64,000 nt of DNA, taken from contig NZ_SDWJ01000001.1 of assembly GCF_009769755.1 (NCBI RefSeq), positions 930,001-994,000 of the forward strand. Reading direction: 5' to 3'. The notes beneath the pieces were generated by a model that had not been told where the DNA came from, searched no databases, and was given only the letters and a program-made list of their open reading frames with translations. The translations under genes were made by a program, and so were the position numbers. How positions within the stretch are numbered: position 1 is the first letter of the stretch; the number at the start of each line of letters is the position of its first letter. This stretch comes from Sphingorhabdus profundilacus (GTDB taxonomy: Bacteria; Pseudomonadota; Alphaproteobacteria; Sphingomonadales; Sphingomonadaceae). Positions 1 to 64,000 of this stretch are shown here, in pieces.

Positions 1-44
1 TAAGTCAATATCATTATAAAATTCAGTATCTTGTAGGCTTGATG

Positions 45-668
45 TCATTGCGGCTCGAACATTCCTGTTGCTTCATCAAGAACATGTAACTCACCCTGCG
101 CTATCCCGAAATAGGCACCATGGAGTTTGAGAAAGCCCGTCTTTTCACGCTCTGTAATGAAGGGAAATGTGCGTAAATTGGCAAGGCTTACCCTAACCGT
201 TTCCAGTTCCAGCGCATGTTGCGGATCATCGCAATTGGCCGCCAAAATTGCGTCACGGGCATCATCGATGATGCCCACCCATTTATCGACAAAACTATGG
301 CCCTGCTGACCAAGATCGCTGCCCGACAGCGAAGCCGTGATCCCGCCGCACTGGGCGTGACCGAGAATGACGATATGCCTGACCTCCAGACCAAGAACGC
401 CAAATTCGATCGCAGCCGACACACCGTGGAGACCACCGCCTGTTTCATAAGGCGGAACGAGATTTGCGACATTTCTCAGCGCGAAGACTTGACCCGGCAC
501 TGTATCAAAAACCGTTGCCGGATCGACACGGCTGTCGCAGCAGGAAATAATCATCACGGGCGGCGATTGACCGTCACTGGCCAGAGCGTCAAAACGCGCC
601 TTTTGCTTGACATAGGCATCATTTCGAAACCGCTTGTAACCTTCAATCAACGAAGCAAATTCCGGCAT
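45..668 (-). CDS. can: beta-class carbonic anhydrase
   Basis: This enzyme interconverts CO2 and bicarbonate in the cytoplasm. The 207-residue product has the beta-class zinc site: Cys43 and Asp45-Ser46-Arg47 in a CxDSR motif, then His104 and Cys107 in GHAQCGG. Length is normal for the family. Its ATG directly abuts the stop codon of the SbtB-like gene, and a bicarbonate transporter gene lies just upstream, so the three genes look like one transcript. Inferred role: to use or equilibrate imported bicarbonate. The family call is firm; the link to uptake rests on the gene order. Confidence 0.95.
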   Translation of the reverse strand: MPEFASLIEGYKRFRNDAYVKQKARFDALASDGQSPPVMIISCCDSRVDPATVFDTVPGQVFALRNVANLVPPYETGGGLHGVSAAIEFGVLGLEVRHIVILGHAQCGGITASLSGSDLGQQGHSFVDKWVGIIDDARDAILAANCDDPQHALELETVRVSLANLRTFPFITEREKTGFLKLHGAYFGIAQGELHVLDEATGMFEPQ

Positions 669-980
669 TTAAAAGCGGTCCCCACGAACAACCTGGACAT
701 CACCAATGGTGAGCAGGAGCCGGTAGCTATCCAGCAAAGGAACCAGGGCGTCCACCAGATGATTTGCCTTTTCTGTGGATGCGACGACAAGGACAATGGT
801 TTTCGCCGCAGCGCCGGTAACATCGTCCTGTTGCCATTGACCGTTCCGGCCACCGCCTGAATCAACATGAATAAGACTCCACCCCGAGATATCTACTGCC
901 TTGATCAGGGCGGTAATCCGGGGGGCAAGAGGGGTGTCGACGAGTATTTCGATCCGTTTCCGGGTGACTGTTTCTGCCAT
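669..980 (-). CDS. sbtB: SbtB-like PII-family regulator of the bicarbonate transporter
   Basis: A 103-residue protein with the ferredoxin-like layout of PII-like proteins: a first strand near residues 8-14, a glycine-rich T-loop-like stretch at about 42-55 (SGGGRNGQWQQ) and a last strand near 92-99. In cyanobacteria SbtB binds adenyl nucleotides and gates the Na+/HCO3- symporter SbtA. Here the gene lies 3 bp after an sbtA homologue and directly before a carbonic anhydrase gene, which supports the same role. The protein has no cysteine at all, so the redox-sensitive C-terminal CGPxGC loop of some cyanobacterial SbtB proteins is absent. Identification rests on length, fold pattern and context. 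Confidence 0.75.
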   Translation of the reverse strand: MAETVTRKRIEILVDTPLAPRITALIKAVDISGWSLIHVDSGGGRNGQWQQDDVTGAAAKTIVLVVASTEKANHLVDALVPLLDSYRLLLTIGDVQVVRGDRF

Positions 981-983
981 ATT

Positions 984-1931
984 CTATCCGATCAGCTGAG
1001 CATAAGCGGCCATCAGTGAAATGCCGAAGATGATATTGAATGGAAAGGTGATACCCAAAGACATGCTCAAATAAATCCCCGGATCAGCCTCTGGCAATGC
1101 CAGACGCATCGCAGCCGGGACGGCGATATAAGACGCGCTTGCCGCGAGAATTCCAAGCGCCGCCGCAGAGGCAATGTCTAGGCCGATGGCGGTCCCCAAT
1201 GTCGTCCCGATGACACCGTTCAGCACCGGTAAAATGATGGCGAGAACCACCAGTTTTAGCGTTATTTTCCGCGATTGCACCAATCGCCGGGCCGCGATCA
1301 GCCCCATGTCGAGCAAAAACAGGCAAAGGACACCGCGAAAGCCGGTGTCAAATAACGGTTTAACAGGCGCGAAACCGTCCTTCCCTGCGATCATTCCGAT
1401 TACAAAACTACCGACGAGCAGGACGACCGAAGCGTTCGTAAGCACTTCGTGCCAAGGGACCGTGGCGCCTGACGACGCTTGTCCGCGGCGTGCCAGCACC
1501 AGGCCGCTGATGATGGCGGGTGTTTCCATCAATGCCAGAACGGCAACCATATAGCCAGCCGGCCCCAATCCCTGACCGGTCAATATTTCCTTTGCGGTCA
1601 CAAAAGTAACGACACTGACCGAACCATAATGTGCTGCAACCGCACCGGCATCAATTTTTGAAAGGCCGCCAAAGCTGCGTAGCAGCGCGAATGCGATGAT
1701 CGGCAGCAAAAAGCTTAAGGCTATACCCGCCACAGAAGCGGCGATAAGGTCGGCGGTAATCCCGCTGGACGCAACTTCAACGCCGCCTTTCAACCCGATG
1801 GCCGCCATCAAATATAGAGACATGGCTTTTGCAAAAGCCTCGGGAATGGAAAGGTCCGACTTTGCCAGCGCCGCCAAAAAGCCCAGAACGAAGAACAAAA
1901 TGACCGGAGATGTCAGCGTATCAACGATCAT
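984..1931 (-). CDS. sbtA: SbtA-like sodium-dependent bicarbonate transporter
   Basis: A 315-residue, strongly hydrophobic protein with about ten predicted membrane segments, matching the SbtA (DUF897) family of Na+-dependent bicarbonate symporters. Motifs such as AAIGLKGG near the N-terminus and AAHYGSVSVVTF in the middle are typical. The frame stays open far upstream across lipA on the other strand. The start at 1931 was chosen because GGAGG lies 4 bases before it and the protein then begins at the first family-like residues (MIVDTLTSP). It is the first gene of sbtA-sbtB-can and is divergent from lipA, leaving 84 bp for both promoters. Such transporters also occur in heterotrophs, where bicarbonate feeds carboxylases. 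Confidence 0.87.
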   Translation of the reverse strand: MIVDTLTSPVILFFVLGFLAALAKSDLSIPEAFAKAMSLYLMAAIGLKGGVEVASSGITADLIAASVAGIALSFLLPIIAFALLRSFGGLSKIDAGAVAAHYGSVSVVTFVTAKEILTGQGLGPAGYMVAVLALMETPAIISGLVLARRGQASSGATVPWHEVLTNASVVLLVGSFVIGMIAGKDGFAPVKPLFDTGFRGVLCLFLLDMGLIAARRLVQSRKITLKLVVLAIILPVLNGVIGTTLGTAIGLDIASAAALGILAASASYIAVPAAMRLALPEADPGIYLSMSLGITFPFNIIFGISLMAAYAQLIG

Positions 1932-2015
1932 ACCACCTCCTGATTGCAAAAACACCCTCTCGATAGCAGGCAAGTTGCAGTTGGCAAGTGGGTGCCGCAT
2001 CGCTATCTGGGCGAC

Positions 2016-2942
2016 ATGAACGCACCCATCATCCCGCCCGAACGACCACAGCGTGAACGCAAACCTGACTGGATCAGGGTAAAAGCGCCGACAAGCGCAG
2101 GTTTTAATGAAACCCGTCGCCTTATGCGCGACCTTAATCTGAATACTGTGTGCGAAGAAGCGGCATGCCCCAATATCGGTGAATGCTGGACGAAGAAACA
2201 TGCCACCGTCATGATATTGGGCGATGTATGCACGAGGGCATGTGCATTTTGTAACGTCAAAACGGGCATGCCAAAGGCGGTTGATCCACTTGAGCCGGAG
2301 CATGTTGCGATTGCCGCTGCAAAAATGGGATTGGAGCATATCGTGATCACGTCGGTGGACCGCGATGATTTGCCCGATGGTGGTGCCAGTCAGTTCGTCA
2401 AAGTGATTGAAGCGCTGCGTCGCAATACCCCCAAAACGACGATTGAAATCCTGACACCCGATTTCAGGAACAAGGCAGATGCGGCCGTTGAGGCTATCGT
2501 TGCCGCCCGTCCCGATGTGTATAACCACAATCTGGAGACGGTGCCGCGTCTGTACCCGACGATAAGACCGGGCGCGCGTTATTACGCATCGTTGCGTTTG
2601 CTTGAATCTGTCAAACGGCATGATCCATCTATTTTCACTAAATCCGGTGTCATGCTTGGTTTGGGTGAAGAACGGATGGAAGTGCATCAGGTCATGGACG
2701 ACATGCGGAGCGCCGGCATCGACTTTTTGACGATGGGCCAATATTTGCAGCCGACACCCAAGCATACCAAAGTCATGGATTTTGTGACGCCTCAAGCTTT
2801 CGATGCATATGCTGCTATTGCAAGGGCGAAGGGGTTTTTGTTGGTCGCTTCCAGTCCGCTCACACGTTCGAGCTACCATGCGGGGGACGATTTCGCCAAA
2901 ATGCGCGACGCACGGGCGGCACAACTGGCCAAAGCAGGCTAG
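2016..2942 (+). CDS. lipA: lipoyl synthase
   Basis: A radical SAM enzyme that inserts two sulfur atoms into protein-bound octanoyl groups to make lipoamide, needed by the pyruvate dehydrogenase E2 protein also encoded in this window. Both iron-sulfur sites are visible: the auxiliary cluster cysteines Cys46, Cys51 and Cys57, and the radical SAM CxxxCxxC at Cys72, Cys76 and Cys79. The C-terminal RSSYHAG motif is present. The frame is open to 1944, but the ATG at 2016 gives the usual family N-terminus and a normal 308 residues. A COQ10-like gene follows after 11 bp, a common alphaproteobacterial arrangement. Confidence 0.96.
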
Positions 2943-2953
2943 ATCCAACGCCG

Positions 2954-3412
2954 ATGCCCCACCACCACGAACGCCGGACTTTGCCGCACAGCGCCGCGCA
3001 AATGTTTGATCTGGTTGCCGATGTCGGTCGCTATCCCGAATTTCTTCCCTGGGTCAGCGCCGTGCGTATCCGAAAGGATGACGACAGTGAAATGCTGGCC
3101 GACATGATCGTCGGTTTCAAATCATTGCGCGAAACATTCAGCAGTCGGGTTTTAAAGACAGAAAATTCATCGATAACGGTCGATTATCTTGATGGACCGA
3201 TGAAGCATCTGCATAATAGCTGGCGGTTTGAAGATAATGCGGATGGTGGTTCAACGGTGGATTTTACCGTTGATTTTTCGTTCCGGAACAAGGTGTTCGA
3301 AGCGTTGGCAGGGCAATTTTTTGACGCGGCACTCCGCAAGATGACATCTGCATTTATCGAGCGGGCGGACGTCCTTTACGGGGCGGGGGGAAGCAATAGC
3401 CCCAACGCGTGA
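2954..3412 (+). CDS. COQ10/RatA-like START-domain protein
   Basis: A 152-residue protein of the polyketide cyclase/START (SRPBCC) fold. Diagnostic stretches are the N-terminal [16 protein letters not shown] and the C-terminal region ending in a long helix near residues 118-142. Family members bind ubiquinone and assist its function in respiration (COQ10); E. coli RatA was also described as a ribosome-associated factor, so database names vary. Here the ubiquinone-related role is more likely because the gene follows lipA. Its last 37 bp overlap the 3' end of cinA on the other strand. Confidence 0.88.
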
Positions 3413-3888
3413 AGCGTCGCATAACTGCGAATATCCGCTCTGCTTTTGTCGGAACCGAACTGAATTTTGTCGCCGACCATATCCTCGGCATCTTTCCCTT
3501 TTTCGGCGACGGCGAATACAACGGTTCCCACCGGCTTTTTTTCCGTACCCCCGTCGGGTCCGGCAATTCCACTGATCGCCACGGCAATATCGGCACCGCT
3601 TCGTTTCAAGGCACCTTGTGCCATTGCCCATGCCACCGCAACGGAAACCGCACCGAAAGTGTCAAGAATATCGGCATTTACACCAAGCATTCTCATTTTA
3701 GCTTCGTTTGAATAGGTCACAAAGCCGCTGTCCAGAACCGAACTGCTGCCCGGTACTTCGGTTATAGCCGCTGCGACCAGCCCGCCAGTGCAGCTTTCAG
3801 CGGTTGCGATCGTTCGCCCCGCAGCGCGATTTTCGGCGACAACGCGTTCGGCCAATTTGGCTATTTTCTGGGGCAGGACGGATTTCAT
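3376..3888 (-). CDS. pncC: CinA C-terminal-type nicotinamide-nucleotide amidase (PncC)
   Basis: A 170-residue stand-alone CinA C-terminal domain. Family members deamidate nicotinamide mononucleotide to nicotinate mononucleotide in pyridine nucleotide recycling. The catalytic region is visible as ATAESCTGG, with Ser32 as the expected nucleophile, followed by a conserved FVTYSNEAK stretch. The N-terminal molybdopterin-like domain of full CinA is absent, as usual for PncC-type proteins. The start ATG shares one base with the ispDF stop codon (TGATG), so translation is probably coupled. The 3' end overlaps the COQ10-like gene by 37 bp in convergent orientation. Confidence 0.9.
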
Positions 3889-5036
3889 CAGTTTGGCTTT
3901 TCAAAAGTGGCAATCGCTTGGGCTGCTATACCTTCACCGCGCCCGGTAAAGCCAAGCAATTCGGTTGTCGTCGCTTTTACCGATATACGCTCGATATCTG
4001 TACCGGTTATTTCCGCAATGCGCGCCCGCATTGCGGATCGATGCGGCCCTATTTTAGGAGCCTCGCAAATTATGGTGACATCGACGTTTGAAAGCTCGTA
4101 CCCCATATCGCGCGCCAATTTCATCGCATGGGCCAAAAAGCGGTCAGACGACGCCCCCTTCCATTGGGGATCGGAAGGCGGGAAATGGTCACCGATATCA
4201 CCCAAGGCGAGTGCGCCTAGCATCGCATCGGTCAAGGCGTGCAGCGCGACATCGGCATCGCTATGACCTGAAAGACCTTTGTCATACGGGATCAGAACGC
4301 CGCAAAGCCATAATTGTTCACCGGCGACCAGACGATGGACGTCGAACCCTGTTCCGCTTCGCATCGAAGTAATCATGTCTTTTCCTGAAAAGTCCTTGGC
4401 AAATGTCATTTTTGTCAAAGCGTCGTCGCCCGGAACAATATGCACTTCCAAGCCATTGGCCATTAGCATCCGGGCGTCATCGGTCGGTTCTGCACCACTC
4501 CAGCCCAAATGTGCAGCATGGATTGCACTGAAATGGAAGGCCTGGGGTGTTTGGATCCGCCACAGATTTTCTCGCTCTACTGTCTCGGTCAATATGTCCG
4601 TCCCGCGCGCGATGCTGTCGACCATCGGCAGGGCAGGCACTGCTCCCGGTGCCTCCAAAAGCGCATTTAGCAGGTCGTCAATCACCTGTTCGGGCAGAAA
4701 GGGTCGCGCAGCATCATGTATCAACACATAATCTGCCCCCCCCATTTGCGCGATTGCGGCCAGCCCGTTGCGAACACTTTCGCGCCGCGTTGCGCCGCCG
4801 GTTACCAAAAGTGGGGCGGGCAATCCTTCAACCGCGGCCTGCGCCTGATTTTCCTGTCCGGCCCCGATGACCAGGACGACACTCTCTATTTCCGGGCGGT
4901 TGGAAAAAACAGCATAGCTGTGGCGCAGCATCGGCTGCCCTTTTACCTTGCAAAATTGCTTGGGAGTTGATCCACCGGCCCGGCTGCCCGAACCGGCCGC
5001 AACGATGAGGGCAATGATATGCGGACGTGAAGCCAT
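3888..5036 (-). CDS. ispDF: bifunctional IspD/IspF isoprenoid biosynthesis enzyme
   Basis: A 382-residue fusion of two steps of the methylerythritol phosphate pathway. Residues 1 to about 222 are IspD, which makes CDP-methylerythritol: the nucleotide site [15 protein letters not shown] lies at 13-27. Residues about 226-382 are IspF, the cyclodiphosphate synthase, with metal ligands expected at Asp232 and His234 (FDVHR) and His266, and the GHSDAD motif at 257-262. The fused form is usual in alphaproteobacteria. The gene is divergent from dusB across 83 bp and is followed by the CinA-type gene with a one-base overlap. Confidence 0.96.
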
Positions 5037-5119
5037 TGTCGCGCCTTAGCCATCCCGCTGTTGCACGCCAAGCCGAAAGCGAGTAACGGCCTGCCTAAAT
5101 TTTAGGCAATGTAGAAAAG

Positions 5120-6115
5120 ATGAAACTCGCACCCATTCACATCGGCAATATCGAAATTGATTGCCCTGTCATTTTGGCACCGATGACCGGTGTTACCGAT
5201 ATGCCATTTCGTAAAATCGTCCGGCGTTTCGGATCAGGGCTGAATGTCACTGAAATGATCGCCAGCCAGGCTATGGTTCGCGAAACGAGGCAATCATTAC
5301 AAAAATGCGAATGGGACGCGATCGAAGAACCGGTTTCCATGCAATTGGCCGGATGCACCGCCTATGAAATGGGGGAGGCAGCCAAGCTAAATGAAGATCG
5401 CGGCGCCGCGATCATCGACATCAATATGGGGTGCCCGGTCAAAAAAGTGGTGAATGGCGATGCGGGTTCTGCGTTGATGCGCGATTTGCCATTGGCTGCC
5501 AGCTTGATCGAAGCGACGGTAAAGGCGGTTTCGGTTCCGGTCACGGTGAAAATGCGGATGGGGTGGGACCATGGCAGTCTGAATGCCCCGGAACTGGCGC
5601 ATATCGCCGAAGATCTGGGCGCAAAAATGGTGACGGTCCATGGCCGTACCCGTAACCAGATGTATAAAGGGTCCGCCGATTGGGCCTTTGTCCGCAATGT
5701 CAAGGATCGGGTGTCTGTTCCCGTTATCGTCAATGGCGATATCTGCACGATTTCCGATGCTGAACAAGCGTTGGAACAAAGTGGCGCTGATGGAATCATG
5801 GTAGGCCGCGGCGCTTATGGCAAGCCGTGGCTGTTGAGCCAGATGATGCACTGGTTCCGCAATGGAAGCATTTTGCCCGATCCGGGTATCGAGGCGCAAT
5901 ATCACCTCATCATCGAACATTATCGGGCGATGCTGGATCTTTATGGAAATGATGTCGGGCTACGGTGTGCGCGAAAGCATATTGGCTGGTATACCAAGGG
6001 ACTGAACGGTTCGGCGGAGTTTCGCAATTTTGTGAACCGTATCGATGACCCTGAAATTGTCGTCGATGAACTGACACGTTTTTACGAACCATTTTTGTCG
6101 CGCACTGCGGCCTGA
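5120..6115 (+). CDS. dusB: tRNA-dihydrouridine synthase DusB
   Basis: An FMN-dependent enzyme that reduces uridine to dihydrouridine in the D-loop of tRNA. The 331-residue product has the family core [13 protein letters not shown] near the N-terminus and the catalytic cysteine Cys105 in INMGCPVKK, with a phosphate-binding region near [11 protein letters not shown]. It is first in a tight plus-strand series. Its TGA overlaps the ntrB ATG by one base, the classical nifR3-ntrB-ntrC arrangement of alphaproteobacteria. This order supports DusB over the other Dus paralogues. Confidence 0.95.
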
Positions 6116-7209
6116 TGGCGCATTCGGCGATGAAGCATCCGGACTTTGGGCAAATCCTGACCAATATTCCGGTGCCGGTTTTGCTTATCTCGCCCGATAA
6201 CAAAATTGCTTACGCCAATGATGCAAGCGAGGCGTTTTTTGGCAGAAGCAGAAAACGACTTGAAGGGCAGTTTGTCGAATCGGTTTTGCTTTTTGAAAGC
6301 GAGCGAATGAATCTTGCGCTTGTTTCCCAGGAAAATGACCTTTCGGCGCAGGATATGGAATTGAAGTCTGTCCACGGGTCGATCACCGTCGACATCAACA
6401 TTTCGTTACTGCCCGGTGAAACCGACTGGCGGATTGCCGTTATTTCCCCCCGACATGGGGGTCGTGAACATATCGGCGAACAGAAAGACAGCGGGCAACA
6501 GCAGGCTATGGGTGCGCCGGCGATATTGGGGCACGAAATCAAAAATCCTCTGGCAGGGATAAAAGGAGCGGCGCAATTACTGGCACGGCATGTGGACAAG
6601 AAAAATCAGCCTTTGACCGAATTGATAGTCAATGAAGTCGACCGGATTGCCCGGTTGCTGGATCAGATGCAAAAACTTGGACGATCCGAACCGCCGGAAC
6701 TTGCGCCTGCAAATGTGCATTTGTTGATCGAACGTGCGATCCGATCACTCAGGGCGGCGAATCGGGCAATGCCTGAACTTTCGATCAATTATGACCCGTC
6801 CCTTCCCGAAGTGCTTATCGATGCCGACGGTATGGTCCAGATATTGATAAATCTGATGCAAAATGCGGTTGATGCGTTGCAAGGCAGGCTGGATGGGGTC
6901 ATCGGCATATCCACCCGTTTTGTGATGAGCGGCGCCCTGCGTGAGGCTGACCTTGAACGAAAATCGGTAAAGCTGCCCGTCGAAATCGCCATTTCTGACA
7001 ACGGCCCCGGCGTGCCCGCGCATATCGAGGATGAACTGTTTTCCCCGTTCGTAACCACCAAGCGTGACGGGCAGGGCCTTGGCCTTGCGATTGTGCGGAA
7101 TCTTGCCCAAAATATGAACAGCCGCATTGTGTTTGAACGTGACGTTCAGAAGAATATCACCATTTTCCGCCTTTTCCTGCCCGTCGCAACTATGAAAGCT
7201 GACATATGA
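6115..7209 (+). CDS. ntrB: nitrogen regulation sensor histidine kinase NtrB
   Basis: A soluble two-component kinase that phosphorylates or dephosphorylates NtrC according to nitrogen status, usually through contact with PII. The 364-residue protein has an N-terminal PAS-like domain (about 10-110), a dimerisation and phosphoacceptor helix with His140 in GHEIKNPLAGIK, and a C-terminal ATPase domain with N, G1 (DNGPGVP) and G2 (GQGLGLAIV) boxes. No membrane segment is visible, which fits a cytosolic NtrB. It overlaps dusB by one base and ntrC by four bases (ATGA), so all three are probably cotranscribed. Confidence 0.95.
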   Translation: MAHSAMKHPDFGQILTNIPVPVLLISPDNKIAYANDASEAFFGRSRKRLEGQFVESVLLFESERMNLALVSQENDLSAQDMELKSVHGSITVDINISLLPGETDWRIAVISPRHGGREHIGEQKDSGQQQAMGAPAILGHEIKNPLAGIKGAAQLLARHVDKKNQPLTELIVNEVDRIARLLDQMQKLGRSEPPELAPANVHLLIERAIRSLRAANRAMPELSINYDPSLPEVLIDADGMVQILINLMQNAVDALQGRLDGVIGISTRFVMSGALREADLERKSVKLPVEIAISDNGPGVPAHIEDELFSPFVTTKRDGQGLGLAIVRNLAQNMNSRIVFERDVQKNITIFRLFLPVATMKADI

Positions 7210-8627
7210 CCAATCCCAGAGTTTTGATCGTCGAAGATGACGCATCGATCGGGATGGTCGTTAGCGCCGCTTTATCGGCGGAGAATATCGATACCCAGAT
7301 TTGTGATTCAGTCAGTGCACGAAATGCGGCACTCGATACGGGGCATTTTGATTTGATGCTGACCGATGTGGTGCTGAAAGACAGCGACGGGCTGGCGACA
7401 TTGAAAGAGGTGATGGCGGCAACGCCGGACATGCCGGTGATTATCATGTCCGCACAAAACACTCTGGAAACCGCCGTGCGCGCCAGCGAAATCAATGCGT
7501 TCGAATATTTCCCCAAGCCATTTGACCTGAACGACCTTGTCCTGGCGGTAAAACAGGGAATTGATAAGCGACGTACCACGCCGGATAGCGGCGCAGATAC
7601 CCTGTCCGAAGCCAACCTGCCCATGATCGGCAGGAGTGTGGCCATGCAGGATGTTTACAGAATGGTTGCGCGTTTGCTCCGCAATGACCTTTCAGTGCTG
7701 ATTTCGGGGGAAAGTGGTACCGGCAAGGAATTGGTGGCGGAGGCTATTCATAGTCTGGGTCACCGGCAAACCGGACCCTTTGTTGCAGTGAACATGGCCG
7801 CGATTCCAAGCGAGTTGATAGAGGCTGAACTTTTCGGGCACGAAAAAGGCTCTTTTACCGGCGCAGTAGGACAGGCCATAGGCCGTTTTGAACAGGCGCA
7901 GGGGGGCACGCTATTTCTCGATGAAATTGGCGACATGCCCAAACATGCCCAAACCCGCCTATTACGCGCGTTGCAAAGTGGCGTTATAAGCCGCATCGGC
8001 GGAAAAGCCAGTATCAGGCTGGACGTCCGTATCATCGCTGCCACCAATCAACGGCTTGAGGAATTGATCGCGAATGGTAAATTTCGTGAAGATCTGTTTT
8101 ACCGTCTGAATGTGGTGCCGATACATATGCCGCCACTGCGCGATCGCACCGATGACATCGGTTTGCTGGCACATCATTTTTTGATCCTTGCCGCCAAAGA
8201 CGGCCTTCCGCTCAGGAAAATTGATGATAGCGCAATCGCGGCGTTAATGACGATGCCCTGGCGCGGGAATATCAGGGAGCTTCGAAATCTGATCTATCGT
8301 CTGGCGCTGGTGTGCCGTGAGGACGTCATTACCGATTCCACCATTTTCCAAAATGTGGAAAGTGCGCCAGACGGCGACGCGCCGGTACAAGGCGCCAGTT
8401 TTGAAGCAGCGGTCGTCCAGTTTCTTAGGGATCATAAACAGCGGGGGCATATAAGAGACAAGATTTATCCCAAGGCATTGGCCCAATTCGAAACGCCTTT
8501 GCTGCAACATGTCATGCGGCAGGTTAAAGGTAATCAGTTGAAAGCAGCGGCATTGCTTGGGATCAACAGGAACACGTTACGCAAAAAGCTGACCGAATAT
8601 GGGATTGGTACCGGACTTTCAGGTTGA
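7206..8627 (+). CDS. ntrC: nitrogen regulation response regulator NtrC
   Basis: The sigma54 activator paired with NtrB. The 473-residue protein has a receiver domain with phosphoacceptor Asp54, an AAA+ domain with Walker A GESGTGKE (168-175) and Walker B-type GGTLFLDEIGDMP, and a C-terminal Fis-type helix-turn-helix (NRNTLRKKL near the end). The sigma54-contacting loop reads GSFTGA at 215-220 instead of the usual GAFTGA; Ser in the second position is a conservative change and function is probably kept. ATGA overlap with ntrB indicates coupled translation. Confidence 0.95.
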   Translation: MTNPRVLIVEDDASIGMVVSAALSAENIDTQICDSVSARNAALDTGHFDLMLTDVVLKDSDGLATLKEVMAATPDMPVIIMSAQNTLETAVRASEINAFEYFPKPFDLNDLVLAVKQGIDKRRTTPDSGADTLSEANLPMIGRSVAMQDVYRMVARLLRNDLSVLISGESGTGKELVAEAIHSLGHRQTGPFVAVNMAAIPSELIEAELFGHEKGSFTGAVGQAIGRFEQAQGGTLFLDEIGDMPKHAQTRLLRALQSGVISRIGGKASIRLDVRIIAATNQRLEELIANGKFREDLFYRLNVVPIHMPPLRDRTDDIGLLAHHFLILAAKDGLPLRKIDDSAIAALMTMPWRGNIRELRNLIYRLALVCREDVITDSTIFQNVESAPDGDAPVQGASFEAAVVQFLRDHKQRGHIRDKIYPKALAQFETPLLQHVMRQVKGNQLKAAALLGINRNTLRKKLTEYGIGTGLSG

Positions 8628-8710
8628 ATCGGGTTTTGGGCAAGATGACAAGTTATGAAACGCGCAATTTTGTGCTTTTCAGGCAACGCTGACGCTGCCA
8701 CAGTGGCTTT

Positions 8711-10975
8711 ATGGCAACAACCCCAATGATCGAGGAAGGAAACGGGCAATCGTTCGCCAAGCGTTTGCTTCAGTCGACCGCCAACGCGCTCGGCAATAGC
8801 CAGTCGATCAAATTTATGGAGATTGGCAGCGCGTTGCTGTTGATCGGTGTGACCGCAGCAACGGCTTTTATCTTGATGGATCAAGGCCCCCAGTCAGAAC
8901 CACTTTCTCCTGCGGCATCGGCAACCATGTTGGTTGCAAATCTTTTGCCTGCAACTTTGCTGCTGGTGCTTTTCGGACGCCGGATCGCATTGAAGCGGGC
9001 CGAAGGCAGCAATATCGATAGCCAGCAATTATTGCATGTGCGGCTCGTCGCGATTTTCTCCGCGATCACGGCCGTCCCGACATTGCTACTGGTCGTTTTT
9101 GCGTCCCTGCTGTTCCAAAGCGGCGTGCAATTCTGGTTTTCAGGATCGGCCCGCGGCATGCTGGAAAATGCCGGCGAACTTGCCAAAGGCTATTATGAAG
9201 TCAACGCGCGGGATGTGGGTGACGAAACACTGACAATGGCGGGCGATTTTCGCAATGCCTTAAGCCAGACAAATCCCGACGACCCGGCATTTCTTAGCTA
9301 TTATTTCGAACAGGTTTTTCGCCGCAGGTTAAGTGAATCCGCAATTGTATCGGTCCAGGCGGACGGCATACAGCGCACTGAAGCCGTCGCGACCGAAAAT
9401 ACAGGCCGCACGCAAGACTGGATCCCGCCCGAAACCTTGGCAAAATTGCAAGCGGGGGAGGGCACGGTTGTGACCAATCGGACCGACCGGATTGAAGTGG
9501 TCACGGTGTTGTTCGATTCACCGCGCAGCTATCTTTATGCGAGCCGGGCCTTGTCAGTGCCGTCCTTTCAGCTGGGTGCGAAGGCGCAATCGGTCTTGAG
9601 GGATTATGACAAGATGGTCGCCCGCTCCCGCGCGTTGCAACTGCAATTCAATATAGCGCTTTATATCGTGTCTCTGCTGATTATCGGGATTACCCTCTGG
9701 ATTGCTTTGCGCGTCGCTGACCGGCTTGTGCGTCCTGTCAACAATCTGGTCGAGGCTGCACAGCGTATTGCAGGGGGCGATCTTTCTGCACGGGTCAGCG
9801 AAGATCAATATCGTGCCGATGAGGTCGGGTTTCTGTCGCAATCATTTAACCGGATGACGGAACGCCTGGAACGTCAGACGGGTGCGTTGTTGGCCACGAA
9901 CCATCAATTAGGCGAAAGACGGGTATTCATAGAGACGGTGCTGGAATCTGTGTCGGCAGGTGTCGTCTCGGTCAATGAACAAGGCGAAATCGAACTCGCC
10001 AATTCGACCGCGGAAAAAATGCTTTTCGGCAAGGCGCAAACGATCGTGGGTCTGAAATTCAGGGATGTGGCACCTGCGCTTGCCGAATTGACGGAAGACC
10101 GATCCCGCGGCGTGGTCCAACTGGGCGACGGACCAGAGCCTTTGACCGTGGCTGTCAAGGCGACGCAAAGGGAAAGGGGTGTTGTGGTCACATTCGAAGA
10201 TATCAGCCAGCAATTGGCGGACCAGCGCCGGGCTGCGTGGTCCGATGTCGCGCGGCGTATCGCGCATGAAATCAAAAATCCGCTAACCCCTATCCAACTC
10301 GCCGCCGAACGATTGCAACGGAGATTCGGCAAGCAGGTGGAAAATGACAGCGGCATTTTTGAGCAGCTTACCGCGACCATTATCCGGCAGGTGGGCGACT
10401 TACGCAATATTGTCGATGAATTTTCATCCTTTGCCCGAATGCCGAAACCCGTTTTCAGAAACGAAAATCTGCAGGACATTGTCGGACATGCGGTTTTTCT
10501 ATTTGAAGTGGCACATCCCGATATCAGTTTTAGTTACCAACCCATCGCGCAGTCACCGATGCTGATTTCCGACCGGCGGCAATTGGGGCAAGCTTTTACC
10601 AATATATTGAAAAATGCCGTTGAATCTATTCAGGAAAGACAGAAATCGAACCCGATTGACGGTAAGATTTCGGTCGAAATCAAGGAATCCAGCGGTCATC
10701 TCTATATCCAGATTTGCGACAATGGCATTGGCCTTCCTGAAGATCGCGACCGGATAATGGAGCCATATATTACCAATCGGGCGACAGGGTCGGGCCTTGG
10801 CCTGGCGATCGTCAAGAAGATTGTCGAGGAACATTTTGGTGAAATCTCATTACAGGATTCTCCTGGCGGCGGCGCGATCATAACTCTGACGTTCATCCCG
10901 CAAATGGTAGCGGAAAAAGTGAAAAATGCATTTTCGCCGGCGGAACAAAGTAAATTAGCACAGGACGAGTTTTAA
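8711..10975 (+). CDS. ntrY: membrane sensor histidine kinase NtrY
   Basis: A 754-residue membrane kinase of the NtrYX system, which in alphaproteobacteria links nitrogen metabolism, redox state and envelope functions. Three membrane segments lie in the first 130 residues, then an extracytoplasmic stretch (about 135-300), a fourth membrane segment near 310-328, a HAMP linker, a PAS domain (about 395-495), the phosphoacceptor His519 in AHEIKNPLTPIQ, and an ATPase domain with DNGIGLPED and GSGLGLAIVKK. The gene follows ntrC by 83 bp and precedes ntrX by 2 bp. Confidence 0.95.
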   Translation: MATTPMIEEGNGQSFAKRLLQSTANALGNSQSIKFMEIGSALLLIGVTAATAFILMDQGPQSEPLSPAASATMLVANLLPATLLLVLFGRRIALKRAEGSNIDSQQLLHVRLVAIFSAITAVPTLLLVVFASLLFQSGVQFWFSGSARGMLENAGELAKGYYEVNARDVGDETLTMAGDFRNALSQTNPDDPAFLSYYFEQVFRRRLSESAIVSVQADGIQRTEAVATENTGRTQDWIPPETLAKLQAGEGTVVTNRTDRIEVVTVLFDSPRSYLYASRALSVPSFQLGAKAQSVLRDYDKMVARSRALQLQFNIALYIVSLLIIGITLWIALRVADRLVRPVNNLVEAAQRIAGGDLSARVSEDQYRADEVGFLSQSFNRMTERLERQTGALLATNHQLGERRVFIETVLESVSAGVVSVNEQGEIELANSTAEKMLFGKAQTIVGLKFRDVAPALAELTEDRSRGVVQLGDGPEPLTVAVKATQRERGVVVTFEDISQQLADQRRAAWSDVARRIAHEIKNPLTPIQLAAERLQRRFGKQVENDSGIFEQLTATIIRQVGDLRNIVDEFSSFARMPKPVFRNENLQDIVGHAVFLFEVAHPDISFSYQPIAQSPMLISDRRQLGQAFTNILKNAVESIQERQKSNPIDGKISVEIKESSGHLYIQICDNGIGLPEDRDRIMEPYITNRATGSGLGLAIVKKIVEEHFGEISLQDSPGGGAIITLTFIPQMVAEKVKNAFSPAEQSKLAQDEF

Positions 10976-10977
10976 AC

Positions 10978-12375
10978 ATGGCGCTCGATATTTTGGTAGT
11001 AGATGACGAACAGGACATCAGGGATCTGGTGTCCGGCGTGCTGGACGACGACGGCTATAACACGCGCACCGCCGCCACCGCCGATGAAGCGCTGTCCGCA
11101 CTTGATGAACGCTTGCCTTCATTGATCTTGCTTGACGTTTGGCTGCGCGGGTCATCGATGGATGGCATCGAACTTCTAAAGGCGATAAAAAGCCGTGATC
11201 CGCAAATACCGGTGATTGTGTTTTCGGGGCATGGTAATATTGATACCGCAGTTGCCGCGATATCGCAGGGCGCTGTTGATTTTATCGAGAAGCCCTTTGA
11301 AGCCGAAAAACTTCTTCATCTGGTTGCTAAAGCAACAGAGACGGAGAGGTTGCGTGCCGAAAACGCATCTTTGCGCGCAAGGGTAGGGCATTCAGAGGAA
11401 CTGAACGGTTCATCGGCCGCAATCAACAATGTGCGCGCGACGTTGAAAAAAGTGTCCGGCACCGGTAGCCGTATGTTGATTACGGGCCCTGCCGGGGTAG
11501 GAAAAGAGGTCGCTGCGCGGCTTTTGCACAGTTGGAGTCCGCGGTCGGAATCTACTTTTGTGTCGGTGAGTGCCGCGCGCTTGTCGCCGGAACGCTTTGA
11601 TGAAGAGTTATTCGGAATAGAGCAGGATGGCAGCCTGGTGCAGGCCGGGATGCTGGAAAAAGCGCATGGCGGAACATTGTTCCTTGATGAAGTTGCCGAT
11701 ATGCCTTGGACGACTCAAGGTAAAATTTTACGGGTGCTGACCGATCAAAGCTTCGTTCGGGTAGGCGGAGACCGCCAGATTCGCGTCGACGTCCGCTTTG
11801 TATCGGCCACCGCAAGGGATTTGGCGCTGGAAATCGCCGAAGGTCGTTTTCGTGAAGATCTGTTCTATCGGCTTAATGTCGTGCCCGTCGAGATTCCGCC
11901 TTTGGCGAGCCGACGCGAAGACATTCCTGATCTAGCCAACCATTATGCGGCCCGCTTTGCGTCCGAACATCGAATATCGCCACCGGTTATATCGGATGAC
12001 GCTATGGCCGCGTTGCAGGCGTGCGAATGGCCCGGCAATGTCAGACAGTTGAGGAATATCATCGAACGGACGATCATATTGGCGCCGTCAAACCGGATTC
12101 ACCGGATTGAAGCGGACATGTTGCCGTCCGAAATCATCAACAGCTATGAAGGTTCCGAACATAATGTCACCTCCCTGATGGGTGCCCCATTACGCGAGGC
12201 AAGGGAGGCCTTTGAACGGGAATATCTGCGGGTTCAGATCAAGCGTTTTTCAGGAAATATTTCCAAAACTGCGGCATTTGTAGGCATGGAGCGGTCAGCG
12301 CTTCACCGGAAACTGAAATTGCTGGGAATTTCCGTTCGCAAAAATGGCGACGAGGCCGTCGATGACGAGGACTAG
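10978..12375 (+). CDS. ntrX: response regulator NtrX
   Basis: Partner of NtrY. The 465-residue protein has a receiver domain (phosphoacceptor Asp53 in LLDVWLRG), an AAA+ domain with a Walker A of GPAGVGKE at 170-177 and Walker B-like GGTLFLDEVADMP, and a C-terminal Fis-type helix-turn-helix (MERSALHRKL). The sigma54-contact loop is degenerate: the GAFTGA position reads GSLVQAG (218-224). This resembles other alphaproteobacterial NtrX proteins and suggests action at sigma70 promoters. It starts 2 bp after ntrY. Confidence 0.95.
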   Translation: MALDILVVDDEQDIRDLVSGVLDDDGYNTRTAATADEALSALDERLPSLILLDVWLRGSSMDGIELLKAIKSRDPQIPVIVFSGHGNIDTAVAAISQGAVDFIEKPFEAEKLLHLVAKATETERLRAENASLRARVGHSEELNGSSAAINNVRATLKKVSGTGSRMLITGPAGVGKEVAARLLHSWSPRSESTFVSVSAARLSPERFDEELFGIEQDGSLVQAGMLEKAHGGTLFLDEVADMPWTTQGKILRVLTDQSFVRVGGDRQIRVDVRFVSATARDLALEIAEGRFREDLFYRLNVVPVEIPPLASRREDIPDLANHYAARFASEHRISPPVISDDAMAALQACEWPGNVRQLRNIIERTIILAPSNRIHRIEADMLPSEIINSYEGSEHNVTSLMGAPLREAREAFEREYLRVQIKRFSGNISKTAAFVGMERSALHRKLKLLGISVRKNGDEAVDDED

Positions 12376-12516
12376 GCCGTGAACCTGGGGCCCGACTGCA
12401 TAAATACCGCAATTGCGAAAAAAATGTCACTGTTGTAAATAAAATGCATCACATGCACGTTAGGGCTTGCAATCAGGGTCCAGCCTGCATTTGCAAAAAG
12501 ATAAAATAAACGGATA

Positions 12517-13020
12517 ATGACAATGACTGAAAAGAATAATGGTCTCCAAGACCTCTTTCTGAACTCCCTCAGAAAGTCAAAAACACCGGTAACCATGTTC
12601 CTTGTAAAAGGAGTTAAACTACAGGGTGTTGTTACATGGTTTGATAACTTTTCGGTTCTTCTGCGCCGTGATGGTATGTCACAATTGGTGTATAAGCATT
12701 CTATTTCAACAATCATGCCTTCATCTTCGCCGGACCGCGCTATATTTGAAGAAATGATGTCACGAGTGACCCATAGAGCAGGCATGTTACAAGATGTATT
12801 CCTGCACGCCATGTGTGACAAACGCGAATCAGTTACCACATTTCTGGTAAATGGCGTGATGTTGCAGGGGGCAATTGCGGCTTATGACCTGTTTTCGTTA
12901 TTGCTGGAACGTGATGGTACGACGCAGCTTGTTTATAAGCATGCCGTTTCGACAATTCAGCCCGCCCATCCCGTCAATTTGGCCGAATATAATCATGGCG
13001 TAGATGAGGGCGATGTTTGA
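12517..13020 (+). CDS. hfq: tandem-domain Hfq RNA chaperone
   Basis: Hfq normally is a protein of about 80-100 residues forming a hexameric ring that pairs small RNAs with mRNAs. This 167-residue product contains two complete Sm/Hfq domains: about residues 8-68 and 88-148. Both keep the Sm2 signature ([10 protein letters not shown] at 56-65 and [10 protein letters not shown] at 137-146) and the Sm1 region with GVKLQG or GVMLQG. A trimer of such chains could form a six-domain ring. The rim basic patch of E. coli Hfq (RRER) is RKSK in the first domain and CDKR in the second. A TTGA overlap joins it to hflX. A second ATG at 12523 is an alternative start. Confidence 0.95.
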
Positions 13021-14348
13021 GCGTCTTTGATCGTAGTGATTCGGACGAATTTGCCCGCGGCGCTCGTACTCTTGTTATCTACCCCGAATTGCCGGGTAAA
13101 GCAGCGGTAGGCGCAGAGGCCCGGCTGGATGAAGCCGAGGGTCTTGCGCTCGCTATCGGGTTGCAGGTCGTCCGCAAGAAACATTATCGCGTTCGCAGCC
13201 CCCGTGCTGTCACTCTATTGGGGGGCGGGCAGGTCGAGGAAATAGCCGAAATCGGGCGTGAGCTTGAAATCGATCTTTTGATTGTCGATGCATCACTGAC
13301 CGCAATACAGCAACGCAATCTGGAGGAAAAAACCGGTCTCAAGACGATCGACCGGACAGGATTAATTCTCGAAATCTTTGGCGAACGCGCGGCAACGGCA
13401 GAAGGTCGGTTACAGGTCGAACTGGCACATCTGGATTATCAGGCAGGCCGGCTGGTCCGCAGCTGGACCCATTTGGAACGGCAACGTGGTGGTTTCGGTT
13501 TTTTGGGAGGGCCGGGCGAAACGCAAATCGAAGCTGACCGCAGGATGATCCGCGATCGGATGGCAAGATTGCGGCGGGAGCTGGAGGATGTGAAGCGGAC
13601 GCGATCTCTGCATCGTGCCCGACGCAAAAGGGCGCCGTGGCCGGTAATCGCCCTTGTCGGCTATACAAATGCGGGCAAATCCACATTGTTCAACCGTCTG
13701 ACACGCGCAACTGTTCTTGCCGAGGACATGCTCTTTGCAACACTGGACCCAACAATGCGGGAAATTTCACTTCCGGGGGTTGAAAAGGCTATCCTATCCG
13801 ACACCGTCGGTTTTGTATCAGATCTTCCAACGCAACTGGTCGCAGCCTTTCGTGCGACGTTGGAAGAAGTGATTTCTGCCGATATTATCGTGCATGTCCG
13901 GGATATTGCCCATAGCGAAAGCGATGCCCAGCGCGACGACGTGCTATCGATACTGCGCGATCTGGGGATCGGGCAGAGTGAAGATGATGGATCGGGGCCG
14001 GAAATCATTGAAATCTGGAACAAAGTCGATCTTTTGAGCGACGAACGACGCTTGGAATTAACTGCGATTGCGAAACGCAATGCGGATATTCTTATGATAT
14101 CGGCCGAAACCGGGGAAGGGGTCGTTGCGTTCAAGCAAAGCCTGTCGGCAATTATCGCCAAACGAAATATCGTTCGGATAATCACAATCCCGAACAATGA
14201 CGGAGCGATCCTAGCCTGGCTACACGCACGCGGGAAGGTAGATGTCAGAAGCGAAGGGAAAGGCAATCTATCGATCGAAGTGTCCCTAAGTCAGCAACTT
14301 TGGGGGCAGTTTGAAAAACAGTTCCCCTATGTCTTGGACTTGCCCTGA
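13017..14348 (+). CDS. hflX: GTPase HflX
   Basis: A ribosome-associated GTPase that splits or rescues stalled ribosomes under stress; hfq-hflX is a common pair. The 443-residue product has the N-terminal HflX domain, a glycine-rich linker ([15 protein letters not shown]) and a GTPase domain with Walker [15 protein letters not shown] as G3 and NKVD as G4. The start is TTG at 13017, overlapping the hfq stop codon by four bases (TTGA), consistent with coupled translation. Its last 22 bp overlap mazG, which is convergent. Confidence 0.95.
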
Positions 14349-15139
14349 TCGTTTGACATTGCTTTGCTTTCTCGGGATTTGACCAATTGCCAAAGCTCTT
14401 CTTTTTCAGTCAGGGAAAGTTCGGCAAATCTCGCACCGGACAATGCTTCCATCGCGCGGAAACGTCGCTCAAATTTTGCGTTTGCCGATTTCAAGGCAGA
14501 TTCTGCGTCCACATCATGGAAACGCGCCATGTTTACGACTGCAAATAACAGATCGCCAATCTCATCGGTTAATTCATCGGCCGAAGTCGCCGCCTGAACC
14601 TCTTGAATTTCTTCATATATCTTGGCCGTTGCGCCTTCTACATCAGGCCAATCAAAACCAGTTCTTGCCGCCCGTTTCTGGATTTTCTGGGCGCGAAGCA
14701 ATGCGGGTAGGGCGGTTGCGACACCTGCCAACGCACTCCCATCGGCTTTCGCATCACGCTCCGCAGCCTTAATGTTTTCCCAGTTATCGGTCACGGTTTT
14801 GGCATCATATGCGTTACCATCGCCGAATATATGTGGATGGCGTCTTGTCATCTTTTCGCAGATGCCGTCAATAACGTCCTGTAAATCAAAAATACCACGT
14901 TCGCTGGCCATCTGGCTGTGGAAAACAACTTGAAGCAAAAGATCGCCCAGTTCGTCTTTCAACGAATCCATGTCAGCACGCTCTATGGCATCCGCAACTT
15001 CATATGCTTCTTCAATTGTATATGGTGCAATGCTGCCAAAATCTTGTTCAATGTCCCATGGGCAGCCAGTATCCCGGTTGCGTAAACGGGCCATGATGGT
15101 CGCAAGGGTGGTAATATTTGGGGCAGAATTTGGGTTCAT
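14327..15139 (-). CDS. mazG: nucleoside triphosphate pyrophosphohydrolase MazG
   Basis: A house-cleaning enzyme that hydrolyses (d)NTPs to monophosphates, removing non-canonical nucleotides. The 270-residue protein has the two-domain MazG layout. The first domain contains GCPWDIEQ, then the helical metal site with TIEEAYEVADAI and LKDELGDLLLQVVFH; the second repeats the EEIQEVQAA and EIGDLLFAVVNMAR pattern. The gene is convergent with hflX, overlapping by 22 bp. An AT-rich stretch just upstream (around 15145-15165) may hold its promoter. Confidence 0.95.
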   Translation of the reverse strand: MNPNSAPNITTLATIMARLRNRDTGCPWDIEQDFGSIAPYTIEEAYEVADAIERADMDSLKDELGDLLLQVVFHSQMASERGIFDLQDVIDGICEKMTRRHPHIFGDGNAYDAKTVTDNWENIKAAERDAKADGSALAGVATALPALLRAQKIQKRAARTGFDWPDVEGATAKIYEEIQEVQAATSADELTDEIGDLLFAVVNMARFHDVDAESALKSANAKFERRFRAMEALSGARFAELSLTEKEELWQLVKSRESKAMSNDQGKSKT

Positions 15140-15182
15140 AGAAAAGTTCGATAATATATATTATGTTAAGTAATTGATGATA

Positions 15183-15785
15183 TCAGGGCTGCAAGGTCAT
15201 GACATTGCCTTCGACCTTCCAGCTTTTCATGCTGTCGAGAAAGTTCATTCCCAAGACATTCGTGTCATCAAACTTATCAGAAACGACGACATGATGGTCC
15301 TCTATTCGATGTGGACCAATTGCCAAAAGCTTTATCGAGCCGCGTTGAGCCGTTACACGGCCATTGGCGGTGGATATGATCACGGGATATCCATCCCGAT
15401 CCACTTCGACCGATGCTTCGATGGCCGTATTTTCATTGATCGCCGTCGTGGTCGCACCACTGTCGATCAAAAAACGTACCGGCGTCGTGTTGACTTCGAC
15501 CTGCAGCCAATAATGCCCGTCATCCTGACGCTTGATAATAATGGCTTGCTGATCGACAGACTGGTTGGCTGTGCCGGCCACTTCGGACTTGACGCGATCC
15601 CAAATTTGACGAAATTCGAACCGAAAACTGAAAACCGCAAAAAAAGCGGCAAAAATGGCGATCCAGGCAAGTGTCATCTTGGCGACCTGGCCAAAAGGCA
15701 AGCGTCGCGCCGCCAAAGCGCTTACTAAAAGCAAAACGCAGACAATGCCCCAGATGAGCGATGGGCCGTCCTCCATAAAGTTCAT
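15183..15785 (-). CDS. membrane-anchored retropepsin-like aspartic protease (TIGR02281 type)
   Basis: A 200-residue protein with two N-terminal membrane segments (about 8-26 and 36-54) followed by a single aspartic protease domain. The active site motif is visible as FLIDSGATTTAI with Asp108, and the later GMNFLDSM matches the family's second hydrophobic-glycine element. One such domain per chain implies a dimeric, retropepsin-like enzyme. This family is widespread in alphaproteobacteria with no settled substrate. It overlaps tatD by four bases (ATGA), so it is the last gene of the tmk-holB-metG-tatD series. A start at the second Met (residue 4) is also possible. Confidence 0.88.
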   Translation of the reverse strand: MNFMEDGPSLIWGIVCVLLLVSALAARRLPFGQVAKMTLAWIAIFAAFFAVFSFRFEFRQIWDRVKSEVAGTANQSVDQQAIIIKRQDDGHYWLQVEVNTTPVRFLIDSGATTTAINENTAIEASVEVDRDGYPVIISTANGRVTAQRGSIKLLAIGPHRIEDHHVVVSDKFDDTNVLGMNFLDSMKSWKVEGNVMTLQP

Positions 15786-16561
15786 GGCACCGCCTTTGTG
15801 AAAAGACGATAGAAATTTTCGCTGGTTTGCTGTGCAAATGCTTCAAAAGTTTCGCCCCGCAGCCCCGCAACATAACGGGTTGTATCGGCAACAAAGCCCG
15901 GTTCACCGGTTTTGCCACGATGCGGCACAGGTGCCAAAAATGGGGCGTCGGTTTCCACCAATATTCGATCATGCGGAAGCCATTTGGCAACATCTTGCAA
16001 GTCAGCCGCGTTTTTGAATGTCACAATACCGGATAATGAAATATAAAACCCCAGATCAAGCGCAATCCGGGCAAAATCTGCGCTGGCCGTGAAGCAATGG
16101 ATCACGCCGGTGAAACGGCCCCTGGCCATTTCATCCGACAGAATCTGCGCCGTGTCATCCTCGGCATCGCGCGTATGTACGATGAGCGGAAGGCCGGTTT
16201 CCCGCGCTGCCACAATATGTTCGACAAAAGATGCGCGTTGTTGTGCGCGATCGCTATGGTCGTAAAAATAGTCCAGACCAGTCTCGCCAATTCCGATCAC
16301 CCGTTCATGGCGTGCGCGATCAATAAGTTTTGCGGCATCGACGCCCAAATGGCCGTCGGCTTCATGCGGGTGAATACCCACAGACGCCCAAATATCCGGT
16401 TGCTGTTCAGCTAACCCAACTATTTCATCCCATTCGCTTTCACGCGTAGAAATATTCAGCATCGCGGTTACGCCGCCCGCACGTGCCCGCGTAAGAACCT
16501 CGTCCTGCTGCTCTATCAACCCTTTATAGTTGAGATGGCAATGGGAATCGACCAGGTTCAA
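15782..16561 (-). CDS. tatD: TatD-family metal-dependent hydrolase
   Basis: A 259-residue TIM-barrel hydrolase; family members are Mg-dependent deoxyribonucleases linked to DNA quality control, though some act on other substrates. Metal-binding motifs are present: DSHCHLN at the N-terminus, GIGETGLDYF, PLIVHTRDA, GVIHCF and LVETDAPFLAP. Length is standard. It overlaps metG by four bases at its start and the protease gene by four bases at its end. Clustering with metG, holB and tmk is common in bacteria. Confidence 0.94.
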   Translation of the reverse strand: MNLVDSHCHLNYKGLIEQQDEVLTRARAGGVTAMLNISTRESEWDEIVGLAEQQPDIWASVGIHPHEADGHLGVDAAKLIDRARHERVIGIGETGLDYFYDHSDRAQQRASFVEHIVAARETGLPLIVHTRDAEDDTAQILSDEMARGRFTGVIHCFTASADFARIALDLGFYISLSGIVTFKNAADLQDVAKWLPHDRILVETDAPFLAPVPHRGKTGEPGFVADTTRYVAGLRGETFEAFAQQTSENFYRLFTKAVP

Positions 16562-18126
16562 GTGCCACTCCCCTCGTCCAGCGGAAGCTCAAGTCTCGGG
16601 AACAAACCCTGAGGTTGCTCCAAGCGATAATTGCTTTCGGCAAGGCCTGAATACCAATGTGTACCGATCATTTCAAAGTTCCGGACCGCCTTCGGTATGC
16701 CCATCTGGTCGAGCAATTTTTTGGCACTTTCGGGAATGACCGGTAATGCAGCGACGGCCAATTGTGCGATGGATATGAACAAGGTTGCCAATATCGTTTC
16801 CATCCGCTTCGGGTCTGCTTTCTTCAACGCCCATGGCGCTTGCGCGTCAATATAGGCGTTGCAAGCGAACACTGCCTGTATCCAGCTTTCCAAGCCTTGC
16901 GACATTGCAAGATTCTGGAAATGGTTGGGAATCTCGTTTGAAACACTATTTCCGATTGTTCGGAACAATTCTTCATCTTCACGATGATGCCCATGTATTT
17001 CCGGTAGATATCCATCACAATTTTTGAAGATCAGCGACAATGTCCGTTGTGCAAGGTTGCCAAAACTATTGGCCAGATCTGCATTGACGCGCGTAACAAT
17101 TGCTTCTGCGCTGTAGCTTCCATCTTGACCGAAGCTGACTTCCCGCAAGAAAAAATAGCGCAGCGCATCGACGCCAAACAGGTGCGCCAGTTCCATGGGG
17201 TCGACGACATTGCCGAGCGATTTGGACATTTTTTCTCCACGGGAAAGCAGAAAGCCGTGGCCAAAAATCCGCTTTGGCAACGGCAGTCCCGCAGACATCA
17301 GGAATGCCGGCCAGTAAACGGCGTGGAACCGTACAATGTCTTTACCGATGATATGAACGTCGGCAGGCCAAAATCTCGCAAACTCGCTCCTATCGTCGGG
17401 ATAACCAACGCCGGTCATATAGGTGGTGAGTGCGTCGACCCAAACATACATGACATGGTCAGGTGAACCGGGAACTTTGACCCCCCAATCGAAACTGGTA
17501 CGCGAAACGCTTAAATCACGTAACCCGCCTTCAACAAAGCGCATGACCTCGTTGCGGCGGCTATCGGGCTGGATGAATTCGGGGTTTTCTTCAAACAGCT
17601 TAAGCAATGCATCCTGATAGCGCGAAAGCCTGAAGAACCATGTTTCCTCGACCGTCCATTCAACGGGCGTATCTTGGGGCGAAAGCTTGATACCCCCCTC
17701 CCCGATATGCAGTTCACTTTCGTCATAAAAGGCTTCATCACGAACCGAATACCAGCCTTCATATCGATCAAGATATAAATCACCGCTCGCTTCCATCGCC
17801 TTCCACAGCGCCTGACTGGCCTGATGGTGCCGATCTTCACTGGTGCGGACAAAAGCCGTATATGAAATGTTCAGTTTGTCGCACATCTCTTTGAAGTAAG
17901 ACGACATTTCGTCAGCGAATTCCAGCGTATCGCGCCCGGCGGCACGGGCCGTCTGAACCATTTTCAATCCATGCTCGTCCGTGCCAGTGATAAATCGAAC
18001 ATCGCGCCCCATCAGCCGTTGAAAACGTGCAATGGCATCGGTTGCTATCGCTTCATAGGCATGACCGATATGGGGCTTGCCATTGGGATATGCGATTGCG
18101 GTTGTGATGTAAAAAGGGTCGGACAT
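16558..18126 (-). CDS. metG: methionyl-tRNA synthetase
   Basis: Charges tRNA-Met with methionine. The 522-residue product is a class I synthetase with the HIGH motif at 19-22 (HIGHAYEAIATDA) and KMSKSLGN in the middle, followed by an anticodon-binding helical domain. It lacks the C-terminal EMAP-like tRNA-binding domain seen in longer MetG proteins, which is usual for this alphaproteobacterial type. It follows holB after 23 bp and overlaps tatD by four bases. Confidence 0.96.
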   Translation of the reverse strand: MSDPFYITTAIAYPNGKPHIGHAYEAIATDAIARFQRLMGRDVRFITGTDEHGLKMVQTARAAGRDTLEFADEMSSYFKEMCDKLNISYTAFVRTSEDRHHQASQALWKAMEASGDLYLDRYEGWYSVRDEAFYDESELHIGEGGIKLSPQDTPVEWTVEETWFFRLSRYQDALLKLFEENPEFIQPDSRRNEVMRFVEGGLRDLSVSRTSFDWGVKVPGSPDHVMYVWVDALTTYMTGVGYPDDRSEFARFWPADVHIIGKDIVRFHAVYWPAFLMSAGLPLPKRIFGHGFLLSRGEKMSKSLGNVVDPMELAHLFGVDALRYFFLREVSFGQDGSYSAEAIVTRVNADLANSFGNLAQRTLSLIFKNCDGYLPEIHGHHREDEELFRTIGNSVSNEIPNHFQNLAMSQGLESWIQAVFACNAYIDAQAPWALKKADPKRMETILATLFISIAQLAVAALPVIPESAKKLLDQMGIPKAVRNFEMIGTHWYSGLAESNYRLEQPQGLFPRLELPLDEGSGT

Positions 18127-18149
18127 GAACTCTCTAGCGTTTGATTGAT

Positions 18150-19112
18150 TTACGCTGCCTTATTCGGTTGCACCGAAGCCAGCAAGCTTCCCATTTGGAA
18201 AACAACGCTCTGTTTATCAAGGCTGAGAGCGATTGCGCGGTTCGCCAATGCGCTTGCGCTGGCCCACGCATCGGTTGCGCGCGTTACGTCACCCGCCTGC
18301 ATTTGGCGCGCGCAATCGGCGATTAACGAAGGCGCAAGCCTCAAAAATGCTTCATAACGTGGCTGCGCTGCTTTCAATGCCAATTGGTCGGCCAATAGGC
18401 TCCGTATTTGATTGTTCCGATCACCTGTATGCAAAATTGACGTCATGGCGTCTTCCAACTGACGCAGATCAAGTCCCATGAAATCAAGAGCTTGCCCTGG
18501 GGAGCCCTTGCCGAATTTTATATAGCTGTCCAATTCTTGGACGCTGATATCGGGCGCAGCCGCACGCAGGGCGACAGACATTTGCTGATCATCCAAAGGT
18601 TCGAACCGCAACATCTGACAGCGGGATCGAACCGTTGGCAATAATCGATCGCTGGCGTGACTGACCAATAGAAAATAGGTTCCGACAGGCGGCTCTTCCA
18701 AAGATTTCAAAAGCGCATTGGCGCCGCTGCGTTCCAGATCATCGGCTGCGTCGATGATGATCGCACGCTTGTTTGACAGACCGGGTCGTGTCGTTAAGGC
18801 AGATTGCAGTTGGCGGATCTGGTCGATGCTGATGCTGCGTTTAAGTTCCGCATTTTCATCAATTTCTTCATCTTCCTTTGGTGGGTCTTTGGGTAAGCGT
18901 TTAATGGTCAGAATATCAGGATGCGACCCGCGGTCTATCATCGTGGCAAATTGTCCCTCAGGATCAACCAGCGCCGCCGCCGCCCGCCGTGCAAAACCCG
19001 CCTTCCCCAATCCGCGCGGTCCTGCGATTATCCATCCATGGTGCAGTTTGCCAGCAAGCATAGCCGATGAAAATTGTCGCCACGCCGCATCATGCCCGAT
19101 ATATTCAGTCAT
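18150..19112 (-). CDS. holB: DNA polymerase III delta-prime subunit
   Basis: The delta-prime subunit of the clamp loader, which helps place the sliding clamp on DNA. The 320-residue product has an AAA+ fold: a Walker A-like AGPRGLGKAGFARR near residue 31, the sensor region IIIDAADDLERSGANALLKSLEEPP and a downstream LVSHASDRLLPTVRSRC (the SRC motif). The gene overlaps the end of tmk by four bases (ATGA) and precedes metG. The tmk-holB pair is widely conserved and supports the call. Confidence 0.95.
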   Translation of the reverse strand: MTEYIGHDAAWRQFSSAMLAGKLHHGWIIAGPRGLGKAGFARRAAAALVDPEGQFATMIDRGSHPDILTIKRLPKDPPKEDEEIDENAELKRSISIDQIRQLQSALTTRPGLSNKRAIIIDAADDLERSGANALLKSLEEPPVGTYFLLVSHASDRLLPTVRSRCQMLRFEPLDDQQMSVALRAAAPDISVQELDSYIKFGKGSPGQALDFMGLDLRQLEDAMTSILHTGDRNNQIRSLLADQLALKAAQPRYEAFLRLAPSLIADCARQMQAGDVTRATDAWASASALANRAIALSLDKQSVVFQMGSLLASVQPNKAA

Positions 19113-19744
19113 GATTTTATAAGAAGATCGGAAATTTCGGATAGCAAGCGCGCCGTCACGGTCTTTGGCTCCCCCGACGCATCAACCAGCCTGACGCGGG
19201 GGTCGGTTTCGGCAAAACTGACAAAGGCATTGTCGACATCCGAATGAAAGGCCGAATTGCGGCCTTGAATACGATCAGCCTGCCCCGCATCCCGCGCCGA
19301 GGCGCGGCGTATGGCTTCACCGGAATCGAGACGAAGAACCAGCGTCCTGTCGGGTAGCAGGCCCCGGCTACCGATCTGATGCAAGGTCAATATATCCGCA
19401 TCGGAAAGGCCTGAACCGCCGCCTTGATATGCGCGGCTGCTATCCAGAAACCGGTCGGAAATAACCCATTTCCCGCTTTCCAGTGCCGGTTTGATCAGCC
19501 GTTCGACATGATCGCTTCTGGCCGCGGCAAACAAAAGCGCTTCGGCCCGGGGGTACCAGCGTTCCGCGCTGCCACCCAGTACAAGCTGCCGGATGGTTTC
19601 TGCACCAGATGTGCCACCCGGTTCGCGGGTGATGACCACATCATGACCGGCCTGACGAATAGCGTCTGCGAGCGCAAGGATCTGCGTTGACTTGCCGACC
19701 CCCTCACCCCCTTCAACGGAAAGAAAGCGCCCCCGTGCGTTCAT
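19109..19744 (-). CDS. tmk: thymidylate kinase
   Basis: Phosphorylates dTMP to dTDP for DNA synthesis. The 211-residue product has the P-loop EGGEGVGKSTQ near residue 11, the TREPGGTSGAE motif that contacts dTMP, and the DRFLDSSRAYQGGG lid-side region. Length is typical. It begins the tmk-holB-metG-tatD-protease series; ATGA couples it to holB. The 214 bp before it, up to rlpA, contain no recognisable gene, only an unpaired hairpin at 19855-19873. Confidence 0.96.
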   Translation of the reverse strand: MNARGRFLSVEGGEGVGKSTQILALADAIRQAGHDVVITREPGGTSGAETIRQLVLGGSAERWYPRAEALLFAAARSDHVERLIKPALESGKWVISDRFLDSSRAYQGGGSGLSDADILTLHQIGSRGLLPDRTLVLRLDSGEAIRRASARDAGQADRIQGRNSAFHSDVDNAFVSFAETDPRVRLVDASGEPKTVTARLLSEISDLLIKS

Positions 19745-19958
19745 GCCTTGACCCGGTGGGCGGATTTTTTACCTCCAGAATAAGGCAACCCGCTCTGTCT
19801 ATTGAATTTTTTTGACATTTTTGACAAAATCAAGGCACTCTCATTCATGCTTGTCCACATATCCGCTATGTGGCCAGCCAGCCGAAAATGCTAGTGCCAA
19901 TGGACAATGTGCGACTGAAATTTACGCCATTTAGACTGGCGCTGCGGGTCTGGGGGCA

Positions 19959-20840
19959 TCAATTGCGATAGATTTGCGCCTGATTAAAGCCTTTGCCACG
20001 GGCATTTTTCAATCCTGCTTCGGCAGCCGCTTTATCAGCAAATGGGCCCAATCGGACACGGTACAATCCGCCCGCGCCGCCAGAAACAACTGTAGCACCT
20101 TCTTTTCTGGCCAGCAAAGCCGCCCGTTTTTCATCGGAAAATGCCCCCAGCTGAACGACATAGTTTCCCGCCGCGGTCACCGCCTTTTTAGGAGTTATTT
20201 TGTCCGGCACACTGGTTTTGGATGGTGGTGCCTTTATTTCTATAGCCCTTGCCTGTTCATGCTGTGGCTCGACTGTTACCACAGGTTGAGATTTGGCCAA
20301 TTTGGCCCGTAAAACTCTCAGGAGCGACTCGGGCGTGTCGATACGCTGCGATGCCATGGCTCCGTCGCGCAACACCGCCTTTTCTTGCTCCGGCGGATTT
20401 ACCCTCCGGACGCGGACAGCTGTGGGCACGTGCGCCGACAATCCCAATTGCTGCGCCGCCAAAGGCGATATTTCGATTAGGCCATTGCCCGACATCGGCC
20501 CACGATCGCTGATGCGGACGAGAATTGTCCGGCCATTGTTCAATTCAGTCACTTCGACATAGCTTGGCAGTGGCAAAGTTCGATGCGCGCCCGACATTCC
20601 TGTTGCAGGATAGATATTCGCCAAACCTACGTCATCATAGGTCGGGTTGTCCTGAGGTACATATGTCGTGCCTTCGATGACATAGGGCGCACCGATTTTT
20701 ACAGGATCATCGCTGACCCCTGAACCTTCCGGTGCCACAGCGGCAGAAGTCGTCGCTGTCGGACTGTCCCCAAAGGTAACGCAACCTGCCAATGCGGCGA
20801 ATATCACCAAAGCGTATGAATTTTTATTTGCGAACCTCAT
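19959..20840 (-). CDS. rlpA: RlpA-like septal ring lipoprotein with SPOR domain
   Basis: A 293-residue predicted lipoprotein: an N-terminal signal ends in the lipobox ALAGC (Cys20). A double-psi beta-barrel (about 72-145; NIYPATGMSGAHRTLPLPS and ISDRGP with the catalytic-type Asp) is followed by a C-terminal SPOR domain (about 222-293) that binds denuded septal glycan. RlpA proteins act as lytic transglycosylases or structural factors at the division site. Its start overlaps the upstream transglycosylase gene by 17 bp, so the two cell-wall genes are probably cotranscribed. Confidence 0.92.
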   Translation of the reverse strand: MRFANKNSYALVIFAALAGCVTFGDSPTATTSAAVAPEGSGVSDDPVKIGAPYVIEGTTYVPQDNPTYDDVGLANIYPATGMSGAHRTLPLPSYVEVTELNNGRTILVRISDRGPMSGNGLIEISPLAAQQLGLSAHVPTAVRVRRVNPPEQEKAVLRDGAMASQRIDTPESLLRVLRAKLAKSQPVVTVEPQHEQARAIEIKAPPSKTSVPDKITPKKAVTAAGNYVVQLGAFSDEKRAALLARKEGATVVSGGAGGLYRVRLGPFADKAAAEAGLKNARGKGFNQAQIYRN

Positions 20841-21888
20841 CAGCCAGTAACCCCACCGAAAGCGCGTAGAAATTAGAACAGTTATAATCCAATATCACGC
20901 GGTAGTTGCTACCGAGTAAATAGGCGGTCTTTCCGGGGCCGTCAGGCTCTACCAAGGTTGCAAGCATAGTGTCTTTTGGCCAAAAACCGCGCTCGGTGGT
21001 CAAGCCCGACTGTCTCCATTCGGCAATTGTCATCCATTTGCTATGTCGGGCAAATACGCGCGGGCAACGCGGAGCAGTCATCAACGTCTTTACGCCAGCG
21101 CGGTTAAATGTCGCGGGGACTTGAACGGCAAACCCCCATTCTTCATCTCGCCGCCAACCCGACTTTACAAAATAATTGGCGATTGAAGTCATCGCATCGA
21201 CTTCGCTTTTCCAGATGTCCGCATATCCGTCACCGTCGCCGTCCCGCGCCAGACGAAGATAGACGGAGGGCAAAAACTGTGGTTTTCCCAAAGCCCCTGC
21301 CCAACTTCCGGTAATTGCATATTGCGGCACGCCTCGGTCAATCATTTTCAGGACAGCGATCAGCTCCGCTTCGAACAGGCTGCGACGGCGGCCTTCATAT
21401 GCAAGCGAGGCAAGCGCTTCGGGCGCGTTATAATTGCCGGTCACGGCCCCATAATTGGTTTCGTGGCCGTAAATGGCGATCATAATCTCTTCGGGCACGC
21501 CCGTTTCCGCCTCGATCCGTCCCAGCATCGGCCGCAATTCCGTGTATTTGCTGCGTCCCCTGCCGATCCGCGAACTGTCCACATGCCGCGCCTTATAGGG
21601 GGCGAAATTGGGAACGGGTGCGTCGGTTGCGCCTTCGGGTTGGGAACGGTCAAGCCGGACGACACGTTCATTATAGCTGATTGAAGGAAGCACCGTATCA
21701 ACCGTCTTGACCGACACGCCTTCATTTAATGCCCGCTGCCGCACTTGGGAAAGATAAGCTCGAAAGCCCCTTTCCAGGGCAATAGCCTGTTGATCAGGCA
21801 TAACCGCATCCTGTGCAAGGCATGGCTGCGCCAACAGAGCCAAGGAAAGGCCCAGCCCTTTTAAATGTGCAGCTTTGCCGACTTCCAC
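20824..21888 (-). CDS. MltB-type lytic murein transglycosylase
   Basis: Cleaves the glycan strands of peptidoglycan in the periplasm. The GH103/MltB catalytic region is clear: IYGHETNYG with the acid Glu, then GSWAGALGKPQFLPSVY and DGDGDGYADIWKS. The frame is open to 22017, but the GTG at 21888 is favoured: AAGGGG lies 7 bases before it, and the product then starts with a signal peptide (cleavage after PCLA, about residue 26). This gives 354 residues. The gene overlaps rlpA by 17 bp, forming a cell-wall pair. Confidence 0.9.
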   Translation of the reverse strand: MEVGKAAHLKGLGLSLALLAQPCLAQDAVMPDQQAIALERGFRAYLSQVRQRALNEGVSVKTVDTVLPSISYNERVVRLDRSQPEGATDAPVPNFAPYKARHVDSSRIGRGRSKYTELRPMLGRIEAETGVPEEIMIAIYGHETNYGAVTGNYNAPEALASLAYEGRRRSLFEAELIAVLKMIDRGVPQYAITGSWAGALGKPQFLPSVYLRLARDGDGDGYADIWKSEVDAMTSIANYFVKSGWRRDEEWGFAVQVPATFNRAGVKTLMTAPRCPRVFARHSKWMTIAEWRQSGLTTERGFWPKDTMLATLVEPDGPGKTAYLLGSNYRVILDYNCSNFYALSVGLLADEVRK

Positions 21889-22052
21889 AATCAATCCCCT
21901 TGGTCCATGATGGCCAATATGTTGCCACAATACGGGCGATGTGTGAATGACTTTGGTCGTTAATGACAGGCCATCCAACGCAAAAGCGACGAAATTTTGA
22001 TATCTCATCGCTTGCATGGCCGCAAATTGCTGGCTAGTGGCAATTTCGTCGC

Positions 22053-22142
22053 GGACAGGTGGCCGAGTGGTTTAAGGCAACGGTCTTGAAAACCGTCGTG
22101 GGTGGAAGCTCACCGTGGGTTCGAATCCCACCCTGTCCGCCA
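22053..22142 (+). tRNA. tRNA-Ser (anticodon UGA)
   Basis: A 90-base gene with the long variable arm of class II tRNAs. The acceptor stem GGACAGG pairs with CCTGTCC, followed by discriminator G and an encoded CCA (22140-22142). The anticodon stem ACGGT/ACCGT encloses the loop CTTGAAA with anticodon TGA at 22087-22089. The T-arm carries GGTTCGAATCCC. It reads UCA and related serine codons. It stands alone between the transglycosylase gene (divergent) and chrA. Confidence 0.97.
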
Positions 22143-22276
22143 GTTTTTCCTTGCATGGATTATTGGGTTCGAGCTAACACCCTTCTATCGGGGCAAGGCA
22201 ACTTCCCGAATAGGCGCTTCGCCCAAATGTTGTTTTTTTCGTTTGATTTTTCAGGCGTTTAAGACTTGGAGTGGAT

Positions 22277-23593
22277 ATGGCGTCCCAAATTACAACCCCT
22301 CCTTTCTCAGAACTTGTCCGTGTTTTCACGCGTATCGGCTGCCTCAGTTTTGGCGGCCCTGTTGGGCAAATAGCGTTGATGCACCGGGAATTGGTAGAGG
22401 AGCGCAAATGGATTGACGAAGAGCAATATCTCCATGCGCTGAATTTTTGTCATTTGCTTCCCGGTCCCGAAGCGCAACAACTCGCGACTTGGATTGGCTG
22501 GCGAATGCATGGTGTCAAAGGTGGGCTTGCGGCAGGATTGCTGTTTGTTGTGCCGGGTGCTCTTATCATTCTGGCGCTGTCTATCCTCTATGCCTATGCC
22601 GCGAATCTCACATGGTTTGCGGCCCTGTTTTTAGGCATGAAGGCTGCCGTCCTGGCGATTGTGGTTCAGGCACTAATCCGCATCGGTGGACGGGCGCTGA
22701 ATACAAGTTTCAAGCTGGCCATGGCGGCGGTCGCGTTTGTGGCGCTATTCTTCTTTAACCTGCCCTTTCCACTTGTTGTTTTAGGTGCTGGCCTGACCGG
22801 GATTGTGGTGGCGCAGCGGCAACCCCGGTGGCTGGCCTTGAAAACTGGACTTGCCCCGCCGGTGACAACCCCGCGTCCCTGGGGTAAAACGCTTGGAACC
22901 GTTGGAATATGGCTGACGATATGGGCCGCGCCAATGGTCGTTGTGCTACTCACCTTGGGCCAGGATCATGTGCTTTGGCAGATTGGCAGCTTCTTCTCCC
23001 AATTAGCCATCGTCACCTTTGGCGGGGCCTATGCCGTGCTCGCCTATATGGCGCAGGAGGCGGTGCAGGGTTATGGCTGGCTAAGCGCCGGGGAAATGGC
23101 GGATGGACTTGGTCTTGCCGAAACAACGCCCGGCCCGTTGATAATGGTCACCCAATTTGTCGGCTATCTGGCGGCCTTTCGTTCGCCTGAACCTTTTGCC
23201 CCGTTGATTGCCGGTATAATTGGCGCTGGCCTTACGACCTGGGTCACATTTGCCCCCTGTTTTCTGTGGATTTTCGCATTCGCCCCTTGGGTAGAGCGAA
23301 TGGAAAATGCACAATGGTTAAAAGGCGGTCTGGCAACCTTAACCGCCGCGATTGTTGGCGTGATCGCTAATCTGACCATCTGGTTCGCATTGCACGTCTT
23401 GTTCGCGGGTGTCGCAGAACGGCAATTTGGCCCTGCCCGCCTATATTGGCCGGACTTATCAAGTTTCAGCAGTCAAGCCGCGCTGCTTTCGCTGCTTGCC
23501 GCGTTTCTGATTTTCCGCCTGAAATGGAATGTCATCAAGACGCTGTCCGTCACCTGCCTTACAAGTCTTGCCTGGGGCTGGATAGCGTTATAG
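22277..23593 (+). CDS. chrA: chromate transporter (ChrA family)
   Basis: A 438-residue membrane protein with two homologous CHR halves, each starting with a glycine-rich motif: IGCLSFGGPVGQIALMH in the first half and LAIVTFGGAYAVLAYM in the second. Family members export chromate, probably by proton antiport or with sulfate, though many genomic members are untested. The ATG at 22277 is preferred over GTG at 22271 because GGAG lies at a proper distance before it. A tRNA-Ser gene lies upstream, and the convergent secreted-protein gene is 12 bp beyond its stop. Confidence 0.92.
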   Translation: MASQITTPPFSELVRVFTRIGCLSFGGPVGQIALMHRELVEERKWIDEEQYLHALNFCHLLPGPEAQQLATWIGWRMHGVKGGLAAGLLFVVPGALIILALSILYAYAANLTWFAALFLGMKAAVLAIVVQALIRIGGRALNTSFKLAMAAVAFVALFFFNLPFPLVVLGAGLTGIVVAQRQPRWLALKTGLAPPVTTPRPWGKTLGTVGIWLTIWAAPMVVVLLTLGQDHVLWQIGSFFSQLAIVTFGGAYAVLAYMAQEAVQGYGWLSAGEMADGLGLAETTPGPLIMVTQFVGYLAAFRSPEPFAPLIAGIIGAGLTTWVTFAPCFLWIFAFAPWVERMENAQWLKGGLATLTAAIVGVIANLTIWFALHVLFAGVAERQFGPARLYWPDLSSFSSQAALLSLLAAFLIFRLKWNVIKTLSVTCLTSLAWGWIAL

Positions 23594-23605
23594 AGGCATA
23601 TTCCC

Positions 23606-23956
23606 TTATTTTTCAGGAGTTAATTTTGCATTGTTTTCAAGATTTTCGTTGAAGCTACTGACGATCGAATCAACAATCATCTGCACTTCTTCGTTGGCGA
23701 ATTTTTCGGCGTCATTCTGGTTTGACCCATAAGAGCGTTCCGACTTAATCAATATGTCGCGATAGGCGCCACGTTCGGTCACGCAAGCCTCGTCCGCCAA
23801 TTTGGTAAAGCTATTGGGTGGTGTTTTATCATCGATGGCTTTGTTGTGCGTTTCGATCATACAATTGTTGAATGCCTTGCGCGCATTATCCATCGGATCG
23901 GACTTCATAGCGGCCATGCTCAGCATAGTTGCGGCGACCAAAGTCAACATATTCAT
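23606..23956 (-). CDS. small secreted protein of unknown function
   Basis: A 116-residue protein not recognised as any family. It has a short N-terminal hydrophobic stretch (about 3-16) that could be a signal peptide, two cysteines (Cys32 and Cys58) that could form a disulfide in the periplasm, and an acidic, helix-rich C-terminal half. The gene is convergent with chrA and lies 117 bp upstream of the amidohydrolase gene's stop on the same strand. The function is unknown. Confidence 0.6.
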   Translation of the reverse strand: MNMLTLVAATMLSMAAMKSDPMDNARKAFNNCMIETHNKAIDDKTPPNSFTKLADEACVTERGAYRDILIKSERSYGSNQNDAEKFANEEVQMIVDSIVSSFNENLENNAKLTPEK

Positions 23957-24073
23957 AACCCCCAGCTACATTTCAACATCGGTTCTGTGAACCTTGCGTC
24001 AAAAGCATTACCACAGGTTCCACCGGTCAATCAATGCACTTGCATCGATATCGCCAAGCTGAACAGGCCGACT

Positions 24074-25378
24074 TCATTCGATCAGTTTGCCACTTTTTAC
24101 AACTGCATCGACCGACTCCAACTCGCGCACATTTGTTAAAGGGTTACCGTCGACCGCAATGATATCGGCATAACGTCCAACCTCGATGGCCCCGACATCT
24201 TTTTCACGGCCCAGCGCCAGTGCGCCATTGCGTGTCGCGGCTTGAATAGCTTCAAGCGGGGTCATGCCATATTCAACCATGACGCGGAATTGCTTGCCAA
24301 CATCGCCGTGTGGCATCACGCCGGCGTCCGAACCAAAAACCATTTTGACCCCGGACTTATGTGCCTTACGGAAATTATCCCTTTGTATTTGAGCAACTTC
24401 CCGGTCTTTTCTAAGATTATCTTCGAGCACGCCGTTCTTCGCACCCTCCGCCTGTGTATATTCGGTGTTATAGATATCCATTGAGAACCAGACCGGACGT
24501 ATCCGCGCCGCTGCAAGCTTTATGCCTTCATCATCGACCAGACTTGCGTGCTCAATGGTATCGATCCCCGCCTTGATAGCGGCCTTGATGCCGTCGCCAC
24601 CATGCGCGTGTGCCGCGACCCGAAGGCCCCATTGATGCGCCTCGTCCGCAATAACGCGTAGTTCGCTCTCGGAAAGCTGCTGCTGCCCAGGTTCGGTGTT
24701 GCGGGAAAAAACGCCGCCTGTGGCACATACCTTAATAACTTCCGCGCCATATTTGCGTTGGCGCCGGACCTGATAGCGGAGTTCATCCGGGCTGTCGGCG
24801 ATGCCCTCTTCCTTTTCGGCTTTTTCAAGGCTGGGTGGCAGGAAGGTAGAATCGCAATGTCCGCCAGTTGCACCGAGCGCATAACCTGCCGGAACAATGC
24901 GCGGACCCACAGCATAGCCGTTTTCAATCGCCTGTTTCAGGCCAATGTCATTTCGGTTGGCAGAACCGACATTCCGCACAGTCGTAAAACCCGCCTTTAG
25001 CATCGCATGTGCATTACCAACGGAAGCCATGCCCCAAAAGCTGTCGGTGAACTCCAACCCGCGATAGCCTCCAATGTCGGCGGGACTATCGAGATGAACA
25101 TGCATATCGATCAATCCGGGCAGCAATGTCTTGCCCGACAGATTGATATGCTTGACGTCGCTGCTCCACTTCACCGTGCGCGCGTCTGCAATGCTGGATA
25201 TCCGGCCGTCTTCCCCGACGAAAATCGCTGGATATTCGACGACCTTCCCGGTCAGCACATCGACCATCTTGTCAGCTGTGATGACGATATTCTGCGCGTT
25301 CGCCGCAGTGGTAAAAAGTGCGGCGCTGCAAAGCGCCAAAATCCGAGCTTTCGTCCCGAAGTTCACATTTCTTTTCAT
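24074..25378 (-). CDS. secreted metal-dependent amidohydrolase (prolidase/imidazolonepropionase-like)
   Basis: A 434-residue TIM-barrel amidohydrolase with an N-terminal signal peptide ending in ANAQ (about residue 26). Metal ligands are visible: LIDMHVHLD as the HxH motif, AAHAHGGDGI, DTIEHASLVDD and FGSDAGVMPHG with the catalytic Asp. This pattern resembles the bacterial Xaa-Pro and Xaa-Arg/Lys dipeptidases of the amidohydrolase superfamily, so a periplasmic peptidase role is plausible but unproven. The frame is open to 25651; the start at 25378 was chosen because it begins the signal peptide and is preceded by an AGGA. The PAP2 gene lies upstream on the same strand. Confidence 0.88.
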   Translation of the reverse strand: MKRNVNFGTKARILALCSAALFTTAANAQNIVITADKMVDVLTGKVVEYPAIFVGEDGRISSIADARTVKWSSDVKHINLSGKTLLPGLIDMHVHLDSPADIGGYRGLEFTDSFWGMASVGNAHAMLKAGFTTVRNVGSANRNDIGLKQAIENGYAVGPRIVPAGYALGATGGHCDSTFLPPSLEKAEKEEGIADSPDELRYQVRRQRKYGAEVIKVCATGGVFSRNTEPGQQQLSESELRVIADEAHQWGLRVAAHAHGGDGIKAAIKAGIDTIEHASLVDDEGIKLAAARIRPVWFSMDIYNTEYTQAEGAKNGVLEDNLRKDREVAQIQRDNFRKAHKSGVKMVFGSDAGVMPHGDVGKQFRVMVEYGMTPLEAIQAATRNGALALGREKDVGAIEVGRYADIIAVDGNPLTNVRELESVDAVVKSGKLIE

Positions 25379-25461
25379 ATTCTTACATCCTGCAGCAATT
25401 CGATTCTGACAAGATGGCAAAAACATGGCGCGGTGGACAGAGAAAAACGCCATCGCGCAGA

Positions 25462-26115
25462 TTAAGGCGAGAGGACCGACGGAAAATGGGCCGTGCGCTG
25501 ACGCTGGCGATAGGCAATGATCGCCGCCGCAGCCAAGGCAAAGGACGTGCCGAGCATCCAGCCACCCAGAACATCGGTCGGCCAATGGACGCCGAGCATG
25601 ATCCGCGATATGCCGGTCAGGACTATCATGACGGCCGCTGCGGCCCGCCAAAGGGGATGCCGTGCCTGCGGTACGAGCATGATGAACAGGATATAGACCA
25701 CGGCGGCATTGTTCGAATGACCACTGGGAAAGGCCGGACTGTGGATGATATCCAGTTGCGGCACCAGATCCGGACGGACCCGACCAAAAAATGCCTTCAT
25801 GACGTCAGACGTAAAGGCGGAAACCAAGGTTGTCAGCCCCATAGCAAGCGCCGCGCCCCAGCCCCACCAGCGCCAAAGAGCCAAAGTCAGGATCGCCACA
25901 ATGACATAACGCTGCGCCCCGCCCCCAATCCAGCTAACGCCCTGCATAGTCAGGATCAGCCATTCAGGGGTCACGCCACGTTGCATATTCAGCGCGTCGG
26001 AGACGGTGAGGTCGAACGCCCGAAAATGGCCATCATCCACCGCAAAGCCCAAGCCAATAACAAGGGCAAACAGCAGCAAGGCGGCGCTTAAAAGGCGGAT
26101 AGGTAGCGTCAGCAA
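25462..26115 (-). CDS. PAP2-superfamily membrane phosphatase
   Basis: A 217-residue integral membrane protein with about six membrane segments and the three-part PAP2 phosphatase signature: KAFFGRVRPD, FPSGHSN and SRIMLGVHWPTDVLGG. Such enzymes dephosphorylate lipid phosphates, for example undecaprenyl pyrophosphate, phosphatidic acid or phosphatidylglycerophosphate. The specific substrate cannot be told from the sequence. It lies 83 bp upstream of the amidohydrolase gene and 44 bp after lpdA on the same strand. Confidence 0.9.
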   Translation of the reverse strand: MLTLPIRLLSAALLLFALVIGLGFAVDDGHFRAFDLTVSDALNMQRGVTPEWLILTMQGVSWIGGGAQRYVIVAILTLALWRWWGWGAALAMGLTTLVSAFTSDVMKAFFGRVRPDLVPQLDIIHSPAFPSGHSNNAAVVYILFIMLVPQARHPLWRAAAAVMIVLTGISRIMLGVHWPTDVLGGWMLGTSFALAAAAIIAYRQRQRTAHFPSVLSP

Positions 26116-26159
26116 ATTAGCCCTATTGTACCGTCTCGACTCTGGCAGACGGCGACATT

Positions 26160-27551
26160 CTACATATGCAACATTTTGCCATAAGCCCCCAGCACACTTT
26201 CGTGCATCATCTCGCTCAGGGTCGGATGGGGGAATACGGTGTGCATAAAATCGGCCTCGACCAGTTCAGCTGTTTTACCAATGGTATAGCCCTGGATCAA
26301 TTCGGTCACTTCCGCGCCCACCATGTGCGCGCCCAGCAATTCGCCAGTTTTGGCGTCGAAAACGGTCTTGATGAAACCTTCTGCCTCGCCCAGCGCAATG
26401 GCTTTGCCGTTGCCGATGAAAGGGAAGTTGCCGACCTTCACGTCATAGCCGGCTTCCTTGGCCTTGGCTTCGGTCAGGCCAACGCTGGCAACCTGCGGAT
26501 GGCAATAGGTGCAGCCCGGGATATTTTTCGGGTCCATGGCATGCGGATGACCTCCGGCGATCGCTTCGGCGGCAATAACGCCTTCATGGCTGGCCTTGTG
26601 CGCCAACCAAGGCGGCGCGGTCACATCGCCGATTGCCCAGATGCCCGGCACATTGGTGCGGCACATCGGGTCGGTATCGATATGGCCTTTGGTAGTCGTG
26701 ATGCCCAGCGTTTCCAATCCGATATTCTCGGTATTGGGCACAATGCCAATGGCGACGATGCAGTGGGTATATTCGCCATTCACGACGGCGCCATCTTTGC
26801 CCTTGATCGCAACGGACACGCCGCTTGCCGTGGCATTCAAGCTTTCGACTCCCGCACCGGTCATGATCGTCATTCCCTGTTTTTTCAGGGACTTTTCAAG
26901 GAAAGTTGAGACATCGGCGTCTTCAACGGGAACAATGCGGTCCATCATTTCGACAACGGTCACCTCAGCGCCCATGTCATTATAGAAGCTCGCAAATTCG
27001 ATACCGATGGCGCCGGAACCTATAACCAACAGTTTCGTGGGCATTTCCGGCGGCACCATTGCGTGGCGATAGGTCCAGATGCGCTTTCCGTCAGCAGGCG
27101 CAAAGGGCAAATCGCGTGCGCGTGCGCCGGTGGCGATGATGATATTCTTGGCGGTGAGTTCTTCCACCTTGCCGTCTTTGGTCACGCTTAGCTTGCCCGG
27201 TGCGGTCAGCTTGCCGTCGCCCATATGGACGGTGATCTTGTTCTTCTTCATCAGATGCGTGACGCCCTGATTGAGCTGCTTGGCTACACCGCGTGAGCGC
27301 TTCACCACCGCATCGATATCTGCGCTGATATTCGCCGCCGTCAGGCCATAGTCACCCGCATGCTGCATATAATGGTAGATTTCCGCCGACCTCAGCAATG
27401 CCTTGGTGGGAATGCAACCCCAGTTAAGGCAGATCCCGCCCAAATTCTCACGCTCGACGATGGCTGTCTTCAGACCGAGCTGCGCGGCACGGATCGCGGC
27501 GACATAGCCACCGGGGCCGGAGCCGAGGACGATAAGGTCGTAATTGCTCAC
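26160..27551 (-). CDS. lpdA: dihydrolipoyl dehydrogenase
   Basis: The flavoprotein E3 that reoxidises dihydrolipoamide in the pyruvate dehydrogenase complex and similar complexes. The 463-residue product has the FAD site GSGPGGYVAA, the redox disulfide Cys41/Cys46 in GGICLNWGCIPTKAL, an NAD-binding GSGAIGIEFA and the C-terminal HPHPTLSE with the catalytic His. The start is GTG at 27551; the stop codon of the DUF559 gene overlaps it (GTGA). Its natural neighbour upstream is pdhC, from which it is separated by the DUF559 unit. Confidence 0.96.
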   Translation of the reverse strand: MSNYDLIVLGSGPGGYVAAIRAAQLGLKTAIVERENLGGICLNWGCIPTKALLRSAEIYHYMQHAGDYGLTAANISADIDAVVKRSRGVAKQLNQGVTHLMKKNKITVHMGDGKLTAPGKLSVTKDGKVEELTAKNIIIATGARARDLPFAPADGKRIWTYRHAMVPPEMPTKLLVIGSGAIGIEFASFYNDMGAEVTVVEMMDRIVPVEDADVSTFLEKSLKKQGMTIMTGAGVESLNATASGVSVAIKGKDGAVVNGEYTHCIVAIGIVPNTENIGLETLGITTTKGHIDTDPMCRTNVPGIWAIGDVTAPPWLAHKASHEGVIAAEAIAGGHPHAMDPKNIPGCTYCHPQVASVGLTEAKAKEAGYDVKVGNFPFIGNGKAIALGEAEGFIKTVFDAKTGELLGAHMVGAEVTELIQGYTIGKTAELVEADFMHTVFPHPTLSEMMHESVLGAYGKMLHM

Positions 27552-27982
27552 AATTTAGCTCCATGCTCGTTAGCCCTCTCCCCTTGCGGGAGAGGGTTGG
27601 GTGTGGGGGCGCCGCACGTCTGTGCGGTATTATTTCGAGGCGCAGCGATAATTGCTTCTGCCACGCCTTCCATATTGTTCAAGATGTCGCCATTCCAGAA
27701 ACGCAGAATGCAGAAGCCTTGACCCATTAGCCAAACATCGCGTCTGACATCGGCTTCACTTGCTACATGCTGACTGCCATCCGCTTCAACAATCAACCGA
27801 TACTCAAAGCAGACAAAATCGACTATATAGCGATCATCAATTACCTGTTGTCGACGCCATCGCAACCCGTTCAGCCGCTTATCACGCAGGATATACCAAA
27901 GCTTCCGTTCGGCATCTGTGGGATTAGCGCGCATATATCTCGCACGCTTTTTCAATAGCTCATGACGGGATTGAACTTGCAC
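27548..27982 (-). CDS. DUF559 (PD-(D/E)XK-like) nuclease-domain protein between inverted hairpin repeats
   Basis: The frame is open from 28099 (TTG), but the first 38 codons largely translate a palindromic repeat (SPLAGEG); the GTG at 27982, just before the domain, is the more likely start and gives 144 residues. The DUF559 core is present: TDAERKLWYILRDKRL, RWRRQQ, YIVDFVCFE and IVEADGSQH, matching the spacing of a PD-(D/E)XK nuclease site. The C-terminus (NPLPQGER) again encodes the repeat. The gene lies inside the pdhC-lpdA operon and its stop overlaps the lpdA GTG. Family function is not established; mobility or DNA cleavage is inferred. Confidence 0.72.
   Translation of the reverse strand: MQVQSRHELLKKRARYMRANPTDAERKLWYILRDKRLNGLRWRRQQVIDDRYIVDFVCFEYRLIVEADGSQHVASEADVRRDVWLMGQGFCILRFWNGDILNNMEGVAEAIIAAPRNNTAQTCGAPTPNPLPQGERANEHGAKL
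27574..27596. repeat. hairpin repeat, left end of the DUF559 unit
   Basis: A perfect 9 bp stem (CCCTCTCCC pairing with GGGAGAGGG) around the loop CTTGC. It is the exact inverse complement of the element at 28050-28072. Next to it, on the inner side, is a GGGTGTGGGG stretch that also occurs on the inner side of the right element. It lies within the 3' end of the DUF559 reading frame. Repeats of this type are scattered in many alphaproteobacterial genomes, from general knowledge. Confidence 0.85.
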
Positions 27983-28049
27983 CAAAGTCTTTTGCGTCGC
28001 TTGCCGCGACGCGACCCCACACCCTCCCACCGCTTCGCGGCGGGCCCCT

Positions 28050-28072
28050 CCCTCTCCCGCAAGGGGAGAGGG
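28050..28072. repeat. hairpin repeat, right end of the DUF559 unit
   Basis: The exact inverted copy of 27574-27596: a 9 bp stem with loop GCAAG. On its inner side it carries an extra small hairpin (CCGCTTCGCGG at 28031-28041) and then CCCCACACCC, matching the inner flank of the left element. It lies in the open frame upstream of the proposed DUF559 start. The two elements bound a 499 bp unit. Confidence 0.85.
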
Positions 28073-28145
28073 GGGCGGCGTGCCTACTTCAAAACTCAAC
28101 CTTCCCGGCCCTGATAAAATAGAAATGACTCCAAAAGGGCCATTG

Positions 28146-29426
28146 TTAAGCCACCAACCCCAGAGGCTTCTCCACCAATTCCTTGAACACCTTCATCAGC
28201 ATCGCCCCATCCGCCCCATCGATGGCGCGGTGATCGAAGCTGCCGGTGGCGCTCATGACGGTCGCAATCGCCAATGCGTCGTCGACGATATAGGGGCGCT
28301 TTTCACCTGCACCTATGGCCAGGATCATGCCTTGTGGCGGGTTGATGACGGCTTCAAACTGCTTGATACCCATCATGCCCATATTGGAGATGGACGCGGT
28401 ACCGCCCTGGAATTCATGGGGTTGCAACTTGCCTTCCTTGGCCTTGGCGGCCAGCGCAGACATTTCGGTCGAAATAGCCGAAACCGACTTGTTACCGGCA
28501 TCTACGATAATCGGTGTGATCAGGCCGGTCGGTATGCTGACCGCGACGCTGATATCGGCGCGGCTATACTGCAACATAGTATCGCCCGCAAAAGACACAT
28601 TACAATTTGGCACCTGCATCAATGCCTTAGCCAAAGCTTTTATCAGTAGGTCATTGACCGACAATTTAATGCCCTGCCCCTCAAGCGCGGCATTTAATTC
28701 GCCCCGCAATTTCAGCAAGGCGTCAAGTCGGACATCGACCGTCAGATAGATATGCGGCACCTGTTGCTTGCTCTCGGTCAGGCGACGGGCAATAGTTTTA
28801 CGCATGTTGGTCAGCTTGATCGCTTCATGCGGAATGCCATAATCGGGGACAGGAACAGGGGCCGCGGGGGCCGCAGGCGCAGAAGCAGCTTGCGGTATGG
28901 CCGCCGCAATCGGAGCAGGTCCGGCAAGGTTGCCACCTGCAGCGGCTTCGACATCATGTTTGACGATACGACCGTTCGGTCCAGTGCCGGAAATTTTTGA
29001 AAGGTCAATCGCGCGTTCATTTGCGATGCGGCGGGCGAGAGGGCTGGCCTTTATCCGGTCGTCATGGGATGGCGCGGTTGGTGCGATAGAAGCGGCAGGC
29101 GGTGCCGGCGTAGCTTGTACCGGTGCGGCAACTTCGGCCTTTGGCAATATAGGCGCGGCCTTTGGCGCAGGTGTGGAGTCATCATCTTCACCTGCAATCG
29201 TGGCGATAACCGTCCCGACCTTTACCCCATCGGTGCCCTCTGCCACCATCAATTTCGTGATAATGCCTTCATCAACCGCTTCGAATTCCATGGTTGCCTT
29301 ATCGGTTTCGATTTCGGCCAACAAATCACCTGACGAAACCTTGTCCCCTTCTTTCACAAGCCATTTCGCAAGCGTACCCTCTTCCATTGTCGGGGAAAGT
29401 GCGGGCATTTTAAGTTCTATGGGCAT
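28146..29426 (-). CDS. pdhC: pyruvate dehydrogenase complex E2, dihydrolipoamide acetyltransferase
   Basis: The E2 core of the pyruvate dehydrogenase complex, passing acetyl groups from lipoamide to CoA. The 426-residue product has one N-terminal lipoyl domain (about 1-78; the lipoylated Lys lies in ETDKATME), a Pro/Ala-rich linker (about 85-130), an E1/E3-binding domain (about 135-170; ASPLARRIA) and a catalytic domain ending with [11 protein letters not shown]. The E1 genes are not in the window. lpdA follows on the same strand after the DUF559 unit. Divergent usp lies 153 bp upstream. Confidence 0.95.
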
Positions 29427-29579
29427 TCGAACGGCCTTTTCTGGGTCAAGATTTCAGTTCATCGAATAGCCAAGCTTTCCCCAGCGTCAAGCGCGATAAG
29501 GTTGCCAAGGCTTCAAATTTCGCGCAGGCTATACGAATTCATAATGGCTTGAACAACAAGGACAAGCCGGGGGGTACGC

Positions 29580-30035
29580 ATGCGGACATATTTGGTGGTC
29601 ATTGACGAAACGGACGAAGCGCGGCTTGCCTTGCGGTTTGCCTCGCGCCGCGCCGCAAAAACGGGGGGCGCAGTTCATATCTTGGCGCTTGTGGAACAGG
29701 CTGATTTTGTTGCGTGGGGCGGTGTTCAGGCCACGATGGAGGCAGAAGCGCGGGTTCGGGCGGAAGAACTCGTGACCGCTGCAGCCGGATCAATATTCGA
29801 AGAATTAGGCGTGCGACCGGCCATCACCGTTAAATCAGGCGACGCCATTGAAGTTGTAAAAGCGATGCTAGCCGAACATCCCGAAATAGCCGCGCTTGTG
29901 CTGGGGTCGGCGGCTCAAGGTGCGCCAGGGCCACTCATCGCACATTTTACCGGTATTAACGCGGGAACTTTGCCCTGCCCGGTAATGGTGATTCCCGGGT
30001 CACTCAGTGATAAAGGTTTGGATGACCTTAGTTAG
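29580..30035 (+). CDS. universal stress protein family protein
   Basis: A 151-residue UspA-fold protein. The N-terminal strand LVVIDETDEARLALRFA and the ATP-site pattern LGSAAQGAPGPLIAHFTG near residues 107-124 fit nucleotide-binding Usp proteins, which help survival in starvation or low oxygen. It stands alone: divergent from pdhC across 153 bp and convergent with rnr. A G-rich stretch just before the ATG serves as the ribosome site. Confidence 0.85.
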   Translation: MRTYLVVIDETDEARLALRFASRRAAKTGGAVHILALVEQADFVAWGGVQATMEAEARVRAEELVTAAAGSIFEELGVRPAITVKSGDAIEVVKAMLAEHPEIAALVLGSAAQGAPGPLIAHFTGINAGTLPCPVMVIPGSLSDKGLDDLS

Positions 30036-30074
30036 GCCGAGAACGCAAATTTGGGATCGTGATTAAGCTACGGG

Positions 30075-32336
30075 CTATCGCTTCTTTCCCTGATGCCGGA
30101 TATTCTGGGGGCGTCCACGTTTTCCTGTGTCAAATTTGCGCGGCTTACCCTTGTGCCTCGGCCGATCAGAGGCATAGCTGCCGCCTTCGGGCAATTCGAA
30201 GCGCAGCGACCCCGACACGGGATTGGCCTCGGCCAGCCGCAGTTCAAGACGCATGCCGGGCCGGAATTCCTGCCGTGTCTTTTCACCGATCAGGGTCTGG
30301 CTCGCCTCGTCATAATGGAAATAGTCCTTGCCTAGAGTTGATACAGGCACCAAGCCATCGCCGCCAACCCCTTCAACTGTTGCGAAAAATCCGAAATTCT
30401 GCACGCCGGTGATGCGCGCCTGCACAATTTCCCCAACATGTGCCGACAGATAGGCGGCGATGTAGCGGTCGGTGGTCTCGCGCTCGGCTTCCATGGCACG
30501 GCGTTCGGTGCGGCTGATTGCTTCGGCCGTGGCGCCAAGCTTGGCGACCGCAACATCGGTCAAGCCGGTCATCGGCTCCACATCATTCAGCTTCGGCTTT
30601 GGCATTTCCAGGCCATAAGCGCTGACAAGCGCGCGGTGGACGATCAGGTCGGCATAGCGACGAATGGGCGAGGTAAAGTGGGCATAACTGCCAAGCGACA
30701 GGCCGAAATGGCCGACATTTGTCGGACCGTAATAGGCCTGGGTCTGGCTCCTAAGCACTGCTTCCATAATTTGTGGGCGGATTTCCTCGTCGATGACCTT
30801 GCTCAGGATCATATTGAACGTCTCAGGCTTGATGACTTGGCCCAGCGCGAAATCAATGTCGAAGGTCTGCAGATATTCCTTGAGAGCGACCAGCTTTTCG
30901 CGGCTCGGCGGTTCGTGCGCGCGGTAGATGAGCGGCGATTTCTTTGCCTCCAGCGCTTTTGCGGCGGCGACATTTGCGGCGATCATGAAATCTTCGACCA
31001 ACCGGTGCGCCTCCAGTTGCTCACGCTCCGCAACGCCCGTGACGCGCCCCTGCTCGTCGAGCGTGATCCGCTTTTCCGGTAGGTTCAGTTCCAGCGGCGC
31101 GCGCTTGCTCCTTGCCCGCGCCAGCAACCGCCAGCACGCCCAAAGCGGCTTGAGCGCGGTCTCCAGCAGGGGATTTTCCATCTTTCCATCTATTGCCGCC
31201 TGCGCGTCGGGATAGGGAATATTGGCGGAAATCCGGGCCACAGCGCGGGCAAAACGCCATGACGTCACTTGTCCGGTCTTGCCGATCGCCAGATGGCAAG
31301 CAATCACCGCCCGATCTTCCCCTGCCCGTAATGAGCATTTGTCGGAGGACAAGGCGTGGGGGAGCATCGGGACCACGAGGTCCGGGAAGTAAACACTATT
31401 TCCGCGTTTGACGGCTTCGCGGTCGAGCGCGCTGCCGGGGCGGACATAATAGCTGACATCGGCAATGGCGACGATGGCATCAAAGCCGCCTGTCTCCGCA
31501 TTGGGCGCTGCCCAAATGGCATCATCGAAATCGCGGGCGTCGCGTGGGTCGATCGCGATGATCGGTAAATGCCGCAAATCTTCGCGATGGTCCGCGGTGA
31601 CCGGCAAGCGGCTGACCAAAGCGGCCTCCACTTCGGCATTTTCCGGCATTTCAAAAGGAATGCCATATTTGTGGATCGCAATCAGGCTAAAGCTTTTCGG
31701 CGCAAAGGGATCGCCGAGCACTTGGGTCACCCGCGCCGACTTGCGTTGTGCGTTACCGGTAAGCTCTGCCAGGACCAGATCACCGGCCTTCGCATCCCCA
31801 ACCTCACCAATGGGCGTGTCGAAACGCGCCTTTTTATCTACGGATTTCAGCCAGAAACGGCCATTGTCGCCACTTTCGACCACGCCCAATATCTGCTCGC
31901 TTCCCTTGGCGAGCTTTTTCATGACGTGCGCCGTCCAGCCGTTGCCGCGCTCTTCGGTGCGGGCAAGGATCCGGTCGCCTATTCCAAGCGCCCCACGCTT
32001 TCCCTTGGCCTCCACAACACGGATTTTGGGGATCGGGATGCCCTCGGCTTCCCAATGTTCGGGAACAGCAACAGGCTGGTTGCCATCAATGCCGACGATT
32101 TTGAGAACCGTAACCTTGGGTACGCCGCCCATCTTATGAAATGCGCGACCCGGTGCCATATCGATTAGCCCTTCGTCGGTCATATCCTTCAGCAGCGCCT
32201 TGAGCGCGATTTTCTCATTCCCACGCAACCCGAATTCACGCGCAATTTCACGCTTTCCGGCAGGTTCGTTTGACGATTGGATAAACGCCATGATCTGGTC
32301 GCGGGTTGGAAGACCGAAGGGCTGAGCCTTCTTCAC
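30075..32336 (-). CDS. rnr: ribonuclease R
   Basis: A processive 3'-5' exoribonuclease that degrades structured RNA and helps in ribosomal RNA and tmRNA quality control. The 753-residue product has an N-terminal winged-helix segment (about 8-60), cold-shock-type domains (about 60-230), the RNB catalytic domain with the acidic cluster IDPRDARDFDDAIWA, a C-terminal S1 domain (about 645-720) and a basic tail. The start is GTG at 32336; ATG at 32291 is a shorter option without the full winged-helix segment. It is convergent with usp. Confidence 0.95.
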   Translation of the reverse strand: MKKAQPFGLPTRDQIMAFIQSSNEPAGKREIAREFGLRGNEKIALKALLKDMTDEGLIDMAPGRAFHKMGGVPKVTVLKIVGIDGNQPVAVPEHWEAEGIPIPKIRVVEAKGKRGALGIGDRILARTEERGNGWTAHVMKKLAKGSEQILGVVESGDNGRFWLKSVDKKARFDTPIGEVGDAKAGDLVLAELTGNAQRKSARVTQVLGDPFAPKSFSLIAIHKYGIPFEMPENAEVEAALVSRLPVTADHREDLRHLPIIAIDPRDARDFDDAIWAAPNAETGGFDAIVAIADVSYYVRPGSALDREAVKRGNSVYFPDLVVPMLPHALSSDKCSLRAGEDRAVIACHLAIGKTGQVTSWRFARAVARISANIPYPDAQAAIDGKMENPLLETALKPLWACWRLLARARSKRAPLELNLPEKRITLDEQGRVTGVAEREQLEAHRLVEDFMIAANVAAAKALEAKKSPLIYRAHEPPSREKLVALKEYLQTFDIDFALGQVIKPETFNMILSKVIDEEIRPQIMEAVLRSQTQAYYGPTNVGHFGLSLGSYAHFTSPIRRYADLIVHRALVSAYGLEMPKPKLNDVEPMTGLTDVAVAKLGATAEAISRTERRAMEAERETTDRYIAAYLSAHVGEIVQARITGVQNFGFFATVEGVGGDGLVPVSTLGKDYFHYDEASQTLIGEKTRQEFRPGMRLELRLAEANPVSGSLRFELPEGGSYASDRPRHKGKPRKFDTGKRGRPQNIRHQGKKR

Positions 32337-32354
32337 AGTGAATGCACGATGTCA

Positions 32355-32499
32355 TTGTTCGCGCGAAGACGCGAAGACGCGAAGTCTCTATGATTGTCAC
32401 GGTGCATGCCGAATGCAATATCGACAACTATAGCCGATAACTCTTCCACATTCGGCATCAGTCAAAATCCTTCGTGTCTTCGCGTCTTCGAGCGAACAA
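32355..32499. repeat. imperfect inverted repeat between rnr and proS
   Basis: Two 30-base arms, 32355-32384 and 32470-32499, are inverted copies with two mismatches around an 85-base centre. The left arm contains a unit GCGAAGAC repeated with an 8-base period. The pair fills most of the 174 bp between proS and rnr, so the two same-strand genes are separated by a folded spacer. It looks like a sphingomonad REP/MITE-type intergenic repeat. No reading frame lies inside it. Confidence 0.8.
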
Positions 32500-32510
32500 A
32501 ATGTCGAACC

Positions 32511-34040
32511 CTAATAAGTCCGCCCGATCAAAATCCGCTCGACCGCTGGCTCTCCGGTAAAGAAACATGAGCCAACTACAGGAGCTGCATCAAGCGGGCT
32601 GTTACGCATGGTCAGTTTCAGAGCTTTCAACTGCTCGACAATCTGATCGAGCACAGCACCCGTCGGCCGTGCCCATTGCACTTCGACCCATCCGGCAAAT
32701 CCGGCTTCATCGCCCGCAAAATGGGTGGCGAGGTCGGTCACATCGCGGCGGATATTGGCGTCCATGCGGGCCTTCGCCTCCGCATAAAGCGTGGCCTGAA
32801 TATCTTCGATCATTGCAACAGCGCCGCTGACAAATTCAGCTCGTGGCGTGAAGGCTGTGGCGAGCTTGCCATCGTCCTTGTACAGCCGGTCACGCCGTAA
32901 AACCGCTGCTTTCCCCTCGGAGACATCGCGAGGACCGACTTCGACAACGATCGGCGCACCCTTTTTGACCCAGGACCAGCGTTTGTTGGACGCCTTGGTC
33001 GCTTTGGTGTCGAGCAATACACGAAGTGGCTCACCGAACGCCGAAAGCGCCAGCAATTCGGTACGCAGGGCGCGGCAATATTCTAAAACCGCCTCGTCAT
33101 CCTCATTGTCGCGCAGCATCGGAATGATGATAATCTGGTGCGGTGCAATCTGGGGCGGACAGCGCAAGCCGTCATCGTCGCCATGGGTCATGATGACCCC
33201 GCCAATTAAACGCGTCGAGACACCCCAGCTGGTGGTGTGTGCATATTGCTGGCTGCCCTCTTTGTCCTGATACCGGATCCCTGAAGATTCCGCAAAGCCG
33301 GTGCCGAGATAATGCGACGTTCCGGCCTGCAGGGCTTTGCCATCCTGCATCATTGCTTCGATCGAATAGGTTGCGACGGCGCCTGGAAATCGCTCATTTT
33401 CGGGCTTTTCGCCCGCCATAACAGGCATGGCAAGTGGACCTTCGGCAAAAACGCGGTACATTTCGAGCGCGCGCATGGTTTCCTTAAGGGCATCTGCCCT
33501 GTCGACATGGGCCGTGTGCCCTTCCTGCCATAAAAATTCACTGGTGCGTAAAAACATGCGAGTCCGCATTTCCCAGCGCACGACATTTGCCCATTGGTTC
33601 ACCATCAAAGGTAAATCGCGCCAGCTTTGGGCCCACCGGCTCATCGCGGCACCGATTACCGTTTCTGATGTAGGGCGAACGACCAATGGTTCTTCCAGCT
33701 TGGATTCAGGGTCGGGAATCAGCTTCCCTTTACCGTCACTGACCAGCCTGTGATGCGTTACGACCGCCATTTCCTTGGCGAAACCCTCGACATGGTCCGC
33801 TTCCTTTTCAAAAAAAGATAGCGGGATGAACAGCGGAAAATAGCAATTGTCGACCCCGGCAGCCTTGATTTGCGCGTCCATCAACTTTTGAATGCGCTCC
33901 CAAATGCCATATCCCCATGGCCGGATCACCATGCACCCGCGCACACCAGATTCTTCGGCAAGATCGGCTTCTGAAATAACTTCCTGATACCAGCTGGCAA
34001 AGTTTTGCGCGCGGGTGACGTTTAATGCATTTTTTGTCAA
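32511..34040 (-). CDS. proS: prolyl-tRNA synthetase
   Basis: Charges tRNA-Pro. The 509-residue class II synthetase has motif 2 (RWEMRTRMFLRTSEFLWQEGHTAH), a HGDDDGLRCPPQIAPHQ stretch and a C-terminal domain typical of the shorter, eukaryote/archaea-like ProS (no INS editing domain between motifs 2 and 3). The start is TTG at 34040. phaR lies 39 bp upstream on the same strand. Confidence 0.95.
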   Translation of the reverse strand: MTKNALNVTRAQNFASWYQEVISEADLAEESGVRGCMVIRPWGYGIWERIQKLMDAQIKAAGVDNCYFPLFIPLSFFEKEADHVEGFAKEMAVVTHHRLVSDGKGKLIPDPESKLEEPLVVRPTSETVIGAAMSRWAQSWRDLPLMVNQWANVVRWEMRTRMFLRTSEFLWQEGHTAHVDRADALKETMRALEMYRVFAEGPLAMPVMAGEKPENERFPGAVATYSIEAMMQDGKALQAGTSHYLGTGFAESSGIRYQDKEGSQQYAHTTSWGVSTRLIGGVIMTHGDDDGLRCPPQIAPHQIIIIPMLRDNEDDEAVLEYCRALRTELLALSAFGEPLRVLLDTKATKASNKRWSWVKKGAPIVVEVGPRDVSEGKAAVLRRDRLYKDDGKLATAFTPRAEFVSGAVAMIEDIQATLYAEAKARMDANIRRDVTDLATHFAGDEAGFAGWVEVQWARPTGAVLDQIVEQLKALKLTMRNSPLDAAPVVGSCFFTGEPAVERILIGRTY

Positions 34041-34079
34041 AACAATATCCGCTATTTATTTGAATTATTTATATTTATA

Positions 34080-34625
34080 TTAAGAAGACAGCTTATCGAT
34101 CTTCGCCTGCAAAGCCGCCATTTGCTGTTTCAATTCGGCAAGGCTCTCCGATTTTTCAGGCTTTTTACCTGTCAAATTGGGCATGAGCGCTTCCCTGGCA
34201 GAACGCATGAATTCGATATTTTGTTTTGCGATATGTCCAAACGGCCCCGACGTTATCGCTGTTTCAATAACTTCCTGAACCTGCTTCTGGTTCTTCCGGA
34301 AATTATCCATGGAACTTTCCAGAAATTGCGGAACCATTCCCTGCATGGAATCGCCATACATTGAAATAAGCTGCCGCAAAAAACCGACGGGCAACATTTG
34401 TTGACCGCTATTTTCCTCCTCCATGATGATCTGGGTCAATACACCATGCGTGATGTCATCATTGGTTTTTGCATCCAATACCTTGAAATCTATATCTTTT
34501 CGAGTCAACTCGGCAAGGAAATCAAGTGTTATATATTTGGATGACTGTGTATTATACAGTCGCCGATTGGCGTATTTTTTGATGATGATCGGGCCGTCCC
34601 CGCTTTTACTGGCTGCGCGTGCCAT
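34080..34625 (-). CDS. phaR: polyhydroxyalkanoate synthesis regulator PhaR
   Basis: A DNA-binding repressor that controls storage granule genes and phasins and senses polyhydroxybutyrate. The 181-residue product has the N-terminal PHB accumulation regulator domain (IIIKKYANRRLYNTQSSKYITLD at residues 13-35, here only partly quoted) and a C-terminal coiled-coil-like stretch (about 152-178). No phaC or phasin gene is in the window. It is upstream of proS and divergent from the TonB receptor across a long spacer. Confidence 0.93.
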   Translation of the reverse strand: MARAASKSGDGPIIIKKYANRRLYNTQSSKYITLDFLAELTRKDIDFKVLDAKTNDDITHGVLTQIIMEEENSGQQMLPVGFLRQLISMYGDSMQGMVPQFLESSMDNFRKNQKQVQEVIETAITSGPFGHIAKQNIEFMRSAREALMPNLTGKKPEKSESLAELKQQMAALQAKIDKLSS

Positions 34626-35114
34626 GAACCATGTTCCTTTCGGGATTAACCTCCATCCACTAGCACTAGATTATCCTGCACTGCAACATAGATGGCGTAT
34701 CCTAATCAGGTTTCACGAATCGGTATCGCCGAGCCTGATGAAAGCTTGTCACTGAATTGACATAAAACATGACATGGAAGCGGGAATTAGGATGCCCGCC
34801 CCATCGGAACAAGGCGATCAATCGAAAAAACTTGTATGAAAGTTATCACTAGCGCATTTGATCATGTTTTCGTGTCAAAAGTCATTTTGAAAACAGCGGC
34901 GACTAACCTGTGTAATAATATTACAATATTCTCACTAGTAATAACTTAAATTGTTAAATTACGAGACTCGTCGTCCACGCGCCTCATGTGGCAGATCGGC
35001 AACAGTCGAGCCAAAATTAACTCCCAACCTGCTTAGCGCTTGCACACAACAGACATGCACGCTTTACCCGTGAGATTGTTTTTCAAACAACTAATAGCTG
35101 GGGAGCTAATATAT
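34626..35114. other. 489 bp AT-rich spacer between phaR and the TonB receptor gene
   Basis: No convincing reading frame. It must hold the promoters of phaR and of the receptor gene. A perfect palindrome TGTAATA-A-TATTACA lies at 34911-34925, and nearby AT-rich stretches (34925-34960) could be promoter elements. A TTGACA is present at 34757, but no matching -10 follows at 16-18 bases. The ribosome site GGGGAG at 35100-35105 belongs to the receptor gene. Confidence 0.5.
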
Positions 35115-38100
35115 ATGAGAAAGTCACGTTTTTTGGCGGCGTCTTCGCTTGCCTGTGTCGTTTTGGCGTTTTCCGCGCCAGCCTTCGCTCAAACTGCACC
35201 GGCCGACGAAGCCGCAGTTGAAGAAGAAGAAGGCGATGGCGCACCGATTTTGGTTACCGGTTCGCGCATTTCTTCGCCTAACCTGACCTCGTCGGTACCG
35301 GTCACCAGCGTGCTGGGCGAAGACCTTCTTGAATCAGGCGTGATTTCCATCGGTGACAAGCTCAACCAGCTTCCTGCGCTCCGCAGCACATTCAGCCAGG
35401 CAAACTCAACGCGCTTCCTTGGAACTGCCGGTCTTAACCTGCTCGACCTTCGCGGTTTGGGAACGCAGCGTACATTGGTCTTGGTCAATGGGCGCCGTCA
35501 CGTCGGCTCCGACATTCTAAGCAACGGCGTTTCGCCAGATACAAATACATTCCCGACCGATTTGATTGAACGGGTTGATATCGTGACCGGCGGCAGTTCG
35601 GCTGTTTATGGTTCTGACGCCATTGCCGGGGTTGTTAACTTCATCCTGAAAAAGGATTTTGAAGGACTGCAGCTTCGCGGTCAGGGCGGAATAAGTGAAT
35701 ATTCAGATGCGGGATCATATTTTGTTTCTGCAACTGGTGGTCAGAACTTTGCTGACGGCCGTGGTAATATTGCCGTGAGCCTCGAATATGCGCGTCAAGA
35801 GCAATATTTCGGTGCCAATCGTCCATTTATTGCATCGCAAGATGCTTTTATAACAGTGGATCGCGACACCGGCGTAGCCGGCAATAGCGATGGTATTGCA
35901 GACACAATTTTCTTACGCAACATTCGCAGCGCAGGCTTGTCAAACACCGGCGTTGTCCGCGTTGGCGGCAATGCCGCTCTCAATGGCGGGCTTGATCCAT
36001 TGGGCGGATTCTACAATGTGCCGCTGCAATTTAATGCAGATGGAACTTTGGCACCGCTTACCGGCATTCGGGTCGGACTTGGCCCTAATGGTAGCTTCAT
36101 TGGTGGTAATGGTGAAAATTTCCGCGGTGGCGACCAGATCCAGCTTTCACCAAAGCTTGACCGTTATTCGGCAAATGTCATTGGCCATTTTGATGTTTCC
36201 GATGCGTTCCAGCCGTTCTTTGAAGCGAAATATGTTCGCACGGATGCAGCCGGCACCGGAAATTCGGGCCCTGCATTTATCACCGGTACGACGCTTGGCG
36301 GTGACCCACGTGAACGTCCTCGTCTTGATAACCCATTCTTGACCGCGCAGGCACGTGCATTGCTTACCCAGCAATTGACATTGGCCAACGGCGTTGCCCC
36401 TACTGGCGCCTCCAGATTCTCGGTTCGTTTGAACATGACAGGCCTTGGCGCTCGCAAGGAACTTTTTGAACGTGAAACCTATCGTGGCGTTCTTGGCGTC
36501 CGAGGCACTTTCAACGATGATTGGCAATATGAAGCCTCGGTTAACTACGGGGAATTCAAGGAAAAGAATCGCATTCTTGGTAACTTGAATACGCAGCGCT
36601 TCTTGCTGGCAATTGATGCAGTCGCAGATCCGCTGCAGGGTGGAAAAGTCGTCTGTAACTCAACAATCAATCCAGCTGCGGCAATCGATACAGTTGGTGA
36701 TGCCGCCATCCTTGCAGCAGATGTTGCCGCTTGCGTTCCCATCAACGTGTTTGGTGGCCAATTCACTCAGGCGCAGCGAAACTATTTGCTGGCTGACACT
36801 ACGGCCCAGGGAAAAATCACGCAATTTGACGTGAACGGATTTGTTTCCGGCGACTTGAGCCAATTGTTTGAGCTTCCAGGTGGCCCTGTCGGTTTTGCTA
36901 TCGGCGCGGAATATCGCAAGGAAACCAACTTCTACACACAAGATCCTTTGGTCAATGCGGGGTATACATTCTACAACGCTATTCCAACATTCACATCACC
37001 AGCATTTGAAGTGAAGGAAGCATTTGGCGAAATTCGCATTCCGTTCTTGAAAGACTTGCCATTTGCAAAGGAATTGACAGTAACGGCTGCTGGCCGCGTC
37101 GCAGATTATAAGCAAGGCGCCGGTACAGTTTACAGCTATAATGCCGGCATAGAATATGCGCCGATCGATGATCTGAAACTCCGCGCCAACTATGGTCGCG
37201 CAGTCCGGGCGCCTAATCTGTCCGAACTGTTTGCTGTTCCTGGTCAGAATTTTGCAACCGTTGTTGATCCTTGTTCGTTGAATAACTTGGCAAACGGTAC
37301 CGCAAATCGCGCGGCCAATTGTACAGCGGCCGGGGCACCTGCAGGATATAACTTCATTTATTCGCAATCATTGGAAATTGTCAGTGGTGGTAACCCGGAT
37401 CTGGCAGCAGAAACGTCTGATTCTCTGACTGTGGGCGGGGTATTCCAGCCGTCCTTTGTTCCAGGGCTGTCGATTTCGGCGGATTATTTTGATATTAAGG
37501 TGAACAAAGCGATTGCATCGGTAGGTGCACAGACCATTTTGAACCAATGTTATGATTTGGCCACGCTCAACAACCCGTTCTGCGGGCTGTTTCAGCGCAA
37601 TACAACTGCGGCGGGTCCAAATGGAGAAGTCTTGTTCCAGGTGCTCGAAGGAAGTCTGTTGCAATCAAGCGTTAACTTTGCGGGCTTCAAGGTTCGCGGG
37701 ATCGACGTTGAGGTCGGTTATAACCGAGAAATTGATGGTATCGGCAAGTTGTCAACGCGTTTGAATTACACGCACACCTTCCAGAATGACACATTCCAGG
37801 ATCCCACGGATCCTGCGTTTATCACACGTCTTCTTTATCAGTTGGGCGATCCGGTTGATGAATTCTCGTGGGATACAAATCTGAAAATCGGGAAAGTTGA
37901 TATCGGCTATAATCTGCGCTTCATCGGCAAGCAGCTTCAGGTCGGCTATACCAGCATCTTCCCACTTAATGGAGATCCTGCTCAAAACCTCGATGCTTCG
38001 GAAACGCTTTTCTACCCATCGGTTTTCTATCACGACATCAAGGTTGCGGTTGATGTGACCGACAAGTTCAATTTTTATGCCGGTGTAAACAACCTGCTGA

Positions 38101-38201
38101 ACAAAGAACCACCATTGGGTCTGACAGGAATCGGCGGCGGAAGCGGTATCTATGATAACCGTGGTCGGTTCTTCTATCTGGGCTTCAAAGCCAACTACTG
38201 A
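35115..38201 (+). CDS. TonB-dependent outer membrane receptor
   Basis: A 1028-residue receptor with a signal peptide ending in PAFAQ (about residue 26), a short acidic stretch, a plug domain (about 42-190) with ILVTGSRI, DLRGLGTQRTLVLVNGRRH and SSAVYGSDAIAGVVN, and a long beta-barrel ending in an aromatic residue (KANY). These receptors import bulky nutrients with TonB energy; the substrate is not apparent, and sphingomonads carry many paralogues. The frame is open to 35040, but the ATG at 35115 begins the signal peptide and has GGGGAG 9 bases before it. A strong terminator follows. Confidence 0.93.
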   Translation: MRKSRFLAASSLACVVLAFSAPAFAQTAPADEAAVEEEEGDGAPILVTGSRISSPNLTSSVPVTSVLGEDLLESGVISIGDKLNQLPALRSTFSQANSTRFLGTAGLNLLDLRGLGTQRTLVLVNGRRHVGSDILSNGVSPDTNTFPTDLIERVDIVTGGSSAVYGSDAIAGVVNFILKKDFEGLQLRGQGGISEYSDAGSYFVSATGGQNFADGRGNIAVSLEYARQEQYFGANRPFIASQDAFITVDRDTGVAGNSDGIADTIFLRNIRSAGLSNTGVVRVGGNAALNGGLDPLGGFYNVPLQFNADGTLAPLTGIRVGLGPNGSFIGGNGENFRGGDQIQLSPKLDRYSANVIGHFDVSDAFQPFFEAKYVRTDAAGTGNSGPAFITGTTLGGDPRERPRLDNPFLTAQARALLTQQLTLANGVAPTGASRFSVRLNMTGLGARKELFERETYRGVLGVRGTFNDDWQYEASVNYGEFKEKNRILGNLNTQRFLLAIDAVADPLQGGKVVCNSTINPAAAIDTVGDAAILAADVAACVPINVFGGQFTQAQRNYLLADTTAQGKITQFDVNGFVSGDLSQLFELPGGPVGFAIGAEYRKETNFYTQDPLVNAGYTFYNAIPTFTSPAFEVKEAFGEIRIPFLKDLPFAKELTVTAAGRVADYKQGAGTVYSYNAGIEYAPIDDLKLRANYGRAVRAPNLSELFAVPGQNFATVVDPCSLNNLANGTANRAANCTAAGAPAGYNFIYSQSLEIVSGGNPDLAAETSDSLTVGGVFQPSFVPGLSISADYFDIKVNKAIASVGAQTILNQCYDLATLNNPFCGLFQRNTTAAGPNGEVLFQVLEGSLLQSSVNFAGFKVRGIDVEVGYNREIDGIGKLSTRLNYTHTFQNDTFQDPTDPAFITRLLYQLGDPVDEFSWDTNLKIGKVDIGYNLRFIGKQLQVGYTSIFPLNGDPAQNLDASETLFYPSVFYHDIKVAVDVTDKFNFYAGVNNLLNKEPPLGLTGIGGGSGIYDNRGRFFYLGFKANY

Positions 38202-38226
38202 GACCGATAGGTTCCAATTCAAGAAG

Positions 38227-38255
38227 GGGCGGCGAGAAATCGTCGCCCTTTTTTT
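38227..38255 (+). terminator. Rho-independent terminator of the TonB receptor gene
   Basis: A 9 bp stem (GGGCGGCGA with TCGTCGCCC, one G-T pair) around a GAAA tetraloop, followed by seven T residues at 38249-38255. It begins 25 bases after the receptor stop codon. This is the clearest intrinsic terminator in the window. Confidence 0.92.
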
Positions 38256-38316
38256 GGGCAGGTGCTTTACATATTTCTATGATCCAGATTGCAAACGGTT
38301 TGCCAACCTATCCGCC

Positions 38317-39357
38317 TTAACTCCAAATATATTCAAATCGCTTTCCTAAATTGGTGAGCAATTCATATTGTGACAGGCCGGTCAACTTTGCGTTTTTCGC
38401 CAAGTTGTAATTAACGTCGATCCAGTCGCCCTCTATGGCATCTGATATGCTTGTGATGTCTACAGTTACCAAGTCCATCGATACCCGCCCGATCACAGGG
38501 ACTGATTTGCCATTTAAATCGAGCAAACCAACGCCGCCAAAGCTGCGTAAATATCCATCGGCATAGCCGATTGATATCGTCGCAACCTGTGTTGGTGACG
38601 AGCAGATATAGGTCGCGTTATAGCCGACACTATCACCGGCTTGCAGCCATCTTGTTTGCAAAATCCGTGCCGCAAGTTTGACAACGGGCTTTATTGCCGC
38701 TTCCATTTCCGGCCTTGTTACCCCACCATATAGCGCAAGTCCTGGCCGGACGAGGTCGAAGTGATAATCGGGCCCAAGAAACACCCCGGCACTGTTGGCC
38801 AAGCTATATCGGTTCGCCGTGACCAGTTTGGACAATTGCTGGAATCGGTCCAATTGTGCGGCATTTTGTGGGGAATCTTCGTCAGCCGACGCAAGGTGTG
38901 ATATCAATAAATCGATATCCAATCCTGCAAATAGAGCATCCGAGACATGTTCAGGGCCAATACCCAGCCTATTGATTCCGGTATCGACCATGACGTGGCA
39001 CGTGCCGCCACCAGAGGCTTTCCAAAGCGCCAATTGATGTGGAGTATTGAGAACTGGAATGGCGCCCAGTTGTTTGATCGCAGGAATTTCGCGCGCTTCG
39101 ATCCCGTTCAAAACCGCGATCCATTCAGGCGGAACCAAATCGGCGATTTCCAACGCCTCGCCCCAATGGGCCACAAAGAAATTACGGCATCCTGCGTCCC
39201 GCAATCGCGCCACGACCTGTCTTGCACCAAGTCCATAGCCATTGGCTTTCACCGCTGCGCCACATGCTGCGTTTCCCTGCGACTGCATATAGCGCCAATT
39301 GGCGACCAAAGTGGCTCCATCAAGATGTAATCGAAGCGGCGAGGAAAATTCAACCAT
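38317..39357 (-). CDS. alr: alanine racemase
   Basis: A PLP enzyme that makes D-alanine for peptidoglycan. The 346-residue product has the PLP lysine Lys37 in AAVKANGYGLG, the SHLASADED region and the catalytic tyrosine stretch GYNATYICS. It is slightly short but complete. It is convergent with the TonB receptor gene and lies 30 bp after the MFS transporter gene on the same strand. Confidence 0.93.
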   Translation of the reverse strand: MVEFSSPLRLHLDGATLVANWRYMQSQGNAACGAAVKANGYGLGARQVVARLRDAGCRNFFVAHWGEALEIADLVPPEWIAVLNGIEAREIPAIKQLGAIPVLNTPHQLALWKASGGGTCHVMVDTGINRLGIGPEHVSDALFAGLDIDLLISHLASADEDSPQNAAQLDRFQQLSKLVTANRYSLANSAGVFLGPDYHFDLVRPGLALYGGVTRPEMEAAIKPVVKLAARILQTRWLQAGDSVGYNATYICSSPTQVATISIGYADGYLRSFGGVGLLDLNGKSVPVIGRVSMDLVTVDITSISDAIEGDWIDVNYNLAKNAKLTGLSQYELLTNLGKRFEYIWS

Positions 39358-39387
39358 GGCTGCCCTTCGCCTGCGATGGCAAAACTG

Positions 39388-40974
39388 TCAATCCAGCTCG
39401 GTTCGTCCCGACGTTTCCGGAAGCCAGATCAACGCCACCACAAAGGCCATCGCGGTAACTGCGACAGTATACCATAGGCCGGAAAATGGCTGACCCGTCT
39501 GCGCCACAATATATTGCGAAATATAGGGGAGGAAACCTCCAAAATAGCCGGTGCCGATATGATAGGGTATCGACATGGAAGTATAGCGGATTTTTGCCGG
39601 AAACATTTCCACCATGATGGCAGCAACCTGCCCATAGGTCATTCCTGACAAGGCGACCATCAGGAATACCGACAGGATAATTTTCCACGGCTGTCGTTCC
39701 GCCGGATCGGATTTGTCAGGATAACCGGCACGCTCAAGCGTCGCTATATAGGATTTTTCATCAAAACCCTTCAATTCGGCCGACCCGACTTTCAAGGTCA
39801 CCGTATCGCTTTCAACCTTACTATAGGCAATGCCGCGTTTGGTCAGGAAGTTCAGTGCCTCCGCACATTCGCTTTCATGAACCCGGTTGAGCGCATTGAA
39901 ATCACATTCGGGCAGCGAAAGGGTGACCGGATTGCTTTTTGTAGCCCTTGCCAACGCCGGATTGGCAGCATCGGCCATCATCCAGAAAATGGGAAACACA
40001 CCGACAATCGCCAAGGCATAGCCCAGCAGTAGCAGACGTTTCCGACCCCATTTGTCGGACAACCATCCGCATGCCACATAAGTGGGCGCCGCCAGGGCTG
40101 CGCCTACCGCCATATATAGCAAAGCGTCGGTTTCAGGCACGCGGGCTGTTCCGGTAAGGAAATAAAGCGTGCCAAATTGCGATGTATAATAAATCACCGT
40201 CAATCCCGCTGCGACACCGAACATCGCCACGAAAATGCGCTTGATGTTGCCGGGATATTTGAAGCTATCGACAAAGGGATTTTTGGACGTCGTGCCCGCT
40301 TCTTTCATCGCCTTGAAAACCGGGCTTTCTGACAGCTTCAACCGCATATAGAGCGAAATCGCCAAAAGCAGAATCGAGGTGAGGAAAGGTATGCGCCATC
40401 CCCATTCTTCAAAGGCTTCGGGGCTCATCGACTGGCGTGTTGCCAAAACGACGATCACCGCAAGCAAAAATCCACCTGCGACCGAAGCCTGTATCCAGCT
40501 TGTATACTGGCCGCGTTTGCCGTCAGGCGCGTGTTCAGCGACATAAATTGCCGCTCCGCCATATTCGCCGCCCAAAGCCAGACCTTGCAAGCAACGAAGC
40601 AGTAACAGCATTCCCGCTGCCCACAGACCCGCAGTTTCAAATGTCGGTAACATACCGATGGCCGCAGTCGCGACGCCCATCAAGGTGATGGTGACGAGAA
40701 AAGTATATTTTCTGCCTATCTTGTCGCCAAAATATCCAAAGAGGATGGCACCGAAAGGACGGACCCCGAAACCTGCCCCGAAGATCGCTAAAGAAGCCAG
40801 CGTTGCTGCTGTGGGATTGTCGGCGGGAAAAAACAGTTTGCCGATCAGGGCTGCCAATATGCCGTAGACGAAGAAATCATACCATTCGAACACGGTCCCC
40901 AAGGACGATGCGGTAATGACCAGCCGATCCCGTTTCGGATCAAGCACGACTTCGGTTGCAGCGGCGTCCGCCAT
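39388..40974 (-). CDS. MFS transporter, metabolite:H+ symporter type, with a soluble insertion
   Basis: A 528-residue twelve-helix transporter of the sugar/metabolite:H+ symporter group (ProP/ShiA/KgtP-like): [16 protein letters not shown] in helix 1, [14 protein letters not shown] in loop 2-3 and [23 protein letters not shown] after helix 4. About residues 340-428 form a mostly hydrophilic insertion with two cysteines between helices of the second half. The start at 40974 replaces an upstream in-frame start at 41052; a GAGGGG lies before it. Substrate unknown; members carry organic acids, osmolytes or aromatics. Divergent from the cyclase gene. Confidence 0.88.
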
Positions 40975-41084
40975 ATTTATCCCCTCAAGCTCTTGCCCCT
41001 GTCTTATCGCGAACGAAGCGCGGTTCAAGCGGCATGTTGCGTTTATCCACAACCGCCCTTAGCTTTCCGGCTGAGGAGAGACCT

Positions 41085-41852
41085 ATGCCCCGCTTCATTG
41101 ACCTATCCATCCCTATCACCAATGATGTCGTTTCCGACCCGCCGGTCATGCGGCCGCAGATCACCTATATGACCCATGAGAACACATGGGAGCAGATTGC
41201 GATGTTCTTTCCGGGGCTGACGCGCGAGGATTTGCCCGATGGCGAAGGATGGGCCGTCGAAAGCCTGACATTGAGCACCCATAACGGGACGCATATGGAT
41301 GCCCCCTGGCATTTTCATTCGACGACAGACAGCGGCGCGACCCCTGCCCCATCGATCGACGAAGCGCCACTTGACCTATTTTTCCGGCCAGGGGTGAAAC
41401 TCGACTTTTCACATCTGCCCGCCGGTCATGTCGTTACCGCGCAGGAAGTAGAAAATGAACTTGAGCGTGTCGGCTATACGCTGAGACCGAATGATATCGT
41501 ACTCGTCCAGTCAGGCGCCGTTTACGGGACCGACAACTTCACCGACCAAGGTTGTGGTATGGGGGCAGAAGCGACGCTGTATCTGACCCAACATGGCGTA
41601 CACGTCGTCGGCACCGATGCATGGAGCTGGGACGCCCCCTTCAGCCATACGGCCCGTCGCTGGGCGGAAACGCGGGATCCGGATATCATCTGGGAAGGGC
41701 ATAAAGCCGGACGCATCATGCCCTATTATCAGATTGAGAAACTGACCAATCTGGAGTCCCTGCCCGCCTTTGGCTGGACGCTGAGTTGCTTTCCCGTGAA
41801 AATAGAGCGCGCCAGTGCAGGCTGGATCCGCGCGGTTGCCATAATTGAATAA
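41085..41852 (+). CDS. cyclase-family (kynurenine formamidase-like) metal hydrolase
   Basis: A 255-residue protein of the cyclase family, which includes kynurenine formamidase and related amide or lactone hydrolases. The metal-binding signature [12 protein letters not shown] is clear, with a second conserved stretch [11 protein letters not shown]. The frame is open to 40956 across the MFS promoter; ATG at 41085 was chosen because GAGGAG lies just before it and the sequence starts with the family motif RFIDLSIPI. It is divergent from the MFS transporter, which may carry its substrate or product (inference). Confidence 0.87.
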
Positions 41853-41854
41853 AG

Positions 41855-42259
41855 TCAGTTGTTAGCGGCCAAAAGGCCGATCGTCCAACCGCTCAACGAT
41901 GCAAGAGTAATCCAAGTCAGGATAACCCCGATACTGCGGGGTAAAGGTGGCTTGCCGGGTTCAGCTTTCGCGTAAAGGCCAATGATATGGGAAACACGGC
42001 CGGCAAGAAAAAGCGCACCAATAGCCATCAACGCCATATGATTGGCTCGGCTCATTTCCAGAAAAGCCAGCATCAATATAACAATGGGCGCATTCTCCGC
42101 CAAATTTCCATGGCTGCGACTTGCACTGATGATCCCCTGATCCGCATTATCGCCAAAGGCTATTTTCGCCCGCATCCGGTGACGGACTGTATCCATCGCG
42201 GTGATCAGCAACATGATCGCGCAAATAGCGGCGACGAAAGCAGTTACAGGTAATGTCAT
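41855..42259 (-). CDS. MAPEG-family membrane protein
   Basis: A 134-residue protein with four membrane segments and the MAPEG pattern: RMRAKIAFGDN in the first loop, the glutathione-site-like RSHGNLAENAPIV in helix 2, and AGRVSHIIGLYA in the third segment. Family members are glutathione transferases or peroxidases of the membrane; the bacterial ones are poorly studied. Its ATG overlaps the stop codon of the small CxxCH reading frame (ATGA). It is convergent with the cyclase gene. Confidence 0.85.
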   Translation of the reverse strand: MTLPVTAFVAAICAIMLLITAMDTVRHRMRAKIAFGDNADQGIISASRSHGNLAENAPIVILMLAFLEMSRANHMALMAIGALFLAGRVSHIIGLYAKAEPGKPPLPRSIGVILTWITLASLSGWTIGLLAANN

Positions 42260-42432
42260 TTCAGCGTCTCACCATTCAAACAACGCGAACGCAGGATCTG
42301 GGTCTGATCAGATTCCGGTTTCCCAAATGACTTTGCCATTTCGCCGCCTCCCGCGTGGCATTGATGGCAGACCGGCGCGCACAGCTCAAGCTGGAATTCC
42401 GCAAAAGCGGATAGTTGCCACAAAACGCTCAT
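42256..42432 (-). CDS. possible small ORF with a CxxCH motif
   Basis: A 58-codon frame from ATG at 42432 to TGA at 42258. It overlaps the end of the epimerase gene by 47 bp and the MAPEG start by four bases (ATGA). The product contains CAPVCHQCHAGGGE: a CxxCH of the type that binds heme c, but with an extra cysteine before it. It has no signal peptide, so heme attachment is unlikely as it stands. It may be a coupling peptide, a remnant of a longer gene, or chance. It fills the 126 bp between two same-strand genes, which is the main argument for it. Confidence 0.3.
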   Translation of the reverse strand: MSVLWQLSAFAEFQLELCAPVCHQCHAGGGEMAKSFGKPESDQTQILRSRCLNGETLK

Positions 42433-43243
42433 CCGGTTCGATCACCGGCATGTCGCCATCGGAACGATTTATGGCATTGTTGATATGTGGTACCGGTTCG
42501 AAACAGAAAAAGTCGGTTTCGACAGGCGTGTAAACGACGGCGTGCGGCAAATCGGATGTGATCTCTAATGCAAGGCGTTCCCCTTCCCACTCAATCCGTG
42601 CAGTACCAAGCCATTGGCCATATAGATTATCAACATCTACTTCGCTTACTGCTTTGCCATGTTCAAACTGGTTTCCGGCACCGATCTGTTCACCTTCGAG
42701 CGGTAAATTGTCGGCCCCAGATGGGTAGAAATTTCCCGCCTCAAATCGCAACGATGCGTTCTTACTGTTAAAATATGGGTGAAGTCCAAACGCCAAAGGG
42801 ACTGCGGCACTATGCGTATTTTTGGCTATGAGACGAAGCTCAAGCCAATTTTGGCCAATGAATATATGCTGTTCGGCCTCAAACGGCCAAGGCCAATCAC
42901 GATCGCCAGGATGGGATAAGAATAATATCGCCGAGTCAGGATTATGGTGGTGTACGTGCCACGGACGTTCCCACCCGATCCCGTGAATAGCATGAGGTGC
43001 CGCCTGTACATGGGCCGGCAGCGCGTACCTTGTTCCATCCCAGCTAAACTGTGCATGGCCAATGCGGTTCGAATAGGGGACTAATGGAAAAGAGGCGGAT
43101 TCCAGAGGGTTTCGATCCGGCCCCGCGCATCGGAACAGATGTTGGCCACCGACACTCCACGAAGACAGCGACCCACCGGCGGACGGCCTTATGAAACATT
43201 CGCTGTCGCCGCTGGCAATCCGGATGACATTATCGACTAAAAT
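42386..43243 (-). CDS. aldose 1-epimerase homologue without a standard start codon
   Basis: The frame is open from just inside the pccA end to TGA at 42386 and reads as a full aldose 1-epimerase: SAGGSLSSWSVGG, LVPYSNRIG, HAIHGIGWERPW with the substrate His, and PLAFGLHPYF. Mutarotases interconvert sugar anomers. There is no ATG, GTG or TTG in frame before TTG at 42796, deep in the domain. ATT at 43243, 4 bases after the pccA stop, gives 285 residues and is the best candidate; ATC or CTG further in are others. Alternatively the gene lost its start and is decaying, but no stop or frameshift is seen. Confidence 0.65.
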   Translation of the reverse strand: MLVDNVIRIASGDSECFIRPSAGGSLSSWSVGGQHLFRCAGPDRNPLESASFPLVPYSNRIGHAQFSWDGTRYALPAHVQAAPHAIHGIGWERPWHVHHHNPDSAILFLSHPGDRDWPWPFEAEQHIFIGQNWLELRLIAKNTHSAAVPLAFGLHPYFNSKNASLRFEAGNFYPSGADNLPLEGEQIGAGNQFEHGKAVSEVDVDNLYGQWLGTARIEWEGERLALEITSDLPHAVVYTPVETDFFCFEPVPHINNAINRSDGDMPVIEPDERFVATIRFCGIPA

Positions 43244-43247
43244 TGCT

Positions 43248-45326
43248 TTATTCCATCTCTAGAATGACGGCATCGACTGCAAGGCTCTCCCCAGCGACGG
43301 CATTAATGCTCTTCACCACGCCTGATTTCTCTGCTCTCAAAATATTTTCCATCTTCATCGCTTCGACGATGGCCAGCGGCTGTCCCGCCTCCACCTTGTC
43401 ACCGACGGACACATGCACTGCAGTGATTAGGCCGGGCATGGGGCAAATGAGATATTTTGACAGATCGGGCGGGATCTTATCGACCATATGCGCGGCCAGA
43501 TGGGCAATATGTCCGGGTAGAACGCGGACCATGTGGCTTGCGCCGCGGGTGTTTAGTTTGAACCCTGTTCGGGTCTTTGCCACTTTGACAGCCAATTCCT
43601 CTTCGCCGACTTCGGCCTCGATCAGACGGTCACCGGGTACATATTCCATCGACAAGGCAAAGTCTTCGCCATCAACTAAAATAGCGCCATCATCCATCTC
43701 TATGTTGTGTACCGCATCGCCGATCTTGACCTGCCAGCGCGAAGGAGGCGGAAGCGTGCTGCCCAACTGGCCGTCAACCTGACGTGCGCGATCGGCTTCT
43801 GCTGTTGCGATAAATCCGGCAATGGCCGCCAACGATTTAATGAGGTCTGTGTCTGCCGGTGCCCCATGGAATCCATCGGGATATTCTTCTGCAATAAAGC
43901 CAGTCGTCAACTCGCCTGAACGAAAGCGGGGATGCTGCATGATCGCGCTGACGAAATCGATATTATGGCCCAGGCCTTCAATTTCGAACCGGTCGAGCGC
44001 TGCGATTTGCAAGTCGGCGGCTTCGTCGCGCGTTGCCCCCCAAGTGACCAGCTTGGCGATCATCGGATCGTAGAACATGCTGACTTCGCCGCCTTCGGCG
44101 ACGCCGTCGTCTACTCTCACTCCGCCTACACCTCTTAATCCGTTCGTGTCGAGCGAAGTCGAGACACCGTCCGTTCGCGCCCGATCTTGGGGCATCTCGA
44201 CTTCGCTCGATGTGAACGGTTTCTGGGGGATTGGTGGGCGATAGCGGGTCAAGCGGCCTGTCGAAGGGAGGAAACCGCGATAGGGGTCTTCGGCATAGAC
44301 GCGGTTCTCGATTGCCCAACCGTCGATTTTGATGTCGTCCTGCGTCATGCTGAGCTTTTCACCAGCGGCGACGCGGATCATCTGTTCGACCAGATCGATC
44401 CCGGTGATGCATTCGGTGACAGGGTGTTCGACCTGCAAGCGGGTGTTCATTTCGAGGAAGTAGAAACTTTCACCGCTGGGGTCGGCGCCCGACACGATGA
44501 GTTCGACGGTGCCTGCGGAGTAATAGCCAACCGCACGCGAAAGCGCCACGCATTGTTCGCCCATCGCTTTCCGCATCTTTGGCGTAACGAAAGGCGAAGG
44601 TGCTTCCTCCACCACCTTTTGGTGCCGTCGCTGGATCGAACATTCACGTTCGTTCAGATAAAGGATATTGCCATGCTGGTCGCCCAGTATTTGGATTTCG
44701 ATATGGCGCGGATTGAGGATGAACTTCTCGATAAACACGCGGTCGTCGCCGAACGAATTCAGGCCTTCCCGTTTCGTGGCTTCAAACCCTTCGCGCACGT
44801 CCTGTTCATTATAGGCAAGCCGCATTCCCTTGCCGCCGCCGCCAGCGCTGGCCTTCATCATCACGGGATAGCCGATTTCCGCCGAAATCCGCACCGCATG
44901 TTCGGTATCGTCAATCTCGCCGACAAAGCCGGGGACGACATTGACGCCCGCCGCCAGCGCGAGTTTCTTGGACTCGATCTTGTCGCCCATTGCGGCAATC
45001 GCGTTCACAGGCGGGCCGATGAAGGCAATGCCTTCGGCAGCGAGCGCCTCGGCAAAGCTGGTGCGTTCGGACAGAAAACCATAGCCCGGATGCACCGCCT
45101 CCGCGCCAGTTTGCTTGCACGCCGCGATGATCTTGTCGGCGAGCAGATAGGACTGCGCCGCAGGCGAAGGCCCGATATGCACCGCTTCGTCGGCCATCTG
45201 CACAAAGGGCGCACGCGCATCGGCATCGGAATAGACCGCAACGGTCGCGATCCCCATGCGCCGCGCGGTCTTGATGATCCGGCAAGCAATTTCGCCACGG
45301 TTTGCGATCAGGATTTTTTTGAACAT
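43248..45326 (-). CDS. pccA: propionyl-CoA carboxylase alpha (biotin carboxylase) subunit
   Basis: Carboxylates biotin for the conversion of propionyl-CoA to methylmalonyl-CoA. The 692-residue product has a biotin carboxylase domain (IANRGEIACRI at the start, GGGGKGMR in the ATP lid, EMNTRLQVEHPVTE), a linker and a C-terminal biotinyl domain with Lys658 in EAMKMEN. The start at 45326 has AAGGA before it; it shares one base with the stop of a small upstream gene. Residues about 370-396 are encoded by a palindromic repeat (44140-44219) inserted in frame just after the RYRPP motif, making the protein longer than usual. Confidence 0.94.
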   Translation of the reverse strand: MFKKILIANRGEIACRIIKTARRMGIATVAVYSDADARAPFVQMADEAVHIGPSPAAQSYLLADKIIAACKQTGAEAVHPGYGFLSERTSFAEALAAEGIAFIGPPVNAIAAMGDKIESKKLALAAGVNVVPGFVGEIDDTEHAVRISAEIGYPVMMKASAGGGGKGMRLAYNEQDVREGFEATKREGLNSFGDDRVFIEKFILNPRHIEIQILGDQHGNILYLNERECSIQRRHQKVVEEAPSPFVTPKMRKAMGEQCVALSRAVGYYSAGTVELIVSGADPSGESFYFLEMNTRLQVEHPVTECITGIDLVEQMIRVAAGEKLSMTQDDIKIDGWAIENRVYAEDPYRGFLPSTGRLTRYRPPIPQKPFTSSEVEMPQDRARTDGVSTSLDTNGLRGVGGVRVDDGVAEGGEVSMFYDPMIAKLVTWGATRDEAADLQIAALDRFEIEGLGHNIDFVSAIMQHPRFRSGELTTGFIAEEYPDGFHGAPADTDLIKSLAAIAGFIATAEADRARQVDGQLGSTLPPPSRWQVKIGDAVHNIEMDDGAILVDGEDFALSMEYVPGDRLIEAEVGEEELAVKVAKTRTGFKLNTRGASHMVRVLPGHIAHLAAHMVDKIPPDLSKYLICPMPGLITAVHVSVGDKVEAGQPLAIVEAMKMENILRAEKSGVVKSINAVAGESLAVDAVILEME
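44140..44219. repeat. palindromic repeat inserted in frame in pccA
   Basis: Two 25-base arms (44140-44164 and 44195-44219) are inverted copies with three mismatches around a 30-base centre. Read in the pccA frame it encodes PFTSSEVEMPQDRARTDG and then VSTSLDTNG. A related element at 47302-47382 in mcm encodes [18 protein letters not shown] in the same frame. The arms contain TCGAGCGAAGTCGAGA, a motif I associate with sphingomonad intergenic repeats. Confidence 0.9.
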
Positions 45327-45538
45327 TATTTTTTCCTTGCCCCGGTCCACCAAATCCCAAGCAGGACAATCAACAAGGCACCGGTACCTATGTAGTAAAA
45401 ATTCATTAGACGAGCTTGCCCGATAGCGCAGGCCTCAGGCGTGGCATTGGCGGGGCATCCTGTCACGCGGTAGTAGCCGTAGAGTGCGCAGACCGTCCAA
45501 AAAGCTAGCGTTAGTAGAAGTGAGGTTTTCTTACTCAT
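45326..45538 (-). CDS. small membrane protein between bioB and pccA
   Basis: A 70-residue protein not recognised as a family. It has two predicted membrane helices (about 6-23 and 46-63) joined by a loop with Cys28 and Cys37, which could form a disulfide if the loop is periplasmic. GGAG lies about 8 bases before its ATG. It starts 5 bp after the bioB stop, and its TAA shares one base with the pccA ATG, so it is probably translated within the bioB-pccA transcript. Function unknown. Confidence 0.65.
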   Translation of the reverse strand: MSKKTSLLLTLAFWTVCALYGYYRVTGCPANATPEACAIGQARLMNFYYIGTGALLIVLLGIWWTGARKK

Positions 45539-45543
45539 AACTT

Positions 45544-46551
45544 TTACTCCACCGCCTCCAAAGCCTTGCAAGCTCGCAGAGGCTCCTCTGCCTCCATCGG
45601 CACCAGCCCTAGCTTCGTCAGCATCGCCGCGTCCTTGTCGTCGCCTGCATTGGCTGCGGTGAGCAGTTTGTCGCCGGTGAATATGCTGTTCGCGCCCGCC
45701 ATGAAGCACAAGGCCTGCGTCGCCTCGGACATTGACTCGCGCCCCGCGCTCAGCCGCACCATGCTCATCGGCATGGTGATACGCGCCACGGCAATCGTGC
45801 GGACGAATTCGATATCGTCGATCTTCGCCAGTGGCGTATCGGCGAGCATATCGCCCAGCACGGTGCCCTTCACCGGCACCAGCGCGTTGACGGGAACGCT
45901 TTCGGGGTGGGCCGGCAAGGTCGCCAGCGTGTGGATGAAGCCCACCCTGTCGGCGCGCGTTTCGCCCATGCCGACGATGCCACCGCTGCACACGTTGATG
46001 CCAGCACGGCGAACTTCGGCCAGCGTGTCGAGTCTGTCCTCCATCGTCCGCGTGGTGATGATCTCGTTATAGCGTTCGGGCGAGGTGTCGATATTGTGGT
46101 TGTAATAATCGAGCCCCGCCTCGGCCAGTATATCGGCCTGTTTGGGCGACAACATGCCCAAGGTCATACAGGTTTCCATGCCCATCTGCCGCACGCCCTT
46201 CACGATCTCGACAATCGCGGGCATGTCGCGGTCCTTGGGGTTGCGCCATGCAGCCCCCATGCAGAAACGGCGTGAACCGTTGTCCGCCGCCTGCGCCGCC
46301 TTTTGCAGCACCGCCTGCACATCCATCAACTTGGTGGCCTCGACCCCGCTATCGGCCTTCACCGATTGGCTGCAATAGCCGCAATCTTCGGGACAGCCGC
46401 CAGTCTTGATGCTCAGCAAGGTGCAAAGCTGAATTTGTCCCACTGCATGATGCGCGCGATGGACAGTTGCGGCCTGATAGACCAGTTCATCAAACGGCAG
46501 GTCGAACAGTGTCGCGATTTCTTCGCGGGTCCAGTCGGTTCTAACAATCAT
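45544..46551 (-). CDS. bioB: biotin synthase
   Basis: The radical SAM enzyme that inserts sulfur into dethiobiotin. The 335-residue product has the CxxxCxxC motif at Cys53, Cys57 and Cys60 ([12 protein letters not shown]), YNHNIDT, and a cluster region with [10 protein letters not shown]. The frame is open to 46647 into a repeat; ATG at 46551 gives the usual length. No other bio gene is present. Its place before pccA suggests that cofactor supply is tied to expression of the biotin-dependent carboxylase. Confidence 0.95.
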
Positions 46552-46564
46552 AGATAAATCTCTT

Positions 46565-46658
46565 CTCTGCGGTCTCTGCGTGATCTCTGCGCCTCTGCCC
46601 GAAACCTGCAACGTTTTTTGGTTCGCGCAGAGGCGCAGAGGAAGCAAAGACCGCAGAG
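46565..46658. repeat. imperfect inverted repeat between mcm and bioB
   Basis: Arms at about 46565-46598 and 46628-46658 are inverted copies (CTCTGCGGTCT ... CTCTGCGCCTCTG) with a few mismatches and a 3-base length difference, around a centre with a T-rich stretch. The element fills nearly all of the 123 bp between the mcm stop and the bioB start. It is a different sequence family from the other repeats in the cluster. Confidence 0.8.
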
Positions 46659-46674
46659 AGTTTTATTGTTTGGG

Positions 46675-48888
46675 TCAAGCAGCTTCTCCCAAAGGCGGCA
46701 TATTGTGGCCAAGCAGACGCAATATGTCGCCTGCACATTCGACGATGTTGCTGCCCGGTCCGTAAATACCGACGACACCTGCGTCGCGCAGAAATTCATA
46801 ATCCTGCGGCGGGATAACGCCGCCGGCGAAGACTTTGATGTCAGGGCGGCCCGCTTCGCGCAGGAGGTGGATGAGTTTGGGGATATTTGTTTTATGACCC
46901 GCAGCGAGCGATGATGCGCCGATTGCGTCGACGTCTTTTTCAAGAGCTAACGCAAGCGTTTCCTCCGGCGTTTGGAACAACGGTCCGCTAATGGCGTCGA
47001 AGCCCATGTCACTGAAAGCGCTTGCGACCACATTAGCACCGCGATCATGCCCGTCTTGGCCCATTTTGGCGATGAGGACGCGGGGTTTGTGGCCGAGGCG
47101 GCGGCCAACGGCGTCGACACCTTCGACCACCAAAGCCCAAGCCGCGTCAAATTCATGCGCGCTGCCGTAGATGCCTTTTACAGGAACGGGGGTGGTGGCA
47201 TAGCGACCGAAGACGGTCTCCATCGCGTCCGAAATTTCACCTAATGTTGCACGAGCGCGGGCTGCGTCGATCGCTCTGGCTAACAAATTGTCTTCAAAAT
47301 TCCGTTCGCCTCGAGCAACGCCGAGAGGCCCATCGGTTCGCGCGCTACTTCCCGGTGTCTCGACTTCGCTCGACTCGAACGGGGAGTGGCGGGCGGCCTC
47401 GGTCAGGGCAGTAAGGGCCCGCTGACAGACCGCTTCGTCACGCGCTGCACGAGTTTTGGCCAATCGCGCAATCTGCCCCTGTCGAACTGCATCATTATCG
47501 ATGTCGAGCGTATCGAGCTGTTCCTCGGTGCCGAGCCGGTATTTGTTGACCCCGACAATGACGTCCTCGCCCTTGTCCACCCGTGCTTGCCGCGCAGCAG
47601 CGGCTTCTTCGATCAATCGCTTGGGCATGCCGGACGCGACCGCCTTGGTCATGCCGCCCAGTTCATCGACCTCGCCGATAATTTTCCAAGCCTGATCGAC
47701 CAGTTCCGCAGTCAATGCTTCGACATAAAAACTGCCGCCGAGGGGATCGACGACCTTGGTGATCCCGGTTTCCTCGGTCAATATGATCTGGGTATTGCGC
47801 GCGATCCGCGCCGAAAATTCAGTGGGCAATGCTATGGCTTCGTCCAGCGCATTGGTGTGCAACGACTGGGTTCCACCCAAGGTCGCGGCCATCGCCTCGA
47901 TCGTGGTACGGACGACATTATTATAGGGGTCTTGCTCCTGCAACGACACGCCCGACGTCTGGCAATGGGTCCGCAGCATCTTGGAGCGTTCGTCCTTTGC
48001 GCCGAGACCATCCATCACACGGTGCCACAATGTCCGCGCGGCACGTAGCTTGGACACTTCCATGAAAAAGTTCATGCCGATGCCGAAGAAAAACGACAGC
48101 CTGCCGGCAAAGGCATCGATGTCCAAGCCGCTTGCCATGGCACGCTGCACATATTCCTTGCCGTCGGCGATGGTGAAGGCCAGTTCCTGCACCGCCGTCG
48201 CGCCGGCTTCATGCATATGATAGCCGGAAATCGAAATGCTGTTGAACTTGGGCATATGCGCGCTGGTGTAGGCGATGATGTCCGACACAATCCGCATCGA
48301 AGGTTCGGGCGGATAGATGTAGGTGTTGCGGACCATGAACTCTTTCAGAATATCATTCTGGATAGTCCCGTCCAGTTGCGCTTGTGAAACGCCCTGTTCT
48401 TCACCGGCTACGATAAAGAAGGCGAGGATGGGAATGACCGCGCCGTTCATCGTCATGCTGACCGACATCTGGTCCAACGGAATACCGTCAAACAGGATTT
48501 TCATATCCTCGACGGAGTCTATCGCGACGCCTGCCTTGCCGACATCGCCGACAACGCGGGGATGGTCGCTGTCATAACCACGGTGCGTTGCAAGATCGAA
48601 GGCTACCGAAAGACCCTTCTGCCCCGCTGCCAGATTGCGGCGATAAAAAGCGTTGGATTCTTCGGCGGTAGAAAAGCCTGCATATTGACGAATGGTCCAC
48701 GGTCGACCCGCATACATTGACGCCCGCACGCCCCGCGTAAATGGGGCAAAACCGGGAAGACCCGGATCGCCTGCGTCATCGGACGTATACAGCGGCTTTA
48801 CGGCTATACCCTCTGGCGTGTGCCAGGTCAGGTCCTTACCCTTGACCTCTTTATCCGCTGCCTTTTTCCAATCGTCGTAACTTGTCAT
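46675..48888 (-). CDS. scpA: methylmalonyl-CoA mutase (single-chain, B12-dependent)
   Basis: Converts methylmalonyl-CoA to succinyl-CoA with adenosylcobalamin. The 737-residue protein has the TIM-barrel catalytic domain ([50 protein letters not shown], partly quoted here) and a C-terminal B12 domain with the DxHxxG motif around His614 ([10 protein letters not shown]). Residues about 503-529, in the linker between the two domains, are encoded by an in-frame palindromic repeat. Upstream: enoyl-CoA hydratase; downstream: bioB. No MeaB or B12 adenosyltransferase gene is in the window. Confidence 0.95.
47302..47382. repeat. palindromic repeat inserted in frame in mcm
   Basis: Arms 47302-47326 and 47358-47382 are 25-base inverted copies, the left one more decayed, around a 31-base centre that shares a GTTCGCGC core with the pccA element. 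In the mcm frame it encodes [19 protein letters not shown]. It sits between the catalytic barrel and the B12 domain, a place where extra residues are likely tolerated. Confidence 0.88.
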
Positions 48889-48903
48889 TCGATCTTCCCA
48901 ATG

Positions 48904-48927
48904 CCCTCTCTCTTTCAGGGGAGAGGG
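48904..48927. repeat. small hairpin repeat between the hydratase gene and mcm
   Basis: CCCTCTC pairs with GAGAGGG (7 bp stem, 10-base loop) in the 41 bp between the two genes. It resembles the hairpins bounding the DUF559 unit but has a different loop. There is no T-run, so it is not a standard terminator. Confidence 0.6.
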
Positions 48928-48929
48928 GG

Positions 48930-49730
48930 TTATGCCCCCTTAAACTCCGCTTTCCGCTTCTGCAAAAATGCTATTCCACCTTCGCGGGCATCTGCGCTGG
49001 AACCTGCGATACGCTGCCCCTCGGCTTCGGCCTGCAATGTGTCGGCGAGACCATGTTCGAGCGCGGTCAATATGTTCTTTCGCATTGTGGCATAGGCCAG
49101 CGTCGGCCCCGTTGCGAGCCGTGTCGCGAGCGCCTTGGTTTCTTCGGCAAGCGCTTCGTCGGCCACGCATTTATAAATGAGGCCCCAATCTTCGGCCTGT
49201 TCGCCGAAAATCTTTTCCCCCAGCATCATCATCTGCGTGGCGCGTGCCTTGCCGACGAGACGCGGCAGCATCCAGGTGGAACCGCCATCTGGCACCAGAC
49301 CGATATTGACGAAAGCCTGCAGGAAATATCCGCTCTTGCCCGCCAACACGAAATCGCCAACCAGCCCGATGGAACAGCCGACGCCTGCAGCCGGTCCGTT
49401 CACCGCGGTAATCACCGGAATGTTGAGACGCAGCAACTTGACGATCATCGGATTATATTTCTCGGTCAGCGCGATATAGCTGCCCTGCCCGCCAGTGACC
49501 GGTCGGTCGCTGCGCGCGGCTAGGTCTGCGCCGGAACAAAAGGCGCGACCCGCGCCGGTGATGACCAGCACACGGGCGTCTTCCAAACGGTCCAGCGCAT
49601 CCGAAATTTCATCGGCCATAGGCAGCGAACAGGCGTTCAACCGCTCCGGTCGATTCAACATGATCGTGGCGATCTGATCCGCAATGTCCAGGCGGATAGT
49701 TTCGTAGGTCATTTTGGTACTCACTCCCAT
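48930..49730 (-). CDS. enoyl-CoA hydratase/isomerase family protein
   Basis: A 266-residue crotonase-fold protein. The oxyanion-hole stretches are CSGADLAA and [17 protein letters not shown], followed by [15 protein letters not shown], a pattern seen in PaaG-like isomerases and hydratases of fatty acid or aromatic degradation. The specific substrate is unknown; its place among the propionate genes suggests a route that yields propionyl-CoA. The start at 49730 was chosen because AAGGA lies 5 bases before it; ATG at 49712 is another option. Confidence 0.87.
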
Positions 49731-49740
49731 ATTTTTCCTT

Positions 49741-49829
49741 GTCACCCTGAACTTGTTTCAGGGTCCATTTCGCCTCTACCCCCTTGGGGCTCGGTTGCAC
49801 GATGGACCCTGAAACAAGTTCAGGGTGAC
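49741..49829. repeat. perfect 28 bp inverted repeat between mce and the hydratase gene
   Basis: Arms 49741-49768 and 49802-49829 are perfect inverted copies of 28 bases around a 33-base centre. Each arm is itself a small hairpin (CCCTGAA and TTCAGGG). It fills most of the 118 bp between the two genes. Repeats with CACCCTGAACTTGTTTCAGG are, from general knowledge, common in sphingomonad and erythrobacter genomes. Confidence 0.92.
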
Positions 49830-49848
49830 GGCGTGATGCTTTGTTGGG

Positions 49849-50298
49849 TTAGTGCCCTCCCGGTACAGCCGGCACCTCCATAATCTCGGTCAGCACACCG
49901 CCCATGTCCTTGGGGTGCACGAAGAAAATGAGCGTCCCGTGCGCGCCAATCCTCGGTTCGCCCAATACGCGCTTGTCTAAGCTTTCGAACTCGGCCTTGG
50001 CGACGTGGATATCGGGGACTTCGTAGCAGACATGATGCTGCCCGCCCGCCGGGTTCTTCTCAAGGAACGCCGCGATGGAGGCATTGCCCGGCAGCGGCTC
50101 GACCAGCTCGATCTGCGTGCCGTTCAATGCGCCGTCCGCGCCGGGCGTGTCGACAAAGCAGACCTTCACCCCCTGATCGGGCAGGTCGAACGGCGCATGA
50201 ATTTTCGTCGCACCCATCACATCGCGGTAAAAGACGATGCTATCTGCGATAGAGGGCGTTGCGACGCCGATATGGTTGAGACGGCCTAGTTTCATCAT
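49849..50298 (-). CDS. mce: methylmalonyl-CoA epimerase
   Basis: Interconverts the (S) and (R) forms of methylmalonyl-CoA between the carboxylase and the mutase. The 149-residue VOC-fold protein starts with LGRLNHIGVATPSI (metal-binding His), has QIELVEPLP and the central GGQHHVCYEVPD, and ends with the last metal ligand in LTEIMEV. The ATG at 50298 has AAGGA 5 bases before it, inside the end of the coiled-coil gene. A truncated second copy of its first 29 codons lies at 50864-50949. Confidence 0.93.
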   Translation of the reverse strand: MMKLGRLNHIGVATPSIADSIVFYRDVMGATKIHAPFDLPDQGVKVCFVDTPGADGALNGTQIELVEPLPGNASIAAFLEKNPAGGQHHVCYEVPDIHVAKAEFESLDKRVLGEPRIGAHGTLIFFVHPKDMGGVLTEIMEVPAVPGGH

Positions 50299-50299
50299 T

Positions 50300-50518
50300 C
50301 TAATCCTTGGGTAAACGGGCTTGTTGGCTCGAAGCAGCTGTTGCGCCCTCGATAAAGCCCTCAAGTCTCGCTACCCGGCGATCAATGCTATCCGCATAGT
50401 CCCGCGTGCGACGGACATCCTCGCTTAGAGTTTCGAAATTTTTCTCGATTCGCCCAACCGATTCTTCCAGCAGCAGCACCTTCTTCACGCCGGACAAGAT
50501 ATCGCCAATGCTACTCAT
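50300..50518 (-). CDS. small coiled-coil protein of the mce-linked cassette
   Basis: A 72-residue soluble protein, not recognised. Residues about 14-58 form a predicted charged coiled coil (VGRIEKNFETLSEDVRR and YADSIDRRVARLEGFIE). Its ATG shares one base with the stop of the ribbon-helix-helix gene (TAATG), and its own stop lies 1 bp before the mce ATG. The pairing with a small regulator looks like a two-gene toxin-antitoxin layout, but no toxin fold is evident. Confidence 0.65.
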   Translation of the reverse strand: MSSIGDILSGVKKVLLLEESVGRIEKNFETLSEDVRRTRDYADSIDRRVARLEGFIEGATAASSQQARLPKD

Positions 50519-50808
50519 TACCGGATGCCCTTTTCTGCGAAAAAGGCATCCATCTCTTCATGGAGTGCGACCATTTTGGCATGGGTGCGGTCAAGCGACG
50601 CCTGTATACGCGGCGCGGCTTCATTTAATTCCTTCGCAAGAAGCTTGAGTGCTTCCTCCTCCTCATTTGGCTCCGTCGGTTGAGCCATGTAGCGCACGGT
50701 TGCTTCACGCAGAACATTGCCCACGCTTTCGCCCCGAGCCTTGGCAAAAGCCTCAAGCGCTGCTTTTTGTTCGGCGCTGGTAAGATAGGTTACACGTTCG
50801 GTTTGCAT
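50518..50808 (-). CDS. ribbon-helix-helix regulator of the mce-linked cassette
   Basis: A 96-residue protein. Residues about 4-42 fit a ribbon-helix-helix DNA-binding domain (strand ERVTYLT, helix SAEQKAALEAFAKARG, helix SVGNVLREATVRYM). The second half is acidic and helical. AAGGAG lies 6 bases before the ATG. Upstream is a palindromic operator that overlaps the -10 box, so autorepression is likely. It heads a three-gene unit with the coiled-coil gene and mce. Confidence 0.72.
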   Translation of the reverse strand: MQTERVTYLTSAEQKAALEAFAKARGESVGNVLREATVRYMAQPTEPNEEEEALKLLAKELNEAAPRIQASLDRTHAKMVALHEEMDAFFAEKGIR

Positions 50809-50820
50809 GGCTTACTCCTT

Positions 50821-50863
50821 AACATTATAAGCTCATTATAATGTTTTGAGATGATTGATGCAA
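50821..50863 (-). promoter_or_regulatory. sigma70-like promoter with palindromic operator upstream of the RHH gene
   Basis: On the minus strand TTGCAT (50858-50863) and TATAAT (50835-50840) are separated by 17 bases, a near-consensus promoter. A perfect palindrome, AACATTATAA and TTATAATGTT around GCTCA (50821-50845), covers the -10 box and a second TATAAT. This is a typical binding site shape for a ribbon-helix-helix autorepressor. Confidence 0.72.
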
Positions 50864-50949
50864 GCGCCCATCACGTCGAGGTAAAAGACGATGCTGTCCG
50901 CGATGGAAGGTGTCGCGATGCCGATATGGTTGAGACGGCCTAGTTTCAT
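50864..50949 (-). pseudogene. truncated copy of the mce 5' end
   Basis: From ATG at 50949 the minus strand encodes MKLGRLNHIGIATPSIAD and continues to DVMGA, 29 codons in all, then the match stops. The 86 bases match 50210-50295 of mce with ten mismatches (about 88% identity), most of them synonymous third-position changes. After the break the frame runs into the cassette promoter and ends. This looks like the original mce start, cut off from its body by the cassette. Confidence 0.85.
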
Positions 50950-50968
50950 GAGTAGAACCCTTTTGTCC

Positions 50969-51220
50969 TTAGCATTGAAATCTAAGATATTGAAAAAGCA
51001 ATGTGCATATCACGCCAGATAAAAAGGCATAAGCTGCCAACCGAATTCTATATCTCCTTGGCTGTTTTTTTGCGTCAAGATACCACGCGTTATTGTCAGC
51101 CGAACTCCCTCCGGACATTTTTCCATTTTTTGCAATTTCAAAAACAGAATAAATAATGAGAAGAATAGGTATGGGACCAATAATGACCGCATACCAGTTA
51201 TCACAGTGGAATGTTATCAT
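50969..51220 (-). CDS. small membrane protein overlapping the end of pccB
   Basis: An 83-residue protein, not recognised, with two predicted membrane helices (about 9-28 and 60-78) and a polar loop. The ATG at 51220 has GGAAG 4 bases before it and overlaps the pccB end by 20 bp, so it would be translated with pccB. It lies between pccB and the truncated mce copy. Function unknown. Confidence 0.55.
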
Positions 51221-52727
51221 GCTTCTTCCAAGGGTTTTCCAACGCCTTGTTCCGCAGCTTCCGCAACCCCAGGGCAATCCGCCGCCGCGTTGAGTGCGGG
51301 TAGATCACCTCATCAATGAACCCCTTCGAAGCCGCCACAAAGGGGTTGGCGAAGCGGTCTTCATATTCGGCAGTCTTCACGGCCTGCTCCTCCGCCGAAA
51401 GCCCGCGGAAGATGATTTCCACCGCGCCCTTCGCGCCCATCACTGCGATTTCGGCAGTGGGCCACGCGTAGTTCAAATCACCGCGCAGATGCTTGGACGC
51501 CATAACGTCGTATGCGCCGCCATAGGCCTTGCGGGTGATGACGGTGATCTTGGGCACGGTCGCCTCGGCATAGGCGAAGAGCAGTTTTGCGCCATGCTTG
51601 ATGATCCCGCCATATTCCTGGGCCGTGCCGGGCAGAAAGCCTGGAACATCAACGAAGGTCACAATAGGGATTTCAAACGCATCGCAGAAACGGACGAAGC
51701 GGGCGGCCTTGCGGCTGCTGTTGATGTCGAGCACGCCCGCCAGCACCATCGGCTGATTGGCGACGATGCCGACGGTGCGGCCCTCGATACGGCCGAAACC
51801 GATGATGATGTTTGCCGCGTGGGTCGGCTGCACATCGAAGAAATCGCCTTCGTCAACCGTTTTGCGGATCAGCTCGTGCATATCATAAGGCTGGTTAGCA
51901 CTCGGCGGAATCAGCGTATCGAGGCTGGGCTCCATGCGGTCCCACGGGTCATCCGTGGGCCGTTCCGGAACACCCATGCGGTTATTCTCGGGCAGATAGT
52001 CAAAGAAATCGCGGGTCGACAGCAACGCCTCGATATCATTCTCGAACGCATTGTCGGCGACGCCCGATTTGGTCGTGTGCGACACTGCGCCGCCCAATTC
52101 TTCCTGCGTCACAACCTCGTTGGTCACGGTTTTGACCACATCGGGGCCAGTGACGAACATATAGCTGCTGTCCTTCACCATGAAGATGAAGTCGGTCATG
52201 GCAGGCGAGTAAACCGCCCCGCCCGCGCATGGCCCCATGATAAGCGAAATCTGCGGGACAACGCCGCTGGCGAGCACATTGCGCTGGAACACCTCGGCAT
52301 AGCCGCCAAGGCTTGCCACGCCCTCTTGAATGCGCGCCCCGCCGCTATCGTTCATGCCGATCACCGGCGCGCCGACCTTCATGGCGTTGTCCATCACCTT
52401 GCAAATTTTCATCGCATGCGCTTCGGATAGCGACCCGCCAAATACAGTAAAATCCTGACTATAGACATAGACCAAACGGCCGTTGATCGTGCCGCTGCCG
52501 GTGACCACGCCGTCGCCCGGGATCTTTTGTTCGGCCATGCCAAAGTCGGTGCAATTATGCTCGACATAAGCATCCAGTTCTTCAAACGAACCTTCGTCCA
52601 GCAGGATATCAATTCGCTCGCGCGCCGTCAGACGGCCCTTGGCGTGCTGGGCCTCAATTCGCTTTTGACCACCGCCCAATTTCGACGCAGCGCGTCTTTT
52701 TTCAAGTTCAGCAACGTTCGCCGACAT
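51201..52727 (-). CDS. pccB: propionyl-CoA carboxylase beta (carboxyltransferase) subunit
   Basis: Transfers the carboxyl group from biotin to propionyl-CoA. The 508-residue product has the acetyl-CoA carboxylase-type halves: [19 protein letters not shown] in the N-terminal half (acyl-CoA oxyanion site) and a C-terminal half with [19 protein letters not shown] and [13 protein letters not shown]. The frame is open to 52817; ATG at 52727, after a G-rich stretch, gives the usual N-terminus ([12 protein letters not shown]). It is the first gene after the divergent regulator. Confidence 0.95.
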
Positions 52728-52787
52728 GGCAACCCCCCAATCCAGTGCGCTTTCTTGCTTCAGGTAACGCACAATGTCCAATGTGAA

Positions 52788-52818
52788 TTTGCAAAGTTGC
52801 GAAGTCAAAATTTGCAAA
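52788..52818. promoter_or_regulatory. TTTGCAAA regulator sites between pccB and the ScfR gene
   Basis: Two perfect self-palindromic TTTGCAAA boxes (52788-52795 and 52811-52818) flank a similar GTTGCGAA (52796-52803) in the 119 bp between the divergent genes. ScfR-family regulators such as PccR of Rhodobacter are described as binding paired TTTGCAAA boxes. The spacing here differs from the 4-base gap I recall for PccR. The site is well placed to control both pccB and the regulator gene. Confidence 0.72.
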
Positions 52819-52846
52819 CTAAGCTGTCCTATTAGATCAGGTTTGT

Positions 52847-54271
52847 TTGGAACGGCGGTTTAACTTGGCAAAGCGGCGAATTTTTGCAGGATCGCAATTG
52901 CGTAATTTACGCGATGGTCGGGGCTTGAAACAGTCCGAAATGGCGGTGCTACTCGGCATATCGGTATCATATCTATCGCAATTGGAACATGATGACCGGC
53001 CCTTAACGCCGACTCTCATCGAAATATTGTCACGTGACTTCCCGCTGGATTGGCAAGAATTTGAGGAAGATACAACTACGCGACGCTTTGCTGCGCTGCG
53101 TGAGGCAGCCAGCGATCCTTTGTTTTCGACGCCGCTGTCGGTCGATCAACTGACGCGAATTGCCGAACAGCAACCAGCCCTTGCTGACCAATTTGTTGCT
53201 CTCCACTCGGCGTATAGACGAACGGGAGAGCGGCTACAGATTGTCGATGAGGCCTTGTCGAGCGAGAATGCAGGTGGCAGCCGCCTGCCGTGGGAAGAAG
53301 TACGCGACTGGTTCCATATGGCGGGCAATTATGTCGACCAACTGGACCGCGCGGCGGAAGAATTGGCGACCCGCCTTATGGGCAAATCCATCTCCCCGTC
53401 CGCCGAGAATATCGAGAGCTATTTGCGTGAGGCATTGGCAATATCATTGATATATTCGGCCAATGCCGGCCTGCGTCAATTCGATCAGGAGGCAGGCCAT
53501 CTGGTAATAGATCAGAGCCAACCCGCCGAAAGCCAGAGGTTTCAGCTTGCACATCAATTGGTCGCGCTTGCCTTGCTAGACGATATATCCGCCATAGTTG
53601 AAGCCGCCGGATTACGCAGTGCGTCCTCGCGGCAATTGTTGTTTGTCGGCCTTGCCAATTATGCGGCGGGGGCGTTGCTGATGCCTTATAACCAGTTCCG
53701 GCTCGAAGCGCGCAGCCTGCGCCATGACATTGACCGGCTGCGACAGGTATTCGGAGTCAGCTTTGAGCAAGCTTGCCATCGGCTTTCGACATTGCAACGG
53801 TCGGGTGCACGCGGCCTGCCCTTCTTTTTCTGCCGCGTGGACATGGCCGGAAACATTACCAAACGCCACAGTGCGACCCGTTTGCAATTTGCGCGTTTTG
53901 GGGGCGCTTGCCCGTTGTGGATCGTGCATGAAGCGGTGGCAATACCCGACCGCATATTGGTTCAGCTCGCCGAAACGCCCGATGGCGTGCGCTATGTTTC
54001 GATGGCCAAGGGACTGGTAAAACCATCGGGAAGCTATGCCCGCGCACCCCGCCGCTATGCCGTGGCCTTGGGTTGCGAAATCGAACATGCGCGGGATTTC
54101 ATCTATGCCGACGGATTGGATCTCACTTCCCCGCACGCAGCCACCCCGATAGGCGCGTCGTGCCGTATCTGTCCGCGCGGGGATTGCGACCAACGGGCAT
54201 TTCCGCCAAGCGACCGACCAATAATCGTGGATCCTGACCGCCGCGATGTCGTGCCGTACCGCATTGCCTGA
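52847..54271 (+). CDS. short-chain fatty acyl-CoA regulator (ScfR/PccR type)
   Basis: A 474-residue regulator with an N-terminal XRE-type helix-turn-helix (about 12-66; [22 protein letters not shown]), a central region of the ImmA/IrrE-like ScfR type and a C-terminal domain with a cysteine cluster ([16 protein letters not shown]). The family senses acyl-CoA or related intermediates and controls propionate or acetate assimilation. Its place opposite pccB points to propionyl-CoA. The start is TTG at 52847 with AGG 5 bases before it; a second TTG at residue 7 is possible. Confidence 0.9.
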
Positions 54272-54298
54272 AAAGCCTGCTTTGCCTATAGGCGCGAC

Positions 54299-55237
54299 AT
54301 GTCGACGCAATATCCCATTAAAGTTGCAGCGCTCTATCGCTTTGCACATTTTGAAAACCCGTCCGAGTATCAGCCGCAAATTGCGGAACGGTGCGAATTG
54401 CAGGGCATAAAGGGTACGATTTTGCTGGCGCATGAGGGGATAAATGGCACCATAGCCGGGTCCCCGGATGCCATTGATGATGTGGTCGCGTATCTGAAGT
54501 CTCTTCCCGGTTGCGGCGACCTTGACGTCAAATATTCGCACGCTTTGGCTATGCCATTTTACCGTTTGAAAGTCAGACTAAAGCGCGAAATTGTCACGAT
54601 GGGCGTCGATGGTATTGATCCGAAGCGTGAAGTCGGCACCTATGTGCAACCGGAGGACTGGAATGCGCTGATTTCGGACCCTGACACCGTGCTCATCGAT
54701 ACACGCAATGATTATGAGGTGGCCATCGGTACTTTTGAAGGGGCGGTTGATCCTAGGACCAAGGCATTCCGCGATTTTCCCCAATGGTTCCGCGAAAATC
54801 GCCAGAATCTATCTCAGGGAAAAACCAAATTCGCGATGTTCTGCACTGGCGGCATACGCTGCGAAAAATCGACCGCTTTCCTGAAGGCGGAAGGTATTGA
54901 TGATGTTTTCCACCTTGAAGGCGGCATCTTGCGCTATCTTGAAACTATATCGGAACAAGACAGCAAATGGCAGGGCGAATGCTTTGTCTTTGACGACCGG
55001 GTTTCGGTGAAACACGGTCTGGAATTGGGCAGCAAGCAATTATGCCGCGCGTGCCGCCACCCCATTTCGGATGACGACAAGCAGTCGCCATTGTTCAAAG
55101 AAGGCATATCCTGTCCGGCCTGCTATCATGAACGCAGCGAGGAAGACCGCAGTCGTTTCGCCGAGCGCCAAAAGCAAATCGCCTTGGCGCGCAAGCGCGG
55201 GCAACGGCACATTGGCGCGACACTGCACCGCGATTGA
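54299..55237 (+). CDS. trhO: tRNA uridine(34) hydroxylase TrhO (rhodanese-fold)
   Basis: An oxygen-dependent enzyme that hydroxylates uridine 34 of some tRNAs, formerly annotated as a rhodanese-related sulfurtransferase (YceA). The 312-residue product has an N-terminal acylphosphatase-like domain (about 1-95; AHEGINGTIAGS), a rhodanese domain with the active Cys182 in FCTGGIRCEKS, and a C-terminal zinc-type region (CRACRHP and CPACYHE). The gene follows the regulator after 27 bp and overlaps the next gene by four bases. Confidence 0.92.
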   Translation: MSTQYPIKVAALYRFAHFENPSEYQPQIAERCELQGIKGTILLAHEGINGTIAGSPDAIDDVVAYLKSLPGCGDLDVKYSHALAMPFYRLKVRLKREIVTMGVDGIDPKREVGTYVQPEDWNALISDPDTVLIDTRNDYEVAIGTFEGAVDPRTKAFRDFPQWFRENRQNLSQGKTKFAMFCTGGIRCEKSTAFLKAEGIDDVFHLEGGILRYLETISEQDSKWQGECFVFDDRVSVKHGLELGSKQLCRACRHPISDDDKQSPLFKEGISCPACYHERSEEDRSRFAERQKQIALARKRGQRHIGATLHRD

Positions 55238-55869
55238 CCTTGGGGACCTTGCCGATCCTGTATAGTTTTCGCAGATGCCCTTATGCCATGCGGGCGCGGA
55301 TGGCCGTGGCAGTCAGCGGGATGAACGTCGAGTTGCGCGAGGTTGTCCTGCGCGACAAGCCGCCGGAATTGCTTGCGATATCTTCAAAAGCCACCGTGCC
55401 TGTACTGGTTAAAAATGATGGCGAGATTATCGATGAAAGCCTTGACATCATGCGCTGGGCATTGGCGCAAAACGACCCTGAAGGCTGGCTTTCCGTTATT
55501 GACGAAGACCTGATTTCGGCCAATGACGGCCCTTTCAAGCAAGCGTTAGACCGCTACAAATATCCGCACCGCTTTGGACTTGCCGATGGCTTGGACTCGC
55601 GTGAAGAAGCACTGGTACATGTGCAGCGGCTGAACCAGATATTATCGGAAAAGCCTTATCTGGGCGGCAGGACTGCTAGCCTTACCGACATCGCGATTTT
55701 CCCTTTTATTCGGCAATTTGCCGCAACCGACAGAATCTGGTTTGACGGCCATCCCTTGGACGGGATTAAAAAATGGCTGGGCGAGCTGGTAAACTCGACG
55801 CTTTTTGACACCATGATGCGACGTTACCCGCAGTGGAATGCGTCATCGCCTCTGACTTACTTCCCCTAG
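55234..55869 (+). CDS. glutathione S-transferase family protein
   Basis: A 211-residue protein with an N-terminal thioredoxin-like domain: LYSFRRCPYAMRARMA with a glutaredoxin-like CPYA, and VPVLVKNDGEIIDESLDIM, which carries the cis-Pro and glutathione-binding Glu-Ser. The C-terminal half is the helical GST domain. The start is TTG at 55234, overlapping the trhO stop (TTGA); later TTG codons at 55240 and 55249 are alternatives. The convergent gor gene, encoding glutathione reductase, begins at the next base after its stop. Confidence 0.87.
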   Translation: MTLGTLPILYSFRRCPYAMRARMAVAVSGMNVELREVVLRDKPPELLAISSKATVPVLVKNDGEIIDESLDIMRWALAQNDPEGWLSVIDEDLISANDGPFKQALDRYKYPHRFGLADGLDSREEALVHVQRLNQILSEKPYLGGRTASLTDIAIFPFIRQFAATDRIWFDGHPLDGIKKWLGELVNSTLFDTMMRRYPQWNASSPLTYFP

Positions 55870-57216
55870 TTATTTCATCAAAACAAGCTCTTCAGACATA
55901 CTGGGGTGCAGCGCGACCGTATCATCAAACGCTTGCTTAGTCAGTCCTGCCTTCACGGCGATGGCAGCCGCTTGCAGAATTTCACCGCTTTCAGGACCAA
56001 TGAGATGCAAACCAACGACTTTGTCGGTGGAACCATCCACAATCATTTTATAAAGCGCCCTTTCGTTACGCCCCGCCAAAACGTTTTTCATTGCCCTGAA
56101 ATCGCTGCGATATACCTTGACCTGCGACAAGGTGGCATTTGCTTGCTCCTCGGTCATGCCCACAGATGCAATTGGTGGATTGCTAAACACGGCTGTCGGA
56201 ATGCAGTTATAATCAATTGTACGCGGAGCATTGCCAAAGACGCTATCGGCGAAGGCATGACCTTCCCTAATAGCAACGGGCGTCAATTGTACTCTGTTGG
56301 TGACATCGCCAACTGCATAAATGCTTGGAACGCTGGTGCGATTGTCACTCCCGACAATAACGGCCCCATTATTGTCCAGCGCCACGCCAGCCGTTTCCAG
56401 TCCAAGGTTATTGCTGTTGGGGCTGCGGCCAATGGCCCACATTAGCAGGTCAGTTTCCACCATACCTGCATCACCGCCATCAATCAATATGCTGCCATCA
56501 CCCTGTTTCACCGCGCTTTTGAACGGAAAGTTCATCCGTATATCAATGCCCTTTTCCCTGCTAATCCCTATCAGTTTTTCGACGATTTCCTGGTCGTAAC
56601 TCCGCAGCATCTTGTCACCGCGCGTGACCAGTGTGACATCTACGCCAAGCTCATTAAATATCCCGGCAAATTCATTGGCAATGTAACCAGCACCTGCAAT
56701 CACGGCGCGTTTGGGTAGCTCCGGCAAATGAAACACTTCATTTGATGTGATCCCTAAATCGGCACCGGGTACATCAGGAATTGACGGCCATGCGCCCGTG
56801 GCAATCAAGATATATCTGGCGGAAATATCCCGTCCATTGGCAAGCCGCACATTGTTAGGGCCAGTTACGACCGCACGTTCATGAAATATCTCAACCCCAT
56901 TGCTGACAAATATCTCGCCATATAGACCTTCTAACCGGTCAACCTCTGCAGCGACGTTGTCGCGCAAGGTTGACCAGTCAAAATGTGCACCATCTGTGTT
57001 CCAGCCAAAGCGTTTTGCATCCGCCAGATCTTCAGCAAAATGCGAACCATAAACCAGCAGTTTTTTCGGAACGCAGCCCCGGATGACACAGGTGCCACCC
57101 ACGCGATATTCTTCGGCTACGGCAACGGTCGCGCCATGCGATGCTGCAATTCGTGCGGCACGAACACCGCCGGACCCAGCCCCTATTACAAACAGGTCAA
57201 AATCATAATCGGACAT
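55870..57216 (-). CDS. gor: glutathione-disulfide reductase
   Basis: Keeps glutathione reduced with NADPH. The 448-residue flavoprotein has the FAD site GAGSGGVRAARIA, the redox disulfide Cys43/Cys48 in GGTCVIRGCVPKK, a second nucleotide-binding GAGYIANEFAGI and a C-terminal end with the catalytic His in VALHPSMSEE. It is distinguished from lpdA by the RGCVPKK motif. It is convergent with the glutathione transferase gene with no spacer. Confidence 0.95.
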   Translation of the reverse strand: MSDYDFDLFVIGAGSGGVRAARIAASHGATVAVAEEYRVGGTCVIRGCVPKKLLVYGSHFAEDLADAKRFGWNTDGAHFDWSTLRDNVAAEVDRLEGLYGEIFVSNGVEIFHERAVVTGPNNVRLANGRDISARYILIATGAWPSIPDVPGADLGITSNEVFHLPELPKRAVIAGAGYIANEFAGIFNELGVDVTLVTRGDKMLRSYDQEIVEKLIGISREKGIDIRMNFPFKSAVKQGDGSILIDGGDAGMVETDLLMWAIGRSPNSNNLGLETAGVALDNNGAVIVGSDNRTSVPSIYAVGDVTNRVQLTPVAIREGHAFADSVFGNAPRTIDYNCIPTAVFSNPPIASVGMTEEQANATLSQVKVYRSDFRAMKNVLAGRNERALYKMIVDGSTDKVVGLHLIGPESGEILQAAAIAVKAGLTKQAFDDTVALHPSMSEELVLMK

Positions 57217-57313
57217 GTGGTATTTCTTTCAAATGGTACCGGTAATGTGGGTATGAGCACGCATTCCGCAAAGTGATTTTGTTCGTTACAAAAATCGAGC
57301 AAAATGAAGGTTT

Positions 57314-58816
57314 CTAGATATCGCCCAGTGCAGCCTCAATCAACGCGGTGGTCGACGGGTCAAAGCCGACAGGTCCGTTTTCCGCAATGTCCTTGGCGAT
57401 CTGTTTTCCAAGCTCGACGCCAAATTGGTCAAATGGATTTATGCCAAGCAGTGTTGCATTGGCAAAGGTGCGATGTTCGTAAAAGGCAATCAATGCGCCG
57501 ACAATAGCAGGGGTCACGTCGTCCAGCAAAATGGTCGTTGACGGACGGTCGCCGACATAATTGCGCGCCAGATCATCGCTATTGCGCCCCGACATGAGCG
57601 CAGCACCTTGTGCAAAGCAGTTGATGAGCAATGCTTCATGATGGGCGACATCAAAATCATGACCCGGCGTCTTGCTTGCAATAAACTCAACGGGAATAAG
57701 GTGTGTTCCCTGATGCAGCAGCTGGAAAACCGCATGTTGGGCATCGGTACCGACACCACCCCATGTAACCGGCGAACTGTGGCGACCAAGCGGGGCGCCT
57801 TTTGCCGTAACCGACTTTCCGTTAGATTCCATTTCAAGCTGTTGAAGATAATCGGGCAGCAATCTCAAACGTTCGTCATAGGCGAACACGGCGCGCGTCT
57901 GACTGCCCTTACACTGGGCATAAAAAAGATCTGCAAATGCCGCCAGTGTCGGCGCATTTTCGAGTGTGGGCGCGTTCCTGAAATGCCTGTCCATTGTCGC
58001 AGCGCCTTCAAGCATTTCTTCAAATGCCGACCAGCCCAGGCCAAGCGCGACCGGAAATCCGATAGAACACCATAGTGAATATCGCCCGCCGACTGCTTCG
58101 TTAAAGGGCAAAATGCGGCTCTCGTCGATGCCCCATTCAATCGCTTTTTCCGGATAGGCAGTCAGCGCTATGAATTGGGCATATGGATCTGCCACACCGC
58201 CTTTTTGCATCCATTCCATAGCGCTCGTCGCGTTCAACAGAGTCTCGGTTGTTGTGAAGGTTTTTGATGCCACAGCAACAAGGGTTTTTAACGGGTCCAA
58301 GTCCCGCGTGGCCTCTGCCAAAGCCGCCCCATCAACGTTGGATACGACTTTTATATCATATCGGGCATCGTCGCGGCCAAGTGCGTCCATCAACAATTTG
58401 GGTCCCAATGCCGAACCACCTATACCTATATGAAGAACATGTCGGATTTCACCAAAAGCCCCGACATCTATGGCATCAACCAAACTACGCATCCGCTTTT
58501 GCAATTCCCGTGCATGGGTGACAGCTTCTGCATTTCCCGATCCGCGTTCTGCTGTATGTTCAGCAGCACGGTCTTCGGTGGTGTTCACTATAGCGCCGCT
58601 AAACAGCGCCTCTTTCGCCGCCCCGAGTCCGGCATCATTTGCAAGTGCCGAAAAATCCGAGAGCAATCCGTCATCAAGATGCGTTTTTGAAAGATCAAAA
58701 CGAATACCGCCAAGTTCAACTGTCAGCTTTGAAACACGGTCTGCGTCCCTCTCAAATAGGGCAATCAGCGTTTGTTCTTCATGCTGTTCAAGCGCTGTCC
58801 AATTGCTGTTCGTCAT
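57314..58816 (-). CDS. pgi: glucose-6-phosphate isomerase
   Basis: Interconverts glucose-6-phosphate and fructose-6-phosphate. The 500-residue product has the phosphate-binding HIGIGGSALGPKLL and SKTFTTTETL, the GGRYSLWCSIG region (PGI signature 1 area) and the C-terminal NPFDQFGVELGKQIA with a catalytic Lys. It is slightly shorter than enteric Pgi, as in many alphaproteobacteria. It is divergent from lepB and lies 97 bp upstream of the gor start. Confidence 0.95.
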   Translation of the reverse strand: MTNSNWTALEQHEEQTLIALFERDADRVSKLTVELGGIRFDLSKTHLDDGLLSDFSALANDAGLGAAKEALFSGAIVNTTEDRAAEHTAERGSGNAEAVTHARELQKRMRSLVDAIDVGAFGEIRHVLHIGIGGSALGPKLLMDALGRDDARYDIKVVSNVDGAALAEATRDLDPLKTLVAVASKTFTTTETLLNATSAMEWMQKGGVADPYAQFIALTAYPEKAIEWGIDESRILPFNEAVGGRYSLWCSIGFPVALGLGWSAFEEMLEGAATMDRHFRNAPTLENAPTLAAFADLFYAQCKGSQTRAVFAYDERLRLLPDYLQQLEMESNGKSVTAKGAPLGRHSSPVTWGGVGTDAQHAVFQLLHQGTHLIPVEFIASKTPGHDFDVAHHEALLINCFAQGAALMSGRNSDDLARNYVGDRPSTTILLDDVTPAIVGALIAFYEHRTFANATLLGINPFDQFGVELGKQIAKDIAENGPVGFDPSTTALIEAALGDI

Positions 58817-58927
58817 TCGCTTTCCCTATCATTTGGTAGTGAGAATCTCGGTACTGGCCATTAGCGCGGCTTGCTATTAGAAGGCCAGTTATTCCGTCAG
58901 CTATTGACAGCTAAATTGCGAGTTTTT

Positions 58928-59812
58928 GTGACATCAACCACCGAACAGTCTGAATCCGGTAACGCCGGAACCAATTTGCACCAGTCGTCCAGCAAGTCGT
59001 CCTCCGAATGGCGCGATTATGGTGCTTTCTTGCTGAAACTCGCTCTATTTGTGTTTATTTTGCGAAGTTTCATTGTGTCGCCGTTCAACATACCTTCTGA
59101 ATCAATGCAGCCTCGCTTGCTGATTGGCGATTATCTATTGGTTGCAAAATGGCCTTATGGATACTCCAAGTACAGCATGCCGTTCTCGCTACCCATCATA
59201 CCGGGTCGGATTTTTGCAAGTCAGCCGGAACGCGGCGATGTCGTTGTTTTCAAAGCGCCGCCGACGTTGAAGGATGATTATATAAAACGAGTTATCGGGT
59301 TGCCCGGTGACGTCATTCAAATGCGAGGTGGCATTTTGGAAATCAACGGTGTGGCGGTCAAAAAAGAGCGGATTGCCGATCTCGTTATTCCTGTATCAGA
59401 CAATATGAAGGACGCCGCAGCGCTTGATGGCTCGCCCTTTCCATGCTGGCGCCCGGATTTTGAGGAGCGCGCCAAGGCGGGCGGAACACAGTGTCGATAT
59501 CCGCGCTATACAGAAACATTACCGGGCGGAAAGACTTACGACATTCTTGATCTGGATTCTGGCTTGCCGGGGGATGACACCGAGGCGTTTGTTGTCGGTG
59601 AAGGCCAATTGTTCCTGATGGGCGACAATCGTGATCGCAGCGCAGATAGCCGCTTTCCTGCAGATGGGAAGGCAATCGGTATAGTACCTCAAGAATATCT
59701 GGTCGGCCGGGCATTAGTGAGTGTTTTTTCGACCGACGGGTCCGCCCGCTTATTGTTGCCCTGGACCTGGTTCAGCGCCGCGCGTCCAGAAAGAATTGGG
59801 CAAGGCTTTTGA
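58928..59812 (+). CDS. lepB: signal peptidase I
   Basis: Removes signal peptides at the outer face of the inner membrane. The product has one membrane segment near residues 33-50, then the catalytic Ser59 in NIPSESMQP and Lys120 in DDYIKRVIGLPGD, and the conserved GDNRDRSADSR. The frame is open to a TTG at 58871; GTG at 58928 gives 294 residues and drops an unlikely extension, but its ribosome site is weak, so the exact start is uncertain. It overlaps rnc by four bases. Confidence 0.93.
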   Translation: MTSTTEQSESGNAGTNLHQSSSKSSSEWRDYGAFLLKLALFVFILRSFIVSPFNIPSESMQPRLLIGDYLLVAKWPYGYSKYSMPFSLPIIPGRIFASQPERGDVVVFKAPPTLKDDYIKRVIGLPGDVIQMRGGILEINGVAVKKERIADLVIPVSDNMKDAAALDGSPFPCWRPDFEERAKAGGTQCRYPRYTETLPGGKTYDILDLDSGLPGDDTEAFVVGEGQLFLMGDNRDRSADSRFPADGKAIGIVPQEYLVGRALVSVFSTDGSARLLLPWTWFSAARPERIGQGF

Positions 59813-60477
59813 ACGAAATTTCTCAAGAAGAATGGCTATTTCAGCTGCTTCCCGTCCGGCCGAAAGATGTCGAAATATATCAACGGGCGCTCACACATGG
59901 TAGTACCGGACAACCAGACTATCAGCGCCTAGAGTTTCTGGGTGATCGCATCCTGGGACTTGTTATCGCCGATATTCTGTATGAGCGCTATGAATCGGAG
60001 GCTGAGGGACGACTTTCGCATCGGCTCAATGCACTTGTTTCAGGCACTACATGTGCAGAAATAGCGCGCGAAATAGAGTTATTTGCCTATATCAAATTGG
60101 GAAAGCAGGCACGCGATGACGGTGCCCAGCAAAGCGACAATGTGCTGGGCGACGCGATGGAAGCTTTAATCGGCGCCCTTTACCTTGATCATGGCCTTGA
60201 TACCGCACGTATATTGATCGAACGGCTTTGGGGCCCTTTAATCGAAACCGCCAACGGCGCACCCAAACATCCTAAATCAGCATTGCAGGAATGGTGCGCC
60301 GCCAATGGCCGCAAGGTTCCTGACTATCAGATCACCAAAAAGGAAGGCCCACCCCACGCCATGCGCTTTGAAATCACTGTCACGGTAAAAGGTTTCGACC
60401 CCATCAGTGCCTCGGCAAACAGCAAACAAGCGGCAGAAACCGCCGCAGCGCTCGCTTTTCTGGAGGCTTATGCATGA
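59809..60477 (+). CDS. rnc: ribonuclease III
   Basis: Cleaves double-stranded RNA in rRNA maturation and gene regulation. The 222-residue product has the family signature LEFLGDRILGLV at 41-52 with acidic residues Glu42 and Asp46, the second acidic motif DAMEALIGALYLD, and a C-terminal double-stranded RNA-binding domain (about 152-222). The start is TTG at 59809, overlapping the lepB stop (TTGA); its end overlaps era by four bases (ATGA). lepB-rnc-era is a classical operon. Confidence 0.96.
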   Translation: MNEISQEEWLFQLLPVRPKDVEIYQRALTHGSTGQPDYQRLEFLGDRILGLVIADILYERYESEAEGRLSHRLNALVSGTTCAEIAREIELFAYIKLGKQARDDGAQQSDNVLGDAMEALIGALYLDHGLDTARILIERLWGPLIETANGAPKHPKSALQEWCAANGRKVPDYQITKKEGPPHAMRFEITVTVKGFDPISASANSKQAAETAAALAFLEAYA

Positions 60478-61367
60478 CCAAAAAATGTGGTCATGTCGCC
60501 ATCATCGGCGCACCGAATGCAGGTAAATCGACATTGGTGAACGCCCTTGTCGGCCAAAAAGTAGCGATTGTCAGCCCAAAGGCGCAAACCACTCGCACGC
60601 GAATGCTGGGTGTTGCTCTGGAGGGGGAGACCCAGATTATATTGGTCGATACGCCCGGAATCTTTGCCGCACAACGCCGGCTTGATCGGGCCATGGTTGC
60701 CGCCGCTTGGGATGGTGCCGGTGATGCCGACCTGATTGCCTTGATTGTCGATGGACGCGCGGGAGCAGGCCCTAAAGTCGAAAAAATATTGGAAGGTTTG
60801 AAAAATCGCCCGGAGCGTAAATGGTTGGTGCTGAACAAGGTAGATATTGCAGCAAAGGAAAAGTTGTTATCTCTAACCTCTAAAATTACCGAGATTTGCG
60901 AATTTGAGCAGATTTATTTCATCAGCGCCGCGACGGGAGACGGCTTGGCAGAATTCAAAACTGCCCTTGCCGACACGATGCCCGATGGCGAATGGCATTT
61001 CCCTGAGGATCAGGTTTCGGACGCCACCGATCGTTTGATCGCGTCTGAAATCACGCGCGAGCAACTCTATTTGCAGTTGCACGAAGAATTGCCATATGCC
61101 AGCGCCGTTGAAACCGAAAAATATGTCGAACGCGATGATGGTTCACTGGAAATTCATCAGCAGATTTTGGTTGCCCGCCCTACACAAAGGGCAATTATAT
61201 TGGGCAAGGGCGGAACTCGTATAAAAACAATCGGCGAAGCGGCTCGTATCGAACTCGCCAAGTTAATGGGAGTCCGGGTGCATTTATACCTTCACGTCAA
61301 AGTCCACGCAAAATGGGATGAAGATCGCAGTATCTATCGCGACATCGGGCTGGAATGGGTGGAATAG
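60474..61367 (+). CDS. era: GTPase Era
   Basis: A 16S rRNA-binding GTPase that assists small-subunit maturation. The 297-residue product has the P-loop GAPNAGKST at 12-20, DTPGIF as G3, NKVD as G4 and a C-terminal KH domain (about 205-285; GKGGTRIKTIGEAAR). It overlaps rnc by four bases. The topA gene is convergent, 19 bp after its stop. Confidence 0.96.
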   Translation: MTKKCGHVAIIGAPNAGKSTLVNALVGQKVAIVSPKAQTTRTRMLGVALEGETQIILVDTPGIFAAQRRLDRAMVAAAWDGAGDADLIALIVDGRAGAGPKVEKILEGLKNRPERKWLVLNKVDIAAKEKLLSLTSKITEICEFEQIYFISAATGDGLAEFKTALADTMPDGEWHFPEDQVSDATDRLIASEITREQLYLQLHEELPYASAVETEKYVERDDGSLEIHQQILVARPTQRAIILGKGGTRIKTIGEAARIELAKLMGVRVHLYLHVKVHAKWDEDRSIYRDIGLEWVE

Positions 61368-61386
61368 CGCTTGTAACGCCGTTCAA

Positions 61387-63930
61387 TCATTCGGCCTTTT
61401 TCACCTTTTTTGCTGGCGCCTTTTTCTTGGGCGCTGCTTTTTTGGGGGCGGCTTTTTTCTTTGCCTTTCCCTTTGACGGCATGGCTGCACGCGCATCTAT
61501 CAGTTGCGCGGCCTCCTCCAAAGTCAGGGCATCGGGCGCTATTGATTTTGGCAAAGTTGCATTGGTTACGCCATCGGTGACATAAGGACCAAAGCGCCCT
61601 TCCATTAACTTGATTTCCGCTTCGGTCCGCGGATGTTTACCCAGTTCTTTAAGTGGTGCCCGCGCCGCGCCGCGGCCACGGCCGGGGTTGGCCGCAGCCT
61701 CCGCTAGCTTGACGACGGCGCTGTTCATACCGGTTTCAAAAACCTCCGTCGTCGTCGTCAATCGCGCATATTTACCTGCATGCATCAAATAGGGGCCATA
61801 GCGTCCTATTGAGGCCGTCACCGGCTCTCCACTTTCAGGGTGCGCCCCTACGATACGCGGAAGTGACAGCAGCTTGACCGCCCATTCGAGGCCAAAATCT
61901 TCGGATGGGATATCCTTAGGTATGGACGCACGCTTGGCATCTTTGCCTTCGCCCATTTCAACATAAGGTCCAAATCGGCCCGACTTTCGGCTTATTTCCA
62001 ATTCGGTTTCGGGGTGCACACCAAGGACTTCTGGACCAGTGTCTTCCCCGTTTTCACCGCCCGGCTGTGCAAATTTTCGTGTATATTTACAATCAGGATA
62101 GTTCGAACACGCCACAAAAGCACCAAAGCGGCCGCCGCGCAGAGCCAGTTTGCCTTCGCCGCATTTGGGGCAAAGCCGTGGATCGCTTCCGTCTTCAAGT
62201 TCAGGAAAAAGATAGGGGGAAAGAAATTTGTCCAACTCGGCCGTTATGTCGGACGGTTTTAAGTCCAGGACCTCAACTGTTTTTGGTTTGAAATCACGCC
62301 AAAAACTCTCCAGAAATACCTGCCACTGCGCCCTGCCACCGCTGATGTCATCAAGCTGATCTTCCAGACCCGCGGTATAATCATATGCGACGTAGCGTTC
62401 GAAATAACGTTCGAGAAAGGCTGTTAAAAGCCGACCTGATTCCTCAGTAAAGAAACGGTTTTTTTCCACCCGGACATAGGCGCGATCTTTTAGTACCTGA
62501 ATAGTTGAGGCATAGGTCGAAGGTCGACCAATACCCAACTCTTCTAACCGCTTTACCAACGTGGCTTCGGAAAATCGCGGTGGGGGTTGCGTAAAATGCT
62601 GGGTCTTTTCTACTCCATGTTTTGCAGGAGAATCTCCGGCGGTCATGGGCGGCAGAATGGCACTGTCTTCGCCCTCGCTATCATCAAGCCCTTCTTCATA
62701 AACGGCTAGAAATCCAGGAAATTTCATGACCTGACCAGTTGCGCGCAACCCGGTTTGACCCGTGCCGTCGAGCAGATCGACTGTTGTGCGCTCCATTCTG
62801 GCCGAAGCCATCTGGCTCGCCATCGCGCGTTTATATATGAGGTCGTACAGCCGTCCATGATCCCCCGATCCCGCTTTATCTTTTGAAAAATCGGTCGGGC
62901 GAATGGCCTCGTGCGCCTCTTGTGCGTTCTTCGCTTTGGTTTGATAGACGCGTGGTTTTTCAGGTAAATAACCACTATCGAACCGATCGGCGATAGTTTT
63001 GCGAGCTGCTGAAATCGCGCTGCCGTCCATTTGCACACCATCCGTACGCATATAGGTTATGGCGCCGTCTTCATACAGCCCTTGCGCGACTCTCATCGTA
63101 TGGCTGGCGGAAAAACCGAGCTTGCGTGCCGCTTCCTGCTGCAAGGTTGACGTCGTGAATGGGGGTTGCGGATTACGGGTAACCGGTCTTGTTTCAACAT
63201 TGTCGACCAAGAAATTTCCTGACTCGACGGCCAATCGCGCGGCTTCGGCCTGTGGTTCGCTTTTCAGGTCCATTTTATCAAGCTTGACACCCACATGGCG
63301 GGTCAATCTTGCTTCGAATTTTTGCCCCTTATGTTCCATATTGGCCTTGACTGACCAATATTCCTGCGGCCGAAATGCTTCGATTTCACGGTCACGCTCA
63401 ACAATCAGACGAAGCGCAACGGATTGCACACGACCCGCCGATTTTGCCCCGGGAAGTTTTCTCCACAAAACCGGTGAAAGGGTAAATCCGACCAGATAAT
63501 CAAGCGCACGCCGGGCACGGTAGGCATCGATCAAGTCGATATCCAGCTCCCTCGGCCGCGCCATCGCCTCAGTCACCGCCGCCTTGGTAATTGCGTTAAA
63601 CGTAACCCGCCCGACATTTTTTGGAAGCGCCTTTTTCTTCGCCAACACTTCCTGAACATGCCAACTAATAGCCTCCCCTTCACGATCAGGGTCGGTTGCG
63701 AGTATCAGGCCGTCCGCTTTCTTGGCTTCGTCGGTGATAGCCTTTAACTGCTTCGCCTTGTCTGCATAATTGTCCCACAGCATTTCAAAGCCGTTGTCAG
63801 GGTCAACCGAACCATCTTTCGGCGGAAGATCCCGAATATGTCCATAGGAGGCGAGTACCTTGTAGCCAGGCCCCAGATACTTCTCGATTGTCTTGGCTTT
63901 TGCAGGTGATTCAACGATGACTAATTGCAT
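61387..63930 (-). CDS. topA: DNA topoisomerase I
   Basis: Relaxes negative supercoils. The 847-residue type IA enzyme has the N-terminal TOPRIM domain (VIVESPAKAKTIEKYLG, DPDREGEAIS), the active-site Tyr293 in ITYMRTDG, one four-cysteine zinc ribbon (CPKCGEG and CSNYPDC), two or three C-terminal topoisomerase repeats with GRFGPYV, and a Lys/Ala/Pro-rich tail of about 28 residues that probably binds DNA non-specifically. It is convergent with era. The last 70 bases of the window upstream of it hold its promoter region, with nothing else visible. Confidence 0.96.
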   Translation of the reverse strand: MQLVIVESPAKAKTIEKYLGPGYKVLASYGHIRDLPPKDGSVDPDNGFEMLWDNYADKAKQLKAITDEAKKADGLILATDPDREGEAISWHVQEVLAKKKALPKNVGRVTFNAITKAAVTEAMARPRELDIDLIDAYRARRALDYLVGFTLSPVLWRKLPGAKSAGRVQSVALRLIVERDREIEAFRPQEYWSVKANMEHKGQKFEARLTRHVGVKLDKMDLKSEPQAEAARLAVESGNFLVDNVETRPVTRNPQPPFTTSTLQQEAARKLGFSASHTMRVAQGLYEDGAITYMRTDGVQMDGSAISAARKTIADRFDSGYLPEKPRVYQTKAKNAQEAHEAIRPTDFSKDKAGSGDHGRLYDLIYKRAMASQMASARMERTTVDLLDGTGQTGLRATGQVMKFPGFLAVYEEGLDDSEGEDSAILPPMTAGDSPAKHGVEKTQHFTQPPPRFSEATLVKRLEELGIGRPSTYASTIQVLKDRAYVRVEKNRFFTEESGRLLTAFLERYFERYVAYDYTAGLEDQLDDISGGRAQWQVFLESFWRDFKPKTVEVLDLKPSDITAELDKFLSPYLFPELEDGSDPRLCPKCGEGKLALRGGRFGAFVACSNYPDCKYTRKFAQPGGENGEDTGPEVLGVHPETELEISRKSGRFGPYVEMGEGKDAKRASIPKDIPSEDFGLEWAVKLLSLPRIVGAHPESGEPVTASIGRYGPYLMHAGKYARLTTTTEVFETGMNSAVVKLAEAAANPGRGRGAARAPLKELGKHPRTEAEIKLMEGRFGPYVTDGVTNATLPKSIAPDALTLEEAAQLIDARAAMPSKGKAKKKAAPKKAAPKKKAPAKKVKKAE

Positions 63931-64000
63931 GATATTATGAACTTTTCTAAAATCTCTCGCGTACGCGTATAGGCTGATGGGGTTAATGGTGTGCCGTCAA

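Follow-up and report, generated by a model that had tools for sequence, protein, structure and literature searches.

Why should two enzymes of one pathway carry the same unrelated peptide? In a 64,000-nt stretch of Sphingorhabdus profundilacus DNA (the window, i.e., the whole stretch that was analysed), methylmalonyl-CoA mutase (mcm) and the alpha subunit of propionyl-CoA carboxylase (pccA) share about 18 residues, for which a preliminary description had proposed either selection for a harmless reading or a shared role such as a docking tag. The mcm gene is an uninterrupted ORF of 737 aa on the minus strand (46675..48888), which matched NCBIfam NF006944 with 1180 bits over residues 9-728 and has the solved relatives 8gju, 2xij and 1req. 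The pccA ORF, also on the minus strand (43248..45353), opens at TTG; from the sequence, its start is likely the M of MFKKIL at residue 10, from which the best solved match, the propionyl-CoA carboxylase alpha subunit 3n6r, aligns. Its product matched biotin-carboxylase and biotin-carrier domains, and a structure search with the PccA model again returned propionyl-CoA carboxylase and nothing further.

The palindrome reported in frame within mcm, between the catalytic and B12 domains, is indeed present as an 81-nt double hairpin at 47302..47382, composed of two inverted 29-nt arms and a 23-nt loop. In coding sense (minus strand), the 5' arm (47354..47382) is read in frame b and differs at one position from the consensus arm, CCGTTCGTGTCGAGCGNAGTCGAGACACC, while the 3' arm (47302..47330) is diverged, with 7 mismatches, and reads PLGVARGER, i.e., the CLDFARHER frame. 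Repeat comparison identified a sister element of 80 nt with a 22-nt loop in pccA (44140..44219), across which the ORF reads PFTSSEVEMPQDRARTDG (codons 44166..44219, minus strand) followed by VSTSLDTNG. The corresponding 18 residues of mcm are encoded at 47329..47382 (minus strand), and 13 of 18 are identical in the two proteins, so the shared peptide is real and spans the first arm and the loop. The claim that both copies use the same frame and orientation holds for these two parts. It fails for the second arm, which reads GVSTSLDTNG in pccA and is in a different frame in mcm because the elements are 80 and 81 nt long; orientation says little for a near-palindrome.

The two peptides are alike because the DNA is alike. 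The core TCTCGACTTCGCTCGA occurs three times in the window (up to 2 mismatches) versus 0.06 expected, a number reached by none of 100 shuffles. As DNA, the pccA element folds far better than its shuffled versions (z -6.04; 0/200 as good), whereas 10 of 200 shuffles fold as well as the mcm element (z -1.83), so the mcm hairpin is decayed. No Rfam family matched positions 43000-50000 at gathering score.

Both elements belong to a dispersed repeat family. In the same genome (G000), the core had 22 matches with at most 1 mismatch and the reversed control none. Two scans, merged by hand, gave 19 element sites: five inside genes (mcm, pccA, carA, uvrA and trmD), one at the N terminus of sufS and 13 outside any recognised gene. 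Within the genus, the arm was detected in 20 of 45 genomes (up to 3 mismatches); within the family, it was detected in 72 of 298 sampled genomes and 37 of 96 genera (up to 1 mismatch; control 0). By itself, the consensus arm has only a weak predicted fold (energy model, z 0.12). The stem does covary: both variable pairs were Watson-Crick in 112 of the 137 distinct arms (360 arms in total), and the best of 2000 shuffles, which take no account of kinship among these related copies, reached 53. Pairs included TG/CA, CC/GG, CA/TG, TC/GA, CT/AG, GT/AC and more. The genus and family loci contained 167 inward-facing arm pairs with loops of 1-37 nt. Loop lengths clustered at 7-10, 14-16 and 22 nt, in steps of about 7, and the flanks of these elements favoured C at positions -7 to -5 and T at -1.

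REPINs consist of two inverted REPs with a short loop between them and occur with RAYT transposases. The present element has the same anatomy, two inverted hairpin units with a short spacer, and its unit is a covarying hairpin; it differs from REPINs with a cognate RAYT (Y1) transposase flanked by REP in that no such enzyme was found in the same genome or beside any arm examined. Y1_Tnp was absent from G000 and from 9 of 14 chosen copy-rich genomes, including G110 and G289 (any Y1 in 5/14); any Y1 transposase was detected in 4 of the 45 genus genomes, and ten Y1 loci examined contained no arm of this family. The target-site duplication that characterises DDE-type MITEs was likewise not observed, as 156 of the 167 inward pairs had no direct repeat of at least 2 nt at their flanks. 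The family is thus an orphan REPIN-like family, with REPIN anatomy but without the expected Y1 transposase. One locus (L188, G018:C49) has a 274-codon ORF (stop to stop) flanked by two element pairs that lie about 0.9 kb from each other; no transposase was recognised there by eye.

Sequence alignment with the human mutase chains 8gju and 2xij places the mcm insert between their positions 532 and 535, where a linker joins the catalytic part to the B12 part; the pccA insert, also by sequence, maps to a loop that follows the RYRPP motif. AlphaFold models assigned pLDDT below 50 to residues 505-528 of mcm, flanked by helices 485-500 and 535-544 (in a model of only moderate quality, mean pLDDT 72), and to residues 378-404 of pccA. 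Both inserts are therefore predicted to be disordered.

Among the genus loci, which were the best matches and come from part of the 45 genomes, the mcm linker was short and lacked any such insert in 22 of 30 cases and was filled in 8. The pccA linker had no such insert in 26 of 30 and was filled in 4; the carA linker was filled in 8 of 29 readable cases. In wider sphingomonad rows (L053-L083 and L086; L068 is assigned only to Alphaproteobacteria), a palindrome was present in 3/32 rows for mcm and 3/28 for pccA, one of these, L058, being apparently from the same organism as G025; 41 other mcm rows had short linkers. By eye, the fillers fall into at least four hairpin families, designated S (the present family), V (VRPEPVEG), P1 and P2; in G028, the sequence that fills carA forms a partial fold only. 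Linkers are often filled by a family that is abundant in the genome concerned: S has 24 matches in G000, P1 fills linkers in G020, G026, G028 and G034 (12, 20, 7 and 7 matches), and V does so in G011 and G035 (13 and 20 matches). An exception is G036, which is V-rich, yet its carA holds a GC-rich hairpin. All filled linkers kept the frame without stops (mcm 8/8, pccA 4/4, carA 8/8) in loci picked by protein match, which favours intact copies.

Several further arrangements were observed. G028 has two mcm genes (L027 and G028:C2:253866), only one of which carries a palindrome insert. In the mcm linkers of G011 and G035 (L029 and L048), the V family is present as two and three tandem in-frame copies, adding up to about 80 residues. 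In the window itself, GC-rich arms (CCCTCTCCCCTTGCGGGAGAGGG) lie 443 nt apart at 27574-28072 and resemble the GC-rich hairpins seen as carA fillers in relatives. An inverted repeat with 30-nt arms, 93% complementary and 85 nt apart, is located between two ORFs at 32355-32499.

We surveyed reading frames in 224 de-duplicated elements from 76 genus and 150 family loci, the latter comprising 30 returned loci and 120 of 121 stretches listed from a scan output that names only some of the places in each genome. Family models verified 22 in-gene insertions, confirming that this palindrome family is used in frame in coding DNA. Host genes were mcm, pccA (G000, G183 and G300), carA, uvrA, trmD, sufC, valS, ligA, ileS, mccB (G304 and G183), an E2 acyltransferase gene, RNase R (G196 and G146), coaBC, a radical-SAM methylthiotransferase-like gene, a nitrite/sulfite reductase gene, a Type ISP restriction gene (G024), and smrA and truB, both under the curated cut-off. 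The genes mccB and pccA were named from solved relatives. Assignment of the G304 and G183 genes to pccB was considered and rejected: they scored about 780-800 bits with AccD1/methylcrotonyl-CoA carboxylase beta versus 240-260 with the R. pomeroyi PCC beta subunit.

Five of these genes, namely trmD, sufC, smrA, truB and the Type ISP gene, were supplied by the scan of the genus or its follow-up rather than by a filter on GC content by codon position. A strict version of this filter, which gave 14 hits, was replaced by a looser one that retained 33 ORFs. Eighteen of the 33 were HMM-scanned first, and four (L191, L194, L209 and L288 on the minus strand) were taken as orthologues of scanned genes. 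Among the last 11 scanned, ten had no Pfam match and L178 had a HAD domain only after the insert; these, and L357 (no Pfam match), were left out of the counts. For carA, uvrA and the E2 gene, second copies were not counted, nor was the first arm of mtaB, which is weak. Also left out were sufS and cysH, in which the insert precedes the domain and the start codon is uncertain. The second arm of uvrA was scored from the G024 orthologue because the arm in G000 has decayed.

One reading prevailed in the verified genes. First arms (n = 20) read PFVSSEVETP in 14 cases and VRVERSRDT and RSCRAKSRH in 3 each; second arms (n = 21) read GVSTSLDTNG in 17, CLDFARHER in 3 and VSRLRSTRT in 1. Against a one-third null, p was 0.0009 for first and 1e-5 for second arms; with only open frames as the null, the values were 0.014 and 3.5e-4. 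Without the Type ISP gene of G024 the counts were 13/19 and 16/20, and when the two mccB rows were also treated as one event they were 12/18 and 15/19 (p = 0.027 and 0.0008, open-frame null). ORFs over elements outside the verified loci used the frames nearly evenly (54/166 and 59/156). The preferred reading is polar, rich in Ser, Glu and Thr, and free of Cys and of Arg clusters. The earlier idea of selection for a harmless reading is supported by this bias, to the extent that hand-tallied counts of few events, pooled over related species, allow.

The bias might instead arise from the codon phase of the target site, with no selection on the peptide. We regard this as possible but doubtful. The C and T preferences in the flanks indicate that insertion, or the element ends, are non-random, in keeping with such a phase effect. 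However, in frame b the T directly before the element would be the third base of its codon, which in GC-rich genes is seldom T, and the second arm is biased as well, despite varying loop lengths.

Filled mcm and pccA linkers tend to be found together in the genus: counts for both, mcm only, pccA only and neither were 4/2/0/15 over 21 genomes (p = 0.0025, kinship ignored), and all four pccA-filled genomes with both loci visible also have a filled mcm. Without G028, in which the filled mcm and the viewed pccA are in different clusters, the counts were 4/1/0/15 (p = 0.001, kinship again ignored). This co-occurrence could reflect long loops that tolerate inserts, linkage between mcm and pccA or a common history and, less probably, a shared effect. 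The two genes might also have acquired the element in one event, or the copy in one gene might derive from that in the other, through local duplication or conversion, as their separation of only 3.2 kb, the ARTDG loop present in both and the co-occurrence would suggest. Given that the copies differ in length and are only 74% identical over 53 nt, we consider this event unlikely.

With regard to the choice of genes, four of the 22 events are in the propionate pathway (pccA in three genomes, mcm in one), the G304 and G183 genes being counted as mccB rather than pccB. Acyl-CoA carboxylase subunits account for 5 of the 22, and the 13 events outside the genus include two in pccA and two in mccB, genes that were not used as bait. 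We think it improbable that linkers of pccA, mcm, methylcrotonyl-CoA carboxylase beta and carA are recurrent drop zones for any resident palindrome family, with the concentration in carboxylases and mutase reflecting selection, e.g., for a disordered spacer that, whatever its sequence, tunes flux or assembly.

Selection on the peptide was assessed in carA, the sole locus measured, whose insertion is common to G000, G031 and G024. Over 38 codons (tails included) in these three species, dN/dS was about 0.86, 1.05 and 0.75 for the insert versus about 0.07, 0.05 and 0.05 for the rest of carA. The comparison of synonymous and non-synonymous change called for in the preliminary description thus shows, for this one locus, that the insert evolves near-neutrally. 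On inspection of the sequences, the carA arms look less changed than the spacer, which fits a history in which the hairpin, not the peptide, mattered.

Because the inserts are hairpins in coding DNA, they might be skipped in the message by splicing or ribosome hopping, so that the peptide would never be made; this is very improbable, as a skipped element would need neither a kept frame nor freedom from stops, both of which were seen in all mcm, pccA and carA inserts viewed, and the frame bias implies translation. Least probable of all is the docking tag, by which the peptide would connect the mutase and the carboxylase of the propionate pathway with one another or with a shared partner: its presence in both, the same family in pccA of G183 and G300, and the co-occurrence in the genus are in its favour, but the PFxSSEVE-type reading is also found in carA, uvrA, valS, ileS, coaBC, RNase R of G196 and other proteins, pccA of G300 uses another frame for its arm, most mcm and pccA linkers of relatives are without such an insert and others hold unrelated peptides, the carA insert is near-neutral, and the inserts are predicted to be disordered.

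We therefore favour, with a probability of roughly 0.85, a selfish, non-autonomous REPIN-like repeat that inserted into linkers of housekeeping enzymes, with the peptide as a tolerated disordered spacer rather than a docking tag. Inverted pairs of 29-nt REP hairpins would have spread patchily through the family, perhaps by ssDNA-type movement catalysed by some enzyme, and would now be orphaned in the present genome. Some would have landed in linkers of housekeeping enzymes, mcm and pccA among them. Insertions that destroyed the reading frame or disrupted a folded domain were presumably lost, whereas copies whose reading is polar and unstructured may persist where a linker tolerates them and drift as translated disordered spacers. 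Since the same linkers in relatives are empty or filled with unrelated sequences, the peptide common to both enzymes looks like genomic debris that is tolerated, and in mcm and pccA it may be as inert as the carA peptide appears.

One family occupies many host genes, and its sites in sister species are empty, filled or filled by something else, which provides a natural experiment on selfish DNA turning into protein. Two questions become testable: whether selection for harmlessness acts on the frame in which a repeat is translated, and which enzyme linkers can accommodate about 25-80 extra residues. The case also serves as a warning that a peptide common to two enzymes of a pathway need not be a functional motif.

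In-frame REPs in housekeeping genes, sphingomonads included, have already been published. The GTAG/CGTC-tagged REPs are described as short hairpins, mostly inverted dimers, that are usually intergenic and also occur in frame in genes (Di Nocera et al. 2013, PMC3733652). The text names uvrA, truB and tRNA synthetases among such genes and S. alaskensis and E. litoralis among the hosts, reports CGTC elements without a dedicated transposase, and notes two Xanthomonas recB genes with different REPs at about the same site (PMC3733652). A CGTC REP is defined there by a terminal tag, an 8-9 bp stem starting with AT, a 4-5 nt loop and a CCA tail. In contrast, CCGTTCGTGTCGAGCGNAGTCGAGACACC starts with CCGTTC, its stem is 7 bp long and contains a bulge of 2 nt, and it carries neither a GTAG/CGTC tag nor a CCA tail; judged by its consensus against that text description, the present family falls outside the GTAG and CGTC superfamilies. 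Elsewhere in the window, a perfect 28-bp inverted repeat at 49741-49829 (GTCACCCTGAACTTGTTTCAGGGTCCAT and its complement) resembles CGTC-type REP dimers; counting the outer base, one arm reads TGTC and the other CGTC.

Earlier still, Rickettsia palindromic elements of about 150 bp were found in the genes of unrelated proteins, where they are read in frame and seem to be compatible with the fold (Ogata et al. 2000, 2002, as cited in PMC10969869). By description rather than sequence, the present element is similar in being a palindrome inside ORFs that is read in frame, and differs in its length (about 80 nt) and its sphingomonad host. Enterobacterial small MITE-like repeats, with units of 103-168 bp, also carry open frames and occur in genes (PMC2759123), and the likeness is again one of description only. 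Unrelated families in the linkers of sister species, a frame-bias test and a dN/dS test were not found in the text of PMC3733652. Relative to these descriptions, our analysis adds the turnover of linkers, the frame bias, the neutrality test and a family without the tags that define GTAG/CGTC REPs as described.
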